Part shown: positions 1 to 64,000 of the stretch, piece by piece
How the letters are laid out: each line of letters begins with the position of its first letter
Position numbering within the stretch: position 1 is the stretch's first letter
NCBI GenBank assembly: GCA_903927025.1
Contig: CAIYLG010000047.1
Location: forward strand, 1 to 64,000
Length of the DNA stretch: 64,000 bases
Origin: an uncultured Armatimonadota bacterium
GTDB taxonomy: Bacteria > Armatimonadota > Fimbriimonadia > Fimbriimonadales > Fimbriimonadaceae
Reading direction: 5' to 3'
Notes under the pieces: generated by a model
Told to the model about the DNA's origin: nothing
Seen by the model: only the letters and a program-made list of their open reading frames with translations
The model's database searches: none
Position numbers and translations under genes: made by a program

Positions 1-47
1 CCGATCTGGGCGAGCCCAGTGCTAGTGACCAAAATGGTTCCCGCAGG

Positions 48-67
48 CCGACAGAAAATTCTGTCGG
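48..67. repeat. Perfect inverted repeat downstream of the GNAT gene
   Basis: A 9-bp perfect inverted repeat, CCGACAGAA and TTCTGTCGG around an AA centre, lies about 50 bp beyond the stop of the minus-strand acetyltransferase gene. It could be a hairpin ending the cdaA-cdaR-GNAT transcript or a protein-binding palindrome. There is no T-tract on either side. I see no gene in the remaining first 120 bases. Confidence 0.35.
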
Positions 68-120
68 TAATCACGAGTGGCCGCCAAATTTCACCGTGAG
101 GCACCCATATTGCTACTGAA

Positions 121-894
121 TTAAAACTGATCGGTCATGAACATTTGGGGGATGCCGGGGACGTTTTTACCCATTAGGTAGAGGTCGACTTCGGGGGTGC
201 CGATGGGGACTTCGAATTGGTCGGCCATGAAGGTGGTTCCGAACCATTCAGTGCCTCTGGGCAGCGGAAGCGCCTCGACGGGCTGGTCGAACAGGTGTTC
301 CCGCAGGAGGTTCGGCTCGAAGCAGAGGTAGCCGGTTTGGAACGGCGTGCAGATTCGGTAGTGCCAGCTCCAGTAGTTCCAGCGCCGCTCGTCCCGACGC
401 AGACGATCGGGATGGGCAAGGCTCCACTCGGTGTACTTCACCGTGATGGCATCGGTATCCATCGTGTCGAGCAGATCCTCTTCATCGGTGGTGATGAGGG
501 GGGCGCGAATCACTCGATCCAGCGCTTCAAAGCCGTTCTTTTCGTAGAATCTCAGGTCCCTTGCAAAGAGCAGAGCAGGCCCCTCGTCTCGGCGCTCGGA
601 TTCACGAAGGACCTTTTCAATCAGCTTGGACGCGTGCCCCTCACCTTGACGGTCCGGGCTCGTCGCCACTCCTGCAATCCCGATTGCACGGCCCCAGCCA
701 AACTCTAACGCGCTGGTCGTGAGGATCGAGACCATCTCTTTCCCTTCCAAGAGGGCCCACTTTCGCTCAAGGTCGAACAAAGGTTCGGTGAAGAAGACGT
801 CATAGGCTCGGTTGAAGTCAAGACCGAAGACTCCACACATCAGGCGGAGAAAGGCTTCGCCCTCTCTCTCTTCAATCGTTCGAATTTCGGTCAA
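121..894 (-). CDS. GNAT family N-acetyltransferase
   Basis: 257-residue acetyltransferase. The acetyl-CoA-binding signature is visible at about residues 70-95: GIAGVATSPDRQGEGHASKL contains the R/Q-x-x-G-x-A-type loop, followed by a typical helix. FYEKNGFE at about residue 110 is the usual C-terminal GNAT strand motif. The second half (about 130-257) is an extension without obvious motifs, giving an Eis-like size rather than a minimal 150-residue GNAT. The start is a TTG that overlaps the TGA of cdaR in a TTGA quadruplet, so translation is probably coupled. It is the last gene of the cdaA operon. The substrate is unknown and nothing ties it to c-di-AMP except position. Confidence 0.8.
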   Translation of the reverse strand: MTEIRTIEEREGEAFLRLMCGVFGLDFNRAYDVFFTEPLFDLERKWALLEGKEMVSILTTSALEFGWGRAIGIAGVATSPDRQGEGHASKLIEKVLRESERRDEGPALLFARDLRFYEKNGFEALDRVIRAPLITTDEEDLLDTMDTDAITVKYTEWSLAHPDRLRRDERRWNYWSWHYRICTPFQTGYLCFEPNLLREHLFDQPVEALPLPRGTEWFGTTFMADQFEVPIGTPEVDLYLMGKNVPGIPQMFMTDQF

Positions 895-1901
895 CGAGGA
901 ACACCCGGTACAAACGGGAACTGCGCGCCAGGTCGGTTGGAACTGGGCTTCAGATTGAGACGATTGATCCCCGCTGTTTCCACGTTGATGGTCACTCCCA
1001 CCGAACTTGGCGACAGAACAATGCCTCCGCCAAGCGGATGAAGCTGGACGATAATCGTTTGGCTACCGGTGAGCCGGCTGAGGTCGATCTTCTCCGTTCG
1101 TACGGAAGACACCCTGGCAAGCGCCTGGCTTGATCCAGTCGCGGTCACCGACTGAGGGTCGGTGAAATAGTTCTTGACCACGTAGCCCGGCGGAAGCTTC
1201 TTGTCATCAAAGACCGCCTGGACAAACACCTGCTTCTGCTCGGGCGCCAAGGTGAACTTGGGAGTGACACGCACTTGGGTCGGATGGACATCCACCCGAT
1301 CAATCACACGGCCATCCTTATCCACCGGTTCAAGGAGAACGAACACCTCGGAAGAGTTCTTGGTCAACGTATCCAACTTGAGGGTTGCACGAGCCTTCAC
1401 CACTCGCAAGACCTCGTCCTCGGGCCCCTCAACGCTCACGCGCTGTGAGTCTGGCTTGACATCGCCCAGCACCAAGGTTGGGTCGCTCATTTTTCCTGTC
1501 TCAACCACGTCGACTTCTACGTCCCGAGACTTGACAACTTCAAGGGTATACGCGGCGTGCAGATCCTGATCCTGAACGATCTTGCGAAGCTTCGGCGGGT
1601 AGAGGCTCACGGGGTAACTGTTGTTTCCCGCTCTGGCGTCCGTCATGTCGGCTTCCGCAGAGCCGATTCCGCTGACGTCGTCATAGTCCTTATCCGAGAG
1701 GTAGGCGTACACCTTCATCGTCTTCGGCTCTTTCTGAATAAAGAACTTTTTGTTGTCCAAGTGCCAGGTGGTCAGTGGAACCGTGATGGGGCGGAGCCGC
1801 CGGGACATCCAGTTGGGCAGCACGATGAAGAAGAGCAGTACTGAAATCGCCAGGGATGCAACGGCGATTGGAACGTTTACCTGCCCGCGGATTCGTCTCA
1901 A
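891..1901 (-). CDS. YbbR/CdaR-like regulator of diadenylate cyclase
   Basis: 336-residue protein with one N-terminal transmembrane segment (about residues 10-30, VPIAVASLAISVLLFFIVLP) followed by several YbbR-type beta repeats. Phrases such as 'VSVEGPEDEVLRVVKA' are characteristic of YbbR repeats. In Firmicutes the orthologous CdaR binds CdaA at the membrane and modulates c-di-AMP synthesis. The same role is inferred here because the gene directly follows cdaA, overlapping it by 4 nt with a TTG start inside TTGA. The extracytoplasmic location of the repeats follows from the single membrane anchor. No enzymatic motif is present. Confidence 0.85.
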   Translation of the reverse strand: MRRIRGQVNVPIAVASLAISVLLFFIVLPNWMSRRLRPITVPLTTWHLDNKKFFIQKEPKTMKVYAYLSDKDYDDVSGIGSAEADMTDARAGNNSYPVSLYPPKLRKIVQDQDLHAAYTLEVVKSRDVEVDVVETGKMSDPTLVLGDVKPDSQRVSVEGPEDEVLRVVKARATLKLDTLTKNSSEVFVLLEPVDKDGRVIDRVDVHPTQVRVTPKFTLAPEQKQVFVQAVFDDKKLPPGYVVKNYFTDPQSVTATGSSQALARVSSVRTEKIDLSRLTGSQTIIVQLHPLGGGIVLSPSSVGVTINVETAGINRLNLKPSSNRPGAQFPFVPGVPR

Positions 1902-2764
1902 GGCGTCACCTTTGGACGGCGACGACGTAGGGTTGGTCTTCGCTCCGGCGTCGGGTTTTCTTCAATGTTGCGGAGCTCGCGGTTGAGAATGGTCCTCAGT
2001 TCGGTATGCGAGGTCAGGCGTCTCAGCGTGCCATCGGAAGCAACGCTGATGGTGCCTCGCTCTTCGCTGACGATGAGGGAGAGGCAGTCTGAAACTTCAG
2101 AGATGCCCACAGCGGCGCGGTGGCGCATGTGGACGTGTGTGTCCAGATTCTTCGATGCGCTTAGCGGCAACCGGCAGGCCGCAGCCATGATGCTGTCTCC
2201 GCGGATGATGACGGCACCATCGTGAAGCGGGTTGTTCTCAAAAAAGATGGACTCAAGAAGCGCCGAACTGACGGTGGCGTTGAGCTGCACACCGTTCGCG
2301 GCATATTCGTCGAGGTGAGAGACCCGCTCCACCACGATCAGGGCGCCAACCCGGTCGGCGGCCAACTCCGCCATGGCGGCCACGATCTCTTCCACTGTTC
2401 GGGCTTCCATCCGCTCTTCATTGTTGGAAACCACCAGCTTTTGAAGCAGCAGTGTCTGGGGCACGAAAGCGTCGATCGCCTCCCGAAGCTGCGGGAAAAA
2501 GAGGATGACAAGCGCGGTTGGGCCGAGATACATCCCCTTTTCCAAGAGCCAGGATAGGGTAACCAATCCCAACTTTCCGCTAAGCCAATACACCAGGAGG
2601 TAGGTGCCAATTCCAGCAATGATTCGCCAAGCCTGAGTGCCACGCACGAGCATCAGAAGTCGATAGATCAAGAAGGCGACAAAGAGTATGTCAACGACGT
2701 TGACAATCTTCTGTTCAAGCGGGAGCGCGCTTAGGTTTCGAAACTGGGTGACTAGCTCGTCCAA
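1898..2764 (-). CDS. Diadenylate cyclase CdaA
   Basis: 288-residue membrane enzyme that condenses two ATP into cyclic di-AMP. The N-terminal ~100 residues hold about three transmembrane helices. The DAC (DisA_N) domain follows with both catalytic signatures intact: D182-G183-A184 (in NPLHDGAVI) and R214-H215-R216 (in MRHRAA). The best start is the TTG at 2764, which gives the expected N-terminus just before the first helix. I see no convincing Shine-Dalgarno sequence. It heads a three-gene operon with cdaR and a GNAT gene. c-di-AMP usually controls potassium and osmolyte transport and wall homeostasis, but none of those targets is in this window. Confidence 0.95.
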   Translation of the reverse strand: MDELVTQFRNLSALPLEQKIVNVVDILFVAFLIYRLLMLVRGTQAWRIIAGIGTYLLVYWLSGKLGLVTLSWLLEKGMYLGPTALVILFFPQLREAIDAFVPQTLLLQKLVVSNNEERMEARTVEEIVAAMAELAADRVGALIVVERVSHLDEYAANGVQLNATVSSALLESIFFENNPLHDGAVIIRGDSIMAAACRLPLSASKNLDTHVHMRHRAAVGISEVSDCLSLIVSEERGTISVASDGTLRRLTSHTELRTILNRELRNIEENPTPERRPTLRRRRPKVTP

Positions 2765-2925
2765 TTTAGCTGGTAATGACTATTCTAGCCGCCGCAAAAG
2801 TTTCCAAGCGTGGCATTTGGCAACCTTATCGATGATCCTCGACACTCGGAGGTCTCATAATGAGTGCCTAAGTCATTCTCGTGCGCCGAAAGGCGCGGAT
2901 TTTGAAGAATGACTGGGGCAGTGCA
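2765..2925. promoter_or_regulatory. Divergent cdaA/pheA intergenic region with GNRA hairpin
   Basis: 160-bp divergent region that must hold promoters for both cdaA and pheA. A compact hairpin, GCGCC-GAAA-GGCGC at 2883-2896, is followed by a short T-run (ATTTTGAA) some 25 nt before the chosen pheA start. A second imperfect hairpin, CACTC/GAGTG, lies around 2850-2870. The first could be an attenuator-like element or simply a leader structure. No leader peptide rich in Phe codons is evident. Confidence 0.35.
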
Positions 2926-4020
2926 ATGACGGAAGGCAACCCTCGAACCCTCCTTGATATCCGACAAGACATCGACGCCATCGACGAGCAGCTCGTTGCA
3001 CTCCTGAGCAAGCGAGTGGAGCTTGCACAGGAAGTTGGCCTGATCAAAGGCAAAGACAACCGCCCCTACTTCACGCCGGAGCGCGAGCGCCAGATCTATG
3101 ACAAGCTGGACAAAATCAACCCGGGTCCGCTTCAAAGTCGCCAGCTTTCCGCGATTTTTCGAGAGATTATCAGCGCCGCCAGAGCCGCAGAAAAGCCTCT
3201 GGTTGCCGCCTATTGGGGTCCTCCTGGCACGTACACCAACCTTGCCGCTATCCAAACTTTTGGCGCAAGCAGCTCGTTCTCTCCCCAAGACAGCATTCAG
3301 GACGTGTTCCATGCGGTGGAGCATGGCAAGGCGGATTACGGAGTGGTCCCGGTTGAAAACTCGGTTGCAGGCGTGGTCCCGGAGACGCTGGATATGTTCC
3401 CGCAGACGAACGTAAAAATTTGTGCGGAAATATATATTCCGATACACCATCACCTTCTCTCCACCGCGGAATCGCTGAATGACATTGAGCGCGTCTACGC
3501 GGGACCTCAGCCCGCACAACAGTGTAAGCGCTGGCTGAGAGCCAACCTGCCCAATGCCCAGATCATCGAAGTGGTGCCCACCGCCAAAGCGGCTGAAGCC
3601 GCGCTTGAAGACCCTAAGAGTGCCGCCATCGCCAATATGCTTGGAGCAGAAAAGGTTGGCATTCCGGTGCTGATGGAGCACATCAACGACAACGCCTCCA
3701 ACCGAACACGGTTTATCATCCTGGGCTACAACGAGCCGGCAAAAACTGGCAACGACAAAACGAGTGTGATGTTCAACCTGCGCAACCGTCCGGGTGAACT
3801 TGTCACCGCCCTGCGCGCGTTTGAAACCCATGGGGTCAATCTGATGATGATTGAGAGCCGCCCCGCCCAGCGGGCAACTTTTGAATACATCTTTTACTGC
3901 GACTGCGCTGGACACCGAACGGATGAGGCTCTTCAGGCGGCGATTGAGACTCTGAAGGCTTACGCTCTAGAGACCACGATTTTGGGCAGCTATCCTTACC
4001 GCGACCCGCTGGACATTTAG
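2926..4020 (+). CDS. Bifunctional chorismate mutase / prephenate dehydratase
   Basis: About 364 residues. Residues ~8-85 form an AroQ-type chorismate mutase helical domain (DIRQDIDAIDEQLVALLSKR). Residues ~95-275 are prephenate dehydratase (AYWGPPGTYTNLAA, then the GVVPVENSVAGVV and SNRTRFIIL motifs). The C-terminus is an ACT domain (FNLRNRPGELVTALRAFETH, with the ESRPA Phe-binding signature). It converts chorismate to phenylpyruvate and is expected to be feedback-inhibited by phenylalanine. The frame is open to a GTG at 2881, but that start would put a GAAA hairpin inside the coding region and add a non-conserved leader. I prefer the ATG at 2926. It starts a plus-strand run with the following acetyltransferase gene. 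Confidence 0.93.
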   Translation: MTEGNPRTLLDIRQDIDAIDEQLVALLSKRVELAQEVGLIKGKDNRPYFTPERERQIYDKLDKINPGPLQSRQLSAIFREIISAARAAEKPLVAAYWGPPGTYTNLAAIQTFGASSSFSPQDSIQDVFHAVEHGKADYGVVPVENSVAGVVPETLDMFPQTNVKICAEIYIPIHHHLLSTAESLNDIERVYAGPQPAQQCKRWLRANLPNAQIIEVVPTAKAAEAALEDPKSAAIANMLGAEKVGIPVLMEHINDNASNRTRFIILGYNEPAKTGNDKTSVMFNLRNRPGELVTALRAFETHGVNLMMIESRPAQRATFEYIFYCDCAGHRTDEALQAAIETLKAYALETTILGSYPYRDPLDI

Positions 4021-4021
4021 G

Positions 4022-4471
4022 ATGGGAACTCAAATTCGGCCCGCGGCGCGTGGCGACGTTGCCTCCGTGTGGCGTTTGATCAACGAGCTGGCGGTGTTCG
4101 AAAAGTTGGAGCACGCCGTCATCGGAAATGGCTCTGACCTCGAAAAACACATTTTTGAAGATCGCCTGTGCCAAGTAACGGTTTTTGAAGAGGATGGCGA
4201 GGTTGTGGGATACACCCTTTGCGTTCCTACCTATTCGACTTTCCGGACCCAGCCCGGCCTATGGCTAGAAGACCTTTATGTCACTCCGACTTGCCGCGGC
4301 AAGGGATATGGTAAGGCCTTGCTATCCAATCTTATTGATTACTGCTCGCAGAGTGGACTAGGACGGCTTGAATGGTCGGTTCTTGACTGGAATGTCTCCG
4401 CTATTGGCTTCTATGAAGCGATGGGAGCAGATCTTCTGCAGGAATGGCGCATCTGCCGCATCAGCTTTTGA
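4022..4471 (+). CDS. GNAT acetyltransferase, SAT1-like
   Basis: 149-residue single-domain N-acetyltransferase. Residues ~78-105 carry the acetyl-CoA site (LEDLYVTPTCRGKGYGKALL) with the canonical R-G-K-G-Y-G loop. The C-terminal motif WNVSAIGFYEAMGA is typical of spermidine/spermine- or thialysine-type acetyltransferases. The N-terminus (RPAARGDVASVWRLINELA..EKLEH) also resembles that subgroup. It starts one base after the pheA stop, so it is almost certainly co-transcribed with pheA. Polyamine or small-amine acetylation is inferred from family resemblance; the substrate is not proven. Confidence 0.85.
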   Translation: MGTQIRPAARGDVASVWRLINELAVFEKLEHAVIGNGSDLEKHIFEDRLCQVTVFEEDGEVVGYTLCVPTYSTFRTQPGLWLEDLYVTPTCRGKGYGKALLSNLIDYCSQSGLGRLEWSVLDWNVSAIGFYEAMGADLLQEWRICRISF

Positions 4472-4485
4472 GGTCTAATCCAAGC

Positions 4486-6309
4486 ATGAATTCATCGGCT
4501 CAGCTTGAGACTCCGAAGGTGCGTTGGGACCTATCCGCCCTCTTTTCTGGCCTCGACGACCCTAAAATTGAGCAGACCTGGGAGGTCGCCACGCAGCGTG
4601 CGGCAGAGTTTGCCGAAAAGTACCGGGGAAAGATCGATTCTGCCGACCTCACCGCAGATCTGCTTGCGGGCGCCATTTCAGATATTGAGGCTCTGTACAA
4701 CGAAGTTGCCAAGCCCATGGGCTACGCCAACCTCATGTTCTCAACGGACAGCGCCGACCCCAAGATCGGCGCCTTCATGCAGAAGCAGCGCGAGCGCGGA
4801 ACCAGTCTCAGCGTCACCACGATGTTTTTTGAACTGGAGGTACAGGCAGTTCCGGCACACGTCATCGACCCGCTTCTGGCTGACCTTAAGCTGGCCGGTT
4901 ACACCCACTACATCCTAGCCGCGCGAATGTACAGCCCATTTCGGCTCAGTGAGCCAGAAGAGATCATCTTGGAAGAGATGGCGAACACAGGCTCCCGCGC
5001 CTGGGTGAGGCTCTTTGAAGAGCTCACCGCCAATCAAGTGTTCAAGTTGCGGTATCCGGGTCGCCTGGACGTAAAAGAGATGACTCAGCAGGAAGTGCTG
5101 ACGATGCTGCGCGATACGGATCGCGCCAACCGCCAAGCCGCCGCAGACAGCCTCTCGGAGGGCCTCAAGGAGCTTGAGCGAGTGTTGGTGTTCAACTACA
5201 ACAACCTTCTTCAAGAAGGAGCAGTTGAGGGCCGACTTCGAAAGTTTGAGTATCCAGAGCAGTCTCGTCACCTGGCTAACGAGCTAGAGAAGGAAACGGT
5301 TGACCGCGTGATCCGCCTATGTCGTGCCAACTACGGTCTGGTCGAGCGGTTCTACACCGTCAAGAAGCAGATTCTAGGGTTGCCAGAGCTCACGCACATT
5401 GATCGCTACGCCCCTCTGTTTGAATCCGAGGAGCAAGTCGGTTGGGATGAGGCAAAGCAGATCGTACTGGGCGCATTCGGCAGCTTCAGCACGGAACTAG
5501 AGGCACGGGCGAGAGAGTTCTTTGACGAGAATTGGATCGACGCAGAGCCACGCAAGGGCAAGCAGGGCGGTGCCTTCTGCTCCTATAACACCCCCGATAC
5601 TCATCCGGTGGTTTTCCAGAGCTACCAGAACCGCATGGACGACGTCATGACCCTGGCCCACGAGTTGGGACACGGGGTTCACGCCTCCCTCAGCCGAGCC
5701 CAGACCTACCTGAACTTCCACGGCACCCTCCCACTTGCCGAATTGGCTTCGACCTTCGGCGAAATGCTGGTGTTCGAGAAGTTGGTCTCAACCGCAACCC
5801 TGAAAGATCGGCTTGCCCTCTACGCGGACAAGATCGAGGGCGTGTTCGCCACTGTGTTCCGACAGGCCGCTATGTTTGCGTTTGAGCAGCGATGTCACCT
5901 CAGAAGACGAGCCGAAGGCGAAATTACGGCAGAGCAGTTCGGTGAGATGTGGCAGGAAGAGCAGCAGGCAATGTTTGGCGATTCCGTCCACCTCGGAGCC
6001 CAGCACCAGGCATGGTGGAGCTACGTGGGGCACTTTATCTTTGCGCCGTTCTACGTGTACGCCTATTCGTTTGGCGAGCTGTTGGTACTGTCGCTCTACC
6101 AGATGGCGAAAAAGGAAGGGCCATCCTTCTCCGATAAGTACATCCACCTGCTCCAGCTTGGCGGCTCCCGCACCCCGCATGAGTTGATGGAGACGGTCGG
6201 CGTCGACCTCGATTCCGAAGCTTTCTGGCTCGGTGGCTTTGAGGCGATGGAAAAGCTAGTTTCAGAGTTCGAGCGACTTTGGTCGGAGTATCAGGCCGAG
6301 ACAAAGTAA
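4486..6309 (+). CDS. M3 family oligoendopeptidase (PepF-like)
   Basis: About 607-residue zinc metallopeptidase. The HExxH motif is at H392-E393-H396 (TLAHELGHGVHA), preceded by GGAFCSYN and followed by LAELASTFGEMLVFE, which supplies the third zinc-ligand glutamate. This is the usual PepF/M3 layout. Cytoplasmic cleavage of short oligopeptides is expected, and no signal peptide is visible. I chose the ATG at 4486, with GAGG upstream, over one at 4444 that would extend into the preceding acetyltransferase gene. The length is normal for the family. Confidence 0.93.
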   Translation: MNSSAQLETPKVRWDLSALFSGLDDPKIEQTWEVATQRAAEFAEKYRGKIDSADLTADLLAGAISDIEALYNEVAKPMGYANLMFSTDSADPKIGAFMQKQRERGTSLSVTTMFFELEVQAVPAHVIDPLLADLKLAGYTHYILAARMYSPFRLSEPEEIILEEMANTGSRAWVRLFEELTANQVFKLRYPGRLDVKEMTQQEVLTMLRDTDRANRQAAADSLSEGLKELERVLVFNYNNLLQEGAVEGRLRKFEYPEQSRHLANELEKETVDRVIRLCRANYGLVERFYTVKKQILGLPELTHIDRYAPLFESEEQVGWDEAKQIVLGAFGSFSTELEARAREFFDENWIDAEPRKGKQGGAFCSYNTPDTHPVVFQSYQNRMDDVMTLAHELGHGVHASLSRAQTYLNFHGTLPLAELASTFGEMLVFEKLVSTATLKDRLALYADKIEGVFATVFRQAAMFAFEQRCHLRRRAEGEITAEQFGEMWQEEQQAMFGDSVHLGAQHQAWWSYVGHFIFAPFYVYAYSFGELLVLSLYQMAKKEGPSFSDKYIHLLQLGGSRTPHELMETVGVDLDSEAFWLGGFEAMEKLVSEFERLWSEYQAETK

Positions 6310-6322
6310 GCGCAAGTTGACT

Positions 6323-6342
6323 CGCCCGGAACCAACCGGGCG
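6323..6342 (+). other. Small hairpin after the oligoendopeptidase gene
   Basis: CGCCCGG and CCGGGCG are separated by 6 nt, immediately after the M3 peptidase stop. There is no U-tract, so it may stabilise the 3' end rather than terminate transcription. Confidence 0.3.
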
Positions 6343-6395
6343 ATAAGGTGAAGTTCCACACAACCGTGAAATACAACAGGGATTCGCAACGAGGC

Positions 6396-8246
6396 ATGAA
6401 TGACCTGCGGCCGCTTATCGCAGAGGCGCGCCAGCTCTTTTCGATGGGCCGGGCTGATCAGGCTGAGTCGATGCTGCTTCAAGTGGTTGAACAACATCCT
6501 CGTGAGCTTCAGGCAGTGGTGGCACTAGGCATCGTCGCGGCAGAAACGGGTCGGCCGGATGAGGCGCTTCAAAGGATGCGACAAGCCCTCAGCCTCGATC
6601 CACGCTGCGTGCCCGCATTGTGTTGGGCATCACTCCTCTTGCTTCAGACAAATCAACTTGATGAGGCCCGCCGGTGTGCCGAACTGGCGGTCTCGGTGGC
6701 GCCTCAGGTTTCTGCCTGTCACGTTGCCCTTGCACGGTGCATGGTGTACCAAGGGATGGCACCCCAATCGCTTGCGGTGTGGAAGCGCGCGATGGATCTC
6801 AATCCAACCGATCCCAGCGTGCAGTACGACTACGCCGATGCGCTGATTGCCTCTCGTGAGTGGATCAAGGCCACCGAGCTGCTCAAGAACGCAACGGCGA
6901 TGGCTCCCAACCCTCGCGGAATGACTCGACTGGCTTACTTGGAACTTAGGCTGGGCAACATCGACAACTCAGAGCGGACCTGTCGCCGTATTCTAAAGAA
7001 GGACCCTGAGTCCGCAGAAGCGCACGTCCTCATGGCGCGAATTCTCACCGAGCAGCTTCGCTTGGATGAAGCGGAAGAGCATTGGGCCAAAGCGACAGAA
7101 ATTGGTGCGATGCCAGGCTTTCTGCCTCGTGAAAAGGCGCTTTCTCTCAGTGCGATCGGGCGATTTGAGGAAGCCATCGAGTTTCTCAAGAAGTCACTTG
7201 AAGAAAAGCCAGACCAGGGCGAGGCGTACCAGGCCATCACGTTTGCCAAGCGTGTCACCCAGGAAGACAGGCCGATGGTCAAGCAGATGGAAGACCTCCT
7301 TGCCTCCGGCAAGCTGCCGCCCAACGAGCAGCAGTTTCTGCTCTATTCCCTTGGCAAAGCCTACGACAACCTTGGGGAGTACGAGCGTGCCATCGACACC
7401 TTCAACCGTGCGAATGAAACTAAGCGGCGAGTCGAACTGATCCCACCGTTTGATCGAGTTGCCTTTAAGCAGCGAATCGACTCGAGCATCAAGATGTACA
7501 GCGAGGCGCTGTACGCCAACGAGAAGATTGAGCGGGCCACATCGGACCTGCCGATTGTCATCGTGGGCATGATGCGGTCTGGAACGACCCTTGCCGAGCA
7601 GATGCTTTCTTGCCATCCACAAATTGGTGGAGCGGGCGAACAGCACTATTGGGGCGAGCATGAAGCGGCAATGGTGGACCTCCAGAGACAGACGTTCAAC
7701 CAGTCTCAATTGAAGTCCTGCGCTCGGGGATACGTTGAGCTGTTGACGTCAATTGCGCCCGGATATCCCCACGTCATCGACAAGAACCCGGCCAACATCA
7801 TCGGAGTCGGCTCGCTTCACCTTGCGTTGCCAAACGCTAGGATCATCCACACGCGAAGAAATGCGATCGATACGGCTCTGTCGATTTGGATGACGCCGAT
7901 GAATACCAGCGCAGAATTTATTTGCGATCGCGAAGCCATTGTGGATGCCTACAAAGAACTGATTCGACTCATGGACCACTGGCGGGAAACGCTTCCCAAG
8001 GATCGGTTCATGGAAGTGAACTATGAGGATCTTGTGGAGGCGCCCGAGGTGCACATGCCGAAGCTGGTTGAGTTCTGCGGTCTTGAGTGGACGGATGCCT
8101 GCCTGCACCCGGAACTGAACGAGCGGCGTGTACGAACGCCTAGCCTTTGGCAGGTGCGACAGCCGGTCTACAAGACCTCAACCGATCGCTGGAAGCGATA
8201 CGAGCCGTGGCTCGGAGCATTTGAGGGATTGCGGGGCCTGAACTAA
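6396..8246 (+). CDS. TPR-repeat sulfotransferase
   Basis: About 616 residues. The first ~330 are tandem TPR-like helical repeats (for example AVVALGIVAAETGRPDEALQ, SAEAHVLMARILTEQLRLDE). Residues ~390-610 are a sulfotransferase domain. The PAPS 5'-phosphosulfate loop is VGMMRSGTTLAEQM. The 3'-phosphate motif is likely ARIIHTRRNAIDTALSI. Such TPR-sulfotransferase fusions are common in bacteria with complex envelopes and may sulfate peptides, lipids or glycans. The acceptor here is unknown. The start at 6396 (MNDLRPL) is preferred over an upstream GTG at 6348. The following hairpin is oriented mainly for the opposite strand. Confidence 0.85.
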   Translation: MNDLRPLIAEARQLFSMGRADQAESMLLQVVEQHPRELQAVVALGIVAAETGRPDEALQRMRQALSLDPRCVPALCWASLLLLQTNQLDEARRCAELAVSVAPQVSACHVALARCMVYQGMAPQSLAVWKRAMDLNPTDPSVQYDYADALIASREWIKATELLKNATAMAPNPRGMTRLAYLELRLGNIDNSERTCRRILKKDPESAEAHVLMARILTEQLRLDEAEEHWAKATEIGAMPGFLPREKALSLSAIGRFEEAIEFLKKSLEEKPDQGEAYQAITFAKRVTQEDRPMVKQMEDLLASGKLPPNEQQFLLYSLGKAYDNLGEYERAIDTFNRANETKRRVELIPPFDRVAFKQRIDSSIKMYSEALYANEKIERATSDLPIVIVGMMRSGTTLAEQMLSCHPQIGGAGEQHYWGEHEAAMVDLQRQTFNQSQLKSCARGYVELLTSIAPGYPHVIDKNPANIIGVGSLHLALPNARIIHTRRNAIDTALSIWMTPMNTSAEFICDREAIVDAYKELIRLMDHWRETLPKDRFMEVNYEDLVEAPEVHMPKLVEFCGLEWTDACLHPELNERRVRTPSLWQVRQPVYKTSTDRWKRYEPWLGAFEGLRGLN

Positions 8247-8250
8247 AAAT

Positions 8251-8281
8251 AGAGGGCCCGCGCTGTTGGCGCGTGCCCTCT
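8251..8281 (-). terminator. Intrinsic terminator of the mini-lipoprotein gene
   Basis: A 12-13 bp stem (AGAGGGC-CGCGC paired with GCGCG-GCCCTCT, one mismatch) has a 5-nt loop. Read on the minus strand it is followed by ATTTTTAG. It lies 20 bp past the stop of the minus-strand lipoprotein gene and just after the plus-strand sulfotransferase stop, so it may serve both, but the T-run favours the minus strand. Confidence 0.75.
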
Positions 8282-8301
8282 ATGATCAATTCGGTGTTGC
8301 C

Positions 8302-8580
8302 TTACTTTGAACCAGCCGGCGGCGCACCAGCTCCAGGAGGCGGTCCGCCAGCACCGGGAGGTGGTCCAGCGAGAGCTCCAGGAGGCGGCCCTGAGTGTCC
8401 CCTGAAACCTGCGGGCACACCGTGAATGTGGCTGGGATCTCTATCCCTAAAAGTCTGCTCTTCCAGTTTGGTGGCATGCGAATCGGAGTCTCCACAGCCA
8501 GCCAATGTCATTGCGATCGCCCCGATCACCAACAGTGCTCCCCACATGTCGGAAATGGCGCGCCTATTCTTGTTGTTCAT
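8302..8580 (-). CDS. Small Pro/Gly-rich lipoprotein (paralog 1)
   Basis: 92 residues. A signal peptide ends in the lipobox LAGC at about residue 29, so the mature protein should be lipid-anchored. After a short linker comes the motif TFRDRDPSH-xx-GVPxGF. A tail made of PPPGA/GPPPGAG repeats follows. The same motif and a similar tail occur in the gene at 8683-8898, so the two are paralogs. AGGA directly abuts the ATG. No function is known to me. The proline-rich tail suggests a surface spacer or wall-interacting segment, which is speculative. Confidence 0.72.
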   Translation of the reverse strand: MNNKNRRAISDMWGALLVIGAIAMTLAGCGDSDSHATKLEEQTFRDRDPSHIHGVPAGFRGHSGPPPGALAGPPPGAGGPPPGAGAPPAGSK

Positions 8581-8637
8581 TCCTTGTTCCCCAGCGAATG
8601 AGATGCAGCTGGTTGACAGCTGTTTCGGTACGACGAC

Positions 8638-8668
8638 GGGCTCCGATCCCCTAACCGGATCGGAGCCC
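8638..8668 (-). terminator. Hairpin after second mini-lipoprotein gene
   Basis: A 12-bp perfect stem, GGGCTCCGATCC paired with GGATCGGAGCCC, has a 7-nt loop. It sits between the two mini-lipoprotein genes, 15 bp past the stop of the upstream one. No T-tract follows on the minus strand, so it may be a leaky terminator or a processing/stability element. Confidence 0.55.
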
Positions 8669-8682
8669 TTGTGGTCAGATGG

Positions 8683-8898
8683 CTACTTCACACCCTTGAA
8701 ATCAGGGGGTGGTCCGCCAACTGCTCCGGGAGGAGGGCCCTTGGGCGCGAAGCCCTGGGGAACGCCCTTCATGTGACTCGGGTCGCGGTCACGGAAGGTC
8801 TTCTCCTCAGTTTTAGTGGCGGACGATTCACCGCCACCGGAGCAACCGACCATCATTGACGCGGTCAAGATGGTCAGCAGTAGGATGGCAATCCTCAT
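8683..8898 (-). CDS. Small Pro/Gly-rich lipoprotein (paralog 2)
   Basis: 71 residues with a signal peptide and lipobox MVGC at about residue 18. It carries the same TFRDRDPSH-xx-GVPxGF motif as the gene at 8302-8580, then a shorter GPPPGAVGGPPP tail. The start at 8898 is chosen because ATG overlaps the TGA of the pseudopilin gene (ATGA), implying coupled translation. That makes it a probable partner of the pilin-like protein at the envelope. The function is unknown, and I do not recognise the motif from any named family. Confidence 0.72.
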   Translation of the reverse strand: MRIAILLLTILTASMMVGCSGGGESSATKTEEKTFRDRDPSHMKGVPQGFAPKGPPPGAVGGPPPDFKGVK

Positions 8899-9764
8899 CT
8901 GTAGGCATCCCACATGTTCTGAGGATCGTGACCGCTGTCTCCCAGCGAGTAGGATGGACCAGTGATGTAAGTGTTGGATGGGTTCGGGTTCGTTTGAGCC
9001 GGATTCATCGACTTAGCATGGCCGTCCACGAATGCAAATGGAGCCTGGTTGGAGTACGGCGTGTAGACGCAGCCCCAGAGGTGATTTGCATTGACGGTGA
9101 TCGTCGTGTTGTAAGGCTTTGCCTTATATGGGTTTACCGTGTCGCCATGGCCGTTGGGCAGAAGACCTGCACCGCCGCTGCCATTGTCCCACCAGGTTAC
9201 GCCCGAGATGACGTCGCCCATTCCCCACAGGTTCTGGCCATCCGCTCGGGTTGCCATGAGGATGGTGTTTGCAGGCTGAGTGACCTGAGTACCGTTCGTG
9301 TAGGTGTTGCCCATCCAGCTTGGCTGAGCCACGCCCATAACGCCATACATATAGGTCTTGTATCCGTTGTTCGAGTCCTGCCAAAGGTAGCCGTTGGAGG
9401 CATAGGAGATTGCAACGCCTGGGTTGTTTGGCGGAAGCAGCCATGTGTACCAGCCAGCGGTGCTGAGCGTATCGGTTGGGTCGCGGAGAAGCGCAAGGCT
9501 CTTGATGTAAGGCTGGGTGCTCCAAGCCCAACCGCCGTCTCGCGGATACCACCATTGTGAACCGCAGCCTGCGGCAAACATGTCGTCAAAGTCGTTGTTG
9601 TACATCAGGATGGCAAGGCTTGCCTGCTTGATGTTCGAAACGGACGAGATCTTCTTCGCAGCGAGCTTCGCCTGAGCGAAGACTGGGAAGAGGATGGCAG
9701 CGAGAATCGCGATGATCGCGATGACAACTAGCAACTCAATTAATGTAAAGGCTTTCTTTTGCAT
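8895..9764 (-). CDS. Prepilin-type (H-X9-DG) secreted pseudopilin
   Basis: 289 residues. It begins with a class III prepilin leader, KKAFTLIELLVVIAIIAILA, with the prepilin peptidase cut expected before Phe5. The hydrophobic helix runs to about residue 30, ending in FPVFAQAKLAAKK. The C-terminal region contains APFAFVDGHAKSM, the H/DG-type feature of the large H-X9-DG pseudopilin families of Armatimonadota and Planctomycetes. Such proteins are exported through type IV pilus/type II secretion-like machinery. GAGGT lies 4-5 nt before the ATG. The gene overlaps the next lipoprotein gene by 4 nt and follows a GntR/LacI-type regulator gene. Confidence 0.88.
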   Translation of the reverse strand: MQKKAFTLIELLVVIAIIAILAAILFPVFAQAKLAAKKISSVSNIKQASLAILMYNNDFDDMFAAGCGSQWWYPRDGGWAWSTQPYIKSLALLRDPTDTLSTAGWYTWLLPPNNPGVAISYASNGYLWQDSNNGYKTYMYGVMGVAQPSWMGNTYTNGTQVTQPANTILMATRADGQNLWGMGDVISGVTWWDNGSGGAGLLPNGHGDTVNPYKAKPYNTTITVNANHLWGCVYTPYSNQAPFAFVDGHAKSMNPAQTNPNPSNTYITGPSYSLGDSGHDPQNMWDAYR

Positions 9765-9812
9765 TTCTACCTCAATGTAGATTTCTTGATAATGGCTGAG
9801 AGATCCCGCCCC

Positions 9813-11009
9813 TTAGGGACGGTACGGATGAACAAGATCTGATCCCCTCTCGGAGTCAGAAGAACGATCCTCGACTGGACCTTTATGGCCGAGAGAGGCG
9901 GACGAACGAAACGTAGTGGAAACCGTCCATTGGTCGCGCGGAGCCCCACAGCTTCCGCGAACCACTAGCTGCGCAGGAACAACGACTCTTACGGCACGGG
10001 CCGATGGTTCGCTGAGCCGGCAACAGACTCGATCAAAGAGGATGTCGGCCATCTGCGCCCAGTCAAAGGCCACAGTGGTAGCCCCGACTTGCACACGACC
10101 GGAGAATGGGTCATCGGAACCCATTGTCACAACCGCCAGCGAATCTGGGATAGAAACGCCAACCCTGGACGCTGCCTGAAGCAGGTCCTCCATGATATGG
10201 TCTTGCATGACGAAAACGGCATCTGGAGCGTCTGGCTCAGCCAGCCTTCTTTCGAGGGCTGAAGTGTCGCCGATGACGCTGCCGCTGGTGCGGGTGAATA
10301 AAAAGTCTCTTGGTTCTGGCTGCAGTCCTGCTTCGAACATTCCTTCGAGGTAGCCGCCAAACCGCTCTTGAGTGGTGTCCAGGCTGTCCAGCATGCCGAC
10401 AATGCCGATCCGGCGTCGACCTTGGGAAGCCAGGTGCTTCACAGCAGCCTTGGCGCCTTTAAAGACATCGCAGGCGACAACGTCTGTCTCAATCCCGCGC
10501 AGACCGTGATCTACTGCAACAACCGGCATCGCACGGAGAACCGAGTTGATGCGCTCTGAGTCTGGATTGATGGTTTTGGACCAAACCACGGCAGCCGCAA
10601 GTCGATGAGACTTGCAGTACTCAAGCGCACCTTCCGTCTTCATGACTCGCGAGTCCACGTGAGTGAGGACCAAACCGTGGCTCTGCAGTCGAGCGTTTAA
10701 CGCAAAGAAGAGGTCTGGAACAACGGTACCGGCGTCATCGACAAAGCCAACCACCTGGCGGGTTCCAGTGCTCTGCCCCATGCGGGCGGAGACGCCACGA
10801 TTTGGGATGCTCTCAGCCCACCCTGAACTTACGAGCTGCTGGAGGGCGCGACGAACCGTAGTCCGACTCACACCAAAACTATCTACTAGCTCCCGCTCAG
10901 TCGGAAGCAGGGATCCCAGGACAATTGAGCCTGCTCGGATCTTCTCCTGCAATGTTTCCGCAACTTCGCGGTAGCCACTTACGCGGTGGCTGTTTTCCAC
11001 TAAGGGCAT
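9813..11009 (-). CDS. GntR-HTH / LacI-type ligand-binding transcriptional regulator
   Basis: 398 residues. Residues ~10-75 are a GntR winged helix (LPTERELVDSFGVSRTTVRRALQQL). From ~85 a LacI/GalR-type periplasmic-binding-protein fold follows (VVGFVDDAG, RRIGIVGMLDSLDTTQERFGGY, PDAVFVMQDHIMEDLL). The architecture matches AraR-like sugar-responsive repressors. The fold should end near residue 350 (VVPAQLVVRGSCG). The last ~45 residues are an unusual Ser/Arg-rich tail, possibly from loss of an original stop. GGGAGG lies about 12 nt before the ATG. It may control the pseudopilin-lipoprotein genes just downstream, or itself. Confidence 0.87.
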   Translation of the reverse strand: MPLVENSHRVSGYREVAETLQEKIRAGSIVLGSLLPTERELVDSFGVSRTTVRRALQQLVSSGWAESIPNRGVSARMGQSTGTRQVVGFVDDAGTVVPDLFFALNARLQSHGLVLTHVDSRVMKTEGALEYCKSHRLAAAVVWSKTINPDSERINSVLRAMPVVAVDHGLRGIETDVVACDVFKGAKAAVKHLASQGRRRIGIVGMLDSLDTTQERFGGYLEGMFEAGLQPEPRDFLFTRTSGSVIGDTSALERRLAEPDAPDAVFVMQDHIMEDLLQAASRVGVSIPDSLAVVTMGSDDPFSGRVQVGATTVAFDWAQMADILFDRVCCRLSEPSARAVRVVVPAQLVVRGSCGAPRDQWTVSTTFRSSASLGHKGPVEDRSSDSERGSDLVHPYRP

Positions 11010-11041
11010 GGTATCACATTTCCTCCCTTAGGCCAAGCGAA

Positions 11042-11103
11042 TTGTCCACATCATGTATGCATTTCGTGTAGGCAAACCCACAAATTGGTTTACTTGTCCA
11101 CAT
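11042..11103 (-). promoter_or_regulatory. Direct repeats TTGTCCACAT upstream of the GntR/LacI gene
   Basis: The 10-mer TTGTCCACAT (ATGTGGACAA on the minus strand) occurs at 11042-11051 and 11094-11103, 52 bp apart start to start. Both copies are in the 96-bp gap between the two regulator genes. Near-whole-turn spacing (about five turns) would suit a looping repressor, so these are candidate operators for the regulator at 9813-11009. Confidence 0.35.
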
Positions 11104-11105
11104 GG

Positions 11106-12134
11106 TTACTTTGACTCCCTGTGGATGGGGTGGCCAGTGGATTCGCGAATATCTAGGCCGCATGGATAGATAAAGAAGTGTGATTCCGTCTTTTCTGCTT
11201 CGATGTAGGCGATCAGCTTTGTGGTGGCGTCATACGCCATCTGTTCGATCGGCTGACTGATTGCGGTGAGGCGAGGACGGGTGGTTTCACAAAATGCGGT
11301 TGAGTCATATCCAATGACGCTGAGGTCACCCGGAACCGAAATGCCAAGCTGTTCCGCCTTACGCAGGGCATAAACAGCGTGGAGTTCGCTGAACATGATC
11401 ATCGCGGTCGGTCGATCTGGCGCAGAGACGAATTCGGCCATTTCGTCGCACTCTTGGCTCCAATAAAGAAGTTCGTCCTCTCGACAGGTCAGACCATGCT
11501 CTGCCATTGCAGACATGAAGGCGGCCGTTCTGACTCTTCCTTCTGCAGTGGTGTGGTTGAAGTGATCCGATAGGAATGTGATCTTTCGATGGCCCAGTTC
11601 CACCAGATGAGTTACTGCCAGGCGCAGACCCTGTTCATTGTCGCAACAGAACCTAGGAACTTCGGGGCCCTCTCCGGCGGGGGCGTGCATCATCACAATC
11701 GGCATTTTGGAGAGACCGATCGATTCCGCACTCTCTCGGGTGTAATCCGGCTTGCACCACAGAAGGCCATCAAATCTTCCGTCGTTGAGCTGACCGTTTG
11801 TGGAGGACATCGCCAATTTCGGGCAAATGGTGAGGCTGTACTCGGACTGAAATGTTGCCGTCATCGCGCCATTCAGAAGCGCAGCGAAGTAACCATCTGC
11901 TTCTCCAATGCGGCCAAAGTGGCTGAATACGAGGCCAATGGTGTTGGTCTTCTGCTGCCGAAAGCTGCGGGCAAGACGGTTCGGCTGGTACCGGAGGTCG
12001 GCTGCAACGCGACGAATATTGGCAGCCGTTTGCGCACTTACGCGAACGGTGGAACCTGTTCCGTGCAGGACCTTGGACACGGCCATCGCCGAGACCCCTG
12101 CCGCTTCCGCTACATCGCGAATCGTGGTTGCCAT
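11106..12134 (-). CDS. LacI family transcriptional repressor
   Basis: 342 residues. Residues 3-55 hold the LacI helix-turn-helix and hinge (TIRDVAEAAGVSAMAVSKVLHG, YQPNRLARSFRQQ). The rest is the ligand-binding core (TNTIGLVFSHFG; RFDGLLWC; GHRKITFLSDHFN; PTAMIMFSELHAVYALRKAE; DLSVIGYDSTAFCE). The ligand is likely a sugar or sugar derivative by family. Two palindromic operators overlap the start region, which argues strongly for autorepression. The ATG at 12134 is only 1 nt from the nearer operator and no Shine-Dalgarno sequence fits between them. Confidence 0.92.
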   Translation of the reverse strand: MATTIRDVAEAAGVSAMAVSKVLHGTGSTVRVSAQTAANIRRVAADLRYQPNRLARSFRQQKTNTIGLVFSHFGRIGEADGYFAALLNGAMTATFQSEYSLTICPKLAMSSTNGQLNDGRFDGLLWCKPDYTRESAESIGLSKMPIVMMHAPAGEGPEVPRFCCDNEQGLRLAVTHLVELGHRKITFLSDHFNHTTAEGRVRTAAFMSAMAEHGLTCREDELLYWSQECDEMAEFVSAPDRPTAMIMFSELHAVYALRKAEQLGISVPGDLSVIGYDSTAFCETTRPRLTAISQPIEQMAYDATTKLIAYIEAEKTESHFFIYPCGLDIRESTGHPIHRESK

Positions 12135-12135
12135 T

Positions 12136-12151
12136 GATATACGGGTATATC
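12136..12151. promoter_or_regulatory. Proximal LacI-type operator
   Basis: GATATACGGGTATATC is a palindrome with 7-bp arms around a GG centre. It ends 1 nt upstream of the lacI-type start codon. The length and near-central CG step are typical of LacI/GalR operators. Confidence 0.75.
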
Positions 12152-12159
12152 GCTCATCC

Positions 12160-12175
12160 GATATACCCGTATATC
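12160..12175. promoter_or_regulatory. Distal LacI-type operator
   Basis: GATATACCCGTATATC is the exact reverse complement of the proximal operator. The two centres are 24 bp apart. Two repressor dimers could bind side by side over the promoter. Confidence 0.75.
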
Positions 12176-12433
12176 ATATCTTCCCTTTTCCTGTTTCGCT
12201 AGGGGATTGGCGAAAATTGAGGGATTCTGACTAGGAAATGAGCGGTTTGGTGGGCCAAATGGGGCGCAGGCCTTTTTATAGGGGAAGTTTTCCGGATCGG
12301 GATAGATAGTGCTTCGTTCGGCTGAAAGTTAGTCGTAGCTTCCAACTGTCCCTTGCCTCCTAACTTACTCTCGCTTCCAACTATCGCTTGCCGATCTGTT
12401 TGTTCTCACCTTCAACTTCGCATGTCCGCTTGG
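12176..12433. other. Gene-free region with an imperfect direct repeat
   Basis: No open frame here looks protein-like. A 20-nt imperfect direct repeat, GCTTCCAACT followed by a CTTGCC-ending segment, occurs at 12338-12357 and 12373-12392 (35-bp period). AT-rich stretches such as CTTTTTATAGG near 12272-12282 could hold a plus-strand promoter. Confidence 0.4.
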
Positions 12434-12617
12434 CGCTGGACGTTCTTCTTCCAGCGTCTTCGATCCGCGCTAAACGCTCGCGCCTCGCTGTGAGCGATGA
12501 ACTCGGCCCTTCGGCCTCAAACAGCACCGCTCCCGTACAGCGGGGCAGGCTTTCGGCGCGGATCAGCCTGTCCCGACTTCAGTCGGGAGGCGCTTCCAGA
12601 AGAACCAAAGTGGTTCT
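12434..12617 (+). ncRNA. Candidate structured RNA (serial hairpins)
   Basis: Six stem-loops follow one another in about 185 nt: CGCTGGA/TCCAGCG (12434-12456), CGCTC/GAGCG (12475-12496), GGCC-CTTC-GGCC (12505-12516), CCGCT/AGCGG (12527-12543), TCCCGACT/AGTCGGGA (12571-12588) and AGAACCA/TGGTTCT (12601-12617). The last is followed by CTTTCCGGATTTTG. No reading frame looks coding. It could be a small RNA or a degenerate repeat element. The strand is uncertain, with plus preferred because of the T-rich end. Confidence 0.35.
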
Positions 12618-12815
12618 CTTTCCGGATTTTGTTCGGGAGGTGTGGGCTTTGTAGAGGTTCAATGGCTGCCTTCCAGTCATCCTTGTCTGGGTCCGGGTCC
12701 GGAAGAAGAACGGCCAGCGCCGAGCGCCATGCGACAGTTAGAAGTACCCGCCAACAATCATTGGTTAGAAGAAATACTCCGCGAGTCGGCTAAACCCACG
12801 CGCGGCCATCACCTC
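12618..12815. other. Gene-free region before the VWA gene 3' end
   Basis: About 200 bp with no plausible gene. Short frames here lack protein-like composition, and I see no conserved element. Confidence 0.4.
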
Positions 12816-12853
12816 AAAGTGGAGCGTCCCTATTCATCGGGACGCTTCACTTT
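12816..12853 (-). terminator. Strong hairpin at the 3' end of the VWA/FHA operon
   Basis: A 15-bp stem (AAAGTG-GAGCGTCCC paired with GGGACGCT-CACTTT, one G-U) has an 8-nt loop and begins 4 nt after the VWA stop. There is no T-tract beyond it on the minus strand (GAGGTGATGG), so a Rho-independent role is likely but not perfect. Confidence 0.6.
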
Positions 12854-12856
12854 GGG

Positions 12857-14227
12857 CTAGCTGTTCTTCTTGCCTTGGTCCAGGTGAAGCATGGTCCCCA
12901 TGAGCGTCTTCTCGGCTTGGCCCTTGTCTCCGCTTTGGATGGCTCGGAGTGCCATCGTGACTTCTTGCGCCTCGATGGTGCGTCCCTCTTGCGCCAGGAG
13001 CATTTGGGTTTTTTGGAGTTCCTGGATCGCACCCATTTGGGTGAGGACGCCGGTCTTCATTCCGAGGATGGTCTTCTCGACTGCCTTCGAGGCAAGGGCG
13101 ACCTGGGCAGCTCCTGCGACTCTTGGGTTCTGGGCGACCGTGTATCGGGCGGCATCGGCGGTGAACTCGATGATGAAGTCGAGGTCGATCACTTCTGTCT
13201 TGCTTGAGACAAGATCATCGTAGGACAGCTTTCCGTGCGCAACGCGGTAGTGGCCCAATGGGTGATTGGCAAAGTCAAAGTCGAATACCTGCTGGATGCT
13301 GGCTCCGCGCTCTAAGTCTGCCAACGGCAGCGAAACTTCTCCGGTTGGCGATGCCTGGGGAGATCGCAGAGTGACCCACCGAGCAACTTTCAGCTCAAGC
13401 TTGAGGTTCCTCGCAACGCTGGTCATGAGCTTGTCGAGTTCCAAACGGAAGACTTCCGGGATCATCTCCGGGCGAGGAATATAGTAGTAGTTCCCTCCTG
13501 CGCGCTTGGCCATGCTGGCGAGCAGCTCTTCGTTGTAGTCCGGACCAAAGCCAAGGAAGGTGCTGGTGATGCCGCGCGATTTGATCTCACCCGCGTGGGC
13601 GACGAGTGCCGAAAAGTCCTTGATTCCCGCCGTGGGGTCGCCATCGGTGAGGACCACCAGTCGAGTCGCTCGACCGGGATCGGTCGTCGCCATCACCTGC
13701 TGGGCGCCGAGGGCCAATCCGTCGTAAAGATTGGTGGTATTTCCTGGGATCAGCCGCTGAATGCCATCCTTGATCGGCTGCTTATTCGTCACCCGCTGCG
13801 GCGGCATGAGGACGTCGACCGTTTCCTCGAACGTGACGATGCTGAGTACGTCGTTGGGGCCAAGCATATCCACCACAAATCCGCAGGCCTGCTTCACGTA
13901 TTCGAGCGGAGGACCTTCCATCGAACCAGAACGGTCGATGACCAAACACAAATTCAGTGGTGTGCGAGAACTGCCGCCCATCACAGGAGTGCCGGCGCCT
14001 GTGAACTCCACGATGAACTGCTCGCGGGCGGGTCCGTTTGCCATCGTCGCCTCGCGGCCAGCAATGACTTCTGCCATGAGGCCCTTGCCGTTGTCGACCA
14101 TGGGCGCCATCGCGGTGGTTTTCAGCGGGTCAAAGGGGGCCATTGCCTGGGTCCGCAACGGGTCACCGAGACCTGGCGCTCCGGTGAGCATTGTGCGGTT
14201 AGGATCAATTCGTTGCGTTGGGTCCAT
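12857..14227 (-). CDS. VWA domain protein with N-terminal TxAMAP repeats
   Basis: 456 residues. A von Willebrand A domain at about 90-270 has an intact MIDAS: D98-x-S100-x-S102 (LVIDRSGSM), a TNLYDGL threonine motif and VVLTDGDPT. A beta-rich region and a helical C-terminus (about 350-456) follow. No signal peptide is visible, so it is probably cytoplasmic. The N-terminal ~45 residues are disordered-looking and hold DPLRTQAMAP and DPLKTTAMAP. Similar T-x-A-F-A-P motifs sit in the adjacent FHA protein. FHA domains bind phosphothreonine, so these threonines may be docking sites (inference). It is the last gene of the FHA operon, 24 nt after the preceding stop. Confidence 0.87.
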   Translation of the reverse strand: MDPTQRIDPNRTMLTGAPGLGDPLRTQAMAPFDPLKTTAMAPMVDNGKGLMAEVIAGREATMANGPAREQFIVEFTGAGTPVMGGSSRTPLNLCLVIDRSGSMEGPPLEYVKQACGFVVDMLGPNDVLSIVTFEETVDVLMPPQRVTNKQPIKDGIQRLIPGNTTNLYDGLALGAQQVMATTDPGRATRLVVLTDGDPTAGIKDFSALVAHAGEIKSRGITSTFLGFGPDYNEELLASMAKRAGGNYYYIPRPEMIPEVFRLELDKLMTSVARNLKLELKVARWVTLRSPQASPTGEVSLPLADLERGASIQQVFDFDFANHPLGHYRVAHGKLSYDDLVSSKTEVIDLDFIIEFTADAARYTVAQNPRVAGAAQVALASKAVEKTILGMKTGVLTQMGAIQELQKTQMLLAQEGRTIEAQEVTMALRAIQSGDKGQAEKTLMGTMLHLDQGKKNS

Positions 14228-14251
14228 ATTGAGAAGATTGCTCCAATGATT

Positions 14252-15709
14252 CTATGCGGGTTCGACTCGAAAAGTGGTTGAACCCAATTTCAGCATATCG
14301 CCTGGTCCTGCTGTCGCTTGGGAGACGCGCTGACCGTTCAAAAAGGTTCCGTTCGTGCTGCCGAGATCGGTGACGGCGAGTCCGCCGGCTCCGGGCTGCA
14401 GCACAGCATGACGGCGGGATGCTCCGGCGTCAAATGACATTGGGATAGCGGGACAATCTCGTCCGACCTCTAACGGACCAGGAACGGAGAACCGCTGACC
14501 CATCAGAGGGCCGTCCATTGCGGTAAGGGCAAACCCGACCATCGCCTGCACCGGCGCAAAGGCTACGGTGGGGTTGGAGGAGGCCGGAGCAAACGCTTGA
14601 GTTGGCTGCCCACCCATGGGCATCATTCCCTGCATGGGTCCAGGGCCTGGCGTGGGCTGGGCGAACGGTACGGTGCCTCGGGTCGGCTGGGCCTGCATCG
14701 GTTGGCCTTGGGGCGCGTAGCCGGGAGCCGGGCCGCCGATTGGGTATGCCTGGCCGGCGTACGCCTCGGGTCCTCTCGCAGGGGCGGCATGTCCCTTTAG
14801 CAAGAATTGGAGAATGTATCCACCCACTTGGATCTGGGCCCCGTGCATCAGGGCAACCTGGCCAATTCGCTGCCCGTTGACAAAAGTTCCGATTGGAGAG
14901 CCGTTGTCGGTAAGGATGTAGTGCTGACCCTGCCGGGTGATGGAGGCGTGGATGGGGGCGATGTTTGCATCTCCAAACAGCGGCACTTGGGCTGATTCGC
15001 TTCGACCAATAAACGTCTGATTTCCGTCGATGCTCCACTCTTTGCCTTCATTCCGCCCCAACGAGAGTCGGAGCCAGGCGCTTCGTGCAAATCGCTCGAC
15101 AAGGCCAATGAAGAGGGCAATCATCGCCCCGAGAAGCACAGCAGTAAGAGCCCTGCCGAGGATTCCAACTTCACCAGAGTGCTGGCCTCGCGCAGATAGG
15201 ATCGCACCCCCGACGATGTCGCTTACCGGATCAAAGCATGCACCGGAGATGGCACCACCGATTGCACCGCCCAGGAATCCTTGAATCGTACGCTTGGGAG
15301 TCAGTGAACTCGCGCCGATCCCTCCACCCAGCATCATCCCGATCGGGATGAAGACGAGGATACGCGCCGCCATTCTCGCGGGCATCGGTGCTTCTGAGAC
15401 AAAAATGTCCGGGCGAAAGCAAAGGTGAAGCAGGGTGCTTCCAAGCCCAGAGCCGAAGGTGGCACCTACCGCACCAAAGATGAGCCCAAGACCAAGACCG
15501 CGGCTGGTGTGAATCTTGCCGCCTCGAGTGTATCCCTCCAATCCGCCAACGGCAAGGCCGATGACCGACCCCAGGATAAGGATGAACGTGCCTTCCCAAA
15601 CGCCCCAACTGGCCGAATAGATATTCTTCGGCGCGCTTGGCTCCAAAAGAGCCCAGACGAGCAGACCTGCGGTGCCGCCCACTAGGAATTTGAGAATGAC
15701 GCTACCCAT
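14252..15709 (-). CDS. Membrane protein with two FHA domains
   Basis: 485 residues. Residues 1-200 are Gly/Ala-rich with several membrane helices (FLVGGTAGLLVWALLE, GTFILILGSVIGLAVGG and others). FHA domain 1 is at about 225-300 (FIGRSESAQVPL, APIHASI, GTFVNGQRIG). A Pro/Gln/Met-rich linker of about 80 residues follows. FHA domain 2 is at about 395-480 (LEVGRDCPAIP, ASRRHAVL, LGSTNGTFLNGQRV). FHA2 keeps the G-R, S-R-R-H and N-G phosphothreonine-binding residues. FHA1 has IHA in place of SRxH and may be weaker. The linker contains TQAFAP and TVAFAP. It starts 3 nt after the preceding FHA gene and likely acts with it and the VWA protein. Confidence 0.88.
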   Translation of the reverse strand: MGSVILKFLVGGTAGLLVWALLEPSAPKNIYSASWGVWEGTFILILGSVIGLAVGGLEGYTRGGKIHTSRGLGLGLIFGAVGATFGSGLGSTLLHLCFRPDIFVSEAPMPARMAARILVFIPIGMMLGGGIGASSLTPKRTIQGFLGGAIGGAISGACFDPVSDIVGGAILSARGQHSGEVGILGRALTAVLLGAMIALFIGLVERFARSAWLRLSLGRNEGKEWSIDGNQTFIGRSESAQVPLFGDANIAPIHASITRQGQHYILTDNGSPIGTFVNGQRIGQVALMHGAQIQVGGYILQFLLKGHAAPARGPEAYAGQAYPIGGPAPGYAPQGQPMQAQPTRGTVPFAQPTPGPGPMQGMMPMGGQPTQAFAPASSNPTVAFAPVQAMVGFALTAMDGPLMGQRFSVPGPLEVGRDCPAIPMSFDAGASRRHAVLQPGAGGLAVTDLGSTNGTFLNGQRVSQATAGPGDMLKLGSTTFRVEPA

Positions 15710-15712
15710 TTA

Positions 15713-16960
15713 TCAGCCTTCGAACCTGAACCGTACCGAGCCGAACTGAACCGCGTCGCCGGGAGTCAGGGCCATGTCGCCTGCTACCTTCACACCGTTC
15801 ACGTACGTCCCGTTGGTGCTGCCGAAATCGGTCACCACCACGGACGCCCCTGAACGGGTGATTTGCGCGTGCTTTCGAGACACTGTGCTTTCTCCCACCA
15901 GGCTCAATCCCAGTCCAATTTCCCTTCCTACGATCAGATCTCCCTGTGGCAGCGACAATGAATCGCCGTTTTGTGACACCAGCCGTGGATCGGATATCAC
16001 GGTAGACGCGGCAACAGGGGCAATTAGGTCGGGAGCGGCATCGTCAAGGATAATTTTCTGAACCGGTGCTGGGGCTTTTGGCTGCGGAACGGGACCTGGA
16101 TCCGCTAGTGGGTCGTCGCCAGGCTTCGGAATCTGCACACCCAGAGCTTCGAGTTTGGAACCGACCGTATCTGGGTTCTTCTTGACGTACTGGAGGGCGT
16201 AGTAGATGCCACCTCCGACCGCACCCATCACGAGAAGATAGACCAGGATCTGCCCAAGGATATTTCCTCCCCCACCGCTACCTGCCGCCGAGGAACTGGA
16301 TCCTGCAGAGGTGGCTTGAGTCGAAGGTGCCGGTGCCGTATCGCTTCCGCCTGGCGCTGCCGCACCCACAGTGTCGACCGCATCCGCGATTGAAATCGTA
16401 AGGCTCGGAATGGGCTCGGTCCGCGTGATAGCCGCGTCCAGCAACTGGGTGACCGGCTTACCATCCTTTCCACCCACCTTGTAGTGAACGGTCACTTTGA
16501 GTGAGCCCGGTGCGATCCCGAAGAATAGAACTTGACCGGCGTTGCTCGGAGCGAGAAGCTGGGACGTCTGATGCTTTCCGTCATTCAGTTCGATGGATGC
16601 GGCCGCGACCGGCTTGCCGCTGTGTTCGACCTTTACCGCGACCTCGGCGATCCGCTGGAAATCAGACGGCTGGACGGCCCAGGCCGTACCGGCATCCTTT
16701 ACCGATTTCACTGCCAGGTTCCCGGTCTTCTTGTCCCAAACGCAGATGAGTGAGGTGGCTGCCGCACCCCCAGAGGGCAAGCTGGCTTCATTCTTCAGGG
16801 CATGTATCCCATCCGAATCTGACGGGGGCTGGGTTGGGACCGCGGCTGAGACCCATACCTGCCGGTCGCCGCTATCCGGAAAGGTTAGGGCGACATTCTG
16901 TGCCGAAGCGCTTACGGCAATGGCCGCGAGCAGGATGGAGAATGCTAGTTTCGGTGACAC
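15713..16960 (-). CDS. Exported/membrane FHA-domain protein
   Basis: 415 residues. An N-terminal signal peptide (MSPKLAFSILLAAIAVSASAQ) is followed by a beta-rich extracytoplasmic region to about 215. A Ser/Gly-rich linker and one transmembrane helix come next (about 240-262, NILGQILVYLLVMGAVGGGIYYAL). A cytosolic FHA domain is at about 335-415 (LIVGREIGLGLSL, TVSRKHAQI, FGSTNGTYVNGVKV). All main phosphopeptide residues are intact. The topology suggests a sensor outside coupled to phosphothreonine binding inside. It has a GTG start and overlaps the preceding nnr gene by 16 nt. Confidence 0.87.
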   Translation of the reverse strand: MSPKLAFSILLAAIAVSASAQNVALTFPDSGDRQVWVSAAVPTQPPSDSDGIHALKNEASLPSGGAAATSLICVWDKKTGNLAVKSVKDAGTAWAVQPSDFQRIAEVAVKVEHSGKPVAAASIELNDGKHQTSQLLAPSNAGQVLFFGIAPGSLKVTVHYKVGGKDGKPVTQLLDAAITRTEPIPSLTISIADAVDTVGAAAPGGSDTAPAPSTQATSAGSSSSAAGSGGGGNILGQILVYLLVMGAVGGGIYYALQYVKKNPDTVGSKLEALGVQIPKPGDDPLADPGPVPQPKAPAPVQKIILDDAAPDLIAPVAASTVISDPRLVSQNGDSLSLPQGDLIVGREIGLGLSLVGESTVSRKHAQITRSGASVVVTDFGSTNGTYVNGVKVAGDMALTPGDAVQFGSVRFRFEG

Positions 16961-18486
16961 GCTGAGACAATTCTACAGCGAGCTTTGGCAAGGTGGTCAG
17001 CAACATCGCTCGCGCTGTACCCGATCGGGCCAATTTCGGTTGCACAGAGGTCCGCAGAAGCGCCATGCCAGTACATTCCACACCCAGCGGCGAAATAGCT
17101 CGGGAGGTCTTGGGCAAGAAGCGTTGCAATGATTCCGCCGAGCACATCGCCCATCCCAGCAGACGCCATTCCCGGATTTCCAGAGCTGTTCACCATCATC
17201 GGCTGCTGCGGCTCACCCATGATGGTGTAGGGACCCTTGAGGAGACAGCACTGTTGGAACTGCTCTACCGCCTGGGTGACGGTCCGGAACCGGTCGGACT
17301 GAATCTCCGCGACGCTACAGTGCAGGAGCCGGCTCATCTCACCAGGGTGCGGGGTCAGAACACACTCCGCATGGGGGAGCTTCACTCCCTGGCTGACAGC
17401 ATTGAGAGCATCTGCATCGATGACGCATGGCTGATCCCAGAACTCCCAGACCCGCGAGAGGAATTCCATGACCTGCTTGCCGTGGGTGAGACCAGGACCG
17501 AAGAGGGCGCTATGGTACTTAGCCTTGTTGGCAAGGATGATGTCTGCCGCGTCTGGGCTCACGGCTCCGTCCACCTCGGGCAGGGTTAGAAGAATTGCTT
17601 CTGGGACGTTTGCAGATACGGAGGCGCACACTTCTGGAATGCTAGCGACGGTAACAAGCCCAGCTCCACTTCGTACGGCTGCTCTGGCGGCAAGGGAGGC
17701 GGCACCGCGCATATCGCGACTACCAGCAACGATAAGCACGCTGCCGTTGTCCCCTTTATGGCTCGCTCTCAGGCGCTCAGGGAGAAGATTGAGAACCCAG
17801 TCGGTATCGACAAGCCTTGCGACAGTTGGCTCTTCAAGAAGCACGTGCGGAATCCCGATTTCAGAAACGGTCCAATATCCGGAATGCTCCAGGCCGATTC
17901 CCTCAAAGAGGAATCGCTTGGGGAGCCCAAAGGTCACGGTTCGCAGCGCCCAAACGCTTTCTCCAAGTTCTTCGCCGGTGTTCGCACAGATCCCGCTGGG
18001 AACGTCAACCGCCACAACCGGCACGCCGCTTCGATTGATCAGTTGGATGGAATCCTTGATCGCACCCTTCACCTCGCACTTGGCGCCAGTACCGAGGAGG
18101 GCATCCACGATAAGATCCCGACAGCAGAGGGCATCGGTTCGGCGCTGCCAGCGAGCATCCGAGTAAAAGATCGGCTGAATGCCTTGTGCGCGAGCGATTC
18201 GCATCTGCTCGTGTGCGTCTTCAGTGAGTTCCTTTTCCTCCGCCGCCACAAGGCAGTCCACGCTGAAGTGGTGGTCAAGGGCAAGCCGGGCAACGACAAA
18301 ACCATCTCCGCCGTTATTGCCCTTTCCGCAGAAGACAGTGATTTTGCCACCGTGGGGCAACAGTTCTTGAACGGCATCGAACACGGCAAGTCCCGCTCGC
18401 TCCATCAGGACCTTTGCGGGAACGCCGAACTCTTCCGTCGCTCGACGGTCGATCTGTCTGCTATGTTCGGCTGTTGCAATCCACAT
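16945..18486 (-). CDS. Bifunctional NAD(P)HX epimerase / ADP-dependent dehydratase
   Basis: 513 residues, the full bifunctional length. Residues 1-215 are the YjeF_N epimerase (VLMERAGLAVFDAV, FCGKGNNGGDGFVVARL, VAVDVPSG). Residues ~230-500 are the ribokinase-like dehydratase (KGDNGSVLIVAGS, GAGLVTVAS, ALFGPGLTHGK, VIDADALNAVS, LTPHPGEMSRLL, GNPGMASAGMGDVLGG). It repairs hydrated NADH and NADPH. It is a housekeeping enzyme embedded in the FHA/VWA operon and overlaps the downstream FHA gene. No missing motifs were seen. Confidence 0.94.
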   Translation of the reverse strand: MWIATAEHSRQIDRRATEEFGVPAKVLMERAGLAVFDAVQELLPHGGKITVFCGKGNNGGDGFVVARLALDHHFSVDCLVAAEEKELTEDAHEQMRIARAQGIQPIFYSDARWQRRTDALCCRDLIVDALLGTGAKCEVKGAIKDSIQLINRSGVPVVAVDVPSGICANTGEELGESVWALRTVTFGLPKRFLFEGIGLEHSGYWTVSEIGIPHVLLEEPTVARLVDTDWVLNLLPERLRASHKGDNGSVLIVAGSRDMRGAASLAARAAVRSGAGLVTVASIPEVCASVSANVPEAILLTLPEVDGAVSPDAADIILANKAKYHSALFGPGLTHGKQVMEFLSRVWEFWDQPCVIDADALNAVSQGVKLPHAECVLTPHPGEMSRLLHCSVAEIQSDRFRTVTQAVEQFQQCCLLKGPYTIMGEPQQPMMVNSSGNPGMASAGMGDVLGGIIATLLAQDLPSYFAAGCGMYWHGASADLCATEIGPIGYSASDVADHLAKARCRIVSACHRN

Positions 18487-18539
18487 GGCTGGCTTGATTG
18501 ACCCTGCGCAGAACCTTGCTACACGGTCAGTTGTCTACT

Positions 18540-19046
18540 CTACGCGTCGGCTTCACTTGAAGTTATCCTTTCTATCTTTAGGAGACGGATCTCACCCCCG
18601 CAAGCTGCGTGCATATACTTCCGACGTCTCGGCAGCCGACGAGACCGGTTAATGTGGGCACCACACTTCTTGCAGGTGTAAACCACCGTTTGGCGAGGAA
18701 CATTGCGCTCGACTTCGTAGTTATGGCGGACTTTTGCCTCTTGCCCGAGGTCCGCCATTGCCTGTTGCCAAGCCGGCCCATGACCGGCTGCGCGGTTACC
18801 GTGGCGCGCTACCGCGAGAAGGTGTGCGTACTCGTGGGTGAGGGTATCCAGCACCGCCTGCTCCTCCCTCAAGACTCGAGAGGAGAGCCCGATGACGCCC
18901 TTTCGATAGTAGGCGAGGCCGGCGGTGACGCGGTATCCGCGCCATACCAGTTCAGGGGTGTATCCCAACGGGAATTTCGTGCAGAGCTCGACGAGGTGTG
19001 CGGCCGCAACTGCCCTGAGAGTTTCGGAATGGGAAGGAATCGCCAC
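18540..19046 (-). CDS. SprT-like zinc metalloprotease-fold protein
   Basis: About 168 residues. H71-E-Y-A-H75 (LTHEYAHLLAVARHG), with GHGPAWQQAM downstream supplying the third histidine, is the SprT/SprT-like signature. A C-terminal zinc ribbon follows (YTCKKCGAHINRS, ending in HAACGGE). The frame is open far upstream but overlaps the zinc-ribbon gene there. The GTG at 19046, 5 nt after that gene's stop and 10 nt from AGGA, is the sensible start. Bacterial SprT-like proteins are poorly characterised; eukaryotic relatives (Spartan) cleave DNA-protein crosslinks. The role here is unknown. Confidence 0.8.
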   Translation of the reverse strand: MAIPSHSETLRAVAAAHLVELCTKFPLGYTPELVWRGYRVTAGLAYYRKGVIGLSSRVLREEQAVLDTLTHEYAHLLAVARHGNRAAGHGPAWQQAMADLGQEAKVRHNYEVERNVPRQTVVYTCKKCGAHINRSRRLPRRRKYMHAACGGEIRLLKIERITSSEADA

Positions 19047-19050
19047 CTCG

Positions 19051-20007
19051 CTAGAATCCTGAACCAAAGATGGGGCTGGACTTGATGTCCGTGGCAATGT
19101 TGAACCAGCGGCGCTTGTGATACTTGTCGCAGATCTCTCCGACCAACCGGTCCGTCTTCTCACCTGCGGAGTCGATACCGCTTGCGCTCTTGCCTTCCAT
19201 CTTGAGCAATTTTTCCATATCGCCGGCCGCAAGGTGGTCGGCAATGTCGCCCATCTGCGCGGCCTCCTCATTTAGGGCCTGGTCGTAGGCGTTTTTAATG
19301 GCTACGCACTCCTCGGGTGGCTTCACGGAGTCGAAGTAAACCAGCACATCGTGGCACTGATCGTGCATCTGCTTGATCACCTGGCCAAGCTTCTCGGTGG
19401 GGGAGTGGAGCTCGGAGTTCGGGTCGTCGATTCCGTTGAGCAGATCCTTGAGCGCATCGACGCCACCGGCCACCTGGGACTTCTCCTTCTCGGTGTAGGC
19501 GGTGGTGAGCTGAGACATGGTGATCTCCGCACGCTTTTCCTCGCTCTTTCGAAGATGCTCCAACCACTGATAGATATCATCCGGCATCTCGGCCGGTGCG
19601 GTGGCAACTGCGGCGAGCGGGACATCGGGAGTTCTCCCCACGGCCACCAACGCCGCGCCGGGGAGCTTGCTCTTGGCGATAAGCGCAGCTTCTTCAGGCG
19701 TTTTGGCATTTTCACCAAGGAAGCCGAGGGACTTGAGCCCGAAGCCGACCGCACACACAGCGGCAAGAACACCCAAGGCGATCGCAATCACTGTGGTGCG
19801 ACGGCGCTGTTGATCGAATGCGGCGCTCAGGTTGCCGGCAGGGACAGATCCAGCACCGGCAGGAGCGGCTTGGGGCGCAACCGGAGCAAACGGAACGGGG
19901 CGCGGCATTTGCGTTGTCTGAGGAGCGGCCGACACAAGCGCCTGTCCGCAGTGCATGCAGAATGCGGCATTTGCGGGAACCTGTTTGGCGCACCTCGGGC
20001 AGTTCAT
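19051..20007 (-). CDS. Zinc-ribbon single-pass membrane protein
   Basis: About 318 residues. The N-terminus is a CxxC-CxxC zinc ribbon (MNCPRCAKQVPANAAFCMHCG). A Pro/Ala/Thr-rich linker follows (TTQMPRPVPFAP). One transmembrane helix is at about 75-95 (TTVIAIALGVLAAVCAVGFGL). A predominantly helical extracytoplasmic domain of about 200 residues completes it, with no motif I recognise. The ATG at 20007 is preferred to a TTG at 20031. It heads the operon leading to the SprT-like, nnr, FHA and VWA genes. Confidence 0.75.
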   Translation of the reverse strand: MNCPRCAKQVPANAAFCMHCGQALVSAAPQTTQMPRPVPFAPVAPQAAPAGAGSVPAGNLSAAFDQQRRRTTVIAIALGVLAAVCAVGFGLKSLGFLGENAKTPEEAALIAKSKLPGAALVAVGRTPDVPLAAVATAPAEMPDDIYQWLEHLRKSEEKRAEITMSQLTTAYTEKEKSQVAGGVDALKDLLNGIDDPNSELHSPTEKLGQVIKQMHDQCHDVLVYFDSVKPPEECVAIKNAYDQALNEEAAQMGDIADHLAAGDMEKLLKMEGKSASGIDSAGEKTDRLVGEICDKYHKRRWFNIATDIKSSPIFGSGF

Positions 20008-20126
20008 GACATTTATGACGCTTCCAGACAAGCGTTCCGTCCACGGTTGCCCACATTATGTCGCTGAACTGTCAATGATCCAAGAACAATTTCCATGAGA
20101 AAGGCGTCCGGATAGCTAACAGTTTC

Positions 20127-20155
20127 TGGACAAAAGCAAAACTCCTCGTTATAGT
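20127..20155 (+). promoter_or_regulatory. Sigma70-type promoter for the 20225 gene
   Basis: A -35 TGGACA (20127-20132), a 17-bp spacer and a -10 TATAGT (20150-20155) match the consensus at 10 of 12 positions. Transcription would start near 20162. That leaves a 60-nt leader before the ATG at 20225, which has GGAGG 9 nt upstream. Confidence 0.7.
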
Positions 20156-20224
20156 GAGGGCACAGTAGGCCAATGTGGGCTTCACGGTTAGGCAGGGCAG
20201 CCCAGAAATCGGAGGTTGACTGAT

Positions 20225-20773
20225 ATGAAACGCGAAATTGCCAGCGATCACCCTCTGCGCCACTACTTTGTAGAGACGCTGCACGATTCCTTGGCCACCA
20301 AGCTTGCTGTGGAGGCTTCGGAGGAAGTGGAGGCCTATTTAAGCGACCTGATGGTCAGCTTTATGGACATGGACAATGTCTTCAAGATTCGCGATCCATT
20401 CGGCGCCCCGGTGCACACCATCGCCGAAATGGTCGTTGAGGGAGACGTTCGCCTAAATGCAAGTTCTTTTGATCGAGAGCGAGAAGTTCACCGCCATATC
20501 GGGGACTTTCTCCTGTTCTGGTCCGGCCTGTTCCCTGAGTTTCTGAACGGGGTTAAGGCCGCTGGAAATGATGTCTTGCTAGACCCAGTGCAGCAAGGTC
20601 GATACAGCTACCATGTCGTCAGCACGTTTGATCACGATCCGTATGCCGACGAAGCGCCCCTATTCGAGGAACTGAGTCGGCACTTTGAGGACTACCGCTA
20701 CGGCCTCAGCCTGGTCCGCGCCTCCTTCGAGGGATTCGCGCGTCAGGGATGGATGGATGGTTTCCAGGCGTAG
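20225..20773 (+). CDS. Conserved-looking protein of unknown function
   Basis: 182 residues, soluble and acidic, with no signal peptide or membrane segment. Mixed helical regions include LAVEASEEVEAYLSDLMVSF, HIGDFLLFWSGLFPEFL and FEELSRHFEDYRYGLSLVRA. I do not recognise the family. GGAGG at 20211-20215 fixes the ATG at 20225 over an upstream TTG at 20216. The gene is monocistronic-looking, with its own promoter, facing away from the zinc-ribbon operon. The composition is normal for the region, so I consider it a real gene. Confidence 0.75.
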   Translation: MKREIASDHPLRHYFVETLHDSLATKLAVEASEEVEAYLSDLMVSFMDMDNVFKIRDPFGAPVHTIAEMVVEGDVRLNASSFDREREVHRHIGDFLLFWSGLFPEFLNGVKAAGNDVLLDPVQQGRYSYHVVSTFDHDPYADEAPLFEELSRHFEDYRYGLSLVRASFEGFARQGWMDGFQA

Positions 20774-20914
20774 GTCGGAAGCAGGATTGCGATGAGCGAC
20801 TGTACTGTGGTTGCCTACAACGTGCCAGGAAGCGATCCCGGCTGCCGGTAGCAGAAATTTAAGACCTTATAGCCGTACGTCCAGGCACCTCTGTCAGTCA
20901 TAACTAGCGACGGG

Positions 20915-21502
20915 ATGGAAAAGTCGCTGGAGCGAGTTGGGATTATGGTGGGGTCGAAGGGACGGGGCTCCAACATGACGGCGCTGGTCAAGGCATGTCG
21001 GTCGGGTCAGGTGCCGGCTGAAGTGTCGGTAGTGATCGCTTCGGGAGCAGGGAGTGACGCGGAAAAGGCGGCCATCGATCTTGGTGTCCCCACTACGGTC
21101 GTGACGCCAGGGGACCGATATGGAGAACGACTTGTGGAGGCGCTTGAAGGATGTGACTGGCTTTGCCTTGCTGGTTTCCTTCGTATCCTTCCAGGCGAGG
21201 TGCTCCAGAAATTCCCCGATCGCGTCCTCAATATCCACCCGAGTCTTTTGCCCAAATTTGGTGGCAAGGGGATGTATGGGCATCACGTCCACGAGGCCGT
21301 GTTGGCGGCAGGGGAAACCGAGTCGGGCTGCACGGTGCATTTCGTCAACGAGCGGTACGACGAAGGGGCAGTGCTTCTTCAGAAACGTTGCCCGGTAGAA
21401 CCAGATGACTCTGCAGAGACACTAGCGGCCAAGGTGCTCAAGCTGGAACATCAGGCTTTCGCTGAGGCGCTATCGAAGGTTATCCATGAGCGATCTTGCT
21501 GA
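20915..21502 (+). CDS. Phosphoribosylglycinamide formyltransferase
   Basis: 195 residues, normal size for PurN. It transfers a formyl group from 10-formyl-THF to GAR in purine synthesis. N-terminal GSKGRGSNMTALV is the phosphate-binding loop. The catalytic signature reads LNIHPSLLPKFGGKGMYG, and GCTVHFVNERYDEG holds the conserved H and D region. The ATG at 20915 gives a short N-terminal extension before the first strand. The 3' end overlaps plsC by 17 nt, so the two are co-transcribed. Other purine genes (purS, purQ) lie about 21 kb away in this window. Confidence 0.93.
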   Translation: MEKSLERVGIMVGSKGRGSNMTALVKACRSGQVPAEVSVVIASGAGSDAEKAAIDLGVPTTVVTPGDRYGERLVEALEGCDWLCLAGFLRILPGEVLQKFPDRVLNIHPSLLPKFGGKGMYGHHVHEAVLAAGETESGCTVHFVNERYDEGAVLLQKRCPVEPDDSAETLAAKVLKLEHQAFAEALSKVIHERSC

Positions 21503-22166
21503 AAGTGCGCGCCATACTTCCCTGCAGCTAAGGTTCTGGCTGCCGCTGGCACGGCTCTTTGCCAAGCCGCTGCTCGCGGTCCTTGGACCGGTTCGCAACA
21601 TTGGCTCGTATCGAGTGCCCCGCACCGGGCCAGTGCTTATCTTATCGAACCACCTCGCCGATATTGACCCAGTGGTGGTCCAGGCCAAGTGCCCGCGTCC
21701 ACTCCACTTCATGGCGAAGAGCGAGCTCTTTGAAATGCCTCTGCTCGGGCGCATCCAGCGGTCCTTTGGCTCCTTCCCTGTCGTAAGGGGCACCCCGGAT
21801 CGGGCGGCTCTTAAGCTGGCGGCGCAGCTTTTGGAATCGGGGGAATTGGTCTGCCTATTCCCTGAGGGACAGCTCAGCGAGGACGGAAAGCTTCAGGAGA
21901 TCAAAGCCGGGGTCGCCCTGATCATTCGGATGATTCCCGGCATCCCGGTTCTCTGTTGCGGCTTGACCGGAACCAACCGCATCATTCCTTACGGCTCGGT
22001 GATCCCTCGACCAGCATGGGGTGGCGTGAAGATCACATGGGGAGAGCCGCGGACTTTTGAGAAGTCGAGCACCACCGAGGAGATTCTCGCCTGGATCTCA
22101 GGACAGTTTCGGGATCTGACTGATGAGCCCTTAGGCAAGGGCGAAATGACACGGGCTGAACGGTAA
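21486..22166 (+). CDS. 1-acyl-sn-glycerol-3-phosphate acyltransferase
   Basis: 226 residues with the acyltransferase motifs in order: H-x4-D (LSNHLADIDP, residues ~55-62), then FPVVRGTPDRAAL, then FPEGQLSEDG, then a hydrophobic segment with IPVLCCGLTG. It acylates lysophosphatidic acid to phosphatidic acid at the inner membrane. The start overlaps purN by 17 nt. A mildly hydrophobic N-terminus (FWLPLARLFAKPLLAVLG) probably associates with the membrane. The size fits a small PlsC. Confidence 0.88.
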   Translation: MSDLAESARHTSLQLRFWLPLARLFAKPLLAVLGPVRNIGSYRVPRTGPVLILSNHLADIDPVVVQAKCPRPLHFMAKSELFEMPLLGRIQRSFGSFPVVRGTPDRAALKLAAQLLESGELVCLFPEGQLSEDGKLQEIKAGVALIIRMIPGIPVLCCGLTGTNRIIPYGSVIPRPAWGGVKITWGEPRTFEKSSTTEEILAWISGQFRDLTDEPLGKGEMTRAER

Positions 22167-22513
22167 ACCAATCGGTTCTGGAGGGAGGCCCTCGAAAAGA
22201 GAAACCTTACGGCCCTCAGCAAGGGCACGAATGTTGATGTTGTCTGCGAAGAAGCCCTGTTGCAAAAAAGGCACCCATCATATGCTTAGGTCGTGGGTTT
22301 ATAAGGACCGGGGTGGCAGTCACGTTGCTGAATTGCGGTACAGATATTTACACCAGCAACCGATGGTTGAAAACATCGCCGAAGCCGTATTGCTCCAATG
22401 AGATCGCCCCACTGCCCCCATTTGAAACCTACTCCCGCCTAGTTTCGTTTGGATCAAATGGCGGGTGACGCGATTCCGCGTGAGTCGCGCGACCTTACCG
22501 AGAAGTTGGTTGT
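22167..22513. other. Intergenic region between plsC and a pseudopilin gene
   Basis: About 350 bp without a plausible gene. A short stem GCCCT/AGGGC occurs near 22213-22227 and CAACC/GGTTG near 22355-22370. No promoter or known RNA could be identified with confidence. Confidence 0.4.
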
Positions 22514-23170
22514 ATGGTGACATCGTCGCGAAACTCCCTTCACCACACCAAAGCGGGGTTCACCCTTGTTGAGCTCCTCACGGTGGTTGTCATTCTTACC
22601 TTGCTGGCGACCCTTCTCTACCCGGTCTTCAGCTCATCTCGAACGCAAGGTCACAAGACAACGGACATTGCGAATCTTAAATCACTGGGCCTGGCAAGAT
22701 CTCTTTACGAACAGGATAACGGTCCAACCGTTGACACAGATGTCCTCGTTTCGAACAGGCTCGTCCCTTTGGAATGTCTTGTAAGTTCACTTGACCCGAC
22801 TCCGGCCGGCTATGCAAATGCCTTTCGTACAAGTGAGCGATTTCCAACAAGGAAATACAAAGACTCGTATCTTGATCTCAGTTCCGCAGGCTCGGCCTAT
22901 GCGGCAGAACTCGTTCTATCCTCTCCTAACCCCGGATGGCTTGTTGCATTCTCCGAATCTTACGACCGAATTAGCGGATCGGCGCCCGCATACCAAGACG
23001 GCGTCACGCCAATGCTAGAAGGCAGCTATCTCCGGTTGATGATGGATTCAAGCGTCGCGCTTAGACGAGCCCATTTGCGTCACCACTACCCAAGCCTGCA
23101 GATGCAGACTTTTCAGAACCCGCTTTGGTTCTTCACGGACAACGATGATTCGGTCGAGCCCCATGGTTAA
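22514..23170 (+). CDS. Prepilin-type pseudopilin-like protein
   Basis: 218 residues. The class III leader sits 14 residues in: HHTKAGFTLVELLTVVVILTLLATLLYPVF, shown in part, with Gly-Phe at the cut site and Glu at +5. A polar region (ANLKSLGLARSLYEQDNGP) is typical of pseudopilin necks. The C-terminal half lacks the DGH motif seen in the pilin at 8895-9764. Its last 8 nt overlap the next membrane-protein gene. The role in a type II/IV-like export apparatus is inferred from the leader only. Confidence 0.78.
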   Translation: MVTSSRNSLHHTKAGFTLVELLTVVVILTLLATLLYPVFSSSRTQGHKTTDIANLKSLGLARSLYEQDNGPTVDTDVLVSNRLVPLECLVSSLDPTPAGYANAFRTSERFPTRKYKDSYLDLSSAGSAYAAELVLSSPNPGWLVAFSESYDRISGSAPAYQDGVTPMLEGSYLRLMMDSSVALRRAHLRHHYPSLQMQTFQNPLWFFTDNDDSVEPHG

Positions 23171-23585
23171 ACGAGAGAAGTCGGGCACCACTTTGGTGAG
23201 GCGGTATCCACTCCTCGCAGCAGGACTTGTTACCGGCCCAATTGGACGCCTTCTATCGTGTTTTGTTGGCTATGAACTCGGATACTTGTATTCGAATGTA
23301 TTTCAGATCGTATCGGTTTTTGGCGCTGGGTATGTGCTCACCCTGTTCCTGGTTCCATTCTCGAAGGAAGCGACATTTATTCCGCTGAGGTTCGCAATCG
23401 GTTCCACGGCACTCAGCTTCTTGATAGTCCTCGGAGTCAACCTTATTACGCTTATGCTAAGTAGCGGCCACTCAAACCTCTACCCGTACCGCTTCTGGTA
23501 TGACCCGCTTCTGACAGCGATCACTTGTGGTACGAGTGCATCCCTTTATTGTTTGTGGCGCTCCTTTGCGAACCGAGCGCACTAG
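23163..23585 (+). CDS. Small integral membrane protein of unknown function
   Basis: About 140 residues with three to four predicted membrane segments: LLAAGLVTGPIGRLLSCFVG, FQIVSVFGAGYVLTLFLV, IGSTALSFLIVLGVNLITLM and LLTAITCGTSASLYCLW. The ATG at 23163 overlaps the preceding pseudopilin by 8 nt, so it is probably translated with it. A good terminator overlaps the stop codon. The family is not recognised. Confidence 0.65.
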   Translation: MVKREKSGTTLVRRYPLLAAGLVTGPIGRLLSCFVGYELGYLYSNVFQIVSVFGAGYVLTLFLVPFSKEATFIPLRFAIGSTALSFLIVLGVNLITLMLSSGHSNLYPYRFWYDPLLTAITCGTSASLYCLWRSFANRAH

Positions 23586-23601
23586 GAGTGCGGCTTTCTT
23601 T
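23578..23601 (+). terminator. Intrinsic terminator overlapping the membrane-protein stop codon
   Basis: CGCACT-AGG-AGTGCG (23578-23592) is followed by GCTTTCTTTTCT. The loop includes the TAG stop. It ends the pseudopilin/membrane-protein transcript. Confidence 0.65.
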
Positions 23602-23736
23602 TCTACCGAGTTGGCGTATTCCGCTGCACTGGCCGGGGGCAGACTGAAGTTCTGCGCTCCAGTCGGGGCCAATGGGTTAAGGGCTAAACCTTAAACTGGA
23701 TGGCATTACGCTATGCGACGAGATGGTGATTGAACG

Positions 23737-23773
23737 TAAAAAGAGGGCTGGTTGCCTTGGCAGCCAGCCCTCT
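23737..23773 (-). terminator. Terminator of the respiratory operon
   Basis: A 15-bp stem (AGAGGGCTGG-TTGCC with GGCAGCCAGCCCTCT, one G-U) is followed on the minus strand by TTTTT. It lies about 20 bp past the last oxidase subunit gene and is a strong candidate for the end of the 15-kb operon. Confidence 0.85.
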
Positions 23774-23794
23774 CTCGCCTTTCGTGCGTGTCGA

Positions 23795-24229
23795 CTACTG
23801 TCGAATTATCACGTTTGTGCTGTTGTGATCAGGCATCTTGGGATCCTCTGGCGTTACGCGGGGCAGGGCAGAGTCGGCCTTGCTGTCCCAGCTTGGCGCT
23901 GGTTCGTATTTGCGCATTGTGTAGTCACCAAGGATGCCGAAGATCAGCAGGACCCAGATGAAGCCGACGGAGGCCCAGAGCTTGATCAGCTTGGTACCGA
24001 ACTTGACGCCCATGAAGATGGTGACAACCAGGAACGCCTTGATCAGCGCGATCGCGAGAGCGATTACCTGATTGACAACCGTTCCTGAAAGGAAGCCGAT
24101 TCTGGGCAGGTTAACGCCGGCGACCAAAACCGTAATGACCATGAGGACAAACAGCGCCAGCAGCGTTTTTATATACGTGCTGGTTGGAACGATATGGTGC
24201 TCGTGAGAGTGTGCTTCTGCGTTTGCCAT
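23795..24229 (-). CDS. Cytochrome c oxidase subunit IV family protein
   Basis: 144 residues with three membrane segments: YIKTLLALFVLMVITVLVAG, NQVIALAIALIKAFLVVTIF and WASVGFIWVLLIFGIL. A His-rich N-terminus (HSHEHH) precedes them. This is the pattern of the small CtaF/CyoD-type subunit IV that stabilises heme-copper oxidases. It carries no cofactor. It is the last gene of the respiratory operon, 4 nt after subunit III, and a terminator follows. Confidence 0.85.
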   Translation of the reverse strand: MANAEAHSHEHHIVPTSTYIKTLLALFVLMVITVLVAGVNLPRIGFLSGTVVNQVIALAIALIKAFLVVTIFMGVKFGTKLIKLWASVGFIWVLLIFGILGDYTMRKYEPAPSWDSKADSALPRVTPEDPKMPDHNSTNVIIRQ

Positions 24230-24233
24230 GAGA

Positions 24234-24953
24234 TTAGTGCGGTTTGGGCATCAGATAGAACAGGGGGAACAGGAAGATCCACACCAGGTCAACGAAGTGC
24301 CAGTAGAGTCCCACCAGTTCGGTAGGAACGTAGTCGTGAATCACTGAGTCAGCCTTGTTGAACCAGAGCCGAATCAGAGAAATCAGGATGCCGATGCCGA
24401 CGATGATGTGAACGGCGTGCAGACCGGTCATGCCGAAGTACAGGCCGTAGAACAGCTGCGCGTGGTTCATGTTCACGGCAACATGGCCATTCTCCAGCGC
24501 ATGCTCGCCAAACGCCTTCACTGCGTCTGTGTTGAAGTTCACTCCTGGATACAGGTGGTCAGCAAACTTGGAGCTGTACTCGAAGAACTTGACGACAAGG
24601 AATGTCAGAGCGCACAGGACGGTCACCGCGAGGTAACCCATCACGTTCATACGCTTCTTCAACTGAGCGGCCTGAACCGCCATCACCATGGTGAAGGAGC
24701 TGAACAGAAGCACCGTGGTGTTGAACGCGCCCATCCTAACATCTAAGTGCTCGTGAGCGATGTAGAAGTCCTGCTGGTAGTTCCAGCGATAGAGCGTGTA
24801 GATGAAGAACAGCGCTCCAAAGAACATCACTTCTGACACGAGGAACGTCCACATGCCGACGAGGTATGTTTCGCTCTGTTGCGCCATATCCTCGTACTGA
24901 TGCTTCAGTCCGGGATCGTGGCTGTGGTGCAGGGAGTCCGTGTTTGCCGACAT
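24234..24953 (-). CDS. Cytochrome c oxidase subunit III
   Basis: 239 residues and about five membrane helices. [36 protein letters not shown] and [20 protein letters not shown] are typical COX3 motifs. The length matches five-helix CtaE proteins. It is a core structural subunit of the caa3 oxidase and is placed 2 nt after ctaD. The ATG start follows directly from the spacing. Confidence 0.93.
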
Positions 24954-24955
24954 GG

Positions 24956-26649
<1,694 letters not shown>

Positions 26650-26653
<4 letters not shown>

Positions 26654-27780
26654 CTATTCTTTCCTTCTGCGGCTACCGCCCCAACCGCTGGGGACCCAAT
26701 TCTTCGCGTTGGGGACGCATCCGGATCTGCCGTGTTGTACTGCAGCGCGTTCGTTGACAGTGACGTTGGGTTGTTATTCCCCGATACGGCGGAAACTCCT
26801 GAATTTCGATTGATGTTGCTGGTCGGTACCGTAGCCGCAGGCGTGCCAAGCACCTTGATGTAGGCAGTCAGGTTGAGGACGTCCTCCTCAGTAAGCTGAC
26901 CTTCATACACGGGCATCGTCTGTCCGTAGCCAGAAGTGATGTGATCGTACGGCCGAAGGATCGAGCTTCTCATGTACTCGTCGTCTGCAACAGCGGACGT
27001 TCCGTCTGAGAACACTCTTCGCTTGCCGAAGATGCCGTAGAGCGATGGAGCGCGCAAGGTGTCTTCCGAACCGTGGCAACTGTTGCATCCAACCTTGTTG
27101 AAGGTCTTGGCTCCAGCTTGAGCCATCGTCATCGGGGCAACCGACTGTCCACCGTTAGCTAGCCACTCTTGAAATTCTTTTGGCTCCATCGCGACGACTT
27201 TGCCGCCCATTTCTGAGTGCTGAGTTCCGCAGTACATATTGCAGAACAGGTGGTATTCGCCGGCCTTGGTTGCCGTGAACCAGAGCTGGGTGTACCGCCC
27301 TGGTACGACATGCTCTTGAACCCGGAAGGCTGGAATGTAGAAAGCGTGCAACACGTCCTGGCTGATCATCGTCAGCTTGACTGGCTTGCCGACTGGTACG
27401 TGAAGCGTGTTGTTTTCTCGGACGCCGTTGCCATGCTCAACGTGCCACATCCACTGCTTGCCGATGACGTATATCTCAGTTGCATCCTTCGGCGGAGTGC
27501 GCATCTTCACGTAGAGCGACGTGCCGAAGTAGAACATGATAAGACCAAGCACGAGAGGCACGATGGTCCAGGTGAGCTCCAGAAACAGGTTCTCATAAAT
27601 CGGGCGAGATCGGCTGACCTTGGTTCCCTTCTTGTATCGGAAGATAAAGATGAGAACGGCGAGGCTGACAATAACCGTAAAGAAAAGCGTCAGTCCAAGC
27701 AGGACATAAAACAGCACGTCGTATTCGGCCGAGAAATTCGAGGCCGAAGGCGGCGATAGCGGGAAGTTGAAGAATTGCAT
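26650..27780 (-). CDS. Cytochrome c oxidase subunit II with fused cytochrome c
   Basis: 376 residues. Two N-terminal membrane helices precede a cupredoxin domain with an intact CuA site ([16 protein letters not shown]-x3-C-x3-H-x2-M). From about 225 there is a cytochrome c domain with CNSCH and a distal Met (GYGQTMPVY). This defines a caa3 oxidase in which the c domain feeds CuA. About 65 Ser/Asn/Ala-rich residues follow the cytochrome and look disordered. The gene overlaps ctaD by 4 nt and lies downstream of sco. Confidence 0.95.
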
Positions 27781-27795
27781 GGATAAATTGCCGAG

Positions 27796-28722
27796 CTAGC
27801 GGGTGCTCAGGCCACCTCCGCCAGTAGAGTTTTCACGGTTACCTTTCACAAACATGGTGACAATGGATGCGCCCAGACCAAGCAGTGTCAACACTCCAAT
27901 CAAGCGCCAAACGTTTTCGATTGCGACACGATTCTTTCCTGTTGCCGGATCCACCATCAAGCATCCAAACATCCAGGATTGGTCAGCCTTCTTGCCAATC
28001 TTGCCTTGTGCGGCGACTGCGACCCCCGACTCAACTTCCTTTGTTTGGAAGTCGTTGCCGATGGTATAGCCAGAGATCTTGCCGGCCGGTGTCAGCATGA
28101 CCGTACAGGTTGGGTGGTTGATGAGATTCAGCGTGGTGTGATGGGTCACATCCGGAATCGTGCGATAGCTGTATTTGAGGCCAATCGACTGAGAGAGAGC
28201 CTCGATTGACTCCTTCGATCCAGTGAGAAGGTGCCAGCCCTTTTCGGTTTCGATTCGCCAGGCGGCGACTTCCTCAGGGTTCTTCTTGGGCGGAGCCAGG
28301 GAGTTGAAGATGAGAGCCTTCTTCGATCGAGCCAGCCCAGCATCCTCTACGGGGTCGATGCTGTACATCAGGATGTCCATGTCTCGCCCCGGCTTCAGGA
28401 TGTTCCCCTGAGTCGCCTTGGCCAGCGTCTTCATGATGTTGTCTGTAAGGATTGCGCAGCCGGTCTTGCAGCTGTAGAAGACTGGGACCAGAATCGTCGG
28501 CCGATTGGTCAGCATGTCTCCAAGCTTGACTTTGCGACCATCTTCATCCGTAAATGGAAGTTGGGTCGGGATAGAATCTCCGAGTTTCTGAGTGATGCCC
28601 ATCGACTTGGTCAGCGAAGATTGGCCCCTGGTGGTGGAAAGGGCAAGCCCAAGAAACAGGAGCGGCCACAGGGCTACCCACATGTTCTTGTACTTCTTTG
28701 CTTCAAGTCGATCGGTGCTCAT
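27796..28722 (-). CDS. SCO1/SenC family copper chaperone
   Basis: 308 residues. A thioredoxin-like domain at about 60-225 has the copper/redox motif Y-S-C-K-T-G-C and a distal conserved His (NHPTC). An N-terminal hydrophobic segment (MWVALWPLLFLGLAL) and a C-terminal membrane helix (VWRLIGVLTLLGLGASIVTMF) anchor it. It is expected to deliver copper to the CuA site of the subunit II encoded just downstream. A 4-nt overlap with the preceding gene shows co-expression. Confidence 0.92.
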   Translation of the reverse strand: MSTDRLEAKKYKNMWVALWPLLFLGLALSTTRGQSSLTKSMGITQKLGDSIPTQLPFTDEDGRKVKLGDMLTNRPTILVPVFYSCKTGCAILTDNIMKTLAKATQGNILKPGRDMDILMYSIDPVEDAGLARSKKALIFNSLAPPKKNPEEVAAWRIETEKGWHLLTGSKESIEALSQSIGLKYSYRTIPDVTHHTTLNLINHPTCTVMLTPAGKISGYTIGNDFQTKEVESGVAVAAQGKIGKKADQSWMFGCLMVDPATGKNRVAIENVWRLIGVLTLLGLGASIVTMFVKGNRENSTGGGGLSTR

Positions 28723-29276
28723 GGATTATTGACCTTCGGTGCGGCTACAGTTGGGGCTTTCGGCGTGGCGGATTGCTGTAAGGTGCCCGTCATGTTGTCC
28801 CTGTTGATCGTGAGCGGCTTGCCGGCGGCTGGAATCTTCTCTCCAATCGCAGGATCGGGAGTGTGTCCCTTTGTCACGGCTGGTACTTCAGAACCGGTTG
28901 CCTTGATTCCGTTCTTGGCGACGATGGCAATGGCCTCGTCAATTGGAACGTGCAGGTGGGTCTGCTCTTTGTCGGCCCAACCCACAGGTGCGTTCAAGAC
29001 GGCCGTTTCGTGCTGGCGAATCTCGGAGATATCCACCTTTGCCGCGATGTTGCTCTGCAGCATGGGATAGTTGGCAGCCGGCAGAATTCGGTTTGGCGCC
29101 CGCTTGTTCTCGAAGACGGTCGGATTCATCACGCGATAGGCGCCAAAGCCGATAATGGCGGAGGCAATCGCGAAGATAAAGAATCCAATCGTCGCATTTC
29201 GAATCGCTACGGTATTGAGGTCTCGAACCTCATAACCAAGCTCGACCAGCGGATCTTCACGCTTCTCAGTGTGCAT
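28719..29276 (-). CDS. Membrane-anchored protein of the ACIII/oxidase operon
   Basis: 185 residues. A cytoplasmic N-terminus and one helix at about 27-45 (ATIGFFIFAIASAIIGFGAY) precede a periplasmic part with PMLQSNIAAKVDISEIRQHE and an APVGW...LHVPIDEAIAIV motif. From memory, similar short proteins with 'LQ..P..D...R..E...L...GWVD...VRIPI' occur beside sco and alternative complex III genes in other phyla, so I regard it as a conserved operon member of unknown function. The ATG at 29276 (11-nt overlap with actF) is chosen over an upstream start deep inside actF. The Ala/Pro-rich C-terminus looks disordered. Confidence 0.78.
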   Translation of the reverse strand: MHTEKREDPLVELGYEVRDLNTVAIRNATIGFFIFAIASAIIGFGAYRVMNPTVFENKRAPNRILPAANYPMLQSNIAAKVDISEIRQHETAVLNAPVGWADKEQTHLHVPIDEAIAIVAKNGIKATGSEVPAVTKGHTPDPAIGEKIPAAGKPLTINRDNMTGTLQQSATPKAPTVAAPKVNNP

Positions 29277-30525
29277 GCTGTGCGGCCTCCTGAAGGCGGG
29301 TGTCGTATGTGGGAAGCAGAGGAGCCTTCTTTGCCTGGCTGCTGAAAACGAAGAACCAGATTCCACCGATTGCGACAAAAGCCAGAGCGTCCGTGAGCAG
29401 TGCCGGGGTCGCGGGTCCACTTGGTCCGCGTCCGCCGGGCAAGGCAGGGATGATGTACTGGTAGATGTCCACGATGTGAACGCAGAAGATCCAGCCGGCG
29501 GCCTTGGCGAGGTTCATCGCCGTCTTCTTGGTTCGCGGAGTGATCAGCGTAAAGAAGGGAATGAAGAACTGGCCGACGATACAGATCAGGCCAACCGCAC
29601 CCCAGGTGAAGTTGCTCGTGATCGGCTCGACGTTGCTGCTTCGCGCCTGATAGTAAGAGGTGGTTTCTGGCAGGTTGCCGTTCCAGATGATCAGGAACTG
29701 AGACAGCGAGGTGTAGCCCCAGAGCATTGTTAGAACGAACAGCATGTTGCCGAGGTCCTTTGTGAGGTCCGGCCGCATGATGTCCTTATAAGGCGCTCGG
29801 TGAGCGTTGACGCAGAAGATGAGAACCGCGAGAGACAGAGCGCCAAGGCAGGCGCTGATCAGGCTCCAGGTTCCGAACATCGTGGAGGACCAGTGCGGCT
29901 CCAGCGACATCACCCAGTCCGTCACCGCGAAGGTGCACGTGAGGAAGAACATGACGATGCCGACGGCACCCCATGAGCTTCGTCCCGCTTCCAGCTTGAA
30001 ATCCTTGCTGACTTCCTGTCGCATCGCGGACTTTCGAAGGAACCAGGCGAGGCCCGCCCAAAGAACGAAGTAGCCAACGAGTCGGATTTCAAAAAAAGTT
30101 GGGTTCAGGTACGGAGCCTTGAACTTAAGAATTCGATCTGCAGCGACTTTGGCGGGATCTGCCCAGGCGTACATCGCCTTGAGGTTGGCAACGATCGGCA
30201 GGAACAGCACAAACATCGCGCCAAAGGAGACCGCGCCTCCGCCTGCTTCCAGGATTCGGATAATGGCCACCGACCAGTTGCCGCGAACCGTGTTGTGGAG
30301 CAACGAGAGGCCGAAGAATCCCAGGGTGATGCCCATCCAGAAGATGAAGCCGAACATGTAAGAACCCATCATTTGGATCTTCATGGCTTCTCCGCCGGAG
30401 AACATCAGGACGAGGCAGACGATGATGCCGATGATGCCGACAACAGACGCCGCTGGCGCCCGCTTGCCGAGATCGAGCCCAGTGCCCGCTTCCTGGATGG
30501 TTGTATCGTGAGTCGTGGTGGTCAT
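29266..30525 (-). CDS. Alternative complex III subunit ActF
   Basis: 419 residues with about ten membrane helices, including VVGIIGIIVCLVLMFSGGEA, MFGFIFWMGITLGFFGLSLL and FFLTCTFAVTDWVMSLEPHW. The last motif (DWVMSLEPHW) is characteristic of the NrfD/ActC-like second quinol-binding subunit of ACIII. It contributes to the membrane arm of quinol:cytochrome c oxidoreductase. It overlaps actE by 4 nt and is the last canonical act gene in the order A-B-C-D-E-F. Confidence 0.92.
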   Translation of the reverse strand: MTTTTHDTTIQEAGTGLDLGKRAPAASVVGIIGIIVCLVLMFSGGEAMKIQMMGSYMFGFIFWMGITLGFFGLSLLHNTVRGNWSVAIIRILEAGGGAVSFGAMFVLFLPIVANLKAMYAWADPAKVAADRILKFKAPYLNPTFFEIRLVGYFVLWAGLAWFLRKSAMRQEVSKDFKLEAGRSSWGAVGIVMFFLTCTFAVTDWVMSLEPHWSSTMFGTWSLISACLGALSLAVLIFCVNAHRAPYKDIMRPDLTKDLGNMLFVLTMLWGYTSLSQFLIIWNGNLPETTSYYQARSSNVEPITSNFTWGAVGLICIVGQFFIPFFTLITPRTKKTAMNLAKAAGWIFCVHIVDIYQYIIPALPGGRGPSGPATPALLTDALAFVAIGGIWFFVFSSQAKKAPLLPTYDTRLQEAAQHAH

Positions 30526-31175
30526 TTCTGAGCTAGCCTGGTGTTTGAATCTGCTTGAGCCGTCTCTTGCTTCGCGGCGCCCAAGTCGCCTGCGGGCAAT
30601 GCCTTCGAAACCTCTTCAGCTGGAACATCCTGAGGAGCGGCGTACTGGCTGAGCTGGAGTGCTCGGATGTAGGCAACGATGCCCCATCGATCCTGGGGCT
30701 CCACTCTTGCCGCATACGAGAACATGGCTCCGTAGCCATTGGTGATGACATCGTAGAAGTGGCCGACCGGCATCTTGCGCAGTCGATCGGTGTGGATGTT
30801 TCCAACCGGACGCTTCAGCGAGAAGCCTCGGTGAGCGATCATGCCCTGACCGTCTCCCAATCGTCCGTGGCATGGCGAGCAATAGATATTGAATCGCTCC
30901 TGACCCCGGAGAAGAAGAGCCTTGTCAACTTTAACGCCGTCGGGAAAACCATCCAGCCACTTGCCATTTGCGGCACCGGCAAAGAACGCATCGTCCTCGC
31001 GGAGGTGACCGCGCGGGATCGTGCCGGGCACCAGCGGTCGGTTGGCGGCATGGTCTGCGAAGAACTCGCTCTCATCGAGCGGCTCCTGCTTTGGCTGTCG
31101 CCACATATCGGTGTTGCATCCGCTAAGGATCAGCGCACCGAAACCGAGGATCGCGAGTTTCTGTTGCTTATTCAT
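30522..31175 (-). CDS. Alternative complex III monoheme cytochrome c ActE
   Basis: 217 residues. The signal peptide has the lipobox LSGC at about 20, so it is a lipid-anchored cytochrome. A single CSPCH heme-binding motif sits at about 98, with a likely distal Met in the MFSYAARVEPQDRW region. In ACIII, ActE accepts electrons on the periplasmic face and passes them to the oxidase. The Gln/Ala-rich tail looks disordered. It is joined to actD by a 1-nt overlap and to actF by 4 nt. Confidence 0.92.
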   Translation of the reverse strand: MNKQQKLAILGFGALILSGCNTDMWRQPKQEPLDESEFFADHAANRPLVPGTIPRGHLREDDAFFAGAANGKWLDGFPDGVKVDKALLLRGQERFNIYCSPCHGRLGDGQGMIAHRGFSLKRPVGNIHTDRLRKMPVGHFYDVITNGYGAMFSYAARVEPQDRWGIVAYIRALQLSQYAAPQDVPAEEVSKALPAGDLGAAKQETAQADSNTRLAQK

Positions 31176-31729
31176 CAGTGCTCCACCTCGGAGACAGCGA
31201 CGGCTCCCAGACCTTCCAGAAACGCCTTGGTTTCCTTCTCATCAAATTTGGGGTCCTTAACTTCTATCGCCAAGAAGAATCGATCGATCGAAGCGCGCTG
31301 GAATCCAGGCGTATTGAAGATCGAGTGGTACGGCTTTGGCAGGCCGTTGAGCCCGAACATGCAGACGAATGCGGTGAGCGCTGAGAACAGGATCGTGCAT
31401 TCGAACGTGACCGGGAAGAATGAGGGAAGCGAGTTGAACGGCTTGCCACCCACGCTGAGCGGATAGTCCACAGCGGCGGTGTACCACTGCAGAGTGAATC
31501 CAAAGAAGGCTCCGCACAGGCCACCGGTGAAGATGAGCCAGGGCACCTTGATGTCGTGGAACCGGAGCGCATCTGATAGACCGTGGACCGGGAACGGCGT
31601 ATAGGCATCTATCTCGCGGTATCCGGCATCAGCCGTCTGCTCAGCGGCGGTCAACAGCGCTTCGGCGCTGGTGAACTCCGCGACGATGGCGTAGGTGCCA
31701 GTTGGATCTGCGTTATTGGAGTGGCTCAT
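31175..31729 (-). CDS. Alternative complex III subunit ActD (DUF3341)
   Basis: 184 residues. The N-terminus FTSAEALLTAAEQTADAGYREIDAYTPFPVHGL is the DUF3341 signature (shown in part; positions ~14-50). Two membrane helices follow (LIFTGGLCGAFFGFTLQWY, FECTILFSALTAFVCMF). The C-terminal DRFFLAIE motif completes the family pattern. It is a structural subunit with no cofactor. It overlaps actC and actE by 1 nt each. Confidence 0.93.
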   Translation of the reverse strand: MSHSNNADPTGTYAIVAEFTSAEALLTAAEQTADAGYREIDAYTPFPVHGLSDALRFHDIKVPWLIFTGGLCGAFFGFTLQWYTAAVDYPLSVGGKPFNSLPSFFPVTFECTILFSALTAFVCMFGLNGLPKPYHSIFNTPGFQRASIDRFFLAIEVKDPKFDEKETKAFLEGLGAVAVSEVEH

Positions 31730-33183
31730 TAGTGTGCGCCTCCGGCGAGCGGGATCTCAACAGTATCGGAGTTCTCCAGCAGGTCGGGGATTTCGATCGC
31801 ACTGTGCGCGATGAGTGAGTCTCGATGACCCAACATCTTGTACAGCAGATCCTTCACCTCAAAGATATTGATAACCGGCATGAACCGGATGAAGAGGAAC
31901 ATCAGGACGATGAAGAAGCCGATGGTTCCCGCGAACATTCCGAAGTCCCAGAAGGTCGGGTAGTACATTCTGTTGGCGCTTGGCAGGTAGTTGGCGGTCA
32001 ACGACATCGGGATGATGACGAAGCGCTCCAGCCACATTCCAACGCTGACGAACTGGCAGACGATCATGACGATCGTCAAGTTCTTTCTGCACCAGGGAAT
32101 CCAGAAGACCTGAGGAGCGACGATGTTGCAGACGATCAGCGAGTAGTAAGCCCATGAGTAAGGACCACTCAACCGTCGAAGGAGGGTGAGGTCCCATTCA
32201 TTGGGGTTCGCCGAGTACCACGCATAGAACATTTCAAGCGTGTAGCCGTAGGCAACGATGAGGCCAGTCGCGAGGATGATCTTGGCCATCCAGTCGATAT
32301 GGCGCATCGTGATCAAATCTTCCAGCTTGTACAGCTTTCGGATTGGGATCGCGAAGGTAAGCACCATTGCGAAGCCAGCGAACACGGCGCCTGCAACGAA
32401 GTACGGTGGGAAGACAGTGACGTTCCAACCCGGAACCACCGAGCTCGCAAAGTCGAAGCTAACGATAGAGTGGACCGAGAGAACCAGCGGGGTCGATAGA
32501 CCGGCGAGGATCAGGTAGGCCTGCTCATATCGGTGCCAGTGTCGGTTGCTTCCTCTCCAGCCCAGCGAAGCGAGGGCGAGAAGAACTCTGGCGAACTTGT
32601 TCTTGCTCTGATCGCGCAAGGTGGCGAAGTCAGGAACCAGACCGATGAACCAGAAGAGAAGCGAAACCGTGAAGTAGGTTGAAACCGCGAAAACGTCCCA
32701 CATCAGCGGCGACCGGAACTGCGGCCACAGCGCCATGATATTGGGGTACGGGAACAGCCAGTAGATCGCGACCCAAGGTCGCCCGGTATGCAGGAGCGGG
32801 AACATTCCCGCGCACATAACGGCAAAGATCGTCATCGCTTCTGAGAAGCGGTTGATGGAGTTTCTCCAGGGTTGCCTCAGAAGCAATAGGATCGCGGAGA
32901 TCAGGGTTCCAGCGTGACCGATACCGATCCACCAGACGAAGTTGACAATGTCAAACGCCCAGGCGGTGGGAATATTGTTTCCCCAGATGCCGATTCCTTG
33001 GTACAACAGCCACGTGATCGAGGTTGCCAGCAACCCGGTCCCCATAAGGCCGAGCGCGAACATAAAGAACCAGGGGCGGGTGTGCCGCTTCTGGTCAGTG
33101 ATCAATGAACTGATGCTCTGGTCGATGGACGCGTAGTCCTGCGTACCAGTGATCATTGTGTCGTTGAGTGGTGTTGACGCCAT
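31729..33183 (-). CDS. Alternative complex III quinol-binding subunit ActC (NrfD-like)
   Basis: 484 residues, about ten membrane helices, NrfD/PsrC family. Helices such as FVWWIGIGHAGTLISAILLL and FPLLHTGRPW (start of the next helix) hold conserved His and Asp/Arg residues near the quinol site. TPLVLSVHSIVSFDFA is also typical. It takes electrons from menaquinol or ubiquinol and passes them to the iron-sulfur arm of ActB. It lies 2 nt after actB. Confidence 0.95.
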   Translation of the reverse strand: MASTPLNDTMITGTQDYASIDQSISSLITDQKRHTRPWFFMFALGLMGTGLLATSITWLLYQGIGIWGNNIPTAWAFDIVNFVWWIGIGHAGTLISAILLLLRQPWRNSINRFSEAMTIFAVMCAGMFPLLHTGRPWVAIYWLFPYPNIMALWPQFRSPLMWDVFAVSTYFTVSLLFWFIGLVPDFATLRDQSKNKFARVLLALASLGWRGSNRHWHRYEQAYLILAGLSTPLVLSVHSIVSFDFASSVVPGWNVTVFPPYFVAGAVFAGFAMVLTFAIPIRKLYKLEDLITMRHIDWMAKIILATGLIVAYGYTLEMFYAWYSANPNEWDLTLLRRLSGPYSWAYYSLIVCNIVAPQVFWIPWCRKNLTIVMIVCQFVSVGMWLERFVIIPMSLTANYLPSANRMYYPTFWDFGMFAGTIGFFIVLMFLFIRFMPVINIFEVKDLLYKMLGHRDSLIAHSAIEIPDLLENSDTVEIPLAGGAH

Positions 33184-33185
33184 GT

Positions 33186-36100
33186 CTAGCTAGGGGTCTC
33201 CGTCTTAGTCGCGGGAGCAAGCTCAGGGTTCGGGTTTCGAACCTTAGCGAGGTGCGAGGTGCGCGGACGCGTCTGCAGGTTCTCCAAGAGGAGATAAGCC
33301 CGCGGATCGTTTCGGGTCTGGTAGACCGCGCTGTCTTTGTCCATCATGTTTCCGAAGACGATTGTCTGAGTCGGACATGCAGACTGGCAGGCAGTGATTA
33401 CCTCTCCGTCCTTGATGTCGCGGCCAGCCTTCTTCGACTCGATTCGGGCTTCATTGATTCGCTGCACGCAGTACGTGCACTTCTCCATGATTCCTCGACC
33501 GCGAACGGTGACATCCGGGTTGTTGAGCATTCTCAGCAGAGGAATTCTCTGCTTCTCATCAACGCGAACGTCAAATTGTCTCTGGTTGTCCGTGTAGTTC
33601 AGATAGTTGAACCGGCGAACCTTGTAGGGGCAGTTGTTGCTGCAGTATCGGGTTCCGACACAGCGGTTGTAAACCATCTGGTTGAGACCCTCATGGCTGT
33701 GGACGGTGGCAGCGACTGGGCAAACTGGCTCGCAGGGAGCCTTTTCGCAGTGCACGCATCCAACCGGCTGCCAGGCAACCTGTGGGCTCTCGGCATCGCC
33801 GCTGTAGTAGCGGTCAATTCGGAGCCAGTGCATTTCTCGGTGTCGAGCGACCTGGACCTTTCCAACGACCGGAATATTGTTTTCAGCCTGACATGCGGTG
33901 ACACAGGCGTTGCAGCCGATGCACGTGGACATATCGATCGTCATCGCCCACTGTGGCCCTTCGTAGTGGAAAATCTCGTCTGGGTAGAGGTTGTTCTTTC
34001 GAATCTCCTCGGACTCGGCCTTCTTCTCCTCGACGTACTTCTCGGAGTTCTTGTTGAAGTCCTCCAGGTTGTATTCCACGATAACGGTTCGGGTGTCTCC
34101 CTCGAACTGCTTTACGTGGTCTCCATCGATGGGCGAGTGGCCCTGAGTAGTGGCAACCGTCGTGACACCGCCAACAGCCTTCAGTTCACCTGAGGTGAAG
34201 TGCATGCCCTTGGTGGTGCGGAACAGGTAGGCATTGAAGCCGCCGCCATCAAAGTTGGAAGTCGAATTGAAGAAGCCACCTGGCTGGCGAGAATCGCCGG
34301 CAGCGATGTGGCCGTCTCCGCTGGATATCGTGCAGACGATGCCGCCTCGAATTCGTCCGTATCCCAGATAAACGCTGACAGCGTCATCTGGATGACCGGG
34401 CTGAATGAATGCCGCGGTTCGAACCGTGGTGCCGTTGACAGTGAGGTCGACAATTCCCTCGTCCTCGACGTTAAGTGAAGCAGCCGTCTTGGGGCTGATA
34501 ATGGCAACGTTGTCCCAAGTCAGCTTCGTGAGGGGCTTTGGAAGCTCTTGGAGCCAACCGTTGTTTGAGAAGGAACCGTCGTAGATGCACGGGTCCGCAA
34601 GCAGGATCACTTCCAGACCGGAGGTCTTGGATGGCCCACCAAGAGAGGCGGCATCCAGCTTGGTTGCCACCGTGAGTGGCTTTGCGGCTGAATCCTTGAC
34701 GAGACCGTCGTGAACCGTCCGTCTCCATTCCTTCTCGAAGTCACCGGCGAGCACGCCGGCCTTCTGCCAAGTGCTTCGCACGAGGTCATAGCCAGATGCT
34801 GGCTTGCCTGCCAGCGTGCTGAGCACCTCTAAGGTGGAGCGGCCCTCGTAGATCGGAGCAATCAGCGGCTGAACGACTGAGTAAGTACCGTCGTAGGCGC
34901 GACCATCTCCCCACTCTTCGAGCGTGTGGGTTACGGGAACGAACCAATTGCAGGCCTGCGAAGTTTCGTCGTCGTAGAGGCCAAGTCGAATCTTGTATTT
35001 CGCCTTCGAAATAGCTTCTGCAAACTTCAGGTCGGCGGGTGCGTTGTAGACAGGATTTCCGCCAATGACCAGAACCGCTTCAACGACTCCAGCGTTCAGC
35101 TCTTCAACAAGCGTCTTCAGGCTTTCGGTGGTGCCGACGGTGGCATCGACCGGGTCGATGTGCTGAACCGTCTGCCCGAATGCCCCGAGCTTCTCGTTGA
35201 TTGCCTGGACAAGCGCGTGAACCTCAGGTGCCTGATTGTCGCCGGTGACAACGATAGCGCCACCTGGAACGGACTGCAGGTCCTTGACAATCGCATCGAT
35301 CGCTTTCTGGTGGGATCCGGGCGTACCGGATGCGCCAGCAACACCGAGCGCAGCGGCGAGTGCGGCAGTGACCCCAAAGACTTCGGACGGCTTGACTGGC
35401 CATCGGTGGTCCGCAACGGCTCCAACGAGACCGGGCGTACTCTCGAACGAGTACAGGCGGTTCATGGTTCCGTTCGTGCCCTTGATTCGGCGTCCGTTGG
35501 CGAAATCTCGAGCGTAGCGGAGACTGCCAGGATTTGCGGTTGGGCTCAGGAAGTCGCCGTCGAGGGAGACGATGACCTTAGCCTTTGTGAAATCGTAAAT
35601 CGTGTCGACTGGCTTGCCAAAGGCGAGAGCCGCGCCCTCGTGGGCATTGGATCTGCCAGTGGGCTCGTAGCTGTGCCACTTGGAACCTGGATACTGCGCT
35701 AGCAGATTCTTGATTCCCGCAACAAGAGTTGGGGAGGTGATGGAACCGGTCAGGATTCGGAATCCCGAACCATTCTTCGCCAGCGCTGGCTTCAGATTCT
35801 TGGAGTAATCCTCAATGAAGAGCTCCCAGGTGCTGATGCTGCCGGTGTCATAGGTGCCAGGATTCGGCTGCTGAAGGATGTTGCCAGCACGATCTGGATC
35901 GTAAAAATTGAGGACCTCCGCCTGAGAAATCACGTCAAGCGCGCCAAGGGAAGCTGGATGCTCCGGGTTGCCCTCAATGAGGATCGGTCGACCTTCGACC
36001 TGCTCCACGAGGACACCGGTGGCGTATCCGCCAAGCGTCACGGCGGTTGCGTAGAACAGCGGCTTGCCCGTGACCAGCTCTTCTGGAGCCTTAACGTATG

Positions 36101-36377
36101 GGACCACCTTATCCTGAGGGAGGAACACGCCGCGACAGCCGGACAGGCCTGCCAACGCCATGGAAGCACCCATGAACTTGAGGAGGTCACGTCGGTTGAT
36201 CTGCATCAACGTTGAGCGGTTGGGGAATTCGTCCTCCATCCACTGCTGGAATTGAGGCGTATCCGCGAGCTCATCGAGGCTTCGCCAATATCGCTTGCCG
36301 CTTTGACCGGCGAGCATGCCCTTAACGGAATCCATCCCCTGAGGATTGGATTCTTGGTGCTTTTGGTTCTGTTCCAT
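33186..36377 (-). CDS. Alternative complex III iron-sulfur subunit ActB
   Basis: About 1063 residues. The N-terminus has KRYWRSLDELADTP and a twin-arginine-like signal, INRRDLLKFMGASMALAG, typical of the 'TAT-variant' molybdopterin family. Residues ~90-770 are a molybdopterin-oxidoreductase-like domain that in ACIII has lost the cofactor. The C-terminal part is a ferredoxin-like domain with four Cys clusters (CIGCNACVTACQ; CVHCEKAPCEPVCP; CVGTRYCSNNCP; CTYCVQR). These should bind three 4Fe-4S and one 3Fe-4S centre. ActB1 and ActB2 are fused, as usual for this family. The ATG at 36377 is used because earlier starts lie inside actA. Confidence 0.95.
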   Translation of the reverse strand: MEQNQKHQESNPQGMDSVKGMLAGQSGKRYWRSLDELADTPQFQQWMEDEFPNRSTLMQINRRDLLKFMGASMALAGLSGCRGVFLPQDKVVPYVKAPEELVTGKPLFYATAVTLGGYATGVLVEQVEGRPILIEGNPEHPASLGALDVISQAEVLNFYDPDRAGNILQQPNPGTYDTGSISTWELFIEDYSKNLKPALAKNGSGFRILTGSITSPTLVAGIKNLLAQYPGSKWHSYEPTGRSNAHEGAALAFGKPVDTIYDFTKAKVIVSLDGDFLSPTANPGSLRYARDFANGRRIKGTNGTMNRLYSFESTPGLVGAVADHRWPVKPSEVFGVTAALAAALGVAGASGTPGSHQKAIDAIVKDLQSVPGGAIVVTGDNQAPEVHALVQAINEKLGAFGQTVQHIDPVDATVGTTESLKTLVEELNAGVVEAVLVIGGNPVYNAPADLKFAEAISKAKYKIRLGLYDDETSQACNWFVPVTHTLEEWGDGRAYDGTYSVVQPLIAPIYEGRSTLEVLSTLAGKPASGYDLVRSTWQKAGVLAGDFEKEWRRTVHDGLVKDSAAKPLTVATKLDAASLGGPSKTSGLEVILLADPCIYDGSFSNNGWLQELPKPLTKLTWDNVAIISPKTAASLNVEDEGIVDLTVNGTTVRTAAFIQPGHPDDAVSVYLGYGRIRGGIVCTISSGDGHIAAGDSRQPGGFFNSTSNFDGGGFNAYLFRTTKGMHFTSGELKAVGGVTTVATTQGHSPIDGDHVKQFEGDTRTVIVEYNLEDFNKNSEKYVEEKKAESEEIRKNNLYPDEIFHYEGPQWAMTIDMSTCIGCNACVTACQAENNIPVVGKVQVARHREMHWLRIDRYYSGDAESPQVAWQPVGCVHCEKAPCEPVCPVAATVHSHEGLNQMVYNRCVGTRYCSNNCPYKVRRFNYLNYTDNQRQFDVRVDEKQRIPLLRMLNNPDVTVRGRGIMEKCTYCVQRINEARIESKKAGRDIKDGEVITACQSACPTQTIVFGNMMDKDSAVYQTRNDPRAYLLLENLQTRPRTSHLAKVRNPNPELAPATKTETPS

Positions 36378-36402
36378 GCTGTCGTCTTTCAATCGAAAAT
36401 CC

Positions 36403-37158
36403 TTAGTGGTGGCATACCGAGCAGTCGGCGAGCTGCTGGGTGTGGACGCCGTACTTCTTGATGAGTTCCTTGCCCGCTTCGAGATCGGCGGCTTCATCAG
36501 ATCCAGCGAAATGGCCATCGGCGAGCTGCTTCTCTTTCTCAGGAAGATCCTTCAGACCGTGCTCCTGCAGCTGCCAATACATATTGAAGACCTGCTGTCT
36601 TGGCGTTTGCCCTTCCGCAGTCTTGTTCTCGTGAAGATATCGCTCTGGCGCTCGGTGGCACTGAAGGCACCAGGCCATCTGGAATGAGTTGCCCTTCCAG
36701 GTGATCTGCATATTGTTCACCGCACCGTGACAGATATTGCAGTTGAGTCCGCGAGCGATGTGAATGCTGTGATTGAAGAAAACGAACTGAGGAACCTTGT
36801 TCACCAAGTTCCACTGAATCGGGGTGTTCGTTTCGTAGCTCTGTCGCACCGGCTCCAACATTGGGCTATTGGTCCAAATCTGGGAATGGCAAGACATACA
36901 GGTTTCTGTGGAAGGAAGACCTGCATAGGACGATTTCTCAACCGTTGTATGGCAATAGCGGCAGTCCAGGCCCAGTTCCCACACGTGGTGCTGGTGGCTA
37001 AATGGAACCGGCTGGTTGAGAGGAACGTCTACCTTAGTGTTAGCAGGAGATCGCGAAAGACCCGCAATCGCAAGCCACAGAGAAGGAACTCCGAGAACGA
37101 CGCTGATCAAAGTCAGCTTCGCTACGGAATTGGCGCTCGGTTTAAATATCTGTGCCAT
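36403..37158 (-). CDS. Alternative complex III pentaheme cytochrome c ActA
   Basis: 251 residues. One N-terminal membrane anchor (LTLISVVLGVPSLWLAIAG) is followed by five CxxCH motifs: CRYCH, CMSCH, CNICH, CLQCH and CSVCH at the C-terminus. Extra histidines (FSHQHHV, FFNHSIH) are likely distal ligands. It gives ACIII its electron-exit wire. It starts at the last base of the ctaAB stop codon, so it is the second gene in the operon. Confidence 0.95.
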   Translation of the reverse strand: MAQIFKPSANSVAKLTLISVVLGVPSLWLAIAGLSRSPANTKVDVPLNQPVPFSHQHHVWELGLDCRYCHTTVEKSSYAGLPSTETCMSCHSQIWTNSPMLEPVRQSYETNTPIQWNLVNKVPQFVFFNHSIHIARGLNCNICHGAVNNMQITWKGNSFQMAWCLQCHRAPERYLHENKTAEGQTPRQQVFNMYWQLQEHGLKDLPEKEKQLADGHFAGSDEAADLEAGKELIKKYGVHTQQLADCSVCHH

Positions 37159-39158
37159 CAGCAGTGCTCCGAAACAATGAGGGCTGGTGTTCCATCCACC
37201 GCGCTACCCCTCCGCGCGCGTTGGAGTTTGCATTGTGCAAACGTGACGGAGCCTTGTCTTTCCTGATGGCCCGTCCTTGGGAACGTGATCAATGTTACCG
37301 GCAACTCGCCCTTATTTGCTGGAGCGACATTGCGCTTTACGACGACCGCACGGTCCACCGCGAGCATCAAAAAGAGGATCGCTAGATAGACCATGGAATA
37401 GTGAAACAGCTTGCTGGCTCTTGGCCGGCTCGTCTGCCGATACAGCTGCATACAAAGATACAGCAGGATAACGTTAAGAACAACCGCCGTACCTGCATAT
37501 ATCCATCCAACCTGAGGCATCAGGAAGGGGATCAGCGAGACGGCGAAAGTGATGATCGCGTAGATGCCGATCTGGATAACAGTGTTGCGATCACCCTTCA
37601 CCACCGGCAGCATCGGAACTCCAGCAGCGGCATATTCATCCTTCAGCAGGAGCGCCAAAGCCCAAAAATGTACCGGTGTCCACACGAAAATAATCGCAAA
37701 AAGATAGAGAGCCAGCGGCGGTAAATCTCCAGTTACGGCCGCCCAACCGACCAGCGGCGGGAAAGCCCCAGCGGCTCCGCCGATAACGATGTTCTGCCAA
37801 GTCCGCCGCTTCAGCATCATCGTGTACACGACAACATAAAAAACGAGTCCGCTAAGGGCGAGAACTGCAGCCAATAGGTTAGATGCCGACCACAGCAGCG
37901 CAAAAGCGCTTGTCGCCAAGACGAACGAGAAAAGCAGAACCTTGCGAGATGGAATGGACTGCGTCACGGTAGGCCGTGTGCTGGTCCGCTTCATCGTGAG
38001 GTCAATATCCCGGTCGATGACCATATTGATGGCGTTGGCTGCGCCAGCGGACATGTAGCCGCCAATGCCAACTGCCAGGAAGAGCCACAGGCCGGGCCAA
38101 TCACCCTTGGCCGCGATCATTGAAGTTAGCGTGGTGAAGAGAAGCAGACTGATGACGCGGGGTTTGGTCAGCGCAATGTAAGCCTTTACCAGCGCCATAC
38201 CCGTCAACGGGCCTACTTCAGGGGCTGCGGCGGGGGCGGGACGCGCCTCAACTCGCTCAATGCCCTCACCAAGCGCGAAAACCGTTACGGCAACCCAACT
38301 GATCCAGTTGACATCGGCAAGGGCCAGGTGAATCATCTGCATCGGAATCGGCGCCTTCAGCCAGATGTTGGCGGCACCAAATGCAAGCTGCACCGCGTAT
38401 ATGCCCACCATCCAGCGAAGAGCAGCTTTGACTCTTGGGTCAGGGCGAAGATGCTGAACCAGTCCGGCGGCAAGGGCAAGGTAGAGGCCGATGCTCACAG
38501 CGATCAACGGATGCAGGGGCTGAAGCCGAACCATCCAAAACGTCTTGGGGTCCATCGCTGCGCCAAGAACGTTGTCAGTTGGGCGAATGGTATGACCGAG
38601 AGCTGAGACCGCTCCGCTCACCGCAAGGAGAATCATTCCCAGAGCGGCCATTCCCAAGATCCAGCCAACTCCGCTCTGGCCCTTAAATTGAACTGGACGA
38701 ATGTTCGAGGCACCCAGCGCAGCAACCGAGATGCTGCCAAGCAACATAAAGGTGCTGGTGACGTGCAGACCCATTACAACTAGGCGAACCGCGCTGTCAT
38801 TGTCGACGACGAGCTTGAATTTAACGAGCGCTGCACCAAGAAGACCTTCGATTAGGGTGCAGACCAAGGTGCTGACGGCCGCCTTCCGAACGAGATGTCC
38901 CTTCGGAAAGACAGAGAAGGCGAGAAACACCAGATAGATCGCCAACGGACCGATCAGGCCGGTTGAAATTCGATGGCTTGCCTCGACGATTCGCGAGATG
39001 GAACCGTGAAGGGGAGTCGAAGCGCCATCGCAGAGCGGCCAGTGGCTTCCGCAGCCGTCACCAGACTTTGAAGCGCGGACAAATACGCCCCAAGCAATCG
39101 CGAGTAGGTTGTAGGCTAGAAGGAACCAGGCGAATCGCTTAAATAGTGTCTGCTTCAA
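37158..39158 (-). CDS. Fused heme A synthase / heme O synthase (CtaA-CtaB)
   Basis: 666 residues joining two enzymes of heme A synthesis. Residues ~1-305 are COX15/CtaA with paired conserved histidines (GSHWPLCDG, EASHRISTGL, GLHVTST, QPLHPLIAVS). Residues ~325-610 are the UbiA-type protoheme farnesyltransferase, with NMVIDRDIDLTMKRTSTRP and further helices. A 50-residue basic tail follows. The TTG start is backed by GGGAGGA 7 nt upstream (39166-39172). It heads the ACIII-caa3 operon and would supply heme A to the oxidase made from the same mRNA. Similar fusions are known to me from a few other lineages (Thermus, as I recall). Confidence 0.93.
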   Translation of the reverse strand: MKQTLFKRFAWFLLAYNLLAIAWGVFVRASKSGDGCGSHWPLCDGASTPLHGSISRIVEASHRISTGLIGPLAIYLVFLAFSVFPKGHLVRKAAVSTLVCTLIEGLLGAALVKFKLVVDNDSAVRLVVMGLHVTSTFMLLGSISVAALGASNIRPVQFKGQSGVGWILGMAALGMILLAVSGAVSALGHTIRPTDNVLGAAMDPKTFWMVRLQPLHPLIAVSIGLYLALAAGLVQHLRPDPRVKAALRWMVGIYAVQLAFGAANIWLKAPIPMQMIHLALADVNWISWVAVTVFALGEGIERVEARPAPAAAPEVGPLTGMALVKAYIALTKPRVISLLLFTTLTSMIAAKGDWPGLWLFLAVGIGGYMSAGAANAINMVIDRDIDLTMKRTSTRPTVTQSIPSRKVLLFSFVLATSAFALLWSASNLLAAVLALSGLVFYVVVYTMMLKRRTWQNIVIGGAAGAFPPLVGWAAVTGDLPPLALYLFAIIFVWTPVHFWALALLLKDEYAAAGVPMLPVVKGDRNTVIQIGIYAIITFAVSLIPFLMPQVGWIYAGTAVVLNVILLYLCMQLYRQTSRPRASKLFHYSMVYLAILFLMLAVDRAVVVKRNVAPANKGELPVTLITFPRTGHQERQGSVTFAQCKLQRARRGSAVDGTPALIVSEHC

Positions 39159-39545
39159 CTGGAGATCCTCCCGTCGGGCGAAGGTGCATTTGGGCTGAGG
39201 GGAGCCTGCGAGCCGTTATTCGCGGTCGCTAAGTTTCGGGGAAAATTGAAAGTTGGAGCCCCACCCATCTTCAACACGAGATAATTTACCCCCATTAGCC
39301 GGCCCAATTTCGCAGGAAACCTGGCAATTTACTGCCCTGGGCGAATTTCGAAGGTTGAATTTAGACTAGGGGCCATTTGGGCAGGTTCACGGAATGGGTT
39401 TCATGGCGTCCACGAAATACAAAGATTTGGCGAACTTCTCGGATAGGAACACGCACCCGAGACTGTTTCCCGACCGAAAAAGTGGGAGAATCGCCCTGCC
39501 CCCACTGTCCTTTGAACCACCTGACCGAATTCCGTGAACGCTCAG
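39159..39545. other. Intergenic region upstream of the respiratory operon
   Basis: About 390 bp between the convergently placed 3' flank of nothing and the M28 gene, both neighbours on the minus strand. It must hold the promoter of the ctaAB-act-cta operon and the 3' end of no other gene. A near-repeat AATTTCG-CAGG/AATTTCG-AAGG occurs around 39308-39355. I could not pick a -35/-10 pair with confidence. No gene is seen. The only well-supported element is the Shine-Dalgarno sequence GGGAGGA at 39166-39172. Confidence 0.4.
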
Positions 39546-41744
39546 CTACGATTTAGCCGAAACAGAGACTAAACTTTCAATGATTTCTGAAAGTTTATCG
39601 ATCGTTGCCGCCACATGGGGGATCTCTTCGCGAGCTTCCTGCCACGACTCCTGCTCAAGCGCCTCTCGGATCGCAGGGAGGGTCTTCACCCCATAGCCGG
39701 TGTAGAAGCCGGGAGCATAGATTGCGTGGCGATACCAAGGTCGTCTCGGCAGCCCAGCTCCGAGTAGCGCCCGCTCGGATTGAATCAGCAGTGCGTCCAG
39801 GTCCAAAGAGGGCTTCGCTTTCGCAGGCACGTAGTTACCTGCGGCCGTTTTCAGCCTTGCCACTGCCCTGTCGAGGGCGCTGAAGTCGATTGAAGGAATG
39901 TCCTTTTTCTTAACAGGCTGCGGCTTGGACTTGGTCGGGTCTTGGCTGAGCCTCAGGCTGCCATCACCAAGTTCCATATTGAACTGCTCCACTTCGTCCT
40001 TCTTGGTCTGAATGATCGTCGGAAGCTCCTTTGCGTACTTCTCAATCGTTTCGGCGAGATTGGCGAAGTCGAAAGGAAGCACCTCTGCGTTGGCTAGCCG
40101 CAACATGGTGTGCCCCGCCACTTGGGCGGTGGTCACTCCATATTGGAACTTGGGATCATCAAACCGACTGAACCAATCGAAGGAATCATAGGTGGAGTGG
40201 TAGATGCCTCCGCCGGACTCACCGCCGAAGCCCATGTCAAAGGACGCGATGCCGACATGCTGCAGGAATGAGCTGAAATCGGACCCAGATCCGAGAGCAC
40301 CGATGGGAATGTCCTGCTTGGATCTGAGCTCCTTCATCGCGGCGACGCCGGCCGCCACGATCTGGTTGGCCTTGGCTCGCTGAGCGAGCGTCGCACCTGT
40401 TTCGGGGTCGAGCACGCTTCTCTCCACCTGATTGATGAACTTCTCAAGGCTATGAGAGCCGCCCACGTTGAAGAAGCCTCTTCCGATGCTGTCCGTATTG
40501 AGGTAGCAGACCACCTTGGTTCGCAGCTCATCGATGTGGGTTTCGACCCATTCGGTTGAACCAAGAAGCCCCGGCTCTTCTCCGTCCCAGAGGCAGTAGA
40601 TCATGGTTCGGCGAGGTTTCCAGCCAGTGGCCACAAGTGAACCAAGGGCCTTTGCCTCTGCAAGGAGAGCGATGGCACCGCTGAGGGGATCTTCTGCACC
40701 CATCACCCAGCCGTCGTAATGGTTCCCTCGGATCACCCACTCGTCGGGCAGGTCAAAACCCTTGATTTTGGCAACAACATCTCGTGCCTCGACGATGTCC
40801 CAATTGAACTTGAGCTTGAGGTGCACGTTGGTGTTGCCTTCACCGATGTGATAGGTGATGGGGAGTGCGCCGCGCCAATCGCCTGGGGCTACGGGTCCCT
40901 GAAGAGTCTTCAGAAGCGGGAGCGCATCCCCGTAGGAGATCGGCAATGTCGGGATCTTGGCGATCGTAATCGCATCCTTGATCGGGATCCGCTTGGCGTC
41001 TTTGGTTGCTCCTATCCCTGGCGTCAACGGGTCACCGGGGTAGAGGGGCATGTCGGCAATGGAACCTCGCTGGACGCCGTTTTCATTTCGGTAAGCGCCC
41101 TTGGGATAGACATCGCCTTGGAAGTAGCCGTCATCTTTGGGATCCGAGTAGAAGAGGCATCCGATCGCACCATGCTCGCTTGCCACTTTCGGCTTGATGC
41201 CCCGCCATCCGCCGCCATAGCGGGCAATCACAATTTTGCCTTTGACGCTGATGCCTTCCTTTTCCAGAACCTCATAGTCGGCGGGCATGCCGTAGTTCAC
41301 GTAAACCAGCTTTCCCGTCACATCACCATCGGGAGAGTAAGCGTTGTAGGTCGGCAGGCCACCTGGAGCTTTGGAGGTGGAGTCCTCCTTGATCGCTGGC
41401 TCATGGAGCTTGGCCCGGTAGCCAGGCATCTCCAGAAGTCGCTCCTTCGGGCTCGGGAAAAGGACGTAGAACTTCTCGATCTCTGCATCAAAACCCCAGC
41501 TCTTGAAGAGACCGACGAGGAAGTTTGCGTTCTCCAAGCCATAGGGGGAGCCAACATGGTGGGGCTTGGCACTGAGTCGCTTCAGCCAAATCGGTAGATC
41601 TTTCTGAATGATCGCACCGTCGAAGCGGCTCTCTAGGGCGAGCTGTTCGCGAGACGCCGCCGGCGAAAAGCCCATGAGAGGCGTATCCGACTGCTTGAAA
41701 GCGGAGATGGCGAGGAGGGAGACGAGGCCAAACACGTTCGCCAT
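39546..41744 (-). CDS. M28 family carboxypeptidase (glutamate carboxypeptidase II-like)
   Basis: 732 residues. The layout is that of PSMA/NAALADase: signal-like N-terminus (VFGLVSLLAISAF), PA domain (~110-290), M28 zinc domain (~300-560) and a C-terminal helical dimerisation domain. Zinc and catalytic residues are visible in RGNHYDGWVMGAEDPLSG, LWDGEEPGLLGSTEW, LNTDS and YHSTYDSFDW. It probably acts outside the cytoplasm on acidic peptides, although specificity cannot be read. It is monocistronic, with purS diverging upstream. Confidence 0.9.
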   Translation of the reverse strand: MANVFGLVSLLAISAFKQSDTPLMGFSPAASREQLALESRFDGAIIQKDLPIWLKRLSAKPHHVGSPYGLENANFLVGLFKSWGFDAEIEKFYVLFPSPKERLLEMPGYRAKLHEPAIKEDSTSKAPGGLPTYNAYSPDGDVTGKLVYVNYGMPADYEVLEKEGISVKGKIVIARYGGGWRGIKPKVASEHGAIGCLFYSDPKDDGYFQGDVYPKGAYRNENGVQRGSIADMPLYPGDPLTPGIGATKDAKRIPIKDAITIAKIPTLPISYGDALPLLKTLQGPVAPGDWRGALPITYHIGEGNTNVHLKLKFNWDIVEARDVVAKIKGFDLPDEWVIRGNHYDGWVMGAEDPLSGAIALLAEAKALGSLVATGWKPRRTMIYCLWDGEEPGLLGSTEWVETHIDELRTKVVCYLNTDSIGRGFFNVGGSHSLEKFINQVERSVLDPETGATLAQRAKANQIVAAGVAAMKELRSKQDIPIGALGSGSDFSSFLQHVGIASFDMGFGGESGGGIYHSTYDSFDWFSRFDDPKFQYGVTTAQVAGHTMLRLANAEVLPFDFANLAETIEKYAKELPTIIQTKKDEVEQFNMELGDGSLRLSQDPTKSKPQPVKKKDIPSIDFSALDRAVARLKTAAGNYVPAKAKPSLDLDALLIQSERALLGAGLPRRPWYRHAIYAPGFYTGYGVKTLPAIREALEQESWQEAREEIPHVAATIDKLSEIIESLVSVSAKS

Positions 41745-41939
41745 TCTACAGCAGGTGCAAGGTGAAACGTGTGTTCACGACCTGGCACCCCCGATTCAGT
41801 TCATGCCGCGCCGAATCCTCTCACGTTGTTCGGCGGGACAGGCGCCGCTGTCCGTTCTTCGTCCACCGCCTTCCTCCCGTCAAGCGGAAGAAGGAGCTTT
41901 TGGGTCATTGGAATCCAAACGTATGTGCCAAAATTGGTT

Positions 41940-42173
41940 ATGACTACCGTCCGCGTCTATGTGACGCTTAAGCCCTCTCTGCTTGACTCTGCTGGCCGGA
42001 CGGTGGCGCAGTCACTTGGAAAGCTAGGCTACAGCGAACTCCAGGAAGTCCGCATTGGCAAGCTCATCGAGCTCAAGCTCGAAACGTACGATGAGGCCCG
42101 CGTGAAGGAGATGTGCAACAAGCTCCTGGCCAACCCTGTGATCGAAGACTATCGAATTGAGGTTGCACCGTGA
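41940..42173 (+). CDS. Phosphoribosylformylglycinamidine synthase subunit PurS
   Basis: 77 residues, the normal PurS length (TVRVYVTLKPSLLDSAGRTV; ELQEVRIGKLIELKLE; NPVIEDYRIEV). It is the small dimeric bridge of the PurSQL complex that aminates FGAR. The ATG at 41940 gives the family N-terminus; earlier in-frame starts add unrelated sequence. No Shine-Dalgarno sequence is evident. The next gene, purQ, overlaps it by 4 nt (GTGA). purL is not in the window. Confidence 0.92.
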   Translation: MTTVRVYVTLKPSLLDSAGRTVAQSLGKLGYSELQEVRIGKLIELKLETYDEARVKEMCNKLLANPVIEDYRIEVAP

Positions 42174-42859
42174 GGGTTGCAGTCATCCGGTTCCCCGGAT
42201 CCAATTGCGACCAGGATGCGTTTCATTCCGTAAAGGATGACTTGGGTCTCGATGCCGCTTACGTCTGGCATGAGGACCACTCTCTCAGCGGCTTTGATGC
42301 CGTGTTCGTGCCAGGCGGGTTCTCCTATGGAGACTATCTGCGCTGCGGGGCGATGGCGTCGCGAGCGCCGATCATGGAAGAGGTTCGTCGATTTGCCGAC
42401 GAGGGACGTCCAGTCATCGGCGCATGCAACGGCTTCCAGGTGCTCTGCGAGGCAGGCCTGCTTCCAGGAGCGCTCTTGCTGAATGCGGGGCAAAAGTTTC
42501 TCTGCAAAGACGTTTATCTCCGAGCTGAAAATCGAACGTCGATGTGGACTCGAGGCGTCGACAAGATACTGAGGATTCCGATCGCTCATGGCGAAGGCCG
42601 CTACGTAGCGGACGAAGATGCCGTCAAGCGCTTGGAGGATTCAGGACAGATCGCCTTCCGGTACGTGGATTCCGCAGGCGAAGCAACGGACGAAGCGAAT
42701 GTGAACGGGTCCGCCCATTCCATTGCCGGCGTGCTCAACGAAGGCGGAAACGTGCTTGGATTGATGCCTCATCCGGAGCGAGCTTCGAGAGCCCTTTTGG
42801 GTTCGGTTGATGGGCTTCAGATCCTCAATGCGTTGAAGCTAGTGGCTTCTAACCGATAA
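42170..42859 (+). CDS. Phosphoribosylformylglycinamidine synthase subunit PurQ
   Basis: 229 residues, a class I glutamine amidotransferase that supplies ammonia to PurL. The Cys nucleophile lies in IGACNGFQVLCEAGLLPG, the oxyanion region is FVPGGFSYGDYLR, and the His-Glu pair is in MPHPERA. The GTG start overlaps the purS stop. The size and all three catalytic residues are normal. Confidence 0.95.
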   Translation: MRVAVIRFPGSNCDQDAFHSVKDDLGLDAAYVWHEDHSLSGFDAVFVPGGFSYGDYLRCGAMASRAPIMEEVRRFADEGRPVIGACNGFQVLCEAGLLPGALLLNAGQKFLCKDVYLRAENRTSMWTRGVDKILRIPIAHGEGRYVADEDAVKRLEDSGQIAFRYVDSAGEATDEANVNGSAHSIAGVLNEGGNVLGLMPHPERASRALLGSVDGLQILNALKLVASNR

Positions 42860-42875
42860 GTTTTGGTATCCAGCC

Positions 42876-42881
42876 TATAAT
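42876..42881 (+). promoter_or_regulatory. Perfect -10 box 15 nt before the NlpC start
   Basis: TATAAT is centred 17 nt upstream of the ATG at 42896. No good -35 lies 16-18 bp upstream. If used, transcription would begin near 42888 and the mRNA would have only about 8 untranslated nucleotides, i.e. be nearly leaderless. Confidence 0.45.
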
Positions 42882-42895
42882 AGATCTTCATTAGG

Positions 42896-43612
42896 ATGAG
42901 ACTCACCCGCCCACTGCTGACCCTTTGCGCCGCCCTTTGTGGCGCCTGGGCGAGTGCTCAAACCCAAGCTGTCATCGGAAAGCTTGCGGAAGCGGCGGTT
43001 CCGACTGCGGTCTACTCAACTCCAAGTAGGGCATCTCGAGTACTTCTCAGCCTTCAGCCAAACCAGCGATTAGTTATTCGATACTTAGAGCGGGGCGACT
43101 GGAATTTGGTTCCGCTAAAAAGCGGCAAAGTTGGCTACATTCCGGCGACCGACGTGTACGACCTTCCCTACACGGTCTATCTCAAACCCCATGCCCGAAA
43201 CCGACCTTCTTCGTCGCGAGGCGGATTGGTCACGGAAGCGACTGGCAGTCCACTCGTGGATTACGCTCTGAAGTTTCAAGGCACGCCTTATGAATGGGGC
43301 GGAAACGATCTGGTAAATGGGATTGACTGCTCGGGATTTGTCAAGCAGGTCATGAAGGGCACGATTGGCTACAACCTTCCCCGCACGGCTGCTGAGCAGG
43401 CGCTTGTCGGAATTCCGATCCATCGTTTGGAAGATCTTCGCCCAGGTGATCGCCTCTACTTCCGAATGCGCAGCGAAACCAAGATCAGCCACACCGGCAT
43501 CTATATGGGCAACTGGCGGTTCGTACATTCCTCGCACGGCAAGGGCGGCGTCAGCACGGACACGCTGACGAAGGCAAGCTGGCGAAACATGCTCGTCGCT
43601 GCGCGGCGGTAG
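42896..43612 (+). CDS. NlpC/P60 cell-wall hydrolase with SH3-like domain
   Basis: 238 residues. A signal peptide (LTRPLLTLCAALCGAWASAQ) is followed by a bacterial SH3 domain at about 30-95. The NlpC/P60 domain runs from ~115 with the catalytic Cys in GIDCSGFVKQVM and His in ISHTGIYMG. It should cleave the peptidoglycan stem peptide outside the membrane. The signal peptide fixes the start, though only TTAGG abuts the ATG. A strong terminator follows 17 nt after the stop. Confidence 0.9.
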   Translation: MRLTRPLLTLCAALCGAWASAQTQAVIGKLAEAAVPTAVYSTPSRASRVLLSLQPNQRLVIRYLERGDWNLVPLKSGKVGYIPATDVYDLPYTVYLKPHARNRPSSSRGGLVTEATGSPLVDYALKFQGTPYEWGGNDLVNGIDCSGFVKQVMKGTIGYNLPRTAAEQALVGIPIHRLEDLRPGDRLYFRMRSETKISHTGIYMGNWRFVHSSHGKGGVSTDTLTKASWRNMLVAARR

Positions 43613-43628
43613 GTTAGGATTTTCACTT

Positions 43629-43670
43629 AGAGGGTGGTTGCCTGAGCAAGGCAACCACCCTCTTCTTTCT
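43629..43670 (+). terminator. Intrinsic terminator of the NlpC/P60 gene
   Basis: A 15-bp perfect stem, AGAGGGTGGTTGCCT paired with AGGCAACCACCCTCT, has loop GAGCA and is followed by TCTTTCT. Confidence 0.85.
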
Positions 43671-43764
43671 ATTCCGGGGCTCATGCCAAGACTCTTTGAC
43701 CCAGGGAGCCCGAAACTTGAAATAAGTGCTTAGAATGCAATGAGCGCCGCATCCTCCAACAGAA

Positions 43765-44742
43765 ATGATTTCCCTTCCCTTTTTCGCCTGCCTATCCTTA
43801 CTGCTTGGTAGCCCGGAGACACCGATCTACTTTGTTCGGGGTGGGGATATCTATCGGCACGACTCGCAGGGGGACAAGAAGATTGTTGCCAATGGCGACT
43901 ACCCATCGCGGTCGCCGGATGGGAAGAAGCTGGCTTTCATTCGAAATACCGACCTCTTCGTGATGACCTTGGCGAGTGGGCGGGTGTCCCGGAAAACCCA
44001 TTTTGCAATGGGCAACCAGAATGACTGGCCCGCTGGAGGGCGAAACGGATATCCATCCTGGGACCCTTCTGGACGATGCATTCTGTGCTCCCGTCTGAGC
44101 AACTTTCACATTAAAGTCGACCCAGTAAGCGACTTGGAAAGCACATCCACAATCGAGGGGAGTCACCAGGTTTGGAGGGTGGCCAACTTTTGGCTAAAGC
44201 CACTGTATATGGCTCCTCGGACTGAAGATTTCTTTACCCGTGACTACTTGAGCAGCAACATGTTCGTGGCTTCAGAATTTGGCGCCGCGTACTCACCGGA
44301 TGGAAGGAAAATCGCCTTTTGCGAAAACGGCGATCTCTGGATGGCGAGCCTATTTGTAGACAACGTATTGTCCGAACCAGATTATTCGAACTACGCCCAG
44401 GATTGGGAACAAGAACGCGTGTTGGCCTGTGCGGCGCTCGACAGTCTCGGGGACAACTACAGCACCTTTCTCTTTCGGATCTCCTGGTCACCGAACGGCT
44501 CCAAGCTGGCCCTTTACAGCAACGAGTACAAGGGCGGGGTTGATAAATTCATCACGGTCGTTGACGCCGCACACCCGACACGCACGATTGCTGAGTTCCC
44601 TGGGGCGGATGCGTTCTTTACTTCGGAGGATAGGCTCGTTTATTGGAGGTACGACCCTGAGATCGGCTCGTGCTTGTACAGCTACTCGCTGAAGACGAAG
44701 AAGGAGACGTTGATTGTGAAGAATGCGACGGATCCAGGGTAG
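43765..44742 (+). CDS. TolB-like beta-propeller protein
   Basis: 325 residues. The signal peptide is short (ISLPFFACLSLLLG). Repeats of the WD40-like PD40 type are clear: YPSRSPDGKKLAFIRN, YPSWDPSGRCILCSR, AAYSPDGRKIAFCENGDLW and ISWSPNGSKLALYSN. These build a TolB-like propeller of about six blades. It is exported and perhaps lipid- or wall-associated, with no partner visible nearby. The function is unknown beyond protein-protein or ligand binding. Confidence 0.75.
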   Translation: MISLPFFACLSLLLGSPETPIYFVRGGDIYRHDSQGDKKIVANGDYPSRSPDGKKLAFIRNTDLFVMTLASGRVSRKTHFAMGNQNDWPAGGRNGYPSWDPSGRCILCSRLSNFHIKVDPVSDLESTSTIEGSHQVWRVANFWLKPLYMAPRTEDFFTRDYLSSNMFVASEFGAAYSPDGRKIAFCENGDLWMASLFVDNVLSEPDYSNYAQDWEQERVLACAALDSLGDNYSTFLFRISWSPNGSKLALYSNEYKGGVDKFITVVDAAHPTRTIAEFPGADAFFTSEDRLVYWRYDPEIGSCLYSYSLKTKKETLIVKNATDPG

Positions 44743-44834
44743 ATGGATTTGCTGTCTGCAGCGCTTTTGATGAGCACTTGAGGTGGCTGTTGTCTGAGCG
44801 AGTTTCCGGAATAACCACCCCGCCCTGAAGGGCA

Positions 44835-44850
44835 CCCCTCCTCAGAGGGG
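44835..44850. repeat. Small CCCCTC/GAGGGG hairpin, possible dispersed repeat
   Basis: CCCCTC-CTCA-GAGGGG sits between the convergent propeller and permease genes, with a second mini-stem CCCTGAAGGG next to it. This type of sequence is often seen as a dispersed intergenic repeat. It may also end both transcripts. Confidence 0.35.
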
Positions 44851-44854
44851 AAGA

Positions 44855-46207
44855 TTAGGTGCTGGAAATTCCACGGGAGGGGCGACATAGGTGCCAGATC
44901 ACTGGGCCTGAAAGAAGGGCGACTAGGCTGGCCCAGACGGCTAGTTGACCTTTTTCGTTGACTCGGCTCCAGATGGCGAAGACGATCAGGGCGGTGGGGG
45001 CTAGGAGTAGGGGTGTAAGCACCGCCCAACCTCCGGGGATTCGGAAGGGCCGGGGCATCTCGGGTTCTTTCCGTCGAAGGGTGGCTAGGGCTAAGAACTC
45101 CAGCACCAGGGAGGAGGAGTACATCACAACGTCGACCACGGCAAGATCCTTGAACGACTCATAGCTGAGGACGGTGTAGAAAACAGCGCTGACGAGGATG
45201 GCCCGGACGGGTGTGCCGAACTGGGCGTGGAGTTGCGTGAGCCATTTGGGCAGGTAACCGTCCTCGGCAAGGACGAAGGGGATTCGGGAGCACCCGAGCA
45301 GCATCGCACCAAACTGGCCCGCGCTGGAGATCATGCCAGCGGCAGCCATGGTGATCCCGAGCCATCTTCCGCCAAGCGATGTAGCAACCTGGACCCAGGC
45401 ACCTTCCTCCCAAGCTTTGGAATCCTTCAAAACAACCACCCCAACTAGAACAGGCAGGAGGTAGGTGACAATGACGACGGGAAACCCGATCGCAAGGGCA
45501 CGACTGACGGTGCGCTGAGGGTTTTTGACCTCACCAGTGACGGTGGACATGGAATCCCAGCCAAGGTAGTTCCACATCACGGCAAACAGACCGACACTGA
45601 ACGCTCCAGAGGTTCCCTTGGGGTCGGCTGAAAACGGATGGACAGCTTGGGATGGATTTGCCAGCACGTGAGACATCCCGAACAACACCAGGATGACAAA
45701 CGGAGCGAGCAGGATAAAGAAGAAGGTCAGTCCCGACTGGCCCATCAGCTTGGTCCCGCGAATATTGAGGAGCGTGAGTGGAACGATGACGAGGAGTCCG
45801 GCTCCCCATTTCAGCCACGGATTCTGCTCAAAGGATGGGTGATAGCCCGCCAGTTCCAGGAATCGCCCGAGGTAAGCGACGAAGAGGGTCGGATAGATCG
45901 CGACGTCCACCCAAGAGTAGATCCAGCTCCACCAGCCTGAAAAGAACCCCCAGGGCTGCCCCATCGCCCGTTTGACCCAGGCGTAATAGCCTCCTTCCTC
46001 GGGGATGGCGCTGCCGAGTTCAGCCGTCATCAAGGCAGCTGGAAGACTCCAAATGAGGGGAGTCACCAGGATTAAGAGGATCGCGAGGCCGGGACCAAGC
46101 TGGATGACCGGCTCTAGCCCAAACGGGCCTCCGCTTACGCAGAAGTAGATTGCGGCCATCAGGGACCAGGTGCCAAGAGACCGCTTCATGACTCGCTCAT
46201 TCTGCAT
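44855..46207 (-). CDS. APC superfamily amino acid permease
   Basis: 450 residues and about twelve membrane helices. The N-terminal GTWSLMAAIYFCVSGGPFGLEP is the APC helix-1 substrate motif (shown in part; residues ~11-32). GSAIPEEGGYYAWVKRAMG and FNYLGWD-like NYLGWDSMSTVTGEVKNPQR are typical of the amino acid/polyamine branch. The substrate is likely an amino acid or polyamine but cannot be read. It is divergent from glcD with only 29 bp between the starts. Confidence 0.87.
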   Translation of the reverse strand: MQNERVMKRSLGTWSLMAAIYFCVSGGPFGLEPVIQLGPGLAILLILVTPLIWSLPAALMTAELGSAIPEEGGYYAWVKRAMGQPWGFFSGWWSWIYSWVDVAIYPTLFVAYLGRFLELAGYHPSFEQNPWLKWGAGLLVIVPLTLLNIRGTKLMGQSGLTFFFILLAPFVILVLFGMSHVLANPSQAVHPFSADPKGTSGAFSVGLFAVMWNYLGWDSMSTVTGEVKNPQRTVSRALAIGFPVVIVTYLLPVLVGVVVLKDSKAWEEGAWVQVATSLGGRWLGITMAAAGMISSAGQFGAMLLGCSRIPFVLAEDGYLPKWLTQLHAQFGTPVRAILVSAVFYTVLSYESFKDLAVVDVVMYSSSLVLEFLALATLRRKEPEMPRPFRIPGGWAVLTPLLLAPTALIVFAIWSRVNEKGQLAVWASLVALLSGPVIWHLCRPSRGISST

Positions 46208-46236
46208 GATCGGATGGTTCGCGGTACGCTTCGCAG

Positions 46237-47670
46237 ATGCCTTTGTCGCACGCTGAACTAGCGAAGAAGCTGGAACAGGTTCTCAAGCCTTCTTCCGTGC
46301 TGAGCGGGGCGGCAGCAGAGCGCGCCTACGACTGCGATGCCTATACGGTGGATCGCAGCAACCCTACCGCCGTCGTTCTCCCTGAGACCACCGAGGAAGT
46401 TGCCAAAGTGGTGAAGTGGTGCTGCGAAAATAATGTTCCCTTCACGGCCCGAGGCGCTGGAACGGGGCTCAGCGGAGGCGTGCTTCCCGCGCTGGGCGGC
46501 GTGGTGATCTCTACCAAGAAGATGGTTCAGATCCTTGAGATTGACGTCAAGAACCGATGTCTGCTGACCCAAACTGGCATTGCCAACAAGCGACTATCCG
46601 ATGCCGTGAAGCAGTATGGACTCCACTTTGCACCCGACCCCTCCTCCCAGACGGTTTCCACCATTGGAGGAAACATTGGGGAAAACTCAGGAGGTCCCCA
46701 CACGCTCAAATACGGCGTCACCGCCCAGCATGTTCTTGGCGTGACGATGGTGGATCCCAAAGGCGAAATTCTGCATCTTGGCGGGAAAGTGGAGGGCGCA
46801 CCTGGCTATGACTTTGTTGGGCTGATTGTCGGCGGAGAGGGCACCCTCGGGGTCGTGACCGAAGCCTGGGTCAAGCTGGTCCCGATTCCCAAGGAAGTTT
46901 CAACCGCTCTGATCGCCTACTCATCCGTGAATCAGGCCACCCAAACCGTTGCCGACATCATTGCGGCGGGAGCGATTCCTGCCGCCCTCGAAATGATGGA
47001 CCAGGGGATCCTTCGAGCGGTAAAGCTCGGCTTTGGATTTGACTATCCAGAGGGCACGGATTCCATGTTGCTGATCGAATGCGATGGAGAGCCAGACGCC
47101 GTGAGGCGCGACATGGAGATAGTCCAGGAGATCTGCCGCAAGAATGGCGCGATCGACATCCGAGTCGCCCAAGACGAAGCCGAGCGAGCAAGGTTATGGC
47201 TCGTTCGCAAGAAAGGCATTGGGGCAATGGGCCGGATGGCGCCGAGTATCGTCACGCATGACGGGGTGATTCCGCGGTCAAAGCTTCCTGAAATGCTGGA
47301 ATTTGTTTATGAAGTGGCGCGAAGGAAGGAGATAGGCGTTGCCAACATCTTTCACGCCGGTGACGGAAACCTTCATCCGTGCTTCTACTTCGATGATCGA
47401 GACCAAGACCAAGTGAAGCGGGTGGTGGAGGCCGGTGAGGAGATCATTTCAAGGTGTATTGCCTTGGGAGGGAGCGTGACGGGAGAGCATGGAATTGGTG
47501 TGGAGAAGATCGACCTGATGTCCCTCATGTTTTCAGAGGCAGACCTAGAGCTGCAGGCAAAGTCGAAGCGAATCTTTAATGACGGGATGCTCTGCAATCC
47601 CTGCAAGGTGCTTCCCAACCAAAAGAGCTGCGTGGAACACCGGGCACGGTGGCGAGGCACCGCATGGTAG
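46237..47670 (+). CDS. Glycolate oxidase subunit GlcD (FAD-linked)
   Basis: 477 residues. The FAD-binding PCMH fold is at ~35-215 (FTARGAGTGLSGGVLP, GLHFAPDPSSQ, IGGNIGENSGGPHTLKYG). The C-terminal FAD-linked oxidase domain holds NIFHAGDGNLHP and TGEHGIGVEK. It oxidises glycolate or D-lactate to the 2-oxoacid. The small E and F subunits follow immediately, confirming a GlcDEF-type enzyme. The start follows the divergent permease gene by 29 bp. Confidence 0.94.
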   Translation: MPLSHAELAKKLEQVLKPSSVLSGAAAERAYDCDAYTVDRSNPTAVVLPETTEEVAKVVKWCCENNVPFTARGAGTGLSGGVLPALGGVVISTKKMVQILEIDVKNRCLLTQTGIANKRLSDAVKQYGLHFAPDPSSQTVSTIGGNIGENSGGPHTLKYGVTAQHVLGVTMVDPKGEILHLGGKVEGAPGYDFVGLIVGGEGTLGVVTEAWVKLVPIPKEVSTALIAYSSVNQATQTVADIIAAGAIPAALEMMDQGILRAVKLGFGFDYPEGTDSMLLIECDGEPDAVRRDMEIVQEICRKNGAIDIRVAQDEAERARLWLVRKKGIGAMGRMAPSIVTHDGVIPRSKLPEMLEFVYEVARRKEIGVANIFHAGDGNLHPCFYFDDRDQDQVKRVVEAGEEIISRCIALGGSVTGEHGIGVEKIDLMSLMFSEADLELQAKSKRIFNDGMLCNPCKVLPNQKSCVEHRARWRGTAW

Positions 47671-48677
47671 ACCCACAGCAGCCACTGACCGCGAAGACCC
47701 TGCAGCCGGAGACTTTGGCAGAGATCAGCGCCTCTGTCGCGGATGAAAAGGGTTCCCTAGTGTTCAATGCCGGCGCGATCCTGCACCCCTTTGGAATGCC
47801 TTCTCCATTCCGGCGAATGTGGATGAAGGCGATGGCGCAGCAGATGCAGGCGGAAGGCTTTCCGCCCCCTCCTGAGTTCCAGGACATCCAACTCTCCCAG
47901 GACGACTTCATCTCGCTGTTGACCACAACGGGGATTTCGCTGGACGACTACACCGGGATTATTGAGCACGATGTGGATGACCAAGTCGTGGTCGTTCGTG
48001 CCGGCACCCCTCTGCTGGAGCTGCAGTACGAACTTGGCCAGGTTGGGCAGTGCCTGCCTATCCCTACTCTCGAACCGCCGCAGGCGATGGCAACGGCGGC
48101 GGTCTATTCCCCGCTCATTGATGAGATTGGCTACAACCTGCCCCACGGACTCGCGGCGCAATGCGGGTCCTGGCGAGACTGGATCATCGGAATGAAGGTC
48201 GTTCAAGCAGATGGGACAATCGCCAAATGCGGAAGTAAAGCGGTGAAGAACGTGGCCGGGTACGACGTCCAAAAGCTGATGGTGGGTGCTCGCGGAACGC
48301 TTGCGCTCATCGCTGAGGTGACGCTGAAGACGTTCCCGATCAAAGCGCTTCCTGAACATCAAGTTCGATTCATGCGCCGTCCTGGAAATCGACCTGCAAA
48401 TTGGATCCAGCGCACACAGCGCTCCGACTTTGAAGCGGCAGTGAGATCGAATTCGGAGGTACTGACCGCCTTCGATTCCGCCTCCAGCACTTTGTGGGCG
48501 GTTGTTCCTCCGAGTCAAACCCTCCAGCGATTCCCAGGCGACTGGGTGATTCGATCTGGAGCGGGGCCCGAAAATATTGTGTTTAGCGACCCCACTGCGA
48601 CAGAGCTAATGATCCGAGCGAAGGAGGTCTTTGACCCGACGCGGAGAATGAACCCTGGTGAATTGGGGGTTGTTTAG
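47664..48677 (+). CDS. Glycolate oxidase subunit GlcE-like
   Basis: About 337 residues. The FAD-binding PCMH fold is recognisable in the middle (IIEHDVDDQVVVVRAGTPL, SWRDWIIGMKVVQADG, GSKAVKNVAGYDVQKLMVGA). The first ~110 residues contain an insert (PFRRMWMKAMAQQMQAEGFP) not usual for GlcE. The ATG at 47664, 6 nt after GAGG, overlaps the glcD stop by 7 nt. It closes with FDPTRRMNPGELG. It is the second flavin subunit of the complex. Confidence 0.88.
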   Translation: MVDPQQPLTAKTLQPETLAEISASVADEKGSLVFNAGAILHPFGMPSPFRRMWMKAMAQQMQAEGFPPPPEFQDIQLSQDDFISLLTTTGISLDDYTGIIEHDVDDQVVVVRAGTPLLELQYELGQVGQCLPIPTLEPPQAMATAAVYSPLIDEIGYNLPHGLAAQCGSWRDWIIGMKVVQADGTIAKCGSKAVKNVAGYDVQKLMVGARGTLALIAEVTLKTFPIKALPEHQVRFMRRPGNRPANWIQRTQRSDFEAAVRSNSEVLTAFDSASSTLWAVVPPSQTLQRFPGDWVIRSGAGPENIVFSDPTATELMIRAKEVFDPTRRMNPGELGVV

Positions 48678-48697
48678 AAGTTGGTCGAAGGAGACTC

Positions 48698-49939
48698 ATG
48701 AAGCCTGAACAAGCATCTGAACACCTACAGGAACTTACGACCCACTGCATTCGCTGCGGGTTCTGCCTGGAATCTTGCCCAACGTTCGTGGAAACGGGCA
48801 ACGAGCTTTCATCGCCGCGCGGCCGTATCTACCTCGTCCGAAGCGCCACCGAGGGAAAGCTAAAGTGGGAAGACATTCGGCCAAGTTTGGACAGCTGCCT
48901 AGGATGCCGGGCATGTGAAACGGCTTGTCCGAGTGGCGTTCAGTACGGCCAGATCTTGGAATTCGCCCGGGAAAGGATCAGTAAGGACCACCCAGACAAG
49001 GCTAAGGAGGCGTTGCTTGGGTCAACCACTTCGCCCAGCATGCTTCGCACTCAACTGGGTTTGGGACGGCTGTTGCCGGGCAAGCGAATTCCAGCCGCTC
49101 TTTCCAAGCTTTTGAGTGGTGAGGTATCGGAAGTGGACCGACCGGTGCCTCAAAGCGAGGTACGCCTTCCTGACCTAGATTCCTCTAGCCTTCCAGCCGT
49201 GAAGGGCGAGGTGTATCTGCTGGAGGGCTGCGCGATGCGAGTGCTGTTTCCGCGAGTTCACCAGGCGACCCGCCGGTTGCTTCGGCGCGCTGGGTACACG
49301 GTTCATGAGGTCAATCAGGGGTGTTGCGGCAGCATGCACGCCCATAGCGGCTACCTGGACGCCGCCAGGCAGATGGCGGAAGCGCTGATCCATGCCATGC
49401 CGGGTGATCTGCCCATCGTTGTCAACTCTGCCGGCTGCGGAAGCACGATAAAGGAGTACGGTCATCTGTTGCCAAACTCTGAGGCCGCGACTGCGTTTGG
49501 CGCTCGCGTAGTCGATGCTTCCGAATTTCTGCATCGAAACGGGTTTGTGACGGAACTGCGAAAGTCAAATGGACTCTCGACAAAAGTGACTTACCATGAT
49601 GCCTGTCACTTAAGCCATGGTCAGCGGATCACCGCCCAGCCAAGAGAACTTTTGGCAGCCATTCCTGGAATCGAACTGGTGCCGCTTGCAGAATCGGACA
49701 TGTGCTGCGGAAGCGCGGGAATCTACAACGTGCTTCAACCCAAAATGGCGAGGAGTCTGCTTGAGCGCAAATACGCGAACATTGCCGCGACAGAGGCTGC
49801 CATCGTGGCGACCGGGAACCCTGGATGCCATGCGTGGATTGCCCAGGCTGCGCGGGAGCACGGCAGAAAGGTTTCCGTGCTGCACACAATGGAACTCCTA
49901 GAAGCGGCATTTACCGGTATTGCGCCGTTTGAGGATTAG
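48698..49939 (+). CDS. Glycolate oxidase iron-sulfur subunit GlcF
   Basis: 413 residues. Two ferredoxin-type clusters are at the N-terminus (CIRCGFCLESCP and CLGCRACETACP). Two CCG-type domains (GCCGSMHAHSG and MCCGSAG) complete a GlcF/heterodisulfide reductase-like subunit. It takes electrons from GlcDE to the quinone pool at the membrane. It lies 20 nt after glcE. No anomaly was seen. Confidence 0.94.
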   Translation: MKPEQASEHLQELTTHCIRCGFCLESCPTFVETGNELSSPRGRIYLVRSATEGKLKWEDIRPSLDSCLGCRACETACPSGVQYGQILEFARERISKDHPDKAKEALLGSTTSPSMLRTQLGLGRLLPGKRIPAALSKLLSGEVSEVDRPVPQSEVRLPDLDSSSLPAVKGEVYLLEGCAMRVLFPRVHQATRRLLRRAGYTVHEVNQGCCGSMHAHSGYLDAARQMAEALIHAMPGDLPIVVNSAGCGSTIKEYGHLLPNSEAATAFGARVVDASEFLHRNGFVTELRKSNGLSTKVTYHDACHLSHGQRITAQPRELLAAIPGIELVPLAESDMCCGSAGIYNVLQPKMARSLLERKYANIAATEAAIVATGNPGCHAWIAQAAREHGRKVSVLHTMELLEAAFTGIAPFED

Positions 49940-49973
49940 CTTTTGAGAGACTTATTTCAGAGGCGTCGTAGAG

Positions 49974-50807
49974 ATGAGGGTAATGGTGGTCAAGAGAGCT
50001 GATGTTGAAATGGTGATGCCCGAAAGCGAAGGAACGCCCCTGGTTGATATCCAGAGTTCGCAGGACGTGCGCAACATCCCTATCGACAAGGTTGGCGTGC
50101 GCAATGTGAAGTACCCAATCAAGGTGCTGGAGCGAGATAATGGCGTCCAACAGACAGTTGGCAACTTCAGCCTAACGGTCGACCTGCCTCGCGAGTTTAA
50201 GGGCACTCATATGAGTCGGTTCCTTGAAGTGCTGGGCGAATACAATCATGAGATTGGTCGCGAAACCATCCCCGTCATCCTAAGCAAGCTGCGGGACAAG
50301 CTCAGCGCTCAGACGGCGCACCTAGAAGTTCGATTTACCCTCTTCCGAGAAAAGGCAGCCCCGGTAACGGGAAAGGTCGGCATGATGGGCTACGAATGTG
50401 GCTTCATCGCGGCTGGCGGCGAAATCGACGAGTTTCAGATTTTCCTCTGCGTACCGGTCACCACCCTGTGCCCTTGCTCCAAGGAGATTTCCAAGTTCGG
50501 CGCGCACAACCAGCGCGGCTACGTGACGGCTCGAATCAATACCGTGGGAATGCTGTGGCTGGAAGATGTCATCGATATGATCGAGGCGGCGGGCAGTGCT
50601 CAGCTTTATCCGGTTCTCAAGAGACCCGACGAGAAATACGTAACTGAGCACGCCTACCAGAACCCTCGGTTCGTGGAGGACATGGTTCGAGAAGTGGCAC
50701 TGGCATTTGACACCCATCCGAACGTGGGTTCGTATGAGATTGAAGTCGAGAATCACGAATCGATTCACGACCATAACGCCTACGCCTATCTAAAGCGAGA
50801 AAAGTAA
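49974..50807 (+). CDS. GTP cyclohydrolase FolE2 (type IB)
   Basis: 277 residues. The FolE2 pattern VDIQSSQDVRNIPIDKVGV is at ~22-41. The active-site Cys region reads VTTLCPCSKEISKFGAHNQRG. It makes 7,8-dihydroneopterin triphosphate, the first step of folate (and queuosine) synthesis, in metal-flexible fashion. AGAGG lies about 10 nt before the ATG. It is 34 nt past glcF, so co-transcription is possible. Confidence 0.93.
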   Translation: MRVMVVKRADVEMVMPESEGTPLVDIQSSQDVRNIPIDKVGVRNVKYPIKVLERDNGVQQTVGNFSLTVDLPREFKGTHMSRFLEVLGEYNHEIGRETIPVILSKLRDKLSAQTAHLEVRFTLFREKAAPVTGKVGMMGYECGFIAAGGEIDEFQIFLCVPVTTLCPCSKEISKFGAHNQRGYVTARINTVGMLWLEDVIDMIEAAGSAQLYPVLKRPDEKYVTEHAYQNPRFVEDMVREVALAFDTHPNVGSYEIEVENHESIHDHNAYAYLKREK

Positions 50808-50859
50808 TAGACTGGCGCAGGTGATGTTCTTGGGGCAACCCTGGAATATTGAGACGACC

Positions 50860-51366
50860 ATGTTTAAACAGCTTCTGGTTCTTGTAGCCGCACTCTTCCT
50901 TATCATTGGTTCACTGCTCGGGTGTGGGGATTCCGCCCCGAAGAATGAAACGGACTGGACCTATGGTCCGCCCGCAGATTTCAAGCAACAGGATAAGGAT
51001 AAGAACGGGGCAACCGTATTTCTCGCCGACAAGGACCAGAACTTTACGGCAAATCTCCAGGTGAAAGCGGGGGTCAACCCGTATGACTCCCCCCAAAAGA
51101 TCGCTCAGGTAGCGATAGGCAAAGCTGTGAATGCCAACAACGCGACGGTGAAGGAACAGGAAACCTACACGATTCCCGACTCCGAGGCGTACACGTGGCT
51201 GATTACGCAAATCCACAACGGAATCCAGGTAAGTCAACGGCAATTTATTGTGAAAAAGAACAAGATCGTGGTGCTTTTCACACTTACCGCTACGACGAAT
51301 ACGATGGACCGGTACGATCAAGAACTGGCGGAAAGCCTGAAGTCATTCAAATGGGGCCGGCAGTGA
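50860..51366 (+). CDS. Lipoprotein of unknown function
   Basis: About 168 residues. The signal peptide ends in the lipobox SLLGC at about 23. The mature protein is small and beta-rich (FLADKDQNFTANLQVKAG, YTWLITQIHNGIQVSQRQFI, ALFTLTATTNTMDRYDQE-like segments), resembling single-domain DUF1795/PsbP-like lipoproteins. The start is moved to 50860, where the signal peptide begins; an upstream GTG at 50821 would add 13 residues. The function is unknown. Confidence 0.72.
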   Translation: MFKQLLVLVAALFLIIGSLLGCGDSAPKNETDWTYGPPADFKQQDKDKNGATVFLADKDQNFTANLQVKAGVNPYDSPQKIAQVAIGKAVNANNATVKEQETYTIPDSEAYTWLITQIHNGIQVSQRQFIVKKNKIVVLFTLTATTNTMDRYDQELAESLKSFKWGRQ

Positions 51367-51406
51367 CGGCACCGGAAGGGCTCTGCCGCGTAGAATAGGT
51401 TAAGCA

Positions 51407-53308
51407 ATGGCATCTCAACGCACTGTCGTCGTTGTGGGAGGGGGTTTAGCCGGCCTCATGACCACCATGAAGCTCGCGGAAGCGGGCAATAAGGTTAAGC
51501 TCTTCAGCTTGGTTCCGGTAAAACGGTCACACTCTGTGTGCGCCCAGGGCGGCATCAATGGTGCGGTAAACCTTCGCGGAGAGGGAGACTCTCCCTACCT
51601 TCACTTTGAAGATACGATTACGGGCGGAGACTTTCTCAATCACCAGCCGCCAGTAATGCGAATGGCGGAGAGAGCTCCCGCAATCATTTATCTGCTGGAC
51701 CGAATGGGTGTTCCGTTCAACCGAACCAGCGAAGGTCTACTCTCCTTCCGCCGATTTGGCGGCACGCTCAAGCACCGAACCGCCTATGCTGGAGCCACTA
51801 CGGGCCAGCAGCTTCTATACGCCTTGGACGAACAGGTCCGACGCTGGGAGACCAGCGGAATGGTTGAGAAGTACGAAGGCTGGGAGTTCCTTGGCGTCAT
51901 CAAGGATGAAGCGGGTGCCTGCCGTGGCATTACCGCCCAAAACCTTCGAACGATGGAGATCGAATCCTTCGCCAGCGACGCAACCGTTATCTGCACCGGT
52001 GGCAATGGACTCATCTTCGGCCTTTCCACCAACTCCATCATCAATACGGGAAGCCCAGTAAGCATCTGCTATCAGCAAGGTGTGAAGTACGGCAATCCGG
52101 AGATGGTTCAGATTCACCCAACCGCCATTCCTGGTGAGGACAAGTGCCGACTCATCTCCGAGTCCGTTCGAGGCGAAGGTGGAAGAATTTGGGTTCCTCG
52201 AGACCCGATGGATGCACGTCCTGCAGTCAGCATCCCTGAAGCGGATCGATGGTACGTCTGCGAAGAGCTGGACCCGGTCTACAAGAACCTGCTCAGCCGC
52301 GACATCGTCAGCTTTATCATCTACTGCGTCTGCCGAATGGGCAAGGGCATCAAGGGCAGCAAACAGGTTTACCTGGACATCACCCAGCTGTCGCAGAGCC
52401 GAGGCGGACCCTACACCCGCGAGCAGATCAATGACAAGCTCGAAGGCGTTCTCGAAATTTACGAGAAGTTCATGCGAGAGGACCCGATTGATACGCCGAT
52501 GCGCATTTATCCCGCGGTCCACTACACGATGGGCGGCCTTTGGGTTGACTACGAACTGAACAGCGATGGAAGCTGGAATACCGGTGCTCACCGAAACCAG
52601 ATGACCAACGTTCCTGGCCTATACGCTGCCGGCGAGTGCGACTACCAGTATCACGGTGCAAACCGGCTGGGTGCCAACGCCCTCTTAAGCTGCCTGGTGG
52701 GCGGAGAGATTGCGGCTGAGGGCGTTCAGGCCTATATGAAGTCGATGGCAGCCGGTAGCGACAGCGTTTCCAACATGATGCTTGCCGAAGCTAAGGCCGA
52801 GAAGTTCAAGGAATACTCCCTGCTCAAGCAGAGCAACGGAACCGAGAACCCATATCGCCTCGCCTCCGAACTCGGAGACGTGATGTGGAACAACTGCGGC
52901 ATCTGGCGAGTGCAGCGAGACCTCCTCACCGCGAAGGACAAGCTGGATGAACTCTCCACGAGAATTCGACAGTGCAACCTGGTAGACGACAGCGGCTGGA
53001 GCAACCAGGCGGTGCCGTTCACCCGAGCCGTGATTCACATGATTGAGCAGTCCAAGGCCATCCTGGGCGGAGCGATCGTCCGAGATGAAAGCCGAGGCGC
53101 CCACTTCAAGATGGATACGCCGGATCGAGACGATAATAAGTGGCTGAAGACCACCATGGCAACCTACACGCCAACGGGTCCCACGTTTGAATTCGAAGAC
53201 GTCGACTGCCGATACATGGCACCGCGTCCTCGCAAGTACGCCATCAACCAGAACAAGATCGTTAAAGAGATCATGGGTGAGGAGTACCTGGCGGGTATCG
53301 GCTCTTAA
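51407..53308 (+). CDS. Succinate dehydrogenase flavoprotein subunit
   Basis: 633 residues. The FAD dinucleotide fold starts at residue 7 (VVVVGGGLAGLMTTMKLAE). HSVCAQGGINGAVN holds the FAD-linking His region. The catalytic Arg/His region is HPTAIPG to RGEGGRIWV. The C-terminal YHGANRLGANALLSCLVGG is intact. The length and features fit the B-type SdhA of Bacillus and Bacteroidetes. No sdhB or sdhC lies nearby, and a terminator follows at once. Fumarate reductase is a less likely reading. Confidence 0.92.
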   Translation: MASQRTVVVVGGGLAGLMTTMKLAEAGNKVKLFSLVPVKRSHSVCAQGGINGAVNLRGEGDSPYLHFEDTITGGDFLNHQPPVMRMAERAPAIIYLLDRMGVPFNRTSEGLLSFRRFGGTLKHRTAYAGATTGQQLLYALDEQVRRWETSGMVEKYEGWEFLGVIKDEAGACRGITAQNLRTMEIESFASDATVICTGGNGLIFGLSTNSIINTGSPVSICYQQGVKYGNPEMVQIHPTAIPGEDKCRLISESVRGEGGRIWVPRDPMDARPAVSIPEADRWYVCEELDPVYKNLLSRDIVSFIIYCVCRMGKGIKGSKQVYLDITQLSQSRGGPYTREQINDKLEGVLEIYEKFMREDPIDTPMRIYPAVHYTMGGLWVDYELNSDGSWNTGAHRNQMTNVPGLYAAGECDYQYHGANRLGANALLSCLVGGEIAAEGVQAYMKSMAAGSDSVSNMMLAEAKAEKFKEYSLLKQSNGTENPYRLASELGDVMWNNCGIWRVQRDLLTAKDKLDELSTRIRQCNLVDDSGWSNQAVPFTRAVIHMIEQSKAILGGAIVRDESRGAHFKMDTPDRDDNKWLKTTMATYTPTGPTFEFEDVDCRYMAPRPRKYAINQNKIVKEIMGEEYLAGIGS

Positions 53309-53334
53309 TCAGGTTCCTGTCAGGAATCGAAAAA

Positions 53335-53371
53335 CGACCCTATTGCCATACGGCAATAGGGTCGCTTTCTT
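53335..53371. terminator. Bidirectional terminator between sdhA and the M61 gene
   Basis: A 13-bp stem CGACCCTATTGCC/GGCAATAGGGTCG has a 4-nt loop. On the plus strand CTTTCTTTT follows; on the minus strand TTTTTCG follows. It serves both convergent genes. Confidence 0.9.
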
Positions 53372-55165
53372 TTACTTGGCGTGAGGGGAGGCGATGGGGG
53401 TAAGGAGGTCTGGTTTGGTCGAATCACGCTCAAGGTGCGGGTAGCGGAGGCCCTGCGAATACTTGACGGTGATCGCGTGATAGCCTTCATCCCCGGTATC
53501 CACGAGCAGGTTGATTTTGCCTGAGGCAATCGCTTCCTTCAGCCTATCTGCGGTGTACTTGTACCCGTCTACCGAGATCAGCTTCATGGCTGGACTGAGG
53601 CCAGCTTTGGCTGAAGCGGAGCCGGGGAGCACGTCGCGAATGCTGCCATCCTCATCCGTGCTCATTCCAATTGAGAAGAGGAAGGAGGCACCTTTGTTGC
53701 CCTCGTACTGCTTTGCGGTGTCGTTCGGCTTATCGCTGTAGATCAACTTCCAGCCCGACTCTGTGATCCCCTTGATTGGCGAATGGGGCTGCACGCTGTA
53801 GACGCGCTCATGAAGGAAGCCTGCCCAGTCATACGGAGCAATCGCGTTGAGTCCGGAGACAACGTCATCAAACGTGTACGTCTTGAGCTGAGGGCCGGTC
53901 GAGGTACCGCCGTGGAATAGCTTGCAGAAATCATCGAGACTCTTGTTCCCGCCCGTAAGCTGGGTGATCTTGACGTCTGCCTCGAGCCACACCAGCACCA
54001 TTTCGTAATAGTAGTCCGCGCTTCGCCGAGCAGACGACCAGGCGGGACCTCCTCCGAACAGCAGCTGGACGCTGCGTGCGGTATCCACCAGCGGACGCCA
54101 TGAGCGCCCCTGCGTGTATTCCATCACCGCCGCAATCTCCGCGAGGGCGTCTCGATAGTTCTCCTGAGACCACAGACCGCTGCGCGGATTCAGAGTTGTT
54201 CCGATGAATTCAGTCATGCCTTCGTAAACCCAAAGCAGATCTCCGTGCATCGGATCTTGGAAGTTAGCAGTGGCAAGATCGGCGGGCCGGCGGTATTTGC
54301 CATTCCAGGAGTGGGTGTACTCGTGTGAGAGGAGATAGCCAAGATAGCGACCATCGAGTTCGTCTGAAAGGGAGTCCTCCGCGGTGCCGTCCTCGCTGGT
54401 TTCGTGATGTTCCAGTCCGTCGTCTCCGCCATGACCGCTTAAGGTGAGGAGGAATCGATAGGAATCGTAGTGATGAGCCCCAAATAGGGCTTGAGCTTCG
54501 CTGATCAAATTTTTGAACTTGGCCACGGATTCAGGCTTTGCTTCAAGAGGCTTCTGAGAATCTCCAAACAGCTCAATCGCTTCCTGATCCCCAACCTGGA
54601 TGTGCTTGGTATATCTTCCGATGAGGGCAGGCGAGTCCACCAGACGAGTGAGGGTGACGGGATCGAACAAGACGTGGCCATCTCTGCTTGGTTCTCTTTT
54701 GAGGGCGGTGGCACAGTGCCAGCCGTTGGGCAATGTTAGCGAAGGCTTAACCTGAACAGAATCGCTGGTGACGCCCTGGGGATACAGCACGAGGCGGTTC
54801 CATTTGATTCGACAGAAGTTGGGACTACCAATCGTATTCCCCTTAAAGGCGAGGTCAAAGTCGGCAACGACCTCATGCACTCCTTCCGGAACGTTGAGAT
54901 GGAACGCAAACATCTCAACGTCGTCCCGTTGCCATGGAATCTCCTTTCCGCCTGCATGGAAGTGGAGTCCGACCAAATCATTGATTGGCCCGGTCGGGCT
55001 GTGCTCTCCCGGAATCCACTTCGGATACACCACGGTGAACTGACCGGGAGCAGCAGGGATCGAAATGTGCGAGTGGATGAAGCTGCGGCCGGCCATCCGA
55101 GCATCAACATCCAGCTTGATGACCCCCTCGAACGCAAGAGCTTTGGCAATGAGCAAAGAAAGCAT
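53372..55165 (-). CDS. M61 family peptidase with PDZ domain
   Basis: About 597 residues. The N-terminus is a signal peptide (LSLLIAKALAFEG). A beta-sandwich (~30-200) precedes a zinc domain with H281-E-Y-T-H285 (LLSHEYTHSWNGK) and the distal Glu in LLWVYEGMTEFIGT. A PDZ domain at ~490-580 contains VLPGSASAKAGLSP. This is the glycyl aminopeptidase M61 order, acting outside the cytoplasm. The ATG at 55165 is preferred because an earlier frame (to 55360) would overlap the divergent gene. Confidence 0.9.
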   Translation of the reverse strand: MLSLLIAKALAFEGVIKLDVDARMAGRSFIHSHISIPAAPGQFTVVYPKWIPGEHSPTGPINDLVGLHFHAGGKEIPWQRDDVEMFAFHLNVPEGVHEVVADFDLAFKGNTIGSPNFCRIKWNRLVLYPQGVTSDSVQVKPSLTLPNGWHCATALKREPSRDGHVLFDPVTLTRLVDSPALIGRYTKHIQVGDQEAIELFGDSQKPLEAKPESVAKFKNLISEAQALFGAHHYDSYRFLLTLSGHGGDDGLEHHETSEDGTAEDSLSDELDGRYLGYLLSHEYTHSWNGKYRRPADLATANFQDPMHGDLLWVYEGMTEFIGTTLNPRSGLWSQENYRDALAEIAAVMEYTQGRSWRPLVDTARSVQLLFGGGPAWSSARRSADYYYEMVLVWLEADVKITQLTGGNKSLDDFCKLFHGGTSTGPQLKTYTFDDVVSGLNAIAPYDWAGFLHERVYSVQPHSPIKGITESGWKLIYSDKPNDTAKQYEGNKGASFLFSIGMSTDEDGSIRDVLPGSASAKAGLSPAMKLISVDGYKYTADRLKEAIASGKINLLVDTGDEGYHAITVKYSQGLRYPHLERDSTKPDLLTPIASPHAK

Positions 55166-55253
55166 GAGGTGAATTATCCAACAATCGATGCCCGACAGGC
55201 GTGATGCAAATAAATCGAACTTGTAAACAGAAATCTTCGTCTGCTTTCTTAAG

Positions 55254-56231
55254 GTGAGACACACAGCTGTGATTCCGATTGGGGCAATTCTCCTCACTGG
55301 AGCGGTCGCCTCGCTGGCCCAGATGCGCCGGCAAGTCAACGTGATTGACGCTACCGTCACGGATTCTTACTTCTCTGTTGAGACAGGAGAAGTTAAATTA
55401 CTGGGCGTCTGTGACCTGCTGAAGCCAGAAGTAGAGTGCTGGGACACGAACGGACACCTCAGTGCAGAACTCAATAAGCAGGTTCTGGAAAAGCTCAAGA
55501 CTGCCGCCACCCACAATGGAATCGGACAGGCTGAGATCCCGATGGTCTATAGAGAGAAGAACCGCATCGCCGTCTTTGATGTCCCAAATCCGACAGGCAC
55601 CAAGCCGGCAGGCATCTTCTCAGGAATTGATACGAAGGATGGATACCATCCCAACCCGATTAGCTTCTACTGGGAACCAAGGCTCGAACATCGCATTGAA
55701 CTGGTGCCCATTCACACAGATCGAGCCGAAACCACCACGATATTGTTCGCTCAGTTCGCTGTTCCAGTAAGTGGTAGTGCGTTCTTGGAAGCCAAAACCG
55801 GTGCCACTGCCGCGGTGGGCTCGTACACAATCGCAATGGGAGAGCCTCTCGAAGTTCAGCCTGGAACCCTTCCGATGTTTCAGCCTGGGCCGAATTGGTG
55901 GGCGCCAATTAAGTCCGTCAGTCCGGGATCGATGGAACGAGTCCACGTTCAGCTAAACGCAGTCGACAAAAAGGGGGCTTTGGTAGCAAGCGTTGACGCT
56001 TCCGGAAGACCGATGAAACCGGCTAAGCCCCTCACAATGCCTCAATATCCCTTTGATCCCACCGGGCCAAGGTTTGTGTTTACGACAGTGAACAGCAACT
56101 TTGAAGATTCCCTTCACGGCTGGCGACTGCAGACCAATGTGAATCCCAAGGAAGTATCCGGCTACAACGTCACTGTCCTAGTGGATCGAACGATTCGCTT
56201 CACTAAGGTTCCCCTCGACCCCATTCGCTAA
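55254..56231 (+). CDS. Exported paralog A1 of the A-B-A-B array
   Basis: 325 residues. The GTG start GTG-AGA-CAC is shared with A2, and a signal peptide (AILLTGAVASLAQ) is clear. It carries the family core: TVTDSYFS-x-ETGE-...-GVC53-x8-C62-W. The EKNRIAVF motif at ~100 and a C-terminal FTKVPLDP complete the pattern. Beta-rich with two conserved cysteines, possibly a disulfide. It is transcribed away from the M61 peptidase and followed 13 nt later by B1. I recognise no family. An envelope role is likely; the function is unknown. Confidence 0.75.
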   Translation: MRHTAVIPIGAILLTGAVASLAQMRRQVNVIDATVTDSYFSVETGEVKLLGVCDLLKPEVECWDTNGHLSAELNKQVLEKLKTAATHNGIGQAEIPMVYREKNRIAVFDVPNPTGTKPAGIFSGIDTKDGYHPNPISFYWEPRLEHRIELVPIHTDRAETTTILFAQFAVPVSGSAFLEAKTGATAAVGSYTIAMGEPLEVQPGTLPMFQPGPNWWAPIKSVSPGSMERVHVQLNAVDKKGALVASVDASGRPMKPAKPLTMPQYPFDPTGPRFVFTTVNSNFEDSLHGWRLQTNVNPKEVSGYNVTVLVDRTIRFTKVPLDPIR

Positions 56232-56244
56232 CAAGGAGCAGACG

Positions 56245-57207
56245 ATGAACACATCACTGAGCACATTGACGAAGATTGCCGCTCCTCTCGCGACCGGCAT
56301 GTTTCTGGTGGGGTTTGTTGCTCGAACCGAAGACCCCTTCGCATCCGCTGTTGTCGACCGTACCTATGAATCTGCCGACCTTGGCAAATTAGAACTTGCG
56401 GGCGCCTGCACGATTACTCCCGACAACATTTCTTGTTGGGATCCAGATGGCAAGCCAGCCCCTAACCTTTCAGAGAAGGTGCAAGCGTACTACATCGTGC
56501 AAGGCGGGAACGAACTCCGTTTGAAGTTCGGACGCAAGAACCGACTGATTGTGTTCAAAGAGCCCCCACGGGGGAACCCCAACGGCGCCTACCTTGGTCA
56601 GGCCAAGACGCTGGGTGGGCAGTACATGAATCAATTCGGCACTATTGGGATGGGAGGCTACGGCAACGGAGATGCCACCACGTGGTACCTGACTGACTCG
56701 GAGCCAACCCAAGAAAAAACCTCAGTCGTATTTGAAGTCAATGTTCAGTTTGGCAGCGCGACCGTCCCAGTAAAGGCGGGATCTCAAGCGACTCTGGGCC
56801 CCATCAAGGTGAAGATCGAAAGTATTAAGCCGGGACCTGATCGCAAGCAGAACTGGGGACCCAACCCAGCGAAAGGACAGAAGACTTGGACGGTGACGGT
56901 TACGTTGGATGGAACGATTGGCGGCAAGTATCCAACCGTGAACGGTTCGGTGATCGGTTCAGATGGTCAGGCAGTGTGGTCCGTTTCGGCAAGCGGAGTG
57001 CCGACTCCACGCCCCAAAGGTCCATTCTTCACTCCTCCGATGATGATGGGCGGATTCGATGGAAATGTGTTTCTGGCCTCCGGTGCCAACACCGCCAAAC
57101 AGGAACTCTCGGTGCCGGTAGATCCTAGTAAGGCTCACGCCATCGTGCTGTCGCTTGGCGGCACAAGACAGGTGACTTTCCAGAACATTCTGCTGGATCC
57201 GAAATAG
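56245..57207 (+). CDS. Exported paralog B1 of the A-B-A-B array
   Basis: 320 residues. The N-terminal hydrophobic segment (IAAPLATGMFLVGFVA) should export or anchor it. Core motif: YESADLG-...-GAC55-x8-C64-WD; then GRKNRLIVF, then GPDRKQNWG and QKTWTVTVT, ending VTFQNILLDPK. It is about the same length as B2 and closely similar throughout. It shares the C-x8-C-W and R/EKNR motifs with A1/A2, so all four are paralogs. No catalytic motif is seen. It follows A1 by 13 nt. Confidence 0.75.
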   Translation: MNTSLSTLTKIAAPLATGMFLVGFVARTEDPFASAVVDRTYESADLGKLELAGACTITPDNISCWDPDGKPAPNLSEKVQAYYIVQGGNELRLKFGRKNRLIVFKEPPRGNPNGAYLGQAKTLGGQYMNQFGTIGMGGYGNGDATTWYLTDSEPTQEKTSVVFEVNVQFGSATVPVKAGSQATLGPIKVKIESIKPGPDRKQNWGPNPAKGQKTWTVTVTLDGTIGGKYPTVNGSVIGSDGQAVWSVSASGVPTPRPKGPFFTPPMMMGGFDGNVFLASGANTAKQELSVPVDPSKAHAIVLSLGGTRQVTFQNILLDPK

Positions 57208-57219
57208 TCCGAAAGCCAT

Positions 57220-57251
57220 CAGGTTCGGTTAATGCAAATTAACCGAACCTG
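57220..57251 (+). other. Hairpin between the first and second A-B pair
   Basis: A 13-bp stem (CAGGTTCGGTTAA with TTAACCGAACCTG) has a 6-nt loop in the 74-nt gap between B1 and A2. No T-tract follows on the plus strand. It may lower read-through between the two pairs or mark the boundary of the duplicated unit. Confidence 0.5.
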
Positions 57252-57281
57252 AAAATCGCCTTAATCGTCTGATGGGTTACA

Positions 57282-58280
57282 GTGAGACACAGAGAAGTGA
57301 TTCTTACAGGGGCCATTTTGCTGTCAGCAGTGGTCGCTGGGGCAGGCCAAGTCTTTCGGCAATCATTCGTTGCAGACGACACGGTAACTGACTCGTATTT
57401 CTCAACTGACACTGGAGAGATACGGCTGGTCGGTGTTTGCGACCCGCTGAAACCCTCGCTCAAATGCTGGGGGTTGAATGCCAAGCCCAGCGCTGAGCTA
57501 GAGAAGGAGGTTCTGAGCGAGATTGATGTCAACTCGACGATCCGTCGGAATGGACCAGCGGTCATTCCGTTTCAATTTCGCAGGAAGAACCGGATATTGG
57601 TCTTTAAGCTCCCCATCAACAAGCCAGGACTTTTTCGGGCAAGCATTTCGGGGTTCTACGACACGGACGGCAACCAGCTCAACCAGCTGACTTATGGATA
57701 CGATGGGAACTCAAGCACGAAACTTGAGCTGTTCAACTTTCATGCCCCGCGCAATTCCACTAAGTCAGCAATTCATGTGTCACTTTCGATTCCCTTACGT
57801 GGAACGGTTGAACTTCCACCAAATTCGGTCACGGAAGCATCGGATGCGGACAAGAAAGTCAGTATTACGCGCACGCTTTTGCTGAAGCCGCAAGATGTCC
57901 GGTGGTATCAGGGCGGTCGCGGTTGGGTTGTGCTTTTTAAGTTGGAGGGAGACAGCCTTCGCTCTCGAGTCCATATGCACGTTGAGTCAATCAATGCAAA
58001 GGGCCAGCCAATCAATGAAGTCGATCTGAACGGCATGCCTCGCCCTCAAATTGTTTACAAGCCCGGTACACCGATCCCGCCTAACTTTGGCGGCAGACGC
58101 TTCATTTACCAAACTGACCCAGGGGTATTCGATCCCCAAACGGGCACGCGAGCCTGGCAAACACAAGTGAACCCAAGCGCAGTTCATCACTACCGGATCA
58201 CGTTCAGTACGGATCGGTCAGTGGAATTTCAGAACATCCCACTAGACGCCGGGCCCGAAAGCGGGAGCAAGACATCATGA
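57282..58280 (+). CDS. Exported paralog A2 of the A-B-A-B array
   Basis: 332 residues with the same GTG-AGA-CAC start and signal peptide type as A1 (GAILLSAVVAGAGQ). Core: TVTDSYFS-x-DTGE-...-GVC53-x8-C62-W, RRKNRILVF, and VEFQNIPLD near the end. It is clearly diverged from A1 outside the motifs. The end overlaps B2 by 4 nt (ATGA), whereas A1 and B1 are separated by 13 nt. The function is unknown. Confidence 0.75.
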   Translation: MRHREVILTGAILLSAVVAGAGQVFRQSFVADDTVTDSYFSTDTGEIRLVGVCDPLKPSLKCWGLNAKPSAELEKEVLSEIDVNSTIRRNGPAVIPFQFRRKNRILVFKLPINKPGLFRASISGFYDTDGNQLNQLTYGYDGNSSTKLELFNFHAPRNSTKSAIHVSLSIPLRGTVELPPNSVTEASDADKKVSITRTLLLKPQDVRWYQGGRGWVVLFKLEGDSLRSRVHMHVESINAKGQPINEVDLNGMPRPQIVYKPGTPIPPNFGGRRFIYQTDPGVFDPQTGTRAWQTQVNPSAVHHYRITFSTDRSVEFQNIPLDAGPESGSKTS

Positions 58281-59239
58281 ACATTCGAGGCAACAAATTC
58301 ATCCATGCGGGGGCTCCTGCTGCCGCCTGTCTTTCCCTTATGGGGTTCGCCGCTCACCAGATTGATCCGCTTGCGCCGGTGACAGTTGAACGGAGCTATG
58401 AATCTGCAGACTTAGGGCGCATCGACCTCATGGGCGCCTGCACGATCGGCCAAGACACAGTGTCCTGCTGGGATCCCGAGGGCAAGCTGGATGCGGACCT
58501 TTCGGAGAAAGTTAAGGCGTATTACATCGTTCAATCCTCGACTGAGATTCGGATGAAATTCGGCCGGAAGAATCGAATGATCGCGTTCCGAGAACCTTCG
58601 CGCAACTATGGAGGCGACGTTACGATCTCCAGCGTGAAGGGCGAGGGCAATCAGAATATGAACTCAGCCGGTCAGCTTCCCAACTATGGCGCAAACCGAG
58701 AACCGGTCCTCACTTGGTACGAGATCGATACCGACCCTAGCCAAACTCAGACCTCCGTTGGGTTTGATATCTCGGTGCGGATGGGTTCCGGGCTGCTACC
58801 CGTTAAGGAGGGCGCAGAGATTTCCGTGGGTCCCTTGAAGGTCAAAGTCACGGGGATTAAGCGAGGGCCAGATCGAAAGCAGAATTGGGGGGCCAATCCC
58901 AACGTCTCTCAGAAGACTTGGACGATAACCGTCACGGTAACGGGCTCGGTTGCTGGCAAGATCCCGAACATGTACCTGTACGGCGTTGACGACCATGGCA
59001 TGCAGGTGAGTCGCGTGGATGCGGGTGGGGCACCGATACATCCCAAGGTATCTGGCACCAATATGTACCAGCCGATTTCCGGTGGGTTTGATGCGCAGGT
59101 CTATTCGCTCAGCGGAGCTGGAACAGCTACGCAGGAGTATTCGTCGACAATTAACCCATCCAAGCTCTCGGGTCTCAATATCTCGGCGAGCGGCAGCCGC
59201 ATTGTAACGTTCAAGAACATCCTGCTTGATCCCAAGTAA
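58277..59239 (+). CDS. Exported paralog B2 of the A-B-A-B array
   Basis: 320 residues. N-terminal hydrophobic segment AGAPAAACLSLMGFAA. Core: YESADLG-...-GAC55-x8-C64-WD; GRKNRMIAF; GPDRKQNWG; QKTWTITVT; ends VTFKNILLDPK. Same length and motif positions as B1. The ATG overlaps the A2 stop by 4 nt, so A2 and B2 are translated together. It is the last gene of the array, and a short hairpin lies just after the stop. Confidence 0.75.
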   Translation: MNIRGNKFIHAGAPAAACLSLMGFAAHQIDPLAPVTVERSYESADLGRIDLMGACTIGQDTVSCWDPEGKLDADLSEKVKAYYIVQSSTEIRMKFGRKNRMIAFREPSRNYGGDVTISSVKGEGNQNMNSAGQLPNYGANREPVLTWYEIDTDPSQTQTSVGFDISVRMGSGLLPVKEGAEISVGPLKVKVTGIKRGPDRKQNWGANPNVSQKTWTITVTVTGSVAGKIPNMYLYGVDDHGMQVSRVDAGGAPIHPKVSGTNMYQPISGGFDAQVYSLSGAGTATQEYSSTINPSKLSGLNISASGSRIVTFKNILLDPK

Positions 59240-59243
59240 TTCA

Positions 59244-59262
59244 GCCAGGAAGCATTCTTGGC
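59244..59262 (+). other. Short hairpin after B2
   Basis: GCCAGGAA-GCA-TTCTTGGC, an 8-bp stem with one G-U. There is no U-tract. It is a weak terminator candidate for the array. Confidence 0.35.
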
Positions 59263-59311
59263 CAGTTCTGCGCATGGGGTCGGAATAACTGGCAGCAAGT
59301 TCTAGGAATAT

Positions 59312-59334
59312 GCCCCTATAATCCTAATTGGGGC
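59312..59334 (+). promoter_or_regulatory. -10 box inside a hairpin upstream of the sensor kinase
   Basis: TATAAT at 59317-59322 lies in the loop between GCCCC (59312-59316) and GGGGC (59330-59334). The ATG of the kinase is ~100 nt downstream. No clear -35 is seen. The arrangement suggests a protein-binding palindrome across the promoter, or just a leader hairpin. Confidence 0.4.
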
Positions 59335-59420
59335 ATCTGTTTTAAAGGTCCGATGAGTTCATCGGGGTGGAAAGGTGTGCCTGACAGTCCGCCAGCCAAA
59401 CCACTTCAATAAGTCGCCCC

Positions 59421-61673
59421 ATGACCTTAACTCTGCCGGATTCGTTCTTTCGAGACGCTGACAACCCGATGTGGGTGTTTGATGACAAGACCCTGCAGGT
59501 GCTGGATGTCAACAAAGCGGCCTGCAAGAAGTACGGCTATACACGAAGGGAGTTTTTAAAGCTTAACGTGCTTCAGCTCCGCCCACTTGAGGAGCATGAA
59601 CCCTTTAAGCGCCGCAAGCAACTTGGTTCGCGTGTTTGGAAGCACCTCACGAAGTCGGGTGAGTTGCTGTTCATTCGGCGAAGCGAGTTCAACTTCGAGC
59701 TAGACGGCAAGGCAGTCACCTTGACGATGGTGATTGATGTCAGTCAGGAAGTTCGTCTTGAACGCGAGCAGATGGAACTGCTTCAGCGCTATCAGGTGCT
59801 TACCGAAGCGGCGAATGACCTGCTGTGGGATTGGGATCTTCGTACAAATCGGGTGCATCTCAATGAGGCACTCATCACCCAGTACGGCTACACCAGGGAC
59901 GACTTAGTACATCCCATCAGTTGGTGGTCCGATAAAATCCATCCAGACGACTACGCGATCGCCGCCTGGTCCATTCAAGAAGCGGTCAAAGAGCGAAGGC
60001 GCTACTGGACGGCGGAATACCGGTTCAAAAAAGCTGACGGAAGTTACGTCTTGGTCCTGGATCGCGGAATTCTTCATGCAGACGAGAACGACAAGCCCAT
60101 CCGCATGGTGGGCGCAATCGTTGACCTCACCACTCGCAGGGCAGCTGAGGATGACCGAAACCAACTGTTTAGGCTTTCTCTGGACAGCATGCTGTTCCTG
60201 GATGAACGCGGCGTCATCTCCCAGGCAAACCAGGCGTTTTATAAGCTTTTGGGCTTAGAAGCTATGGAGGTGGAAGGACATACGCTTAGCGAATTCCTTC
60301 CTCAGGTCGACGCTGAACGTTTACAGGTGGAGATCGCCAATACGCTTAAACATGGTGGACAGGCCAATTTCAGTTCTGCCCTCAAGGCACCTGCATGTGA
60401 AGGGCGAACGATTTCCTGGGGTCTGATCACCAACGAAGCGCGAAGCCGACTATTCCTGGTTGGGAGAGATATTACGGAGACGATCGGTGCTCAGCGTGAA
60501 CTTGAAGCCGCCCTGGAGCGCAGTCAGCTGCTGGCGATTGAGGCCCAAATGGCACGCAAGGCTCAAACGGAGTTTCTGCAGAACATGTCCCACGAACTGC
60601 GAACACCGATGAACGGAATGCTGGGAACGGCGCAGCTGTTGGCAGCATCTGCGCATGATGAGCGTCAGAAGACGCTGGCGACGATTTTGGTCCGCTCCGG
60701 AGAATCCCTTCTTCAGATCCTCAATGACATCCTAGATTTCTCGAAAATCGAATCTGGAAAGATCACCCTTGAACACACCTCATTTCAATTGAATGAGAGC
60801 GTACAGACGGTGTATGACCTCTTCGAACTCTCGGCCAAACACAAGGGCTTAGCCTTCACGATGGCGATTGCACCTGAGGCTCGAGTAGCTGTCCTGGGCG
60901 ACCCTTTCCGGCTTCGCCAAATTGTGAGTAACCTGCTTGGGAACGCGATCAAGTTCACAGACACGGGTGCGATTAGTGTCGTGCTTGAAGTTGAGAAAAA
61001 CGAAGCCGATGCTGTCCATGCGATCATTCGAGTTCGCGACACCGGCATTGGAGTCCCCGATGAGATGCGGGAGAGGATCTTCGACCGTTTTGTTCAGGTC
61101 GATTCGTCGATCACCCGTCGGCATGGCGGCACCGGTCTCGGCCTTGCGATCGCCAAGACGATGGTCGAACTAATGGGAGGATCTCTTGTGCTGGAATCCG
61201 CCCTGGGTAAGGGCAGCACCTTCACCGCGCGCATCCCGTTTGATCTGTCCGACCACCATACTGAGGTTGAACCAGCCCCTCACGTCATGGCATACAGTCA
61301 CAAGACGGGTGCCCGAGTGCTTATTGCGGAAGACGTTGAGGTCAATGCGATGATCCTATCCGCATGGCTGGAAGAGCGTGGATTTGAGTGTGTGACTGTG
61401 AGCAACGGAAAGGAAGCGATCGAAGTTCTTGCCAAAGAGCCGTTCGATGGAGCCTTCTTGGACCTTCACATGCCGGATGCATCCGGCTACGACGTCGTCA
61501 CCGCACTCAGGAAATCTGAGGACGGCGAGCAGAAGCGTATGCCGGTGGTTGCGGTCACCGCCAGCGTATCTAGCGAGGAGCGTAAGCGCTGCTCCGACCA
61601 GGGGTTTGATGAATACATACCCAAGCCGATCCTAGTTTCGGATCTAGACCGCGTTGTAGCGCGTCTCTTCTAG
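59421..61673 (+). CDS. Hybrid sensor histidine kinase with three PAS domains
   Basis: 750 residues, no membrane segment. PAS domains at about 10-105 (WVFDDKTLQVLDVNKAA), 130-245 (LLWDWDLRTNRVHLNEA, with PAC) and 250-350 (DSMLFLDERGVISQANQAF). HisKA has H391 (FLQNMSHELRTPMNGML). HATPase follows with NAIKFTD, DTGIGVP and HGGTGLGLAI. A receiver domain at the C-terminus has the acceptor D681 (GAFLDLHMPD) and Lys in PKP. No output domain or partner regulator lies next to it. It probably senses a cytoplasmic signal and relays phosphate elsewhere. Confidence 0.92.
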   Translation: MTLTLPDSFFRDADNPMWVFDDKTLQVLDVNKAACKKYGYTRREFLKLNVLQLRPLEEHEPFKRRKQLGSRVWKHLTKSGELLFIRRSEFNFELDGKAVTLTMVIDVSQEVRLEREQMELLQRYQVLTEAANDLLWDWDLRTNRVHLNEALITQYGYTRDDLVHPISWWSDKIHPDDYAIAAWSIQEAVKERRRYWTAEYRFKKADGSYVLVLDRGILHADENDKPIRMVGAIVDLTTRRAAEDDRNQLFRLSLDSMLFLDERGVISQANQAFYKLLGLEAMEVEGHTLSEFLPQVDAERLQVEIANTLKHGGQANFSSALKAPACEGRTISWGLITNEARSRLFLVGRDITETIGAQRELEAALERSQLLAIEAQMARKAQTEFLQNMSHELRTPMNGMLGTAQLLAASAHDERQKTLATILVRSGESLLQILNDILDFSKIESGKITLEHTSFQLNESVQTVYDLFELSAKHKGLAFTMAIAPEARVAVLGDPFRLRQIVSNLLGNAIKFTDTGAISVVLEVEKNEADAVHAIIRVRDTGIGVPDEMRERIFDRFVQVDSSITRRHGGTGLGLAIAKTMVELMGGSLVLESALGKGSTFTARIPFDLSDHHTEVEPAPHVMAYSHKTGARVLIAEDVEVNAMILSAWLEERGFECVTVSNGKEAIEVLAKEPFDGAFLDLHMPDASGYDVVTALRKSEDGEQKRMPVVAVTASVSSEERKRCSDQGFDEYIPKPILVSDLDRVVARLF

Positions 61674-61732
61674 TAAAGGCGCTGTGAGTTCTTTCAGCGC
61701 ACATCCCGCAGGACAAAGTCGTTCGGAGGAGT

Positions 61733-62899
61733 ATGAGAAAAGTATTTGGTGTGCTTGGTGCCGGCATGCAGGGCACCGCAGCGGCATTCGATTTGGCGAT
61801 GTTTGCCAATCCCGATCAGATTCTGCTCGCAGATGCGAGTATTGAACAGGCACAGCGAAGTGCCCGCAGGGTGAACGACCTCGTGGGACGCACCATTTGT
61901 GAGCCCAGGGAAGTTAATGCGCTCGACCCCGGGAGCCTTGGAGAGTTCCTTCAACCCGTCTCGGTACTGCTGAGCTGCGTTCCGTATTGGATGCACCCTC
62001 GAATCGCGCGAGTCGCGATCGATACCCACACCAGCATGTGTGACCTCGGCGGCAACACCGAGATCACGCTGGAGACTCTGTCCCTTAACGGATGCGCAGA
62101 AAGGGCGGGTGTCACCCTTATTCCCGATACAGGACTCGCCCCAGGACTGGTGAACAGTATCGGCCTCATGCTGATTGAGCGCCTAGACGTTGCTGAATCG
62201 GTGAACCTTTACTGTGGCGTCCTGCCTCAGCACCCAATTCCCCCATTCAACTACAAGCTCACTTTCAATATTGAGGGGCTCGTAACGGAGTACATGTACA
62301 AGGCCATCGCCCTAAGGGACGGCGAAATCGTCGAGTTGGATACCCTTGCTGAAATTGAGGAGCTGGATATCCAGGGCCTTGGAAGGATGGAGGCGTTCAA
62401 CACTTCCGGGGGAACAAGCACTGCGCCCTACAATTTGAAGGGCAGGGTGCAGAGCTACCAGTACAAGACGATTCGGTGGCCGGGGCATTGCGACCGGATG
62501 CGCATGTTCCGCGATTTCGGTCTGTGGGGTGAGGAGCCGGTAGATGTAAAGGGCGTCGCGGTAAAGCCGCGAGATCTATTCTGCAAAGTTTTCGGAGAGC
62601 ACCTAGGCAAGATCAAGGATACCGATCAGTGTGTTGTTCGCGGCGTAGGCGTCGGCTGGAAAGGAGCGGAAAAGGTAAAGATTCAGGCTGATATCTTAGA
62701 CAAGCAATGCGAAAGCACTGGCTTTACCGCCATGGAGCGCACGACAGGATTCTCGATAGCCATTCACGCAGCAGCGATTGCGGAGGGAAGGTTCTCGCCT
62801 GGCTGTCTGCCCTATGAATCGGCCCTTACTGGTGAAGAGTTCTGCACTGAGGTCCAGCGTCGAGGAATTCGGCTGTCCGTCGTTGAACAGCCGCTGTGA
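61733..62899 (+). CDS. Saccharopine dehydrogenase-like NAD(P) oxidoreductase
   Basis: 388 residues. A Rossmann motif opens the protein (FGVLGAGMQGTAAAFDLA), and MCDLGGNTEI is the typical middle motif. DTGLAPGLVNSIGL resembles lysine 6-dehydrogenase/saccharopine dehydrogenase. The C-terminal half has the substrate domain. GGAGGA is just before the ATG. Saccharopine or lysine metabolism is possible, but assignment to one reaction is not safe. The gene meets the glycosidase gene tail-to-tail with 4 nt between. Confidence 0.82.
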   Translation: MRKVFGVLGAGMQGTAAAFDLAMFANPDQILLADASIEQAQRSARRVNDLVGRTICEPREVNALDPGSLGEFLQPVSVLLSCVPYWMHPRIARVAIDTHTSMCDLGGNTEITLETLSLNGCAERAGVTLIPDTGLAPGLVNSIGLMLIERLDVAESVNLYCGVLPQHPIPPFNYKLTFNIEGLVTEYMYKAIALRDGEIVELDTLAEIEELDIQGLGRMEAFNTSGGTSTAPYNLKGRVQSYQYKTIRWPGHCDRMRMFRDFGLWGEEPVDVKGVAVKPRDLFCKVFGEHLGKIKDTDQCVVRGVGVGWKGAEKVKIQADILDKQCESTGFTAMERTTGFSIAIHAAAIAEGRFSPGCLPYESALTGEEFCTEVQRRGIRLSVVEQPL

Positions 62900-62903
62900 A
62901 CTT

Positions 62904-64000
62904 CTACACGTTGGTGATGTAGAGCTGCTGGATGATCTTGGCGATGACGCCCGTCCACCCGGTTTGATGGGTGGCACCCAGTCCGCGCCCGGTATCGCCG
63001 TGGAAATACTCATTGAAGCTGATCAGGTCCTTCCAGTAGGGGTCTTGGTTGAACTTTTCGATGCCTCCGTTGAAGGGGCGATTGCCCGCCTCATCGGGAA
63101 GGAAGATCGAGAGCAGTCGACGCTCCAGGTCTGCGGCCACGACTCCCAAGCTCACTGGCGGACCTTCCGGTGACGGCATATTTGAGGTGAGCTGTGATCC
63201 GTAGTAGTAGTCGTACTTTTGCAGCGCCTCAATCATCAAGTAATTTAAGGGGAACCAGATAGGTCCACGCCAATTGGAGTTTCCACCAAACTGCCCGTTG
63301 GTGGATTCGCCCGGTTCGTAGTCGATGGTGAAGACCTCGCCTCCGAGAGTGATCGAGTACGGGTTTGCCTGGTGATGCTTGGAGACACTTCTTAATCCGT
63401 GGTCTGAGAGGAATTCGTCTGGGTGCAGGAACTTCTCCAGAACCCTTTCCAGGCGATCTCGCGTAACCACCGACAACAGCAGCCGCTCGGACTGACCAGG
63501 CGCCTGCATGCTGGCAACGTTCGACGTTAGGTCCGGACGATTTTCCAGGAACCACTGCATCCGCTTTCGGAACCCGGGGAATTTCTCAACGACGGAAGGT
63601 TCCAGGACGGTGACAGCAAACAGAGAGATGAGACCCACTACGGAGCGAACCTTTAGTCGCTCACAGTCCCCATTGCGGTGCCTAAGAACGTCGTAGAATA
63701 GGCCGTCCTGCTCATCCCAGAGTTCAACACCGTCATTCCCGCGCACGTTCATCGCGCTGGATATGTACATGAAATGCTCAAAGAACTTAGAGGCAACATC
63801 CTCATACGCTGAATCGTGATCGGCGAGCTCGAGAGAAATCTCAAGCATGTTCAGGCAGAACATTGCCATCCAACTCGTGCCGTCGGACTGCTCCAGTGAG
63901 TACCCGTCGGGCAAGGTTCGGTTTCGGTCGAACACCCCGACGTTGTCCAAGCCCAAGAAGCCGCCTTCGAAGACGTTGTTCCCAAACTCATCCTTTCGGT
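62904..64000 (-). CDS. GH63-like glycosidase, C-terminal part (5' end outside window)
   Basis: At least 365 residues are visible; the frame is open to the window edge, so the start is missing. GGFLGLDNVGVFDRNRTLPD, EQSDGTSWMAMFCLN and WRGPIWFPLNYL are typical of the alpha/alpha-barrel (six-hairpin) GH63-like 'glucosidase' family. That family acts on alpha-glucosides. Near the end, FHGDTGRGLGATHQTGWTG is the conserved tail. The full length is probably 850-900 residues. No stop or frameshift was seen. Confidence 0.88.
   Translation of the reverse strand, partial: RKDEFGNNVFEGGFLGLDNVGVFDRNRTLPDGYSLEQSDGTSWMAMFCLNMLEISLELADHDSAYEDVASKFFEHFMYISSAMNVRGNDGVELWDEQDGLFYDVLRHRNGDCERLKVRSVVGLISLFAVTVLEPSVVEKFPGFRKRMQWFLENRPDLTSNVASMQAPGQSERLLLSVVTRDRLERVLEKFLHPDEFLSDHGLRSVSKHHQANPYSITLGGEVFTIDYEPGESTNGQFGGNSNWRGPIWFPLNYLMIEALQKYDYYYGSQLTSNMPSPEGPPVSLGVVAADLERRLLSIFLPDEAGNRPFNGGIEKFNQDPYWKDLISFNEYFHGDTGRGLGATHQTGWTGVIAKIIQQLYITNV

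Follow-up and report, generated by a model that had tools for sequence, protein, structure and literature searches.

Tandem threonine motifs on an ArnB-like VWA protein of Armatimonadota suggest an old VWA/zinc-finger-FHA phospho-switch with its sites moved to a new tail

Within the window, by which we mean the whole analyzed stretch of 64,000 nt from an uncultured Armatimonadota bacterium, an operon encodes a VWA protein with the fold of ArnB and conserved threonine motifs, together with FHA proteins that include domains with intact phosphothreonine (pThr) binding sites. With a probability of roughly 0.7, we read these as parts of an ArnAB-like kinase/phosphatase/FHA switch whose Thr sites lie on a new N-terminal tail, where the phosphorylation, the binding, the choice of partners and the output are what we infer. 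The initial annotation had proposed a phospho-dependent docking code between the VWA protein and its FHA neighbor, an idea largely supported by motif enrichment and an intact FHA2 domain, while the motif, the reader domain and the operon had to be corrected.

The locus and its threonine motifs

The FHA-A, FHA485 and VWA genes are close-packed on the minus strand and comprise the following features.

15713..16960, minus strand: FHA-A, with a C-terminal canonical FHA domain and, by eye, a likely signal peptide and one transmembrane segment
14252..15709, minus strand: FHA485, with six N-terminal helices (likely membrane), FHA1, a linker and FHA2
14798..15079, minus strand: FHA1 of FHA485, degenerate, with the Ser of SRxH replaced (mostly by Pro) and STNG changed to SPxG
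14543..14767, minus strand: disordered linker of FHA485 (residues 315-389), with TQAFAP (T370) and TVAFAP (T381)
14258..14533, minus strand: FHA2 of FHA485, with a canonical pThr site (GR, SRRH, STNG)
12857..14227, minus strand: VWA protein of 456 aa (Pfam VWA; structure model), a beta-sandwich split by the VWA domain and then a four-helix bundle, which is the ArnB architecture
14093..14227, minus strand: disordered N-tail of the VWA protein (residues 1-45), with T4 (TQRI), T12 (DPNRTMLT), T26 (DPLRTQAM) and T37 (DPLKTTAM)

The initial annotation had read a shared T-x-A-[MF]-A-P motif in two disordered segments, and all four copies were found in place (TQAMAP at residues 26-31 and TTAMAP at 37-42 of the VWA protein, TQAFAP at 370-375 and TVAFAP at 381-386 of FHA485, all within 14102-14602), with AlphaFold pLDDT <50 in both segments (about 40 in the VWA tail; residues 315-389 of FHA485). 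In public genomes, related contigs carry the labels Fimbriimonas, Fimbriimonadaceae, Chthonomonas or Armatimonadetes, and the VWA protein is present in 80 of the 85 genomes of the window's family. Loci were fetched from 72 of the 79 other VWA-matching genomes, the 7 with only fragments or distant VWA proteins being omitted; an FHA485 homologue was found at 61 and FHA-A at 60 of these 72 loci. Upstream in the window, a zinc-ribbon protein (19051-20031), present in part of the family neighborhoods, has a Pro/Ala-rich linker with TTQMPRPVPFAP that loosely resembles the Thr motifs.

In 67 unique VWA tails, T-x-A-[hydrophobic] occurred 102 times versus 8.3 in shuffles that preserve composition but not relatedness (maximum 18 of 2,000); for 61 FHA485 linkers of the family the counts were 57 versus 10.8 (maximum 23), while the S-x-A-[hydrophobic] control was not enriched in either (1 versus 2.5 and 4 versus 7.6, respectively). 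One VWA row (L099) was excluded from the count, having no D-x-x-[RKQ]-T form of the kind used for setting the start; its RT sites are still there. The VWA tails have 208 basic-Thr pairs and a single basic-Ser pair; of the [RK]T sites, 91% have D at −4 and 79% have P at −3. A hydrophobic residue stands at +3 in about half of them (99/208; some were lost through trimming), the T12-type sites having T, S or G there. When 31 VWA proteins from across Armatimonadota were aligned, M1, T12, T26, D33 and T37 proved to be ≥90% conserved and D98, S100, S102, T164, T165 and D195 invariant. Judged from these alignments, the conserved unit is a tandem D-P-N-[RK]-T-x-x with a fixed Thr and a drifting remainder, and T-x-A-[MF]-A-P represents a local version of it. 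The motif originally proposed is thus enriched and Thr-specific in the homologues of both proteins, but too narrow as written.

Such repeats might also be phosphorylated to change the charge, order or multimerization of the VWA tail or for an outside reader, with the FHA domains not being readers at all. The D at −4, the fixed [RK] at −1 and the variable +1 to +3 suit a kinase consensus no less than a reader's, and in relatives the kinase gene lies within the operon (see below); nevertheless, Ser is nearly absent (1 versus 208), as expected under selection by a Thr-only reader, and neighboring genes encode several canonical FHA domains, so that we regard this alternative as rather unlikely.

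A third motif carrier and the candidate readers

Six FHA domain matches and three Ser/Thr kinases were counted in the window's own genome. With these kinases present and the motif enriched in homologues of both proteins, neither of the two outcomes that the initial annotation had named as refuting its idea was obtained. The tandem motif recurs in a further protein of this genome, ZnR-FHA (G000:C52), in which a Thr tail (DVNKTQLI, DPNKTRMG, DPNKTVMG and NATQTI) is followed by a zinc ribbon and two FHA domains, and whose gene lies directly before a PP2C gene. ZnR-FHA matches Pfam FHA at 9.9e-33 and zinc-ribbon models at sub-threshold level only, and has orthologues in 78 of the 85 family genomes. 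Among 29 unique ZnR-FHA tails (30 loci), [DN]xx[RK]T was counted 82 times versus 2.7 in shuffles, and [RK]S was counted 0 times; in family f3 the tail reads TQAMAP (L282). D-P-N-[RK]-T-x-x is found mostly in the VWA protein and ZnR-FHA, and the FHA485 half of the motif pair first described is confined to the window's family. Co-variation of the VWA and ZnR-FHA motifs gave a hint only (mean cosine 0.437 versus 0.395 permuted, p 0.016, 28 loci), as phylogeny was uncontrolled and some tails were crudely trimmed.

FHA485 linkers outside the window's family showed no enrichment of T-x-A-[hydrophobic] (5 versus 4.4), and by this comparison the linker motif appears to be a local elaboration of that family. 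In FHA485 homologues from other families, the Thr motif is replaced in at least two inter-FHA linkers by a small ribbon rich in Cys (CQFCGQTKD...C). The FHA-A linkers were also considered as carriers, yet T-x-A-[hydrophobic] was not clearly in excess there (13 versus 6.3, maximum 16 of 1,000 shuffles), and this count leans high since at least one row (L106) is really an FHA485 linker.

FHA2 of FHA485, named initially as the candidate reader, retains all tested pThr-binding residues (R in 61 and S, R, H and N each in 62 of 62 rows), and FHA-A keeps R, S, R, H and N in 61/61 rows. FHA1 of FHA485 did not pass the GR / S-R-x-H / N-of-STNG test: its Ser-equivalent position holds P in 49, A in 6, R in 2, Q in 1, K in 1 and a gap in 3 of the 62 rows, and the binding Ser in 0 of the 59 ungapped ones. 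FHA1 is therefore likely, on these residues, a pseudo-FHA that is conserved across the family and phospho-independent. Its conservation without the pThr Ser, like the zinc-finger contact described for ArnAB (PMC12852372), would fit tails that dock without being phosphorylated, be it on FHA1, some other domain or the zinc ribbon. We consider such docking improbable, given the strict preference of Thr over Ser and a module that encodes a kinase and a PP2C.

Scanning the whole genome with a relaxed DNA pattern for the hexamer gave 55 matches versus 35 for the reversed pattern, 4 of the 55 falling in the 500 bases of the VWA tail and FHA485 linker. The exact hexamer was thus rejected as a code, being too common across the genome. 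When 30 of the 55 matches were fetched as loci (the other 25, including the window's own four, being outside that reading), TxA[MF]AP was in frame in 10, all but three of them in frames <100 aa. For the DPN-x-T DNA pattern, the same genome gave 22 matches, and tandem disordered tails were seen only in the VWA protein and ZnR-FHA. That the likeness of the VWA and FHA485 motifs is merely compositional, both segments being disordered and Pro/Ala/Met/Gln-rich, could draw on the commonness of the hexamer and the absence of the FHA485 linker motif outside the family, but is very improbable and already disfavored for the VWA and ZnR-FHA tails, as composition-preserving shuffles never reached the observed counts, the Ser controls were flat and the Thr sites are conserved across the phylum. 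Among the matches of the hexamer scan, the same 17-mer was found at the very start of contigs C37, C38, C42 and C53 of this genome, and also in C13, C23 and C60, which suggests a repeat, such as a mobile element, at which the assembly breaks.

Similarity of the VWA protein to ArnB

The VWA model (mean pLDDT 84.5) had as its best Foldseek match ArnB in the Sulfolobus ArnAB complex (8s05_A; E 1.3e-25, TM 0.64/0.75), and ArnB was also the top match of the protein by sequence profile (9.5e-17). In VIA-align, ArnB residues 2-382 corresponded to VWA residues 48-455 (Z 34.3, rmsd 3.6, 369 aligned), a score tied by that of a Catenulispora VWA protein (4fx5, Z 33.5) and followed by that of ArnE (5a8j, 30.0). 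The ArnB-type architecture, a beta-sandwich split by VWA with a C-terminal helix bundle, is present, and no Pfam match to ArnB_C was obtained to E 5, in a library whose inclusion of that model is uncertain. ZnR-FHA qualifies as an ArnA-like partner with an N-terminal zinc finger and a C-terminal FHA, though with two FHA domains versus one, and ArnA (5a8i/8s05_C) was among its FHA structure matches. As described for ArnAB, phosphorylated ArnB is bound by the FHA domain of ArnA (PMC6509490, PMC12852372) and unphosphorylated ArnB by its zinc finger (PMC12852372). The ArnAB authors describe the ArnB architecture as widely distributed and in most cases free of phospho-regulation (PMC12852372), and the fold alone therefore proves no switch.

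The gene set across the phylum

Outside the family, 40 VWA loci were fetched, of which 35 have a nearby FHA gene and 28 a zinc-ribbon double-FHA gene. Among the 34 extra-family loci with a ZnR-FHA homology match, 24 have PP2C immediately after ZnR-FHA and on its strand, and 21 of 30 family loci have PP2C immediately after it. A simple pattern revealed no kinase beside VWA in the first 112 loci, and undercounted PP2C too compared with the later count; the kinase was seen only on extending downstream. This extension covered 13 extra-family genomes, most of them picked because their contigs are long: ZnR-FHA and PP2C were found in 13/13, FHA-A and FHA485 upstream in 12/13, and an L001-type kinase downstream in 12/13, at ≤100 bases from PP2C in 10 and ≤700 in two. 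The operonic kinases share 53-61% identity with L001, the likely kinase of the window's genome (G000:C12), versus 22-29% with L003. All six genes stood together in 11 of the 13, the apparent ancestral order being FHA-A, FHA485, VWA, ZnR-FHA, PP2C, kinase, and in the window's family the set is split over three places. The initial suggestion of a code written and read within one operon gains support from relatives, which have kinase and phosphatase there; in this genome the likely kinase, the phosphatase and ZnR-FHA lie elsewhere.

The kinase itself was rejected as a motif carrier, as no D-P-x-[RK]-T was found in 18 readable family kinases (L001 and 17 of 20 fetched), which show isolated Pro-flanked Thr sites (PTVM in L182, PTMM in L189); the tandem motif was also absent from the 12 operonic kinases. 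The second kinase, L003 (466-2283, G000:C8), which is not the operon kinase, has C-terminal repeats that by eye resemble PASTA domains, and adjoins a gene resembling 3-dehydroquinate synthase.

Both genomes of genus g24 (G059 and G060; 1.5 Mb, 97% complete) are without VWA, all FHA, ZnR-FHA and the L001-type kinase, each retaining one other kinase match; this co-loss is one event in one lineage with reduced genomes. Three genomes ≥90% complete miss a single component (G043 the VWA protein, G057 the kinase and G037 ZnR-FHA), possibly through assembly gaps.

Discussion

In the proposed ArnAB-like switch, the threonines of D-P-N-[RK]-T-x-x would be phosphorylation sites, at which the Hanks-type kinase L001 would phosphorylate the tails of both the VWA protein and ZnR-FHA, and the PP2C encoded next to ZnR-FHA would remove the phosphate. 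The pThr would then be bound by the canonical FHA domains (FHA2 of FHA485, FHA-A and those of ZnR-FHA), tethering the ArnB-like VWA protein to the membrane FHA proteins or to ZnR-FHA, while the ZnR-FHA tail and the family-specific FHA485 linker motifs may be competitors in cis, as in GarA. This reading is argued for by Thr-specific, position-conserved motifs in the disordered VWA tail and the same tandem motif in ZnR-FHA, by the binding residues kept in FHA2 and FHA-A, by the linked PP2C and L001-type kinase, by the match of the VWA protein to ArnB, by the FHA binding described for ArnAB and GarA/OdhI/DgcB, and by the g24 co-loss. Against it stand the limited share (about half) of [RK]T sites with a hydrophobic +3, the lack of clear enrichment in extra-family FHA485 and FHA-A linkers, kinase linkers without the tandem motif, the mapped sites of ArnB in its helix bundle and not an N-tail, and a co-loss that amounts to one reduced-genome lineage, with G043, G057 and G037 each missing one component alone.

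In the open-access literature searched, no Armatimonadota FHA-VWA system was found. The TerY-P triad likewise groups VWA, PP2C and kinase genes; to our knowledge, it has neither FHA readers nor Thr tails. The PpkA-PppA-Fha switch of type VI secretion has a PP2C partner. There, as proposed here, an FHA domain is described to bind a partner's pThr under Ser/Thr kinase control (PMC3953482), but the substrate here would be an ArnB-like VWA protein, and no T6SS component was found among the ten window proteins searched.

GarA, OdhI and DgcB also have disordered N-terminal tails, whose phospho-Thr is reported to be bound by their own FHA domains with +3 being important (PMC6733907, PMC5448819); ZnR-FHA likewise is an FHA protein with a Thr-bearing N-tail. 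Those proteins have a single site or motif in cis, whereas here two to four tandem sites occur, both on a separate VWA protein (in trans) and on ZnR-FHA (in cis). Rules at +3 are described as not general for FHA domains (PMC4037201). Mycobacterial PknA-dependent sites are reported to be enriched in upstream acidic residues and Leu/Val at +3 (PMC7164672), preferences that, by analogy, would agree with the D at −4 and the hydrophobic +3 at part of the VWA-tail sites.

With ArnA-ArnB (kinases ArnC/ArnD, phosphatase PP2A), the module shares the full-length VWA fold, a zinc-finger/FHA partner, a kinase and a phosphatase, and multiple redundant Thr sites as described there (PMC12852372, PMC6509490). 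It differs in that the conserved Thr repeats lie on an extra disordered N-tail that is missing in aligned ArnB, whose mapped sites are in the helix bundle; in the use of PP2C; in a ZnR-FHA that has two FHA domains as well as a Thr tail of its own; and in two further FHA proteins and, in relatives, a single operon. More tentatively, at somewhat less than even odds, a six-gene pThr cassette of kinase, PP2C and FHAs may be ancestral to Armatimonadota, with a tandem Thr code in trans and in cis, a VWA membrane tether graded by phosphate number, and ancestry shared with ArnAB.

Ligands are known for few bacterial FHA domains, and here a candidate ligand can be read from sequence, which allows writer, eraser, reader and substrate to be tested directly, using peptides and a few purified proteins. 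The module is phylum-wide, bacterial and tied by fold to the archaeal ArnAB motility switch, which suggests an old VWA/zinc-finger-FHA phospho-switch whose sites have moved to a new tail.

Follow-up and report, generated by a model that had tools for sequence, protein, structure and literature searches.

Four consecutive genes in a 64,000-nucleotide stretch of DNA from an uncultured Armatimonadota bacterium (GCA_903927025.1 CAIYLG010000047.1:1-64000; hereafter the window) encode exported paralogs in the order A1-B1-A2-B2. The locus raises the question of what these proteins are related to, how the alternating array arose, and what such proteins might do outside the cell. A preliminary description, made from the sequence alone, had proposed an early split between A and B followed by duplication of the pair, had named no family with this pattern, and had offered three readings: a secreted A-B heteromer, a surface-layer or matrix element, or a variable binding protein.

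Layout and origin of the four genes

All four open reading frames lie on the plus strand at the positions first described (Table 1), and the cysteines and the tryptophan after the second cysteine occupy the residues originally assigned to them. A full-length alignment of the four proteins contains 31 invariant columns, including the C-x8-C-W core and the KNR motif, which was likewise present as described. The C-terminal motif reported as [FV]-x-x-[LI]LDP exists, but in the form F-x-x-[VI]-[PL]-L-D-[PA], with A2 ending in LDA. Identity is 36% between A1 and A2 and 48% between B1 and B2, and A is homologous to B, as a B1 query retrieves both A2 (E = 1.5e-13) and A1 (E = 8e-9). Third codon positions differ more (0.63-0.68) than second positions (0.34-0.41), indicating that these are real coding genes under constraint. 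A search of the organism's own 5.25-Mb genome recovered these four family members and no others.

Table 1. Features of the array and its leaders, in window coordinates
Feature	Position	Strand	Remarks
A1	55254..56231	+	Exported paralog, 325 aa; type I-like signal peptide
B1	56245..57207	+	Exported paralog, 320 aa; Shine-Dalgarno AAGGAG
A2	57282..58280	+	Exported paralog, 332 aa
B2	58277..59239	+	Exported paralog, 320 aa; AlphaFold2 model made
C-x8-C-W core of A1	55410..55442	+	C53, C62, W63
C-x8-C-W core of B1	56407..56439	+	C55, C64, W65
C-x8-C-W core of A2	57438..57470	+	C53, C62, W63
C-x8-C-W core of B2	58439..58471	+	C55, C64, W65
ECF-sigma-like promoter match GAAC-N17-CGTC	55217..55241	+	Begins 37 bp before A1 start; suggestive only
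Homologous GAAC-N17-CGTC match	57245..57269	+	Begins 37 bp before A2 start; suggestive only
Perfect 15-bp inverted repeat, 4-nt loop	57219..57252	.	Between B1 and A2; fold z = -5.4

The spacing of the genes follows the A-B units. A1 and B1 are separated by 13 bp and the A2 stop and B2 start overlap in ATGA, while B1 and A2 are set apart. In a maximum-likelihood tree of 50 distinct family members, A1 with A2 and B1 with B2 form sister pairs (100/100 each), and neither clade contains a gene from another species. Because about 50 bp upstream of A1 and of A2 are also homologous, the leader, A and B were duplicated as a unit. In the simplest history consistent with these sequences, A and B split early, and a single duplication then copied leader+A+B, approximately 2.03 kb in length. 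The tree, the homologous leaders and the tight A-B linkage thus agree with the order of events first proposed.

Both A genes begin GTG-AGA-CAC, which signal-peptide logic favors as the start. A second conserved GTG lies six codons downstream, and by eye AAGGTGAG / GTGAG stands at Shine-Dalgarno distance from it, so the conservation could partly be that of a ribosome-binding site. Further upstream, both A leaders carry GAAC-N17-CGTC, which is shaped like an ECF sigma promoter. Within the 120 bp preceding every family gene, GAAC and CGTC occur at a spacing of 17 four times and at spacings of 12-16 or 18-23 never, whereas shuffled sequences gave a mean of 0.11 and reached four in 0 of 500 trials. 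These four cases amount to three independent ones because the A1 and A2 leaders are homologous, and the element is a candidate ECF sigma promoter on suggestive grounds. The inverted repeat between B1 and A2 may be either a terminator-like hairpin or an operator; its left arm is missing from the A1 leader.

Distribution and turnover of the family

The family was found in 24 of 291 Armatimonadota genomes, at one to six copies each, and all 24 belong to one taxonomic family (Fimbriimonas and its kin), which is also that of the window. Many of these genomes carry a single family gene, and others carry arrays of six (G003), four (G009), three (G002), three plus one (G014) or two copies (G017 and G136). 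These arrays expanded independently of one another. One copy in the G009 array (L041, about 6319-7425) carries one in-frame TAA and is decaying among intact ones. A degenerate-pattern scan of genome contigs gave no match with the four window proteins as query and two same-genus loci with a genus-level query.

The predicted pairing of A with B in related genomes was not borne out. Relatives occur singly or in tandem, never in A-B order, and the A and B clades are free of relatives' genes, which partly bears out a refuting observation named in the preliminary description. Since the A-B order is restricted to the window's species while arrays occur elsewhere, the order is local and tandem diversification general. 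This distribution bears directly on the suggestion that A and B form an obligate secreted heteromer, the duplicated unit yielding a second heteromer of A2 with B2. The adjacency of A to B, the ATGA overlap of A2 with B2 and the duplication of leader, A and B together are what such a complex would lead one to expect, but an A-B pair occurs in no relative, both clades are species-specific, other genomes hold one to six copies of other lineages, and many manage with a single gene. We consider an obligate heteromer unlikely.

Comparison of the relatives' loci revealed no conserved neighborhood of the arrays beyond closely related species. Pfam assigns the neighbors of the window array to an M61 peptidase, a flavoprotein, a hybrid histidine kinase and a saccharopine-dehydrogenase-like protein. 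The M61 gene is glycyl-aminopeptidase-like and divergent to A1 (53372-55165, minus strand). It was considered as a partner and rejected: the G019 ortholog (65% identical) has no array beside it, and the G002 and G003 arrays have nearby M61 genes that are not orthologous to it.

A pair of sister species shows how quickly such arrays change. G013 and G014 have the same genes flanking their loci (L036/L037), and at one site where G013 has a single copy, G014 has three. Family proteins of the two species are 42-62% identical, while neighboring orthologs are mostly 75-95% identical, and dN is 0.29-0.53 for the family against 0.035-0.18 for the neighbors. For family ortholog pairs dN/dS is 0.23-0.35, and because this is below 1, relaxed constraint could account for the fast change.

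The family might accordingly consist of fast-evolving duplicates with no common selected role, turning over by birth and death. Its patchy presence, the broken G009 copy and the dN/dS values fit that description. Conservation of particular residues does not. The tryptophan (W65) is kept in all 49 members that span the site, and KNR and the C-terminal LDP are widely kept across the family; a codon pattern of purifying selection and repeated independent expansions also argue against it, and we judge this explanation improbable. The cysteine pair is kept in most members and lost jointly in several (A/A, F/A), as expected of a disulfide, though some single losses are also seen. C53/C62 in A and C55/C64 in B are suitably placed for a disulfide. 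Signal types vary as well: the four window proteins resemble ordinary secreted proteins, and close to a third of family members have a lipobox-like signal, including the gene that opens the array in G002 and in G009, and one of the G003 genes.

Relationship to M56 receptor ectodomains

Searches of Pfam, NCBIfam, PDB sequences and viral contigs returned no relative of the family, and a Pfam scan of 34 members gave no match. The original statement that no family is known therefore holds for curated libraries, but a relative does exist in the C-terminal ectodomains of M56 metallopeptidases. It came to light through a lead motif, VELVGVS-x8-WWRPDG (the 'WWRPDG' domain), which we take to be shared with planctomycete proteins. 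A query with this domain found no match among plasmid sequences; in Armatimonadota it matched proteins of 275-960 aa, several of them BlaR1-type M56 metallopeptidases, which led to the M56 ectodomain. In other Armatimonadota the domain has the pattern VELVGVS-x8-WW..G ... RPYEWxEFKNIPLDPK, whose end resembles the FKNILLDPK of the window family.

Profile comparison by HHalign aligned the family with nine M56-type domains over 235 columns (Prob 97%, P = 1.2e-10), and P ranged from 1.2e-10 to 2e-10 across family-versus-domain comparisons. Twelve column shuffles gave P of at least 0.3, five block shuffles at least 8e-4 and the reversed profile 0.11, so that all 18 controls remained at or above 8e-4. 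The four window proteins alone matched 21 domains over 222 columns (Prob 95.9%, P = 5.4e-9), and their best matches among single domains were these: a domain of G082 (P = 1.9e-6, 65 columns), the M56 of G025 (P = 3.2e-6, 214 columns) and an M56 of their own genome (P = 2.3e-6, confined to 38 C-terminal columns). By these profiles the window family is homologous to the M56 C-terminal ectodomain over its length, with a common W...G core and L-[DE]-P end.

That M56 protein of the window's own genome (L193:1719-3569, minus strand, contig C14) matches Peptidase_M56 at 2e-22, carries W-x-PDG followed by GKNR, and is preceded by a BlaI-type gene (4.5e-20) that overlaps its start. Two BlaI-M56 pairs were noted in this genome (G000), on C14 (L193:1716-3949) and C7 (L189:124-2777), and their M56 proteins carry sensor-type domains that are relatives of the family. 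Another nine M56 matches have other C-terminal regions.

By Pfam, none of the four window proteins contains an M56 zinc peptidase domain (HExxH) and no BlaI/Penicillinase_R gene adjoins the array, nor is there an M56 gene near it. In the distant genome G082, an M56-fused copy has two exported, stand-alone neighbors (275 and 283 aa), one of which shares 51% identity with its sister and 38% with the fused domain. Together with the profile homology, these copies show the family to consist of relatives of receptor ectodomains that occur apart from the receptor. Adjacency of stand-alone copies to an M56 gene was seen in G082 only, and in six family-carrying genomes (G001, G013, G018, G139, G141, G142) no M56 match reached E ≤ 1e-6, which argues that a fixed role as receptor partner is not general. 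Separately, four proteins of 618-656 aa (L133:3270-5144, L197:778-2748, L198:1318-3273 and L202:1903-3759) contain one or two M56-type ectodomains and no protease; they come from Fimbriimonas genomes (G004, G007, G012, G019) that yielded no member of the window family. Among the papers searched, none links BlaR1 with Fimbriimonas or Armatimonadetes.

Predicted fold, proposed role and known systems

AlphaFold2 was applied to two members of the window family. B2, modeled from 13 sequences (mean pLDDT 77, pTM 0.71), is predicted to be nearly all beta, with its two cysteines in neighboring strands (E47-57 and E62-65), and the model of a relative (pLDDT 81) has the same order of elements. Structure comparisons divide the B2 model into two separate sandwich-like halves, one comprising the C-terminal strand together with residues about 35-135, the other residues about 165-306; the middle of the family proteins aligns poorly. 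Foldseek found no solved structure for the whole of either model, and single-sandwich matches scored Z < 8 in VIA-align, the range of common sandwich arrangements.

Two exported beta-sandwiches could also suit structural surface or matrix components, of a surface-layer or adhesin kind, that diversify in tandem, and Foldseek did list adhesins and matrix proteins, among them RbmA, SdrD and ClfB, all at E > 0.01 and TM of about 0.2 or less. Pfam detected no SLH, sorting or repeat modules, the sequence kinship is with receptor ectodomains, and the structural matches reflect common sandwich arrangements, leaving the surface-layer or matrix reading of the preliminary description without specific support and, in our estimate, quite improbable.

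We favor instead, with a probability of roughly 55%, the explanation that the four genes encode exported proteins that stand alone and are related to an all-beta M56 ectodomain of two sandwiches, presumably binding proteins diversifying in tandem. Of the readings offered at the outset, a variable binding protein fits best with the codon pattern and the dN comparison. The A and B proteins of one unit would be made together, and each would be soluble, or elsewhere often lipid-anchored, and would bind a ligand in the periplasm or at the cell surface. Just as BlaR1 senses its ligand through its C-terminal domain, the extracytoplasmic C-terminal domains of Armatimonadota M56 proteins are by analogy presumed sensors, and the secreted copies may bind the same class of signals. 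As the family diversifies by tandem birth and death, its copies could come to recognize varying ligands or partners, either serving receptor proteases as co-receptors or carriers of ligand, or binding independently of them. A bolder version, which we think unlikely, is a free and multiplying pool of fast-diversifying ectodomains that serve BlaR1-type proteases as secreted or lipid-anchored co-receptors, ligand carriers or decoys in many-to-few recognition. If true, it would mean that receptor-protease ectodomains also exist as a free extracellular recognition pool.

These results open a way into an exported family that is unannotated and lineage-specific, in a phylum that has hardly been studied, and point out an M56 protease ectodomain missing from curated libraries. 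The link to BlaR1-type receptor proteases makes the question of the ligand testable, and the G013/G014 locus allows tandem birth and death and fast protein change to be studied within a conserved neighborhood.

Among known systems, the BlaR1-type receptors provide the functional analogy. In BlaR1 the C-terminal domain senses an extracellular ligand, after which BlaI is cleaved, and in Staphylococcus aureus this sensor is similar to a class D beta-lactamase (PMC7593790). Unlike these receptors, the window proteins have neither a protease domain nor a neighboring BlaI, and the class D beta-lactamase-like sensor of S. aureus is itself unlike the Armatimonadota M56 ectodomain. In structure comparison, YajI, SadB and DUF4352-like folds matched the models at Z 4.6-7.4 over about 100 residues, again within the common-arrangement range. 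DUF4352 proteins (PF11611; e.g., YjhA and YxkC) are, like the family, exported, and their Ig-like sandwich may have a counterpart in the family models (Z 5.9-6.3 over about 100 residues); as a parent family DUF4352 was rejected, scoring below the Pfam gathering threshold in 34 members and P = 0.049 by HHalign. The lipoproteins YajI and SadB are the top structural matches to B2 residues ~170-306 (Z 7.4 and 6.5), yet unlike the family they have one sandwich only, and no sequence relation to them was found. The closest likeness is to the C-terminal ectodomain of Armatimonadota M56 proteins (PF05569), which resembles the family in its N-terminal strand-loop-strand with an invariant tryptophan and following glycine and in its F-x-x-[IL]-x-L-[DE]-P end, with profile homology over most of the length.
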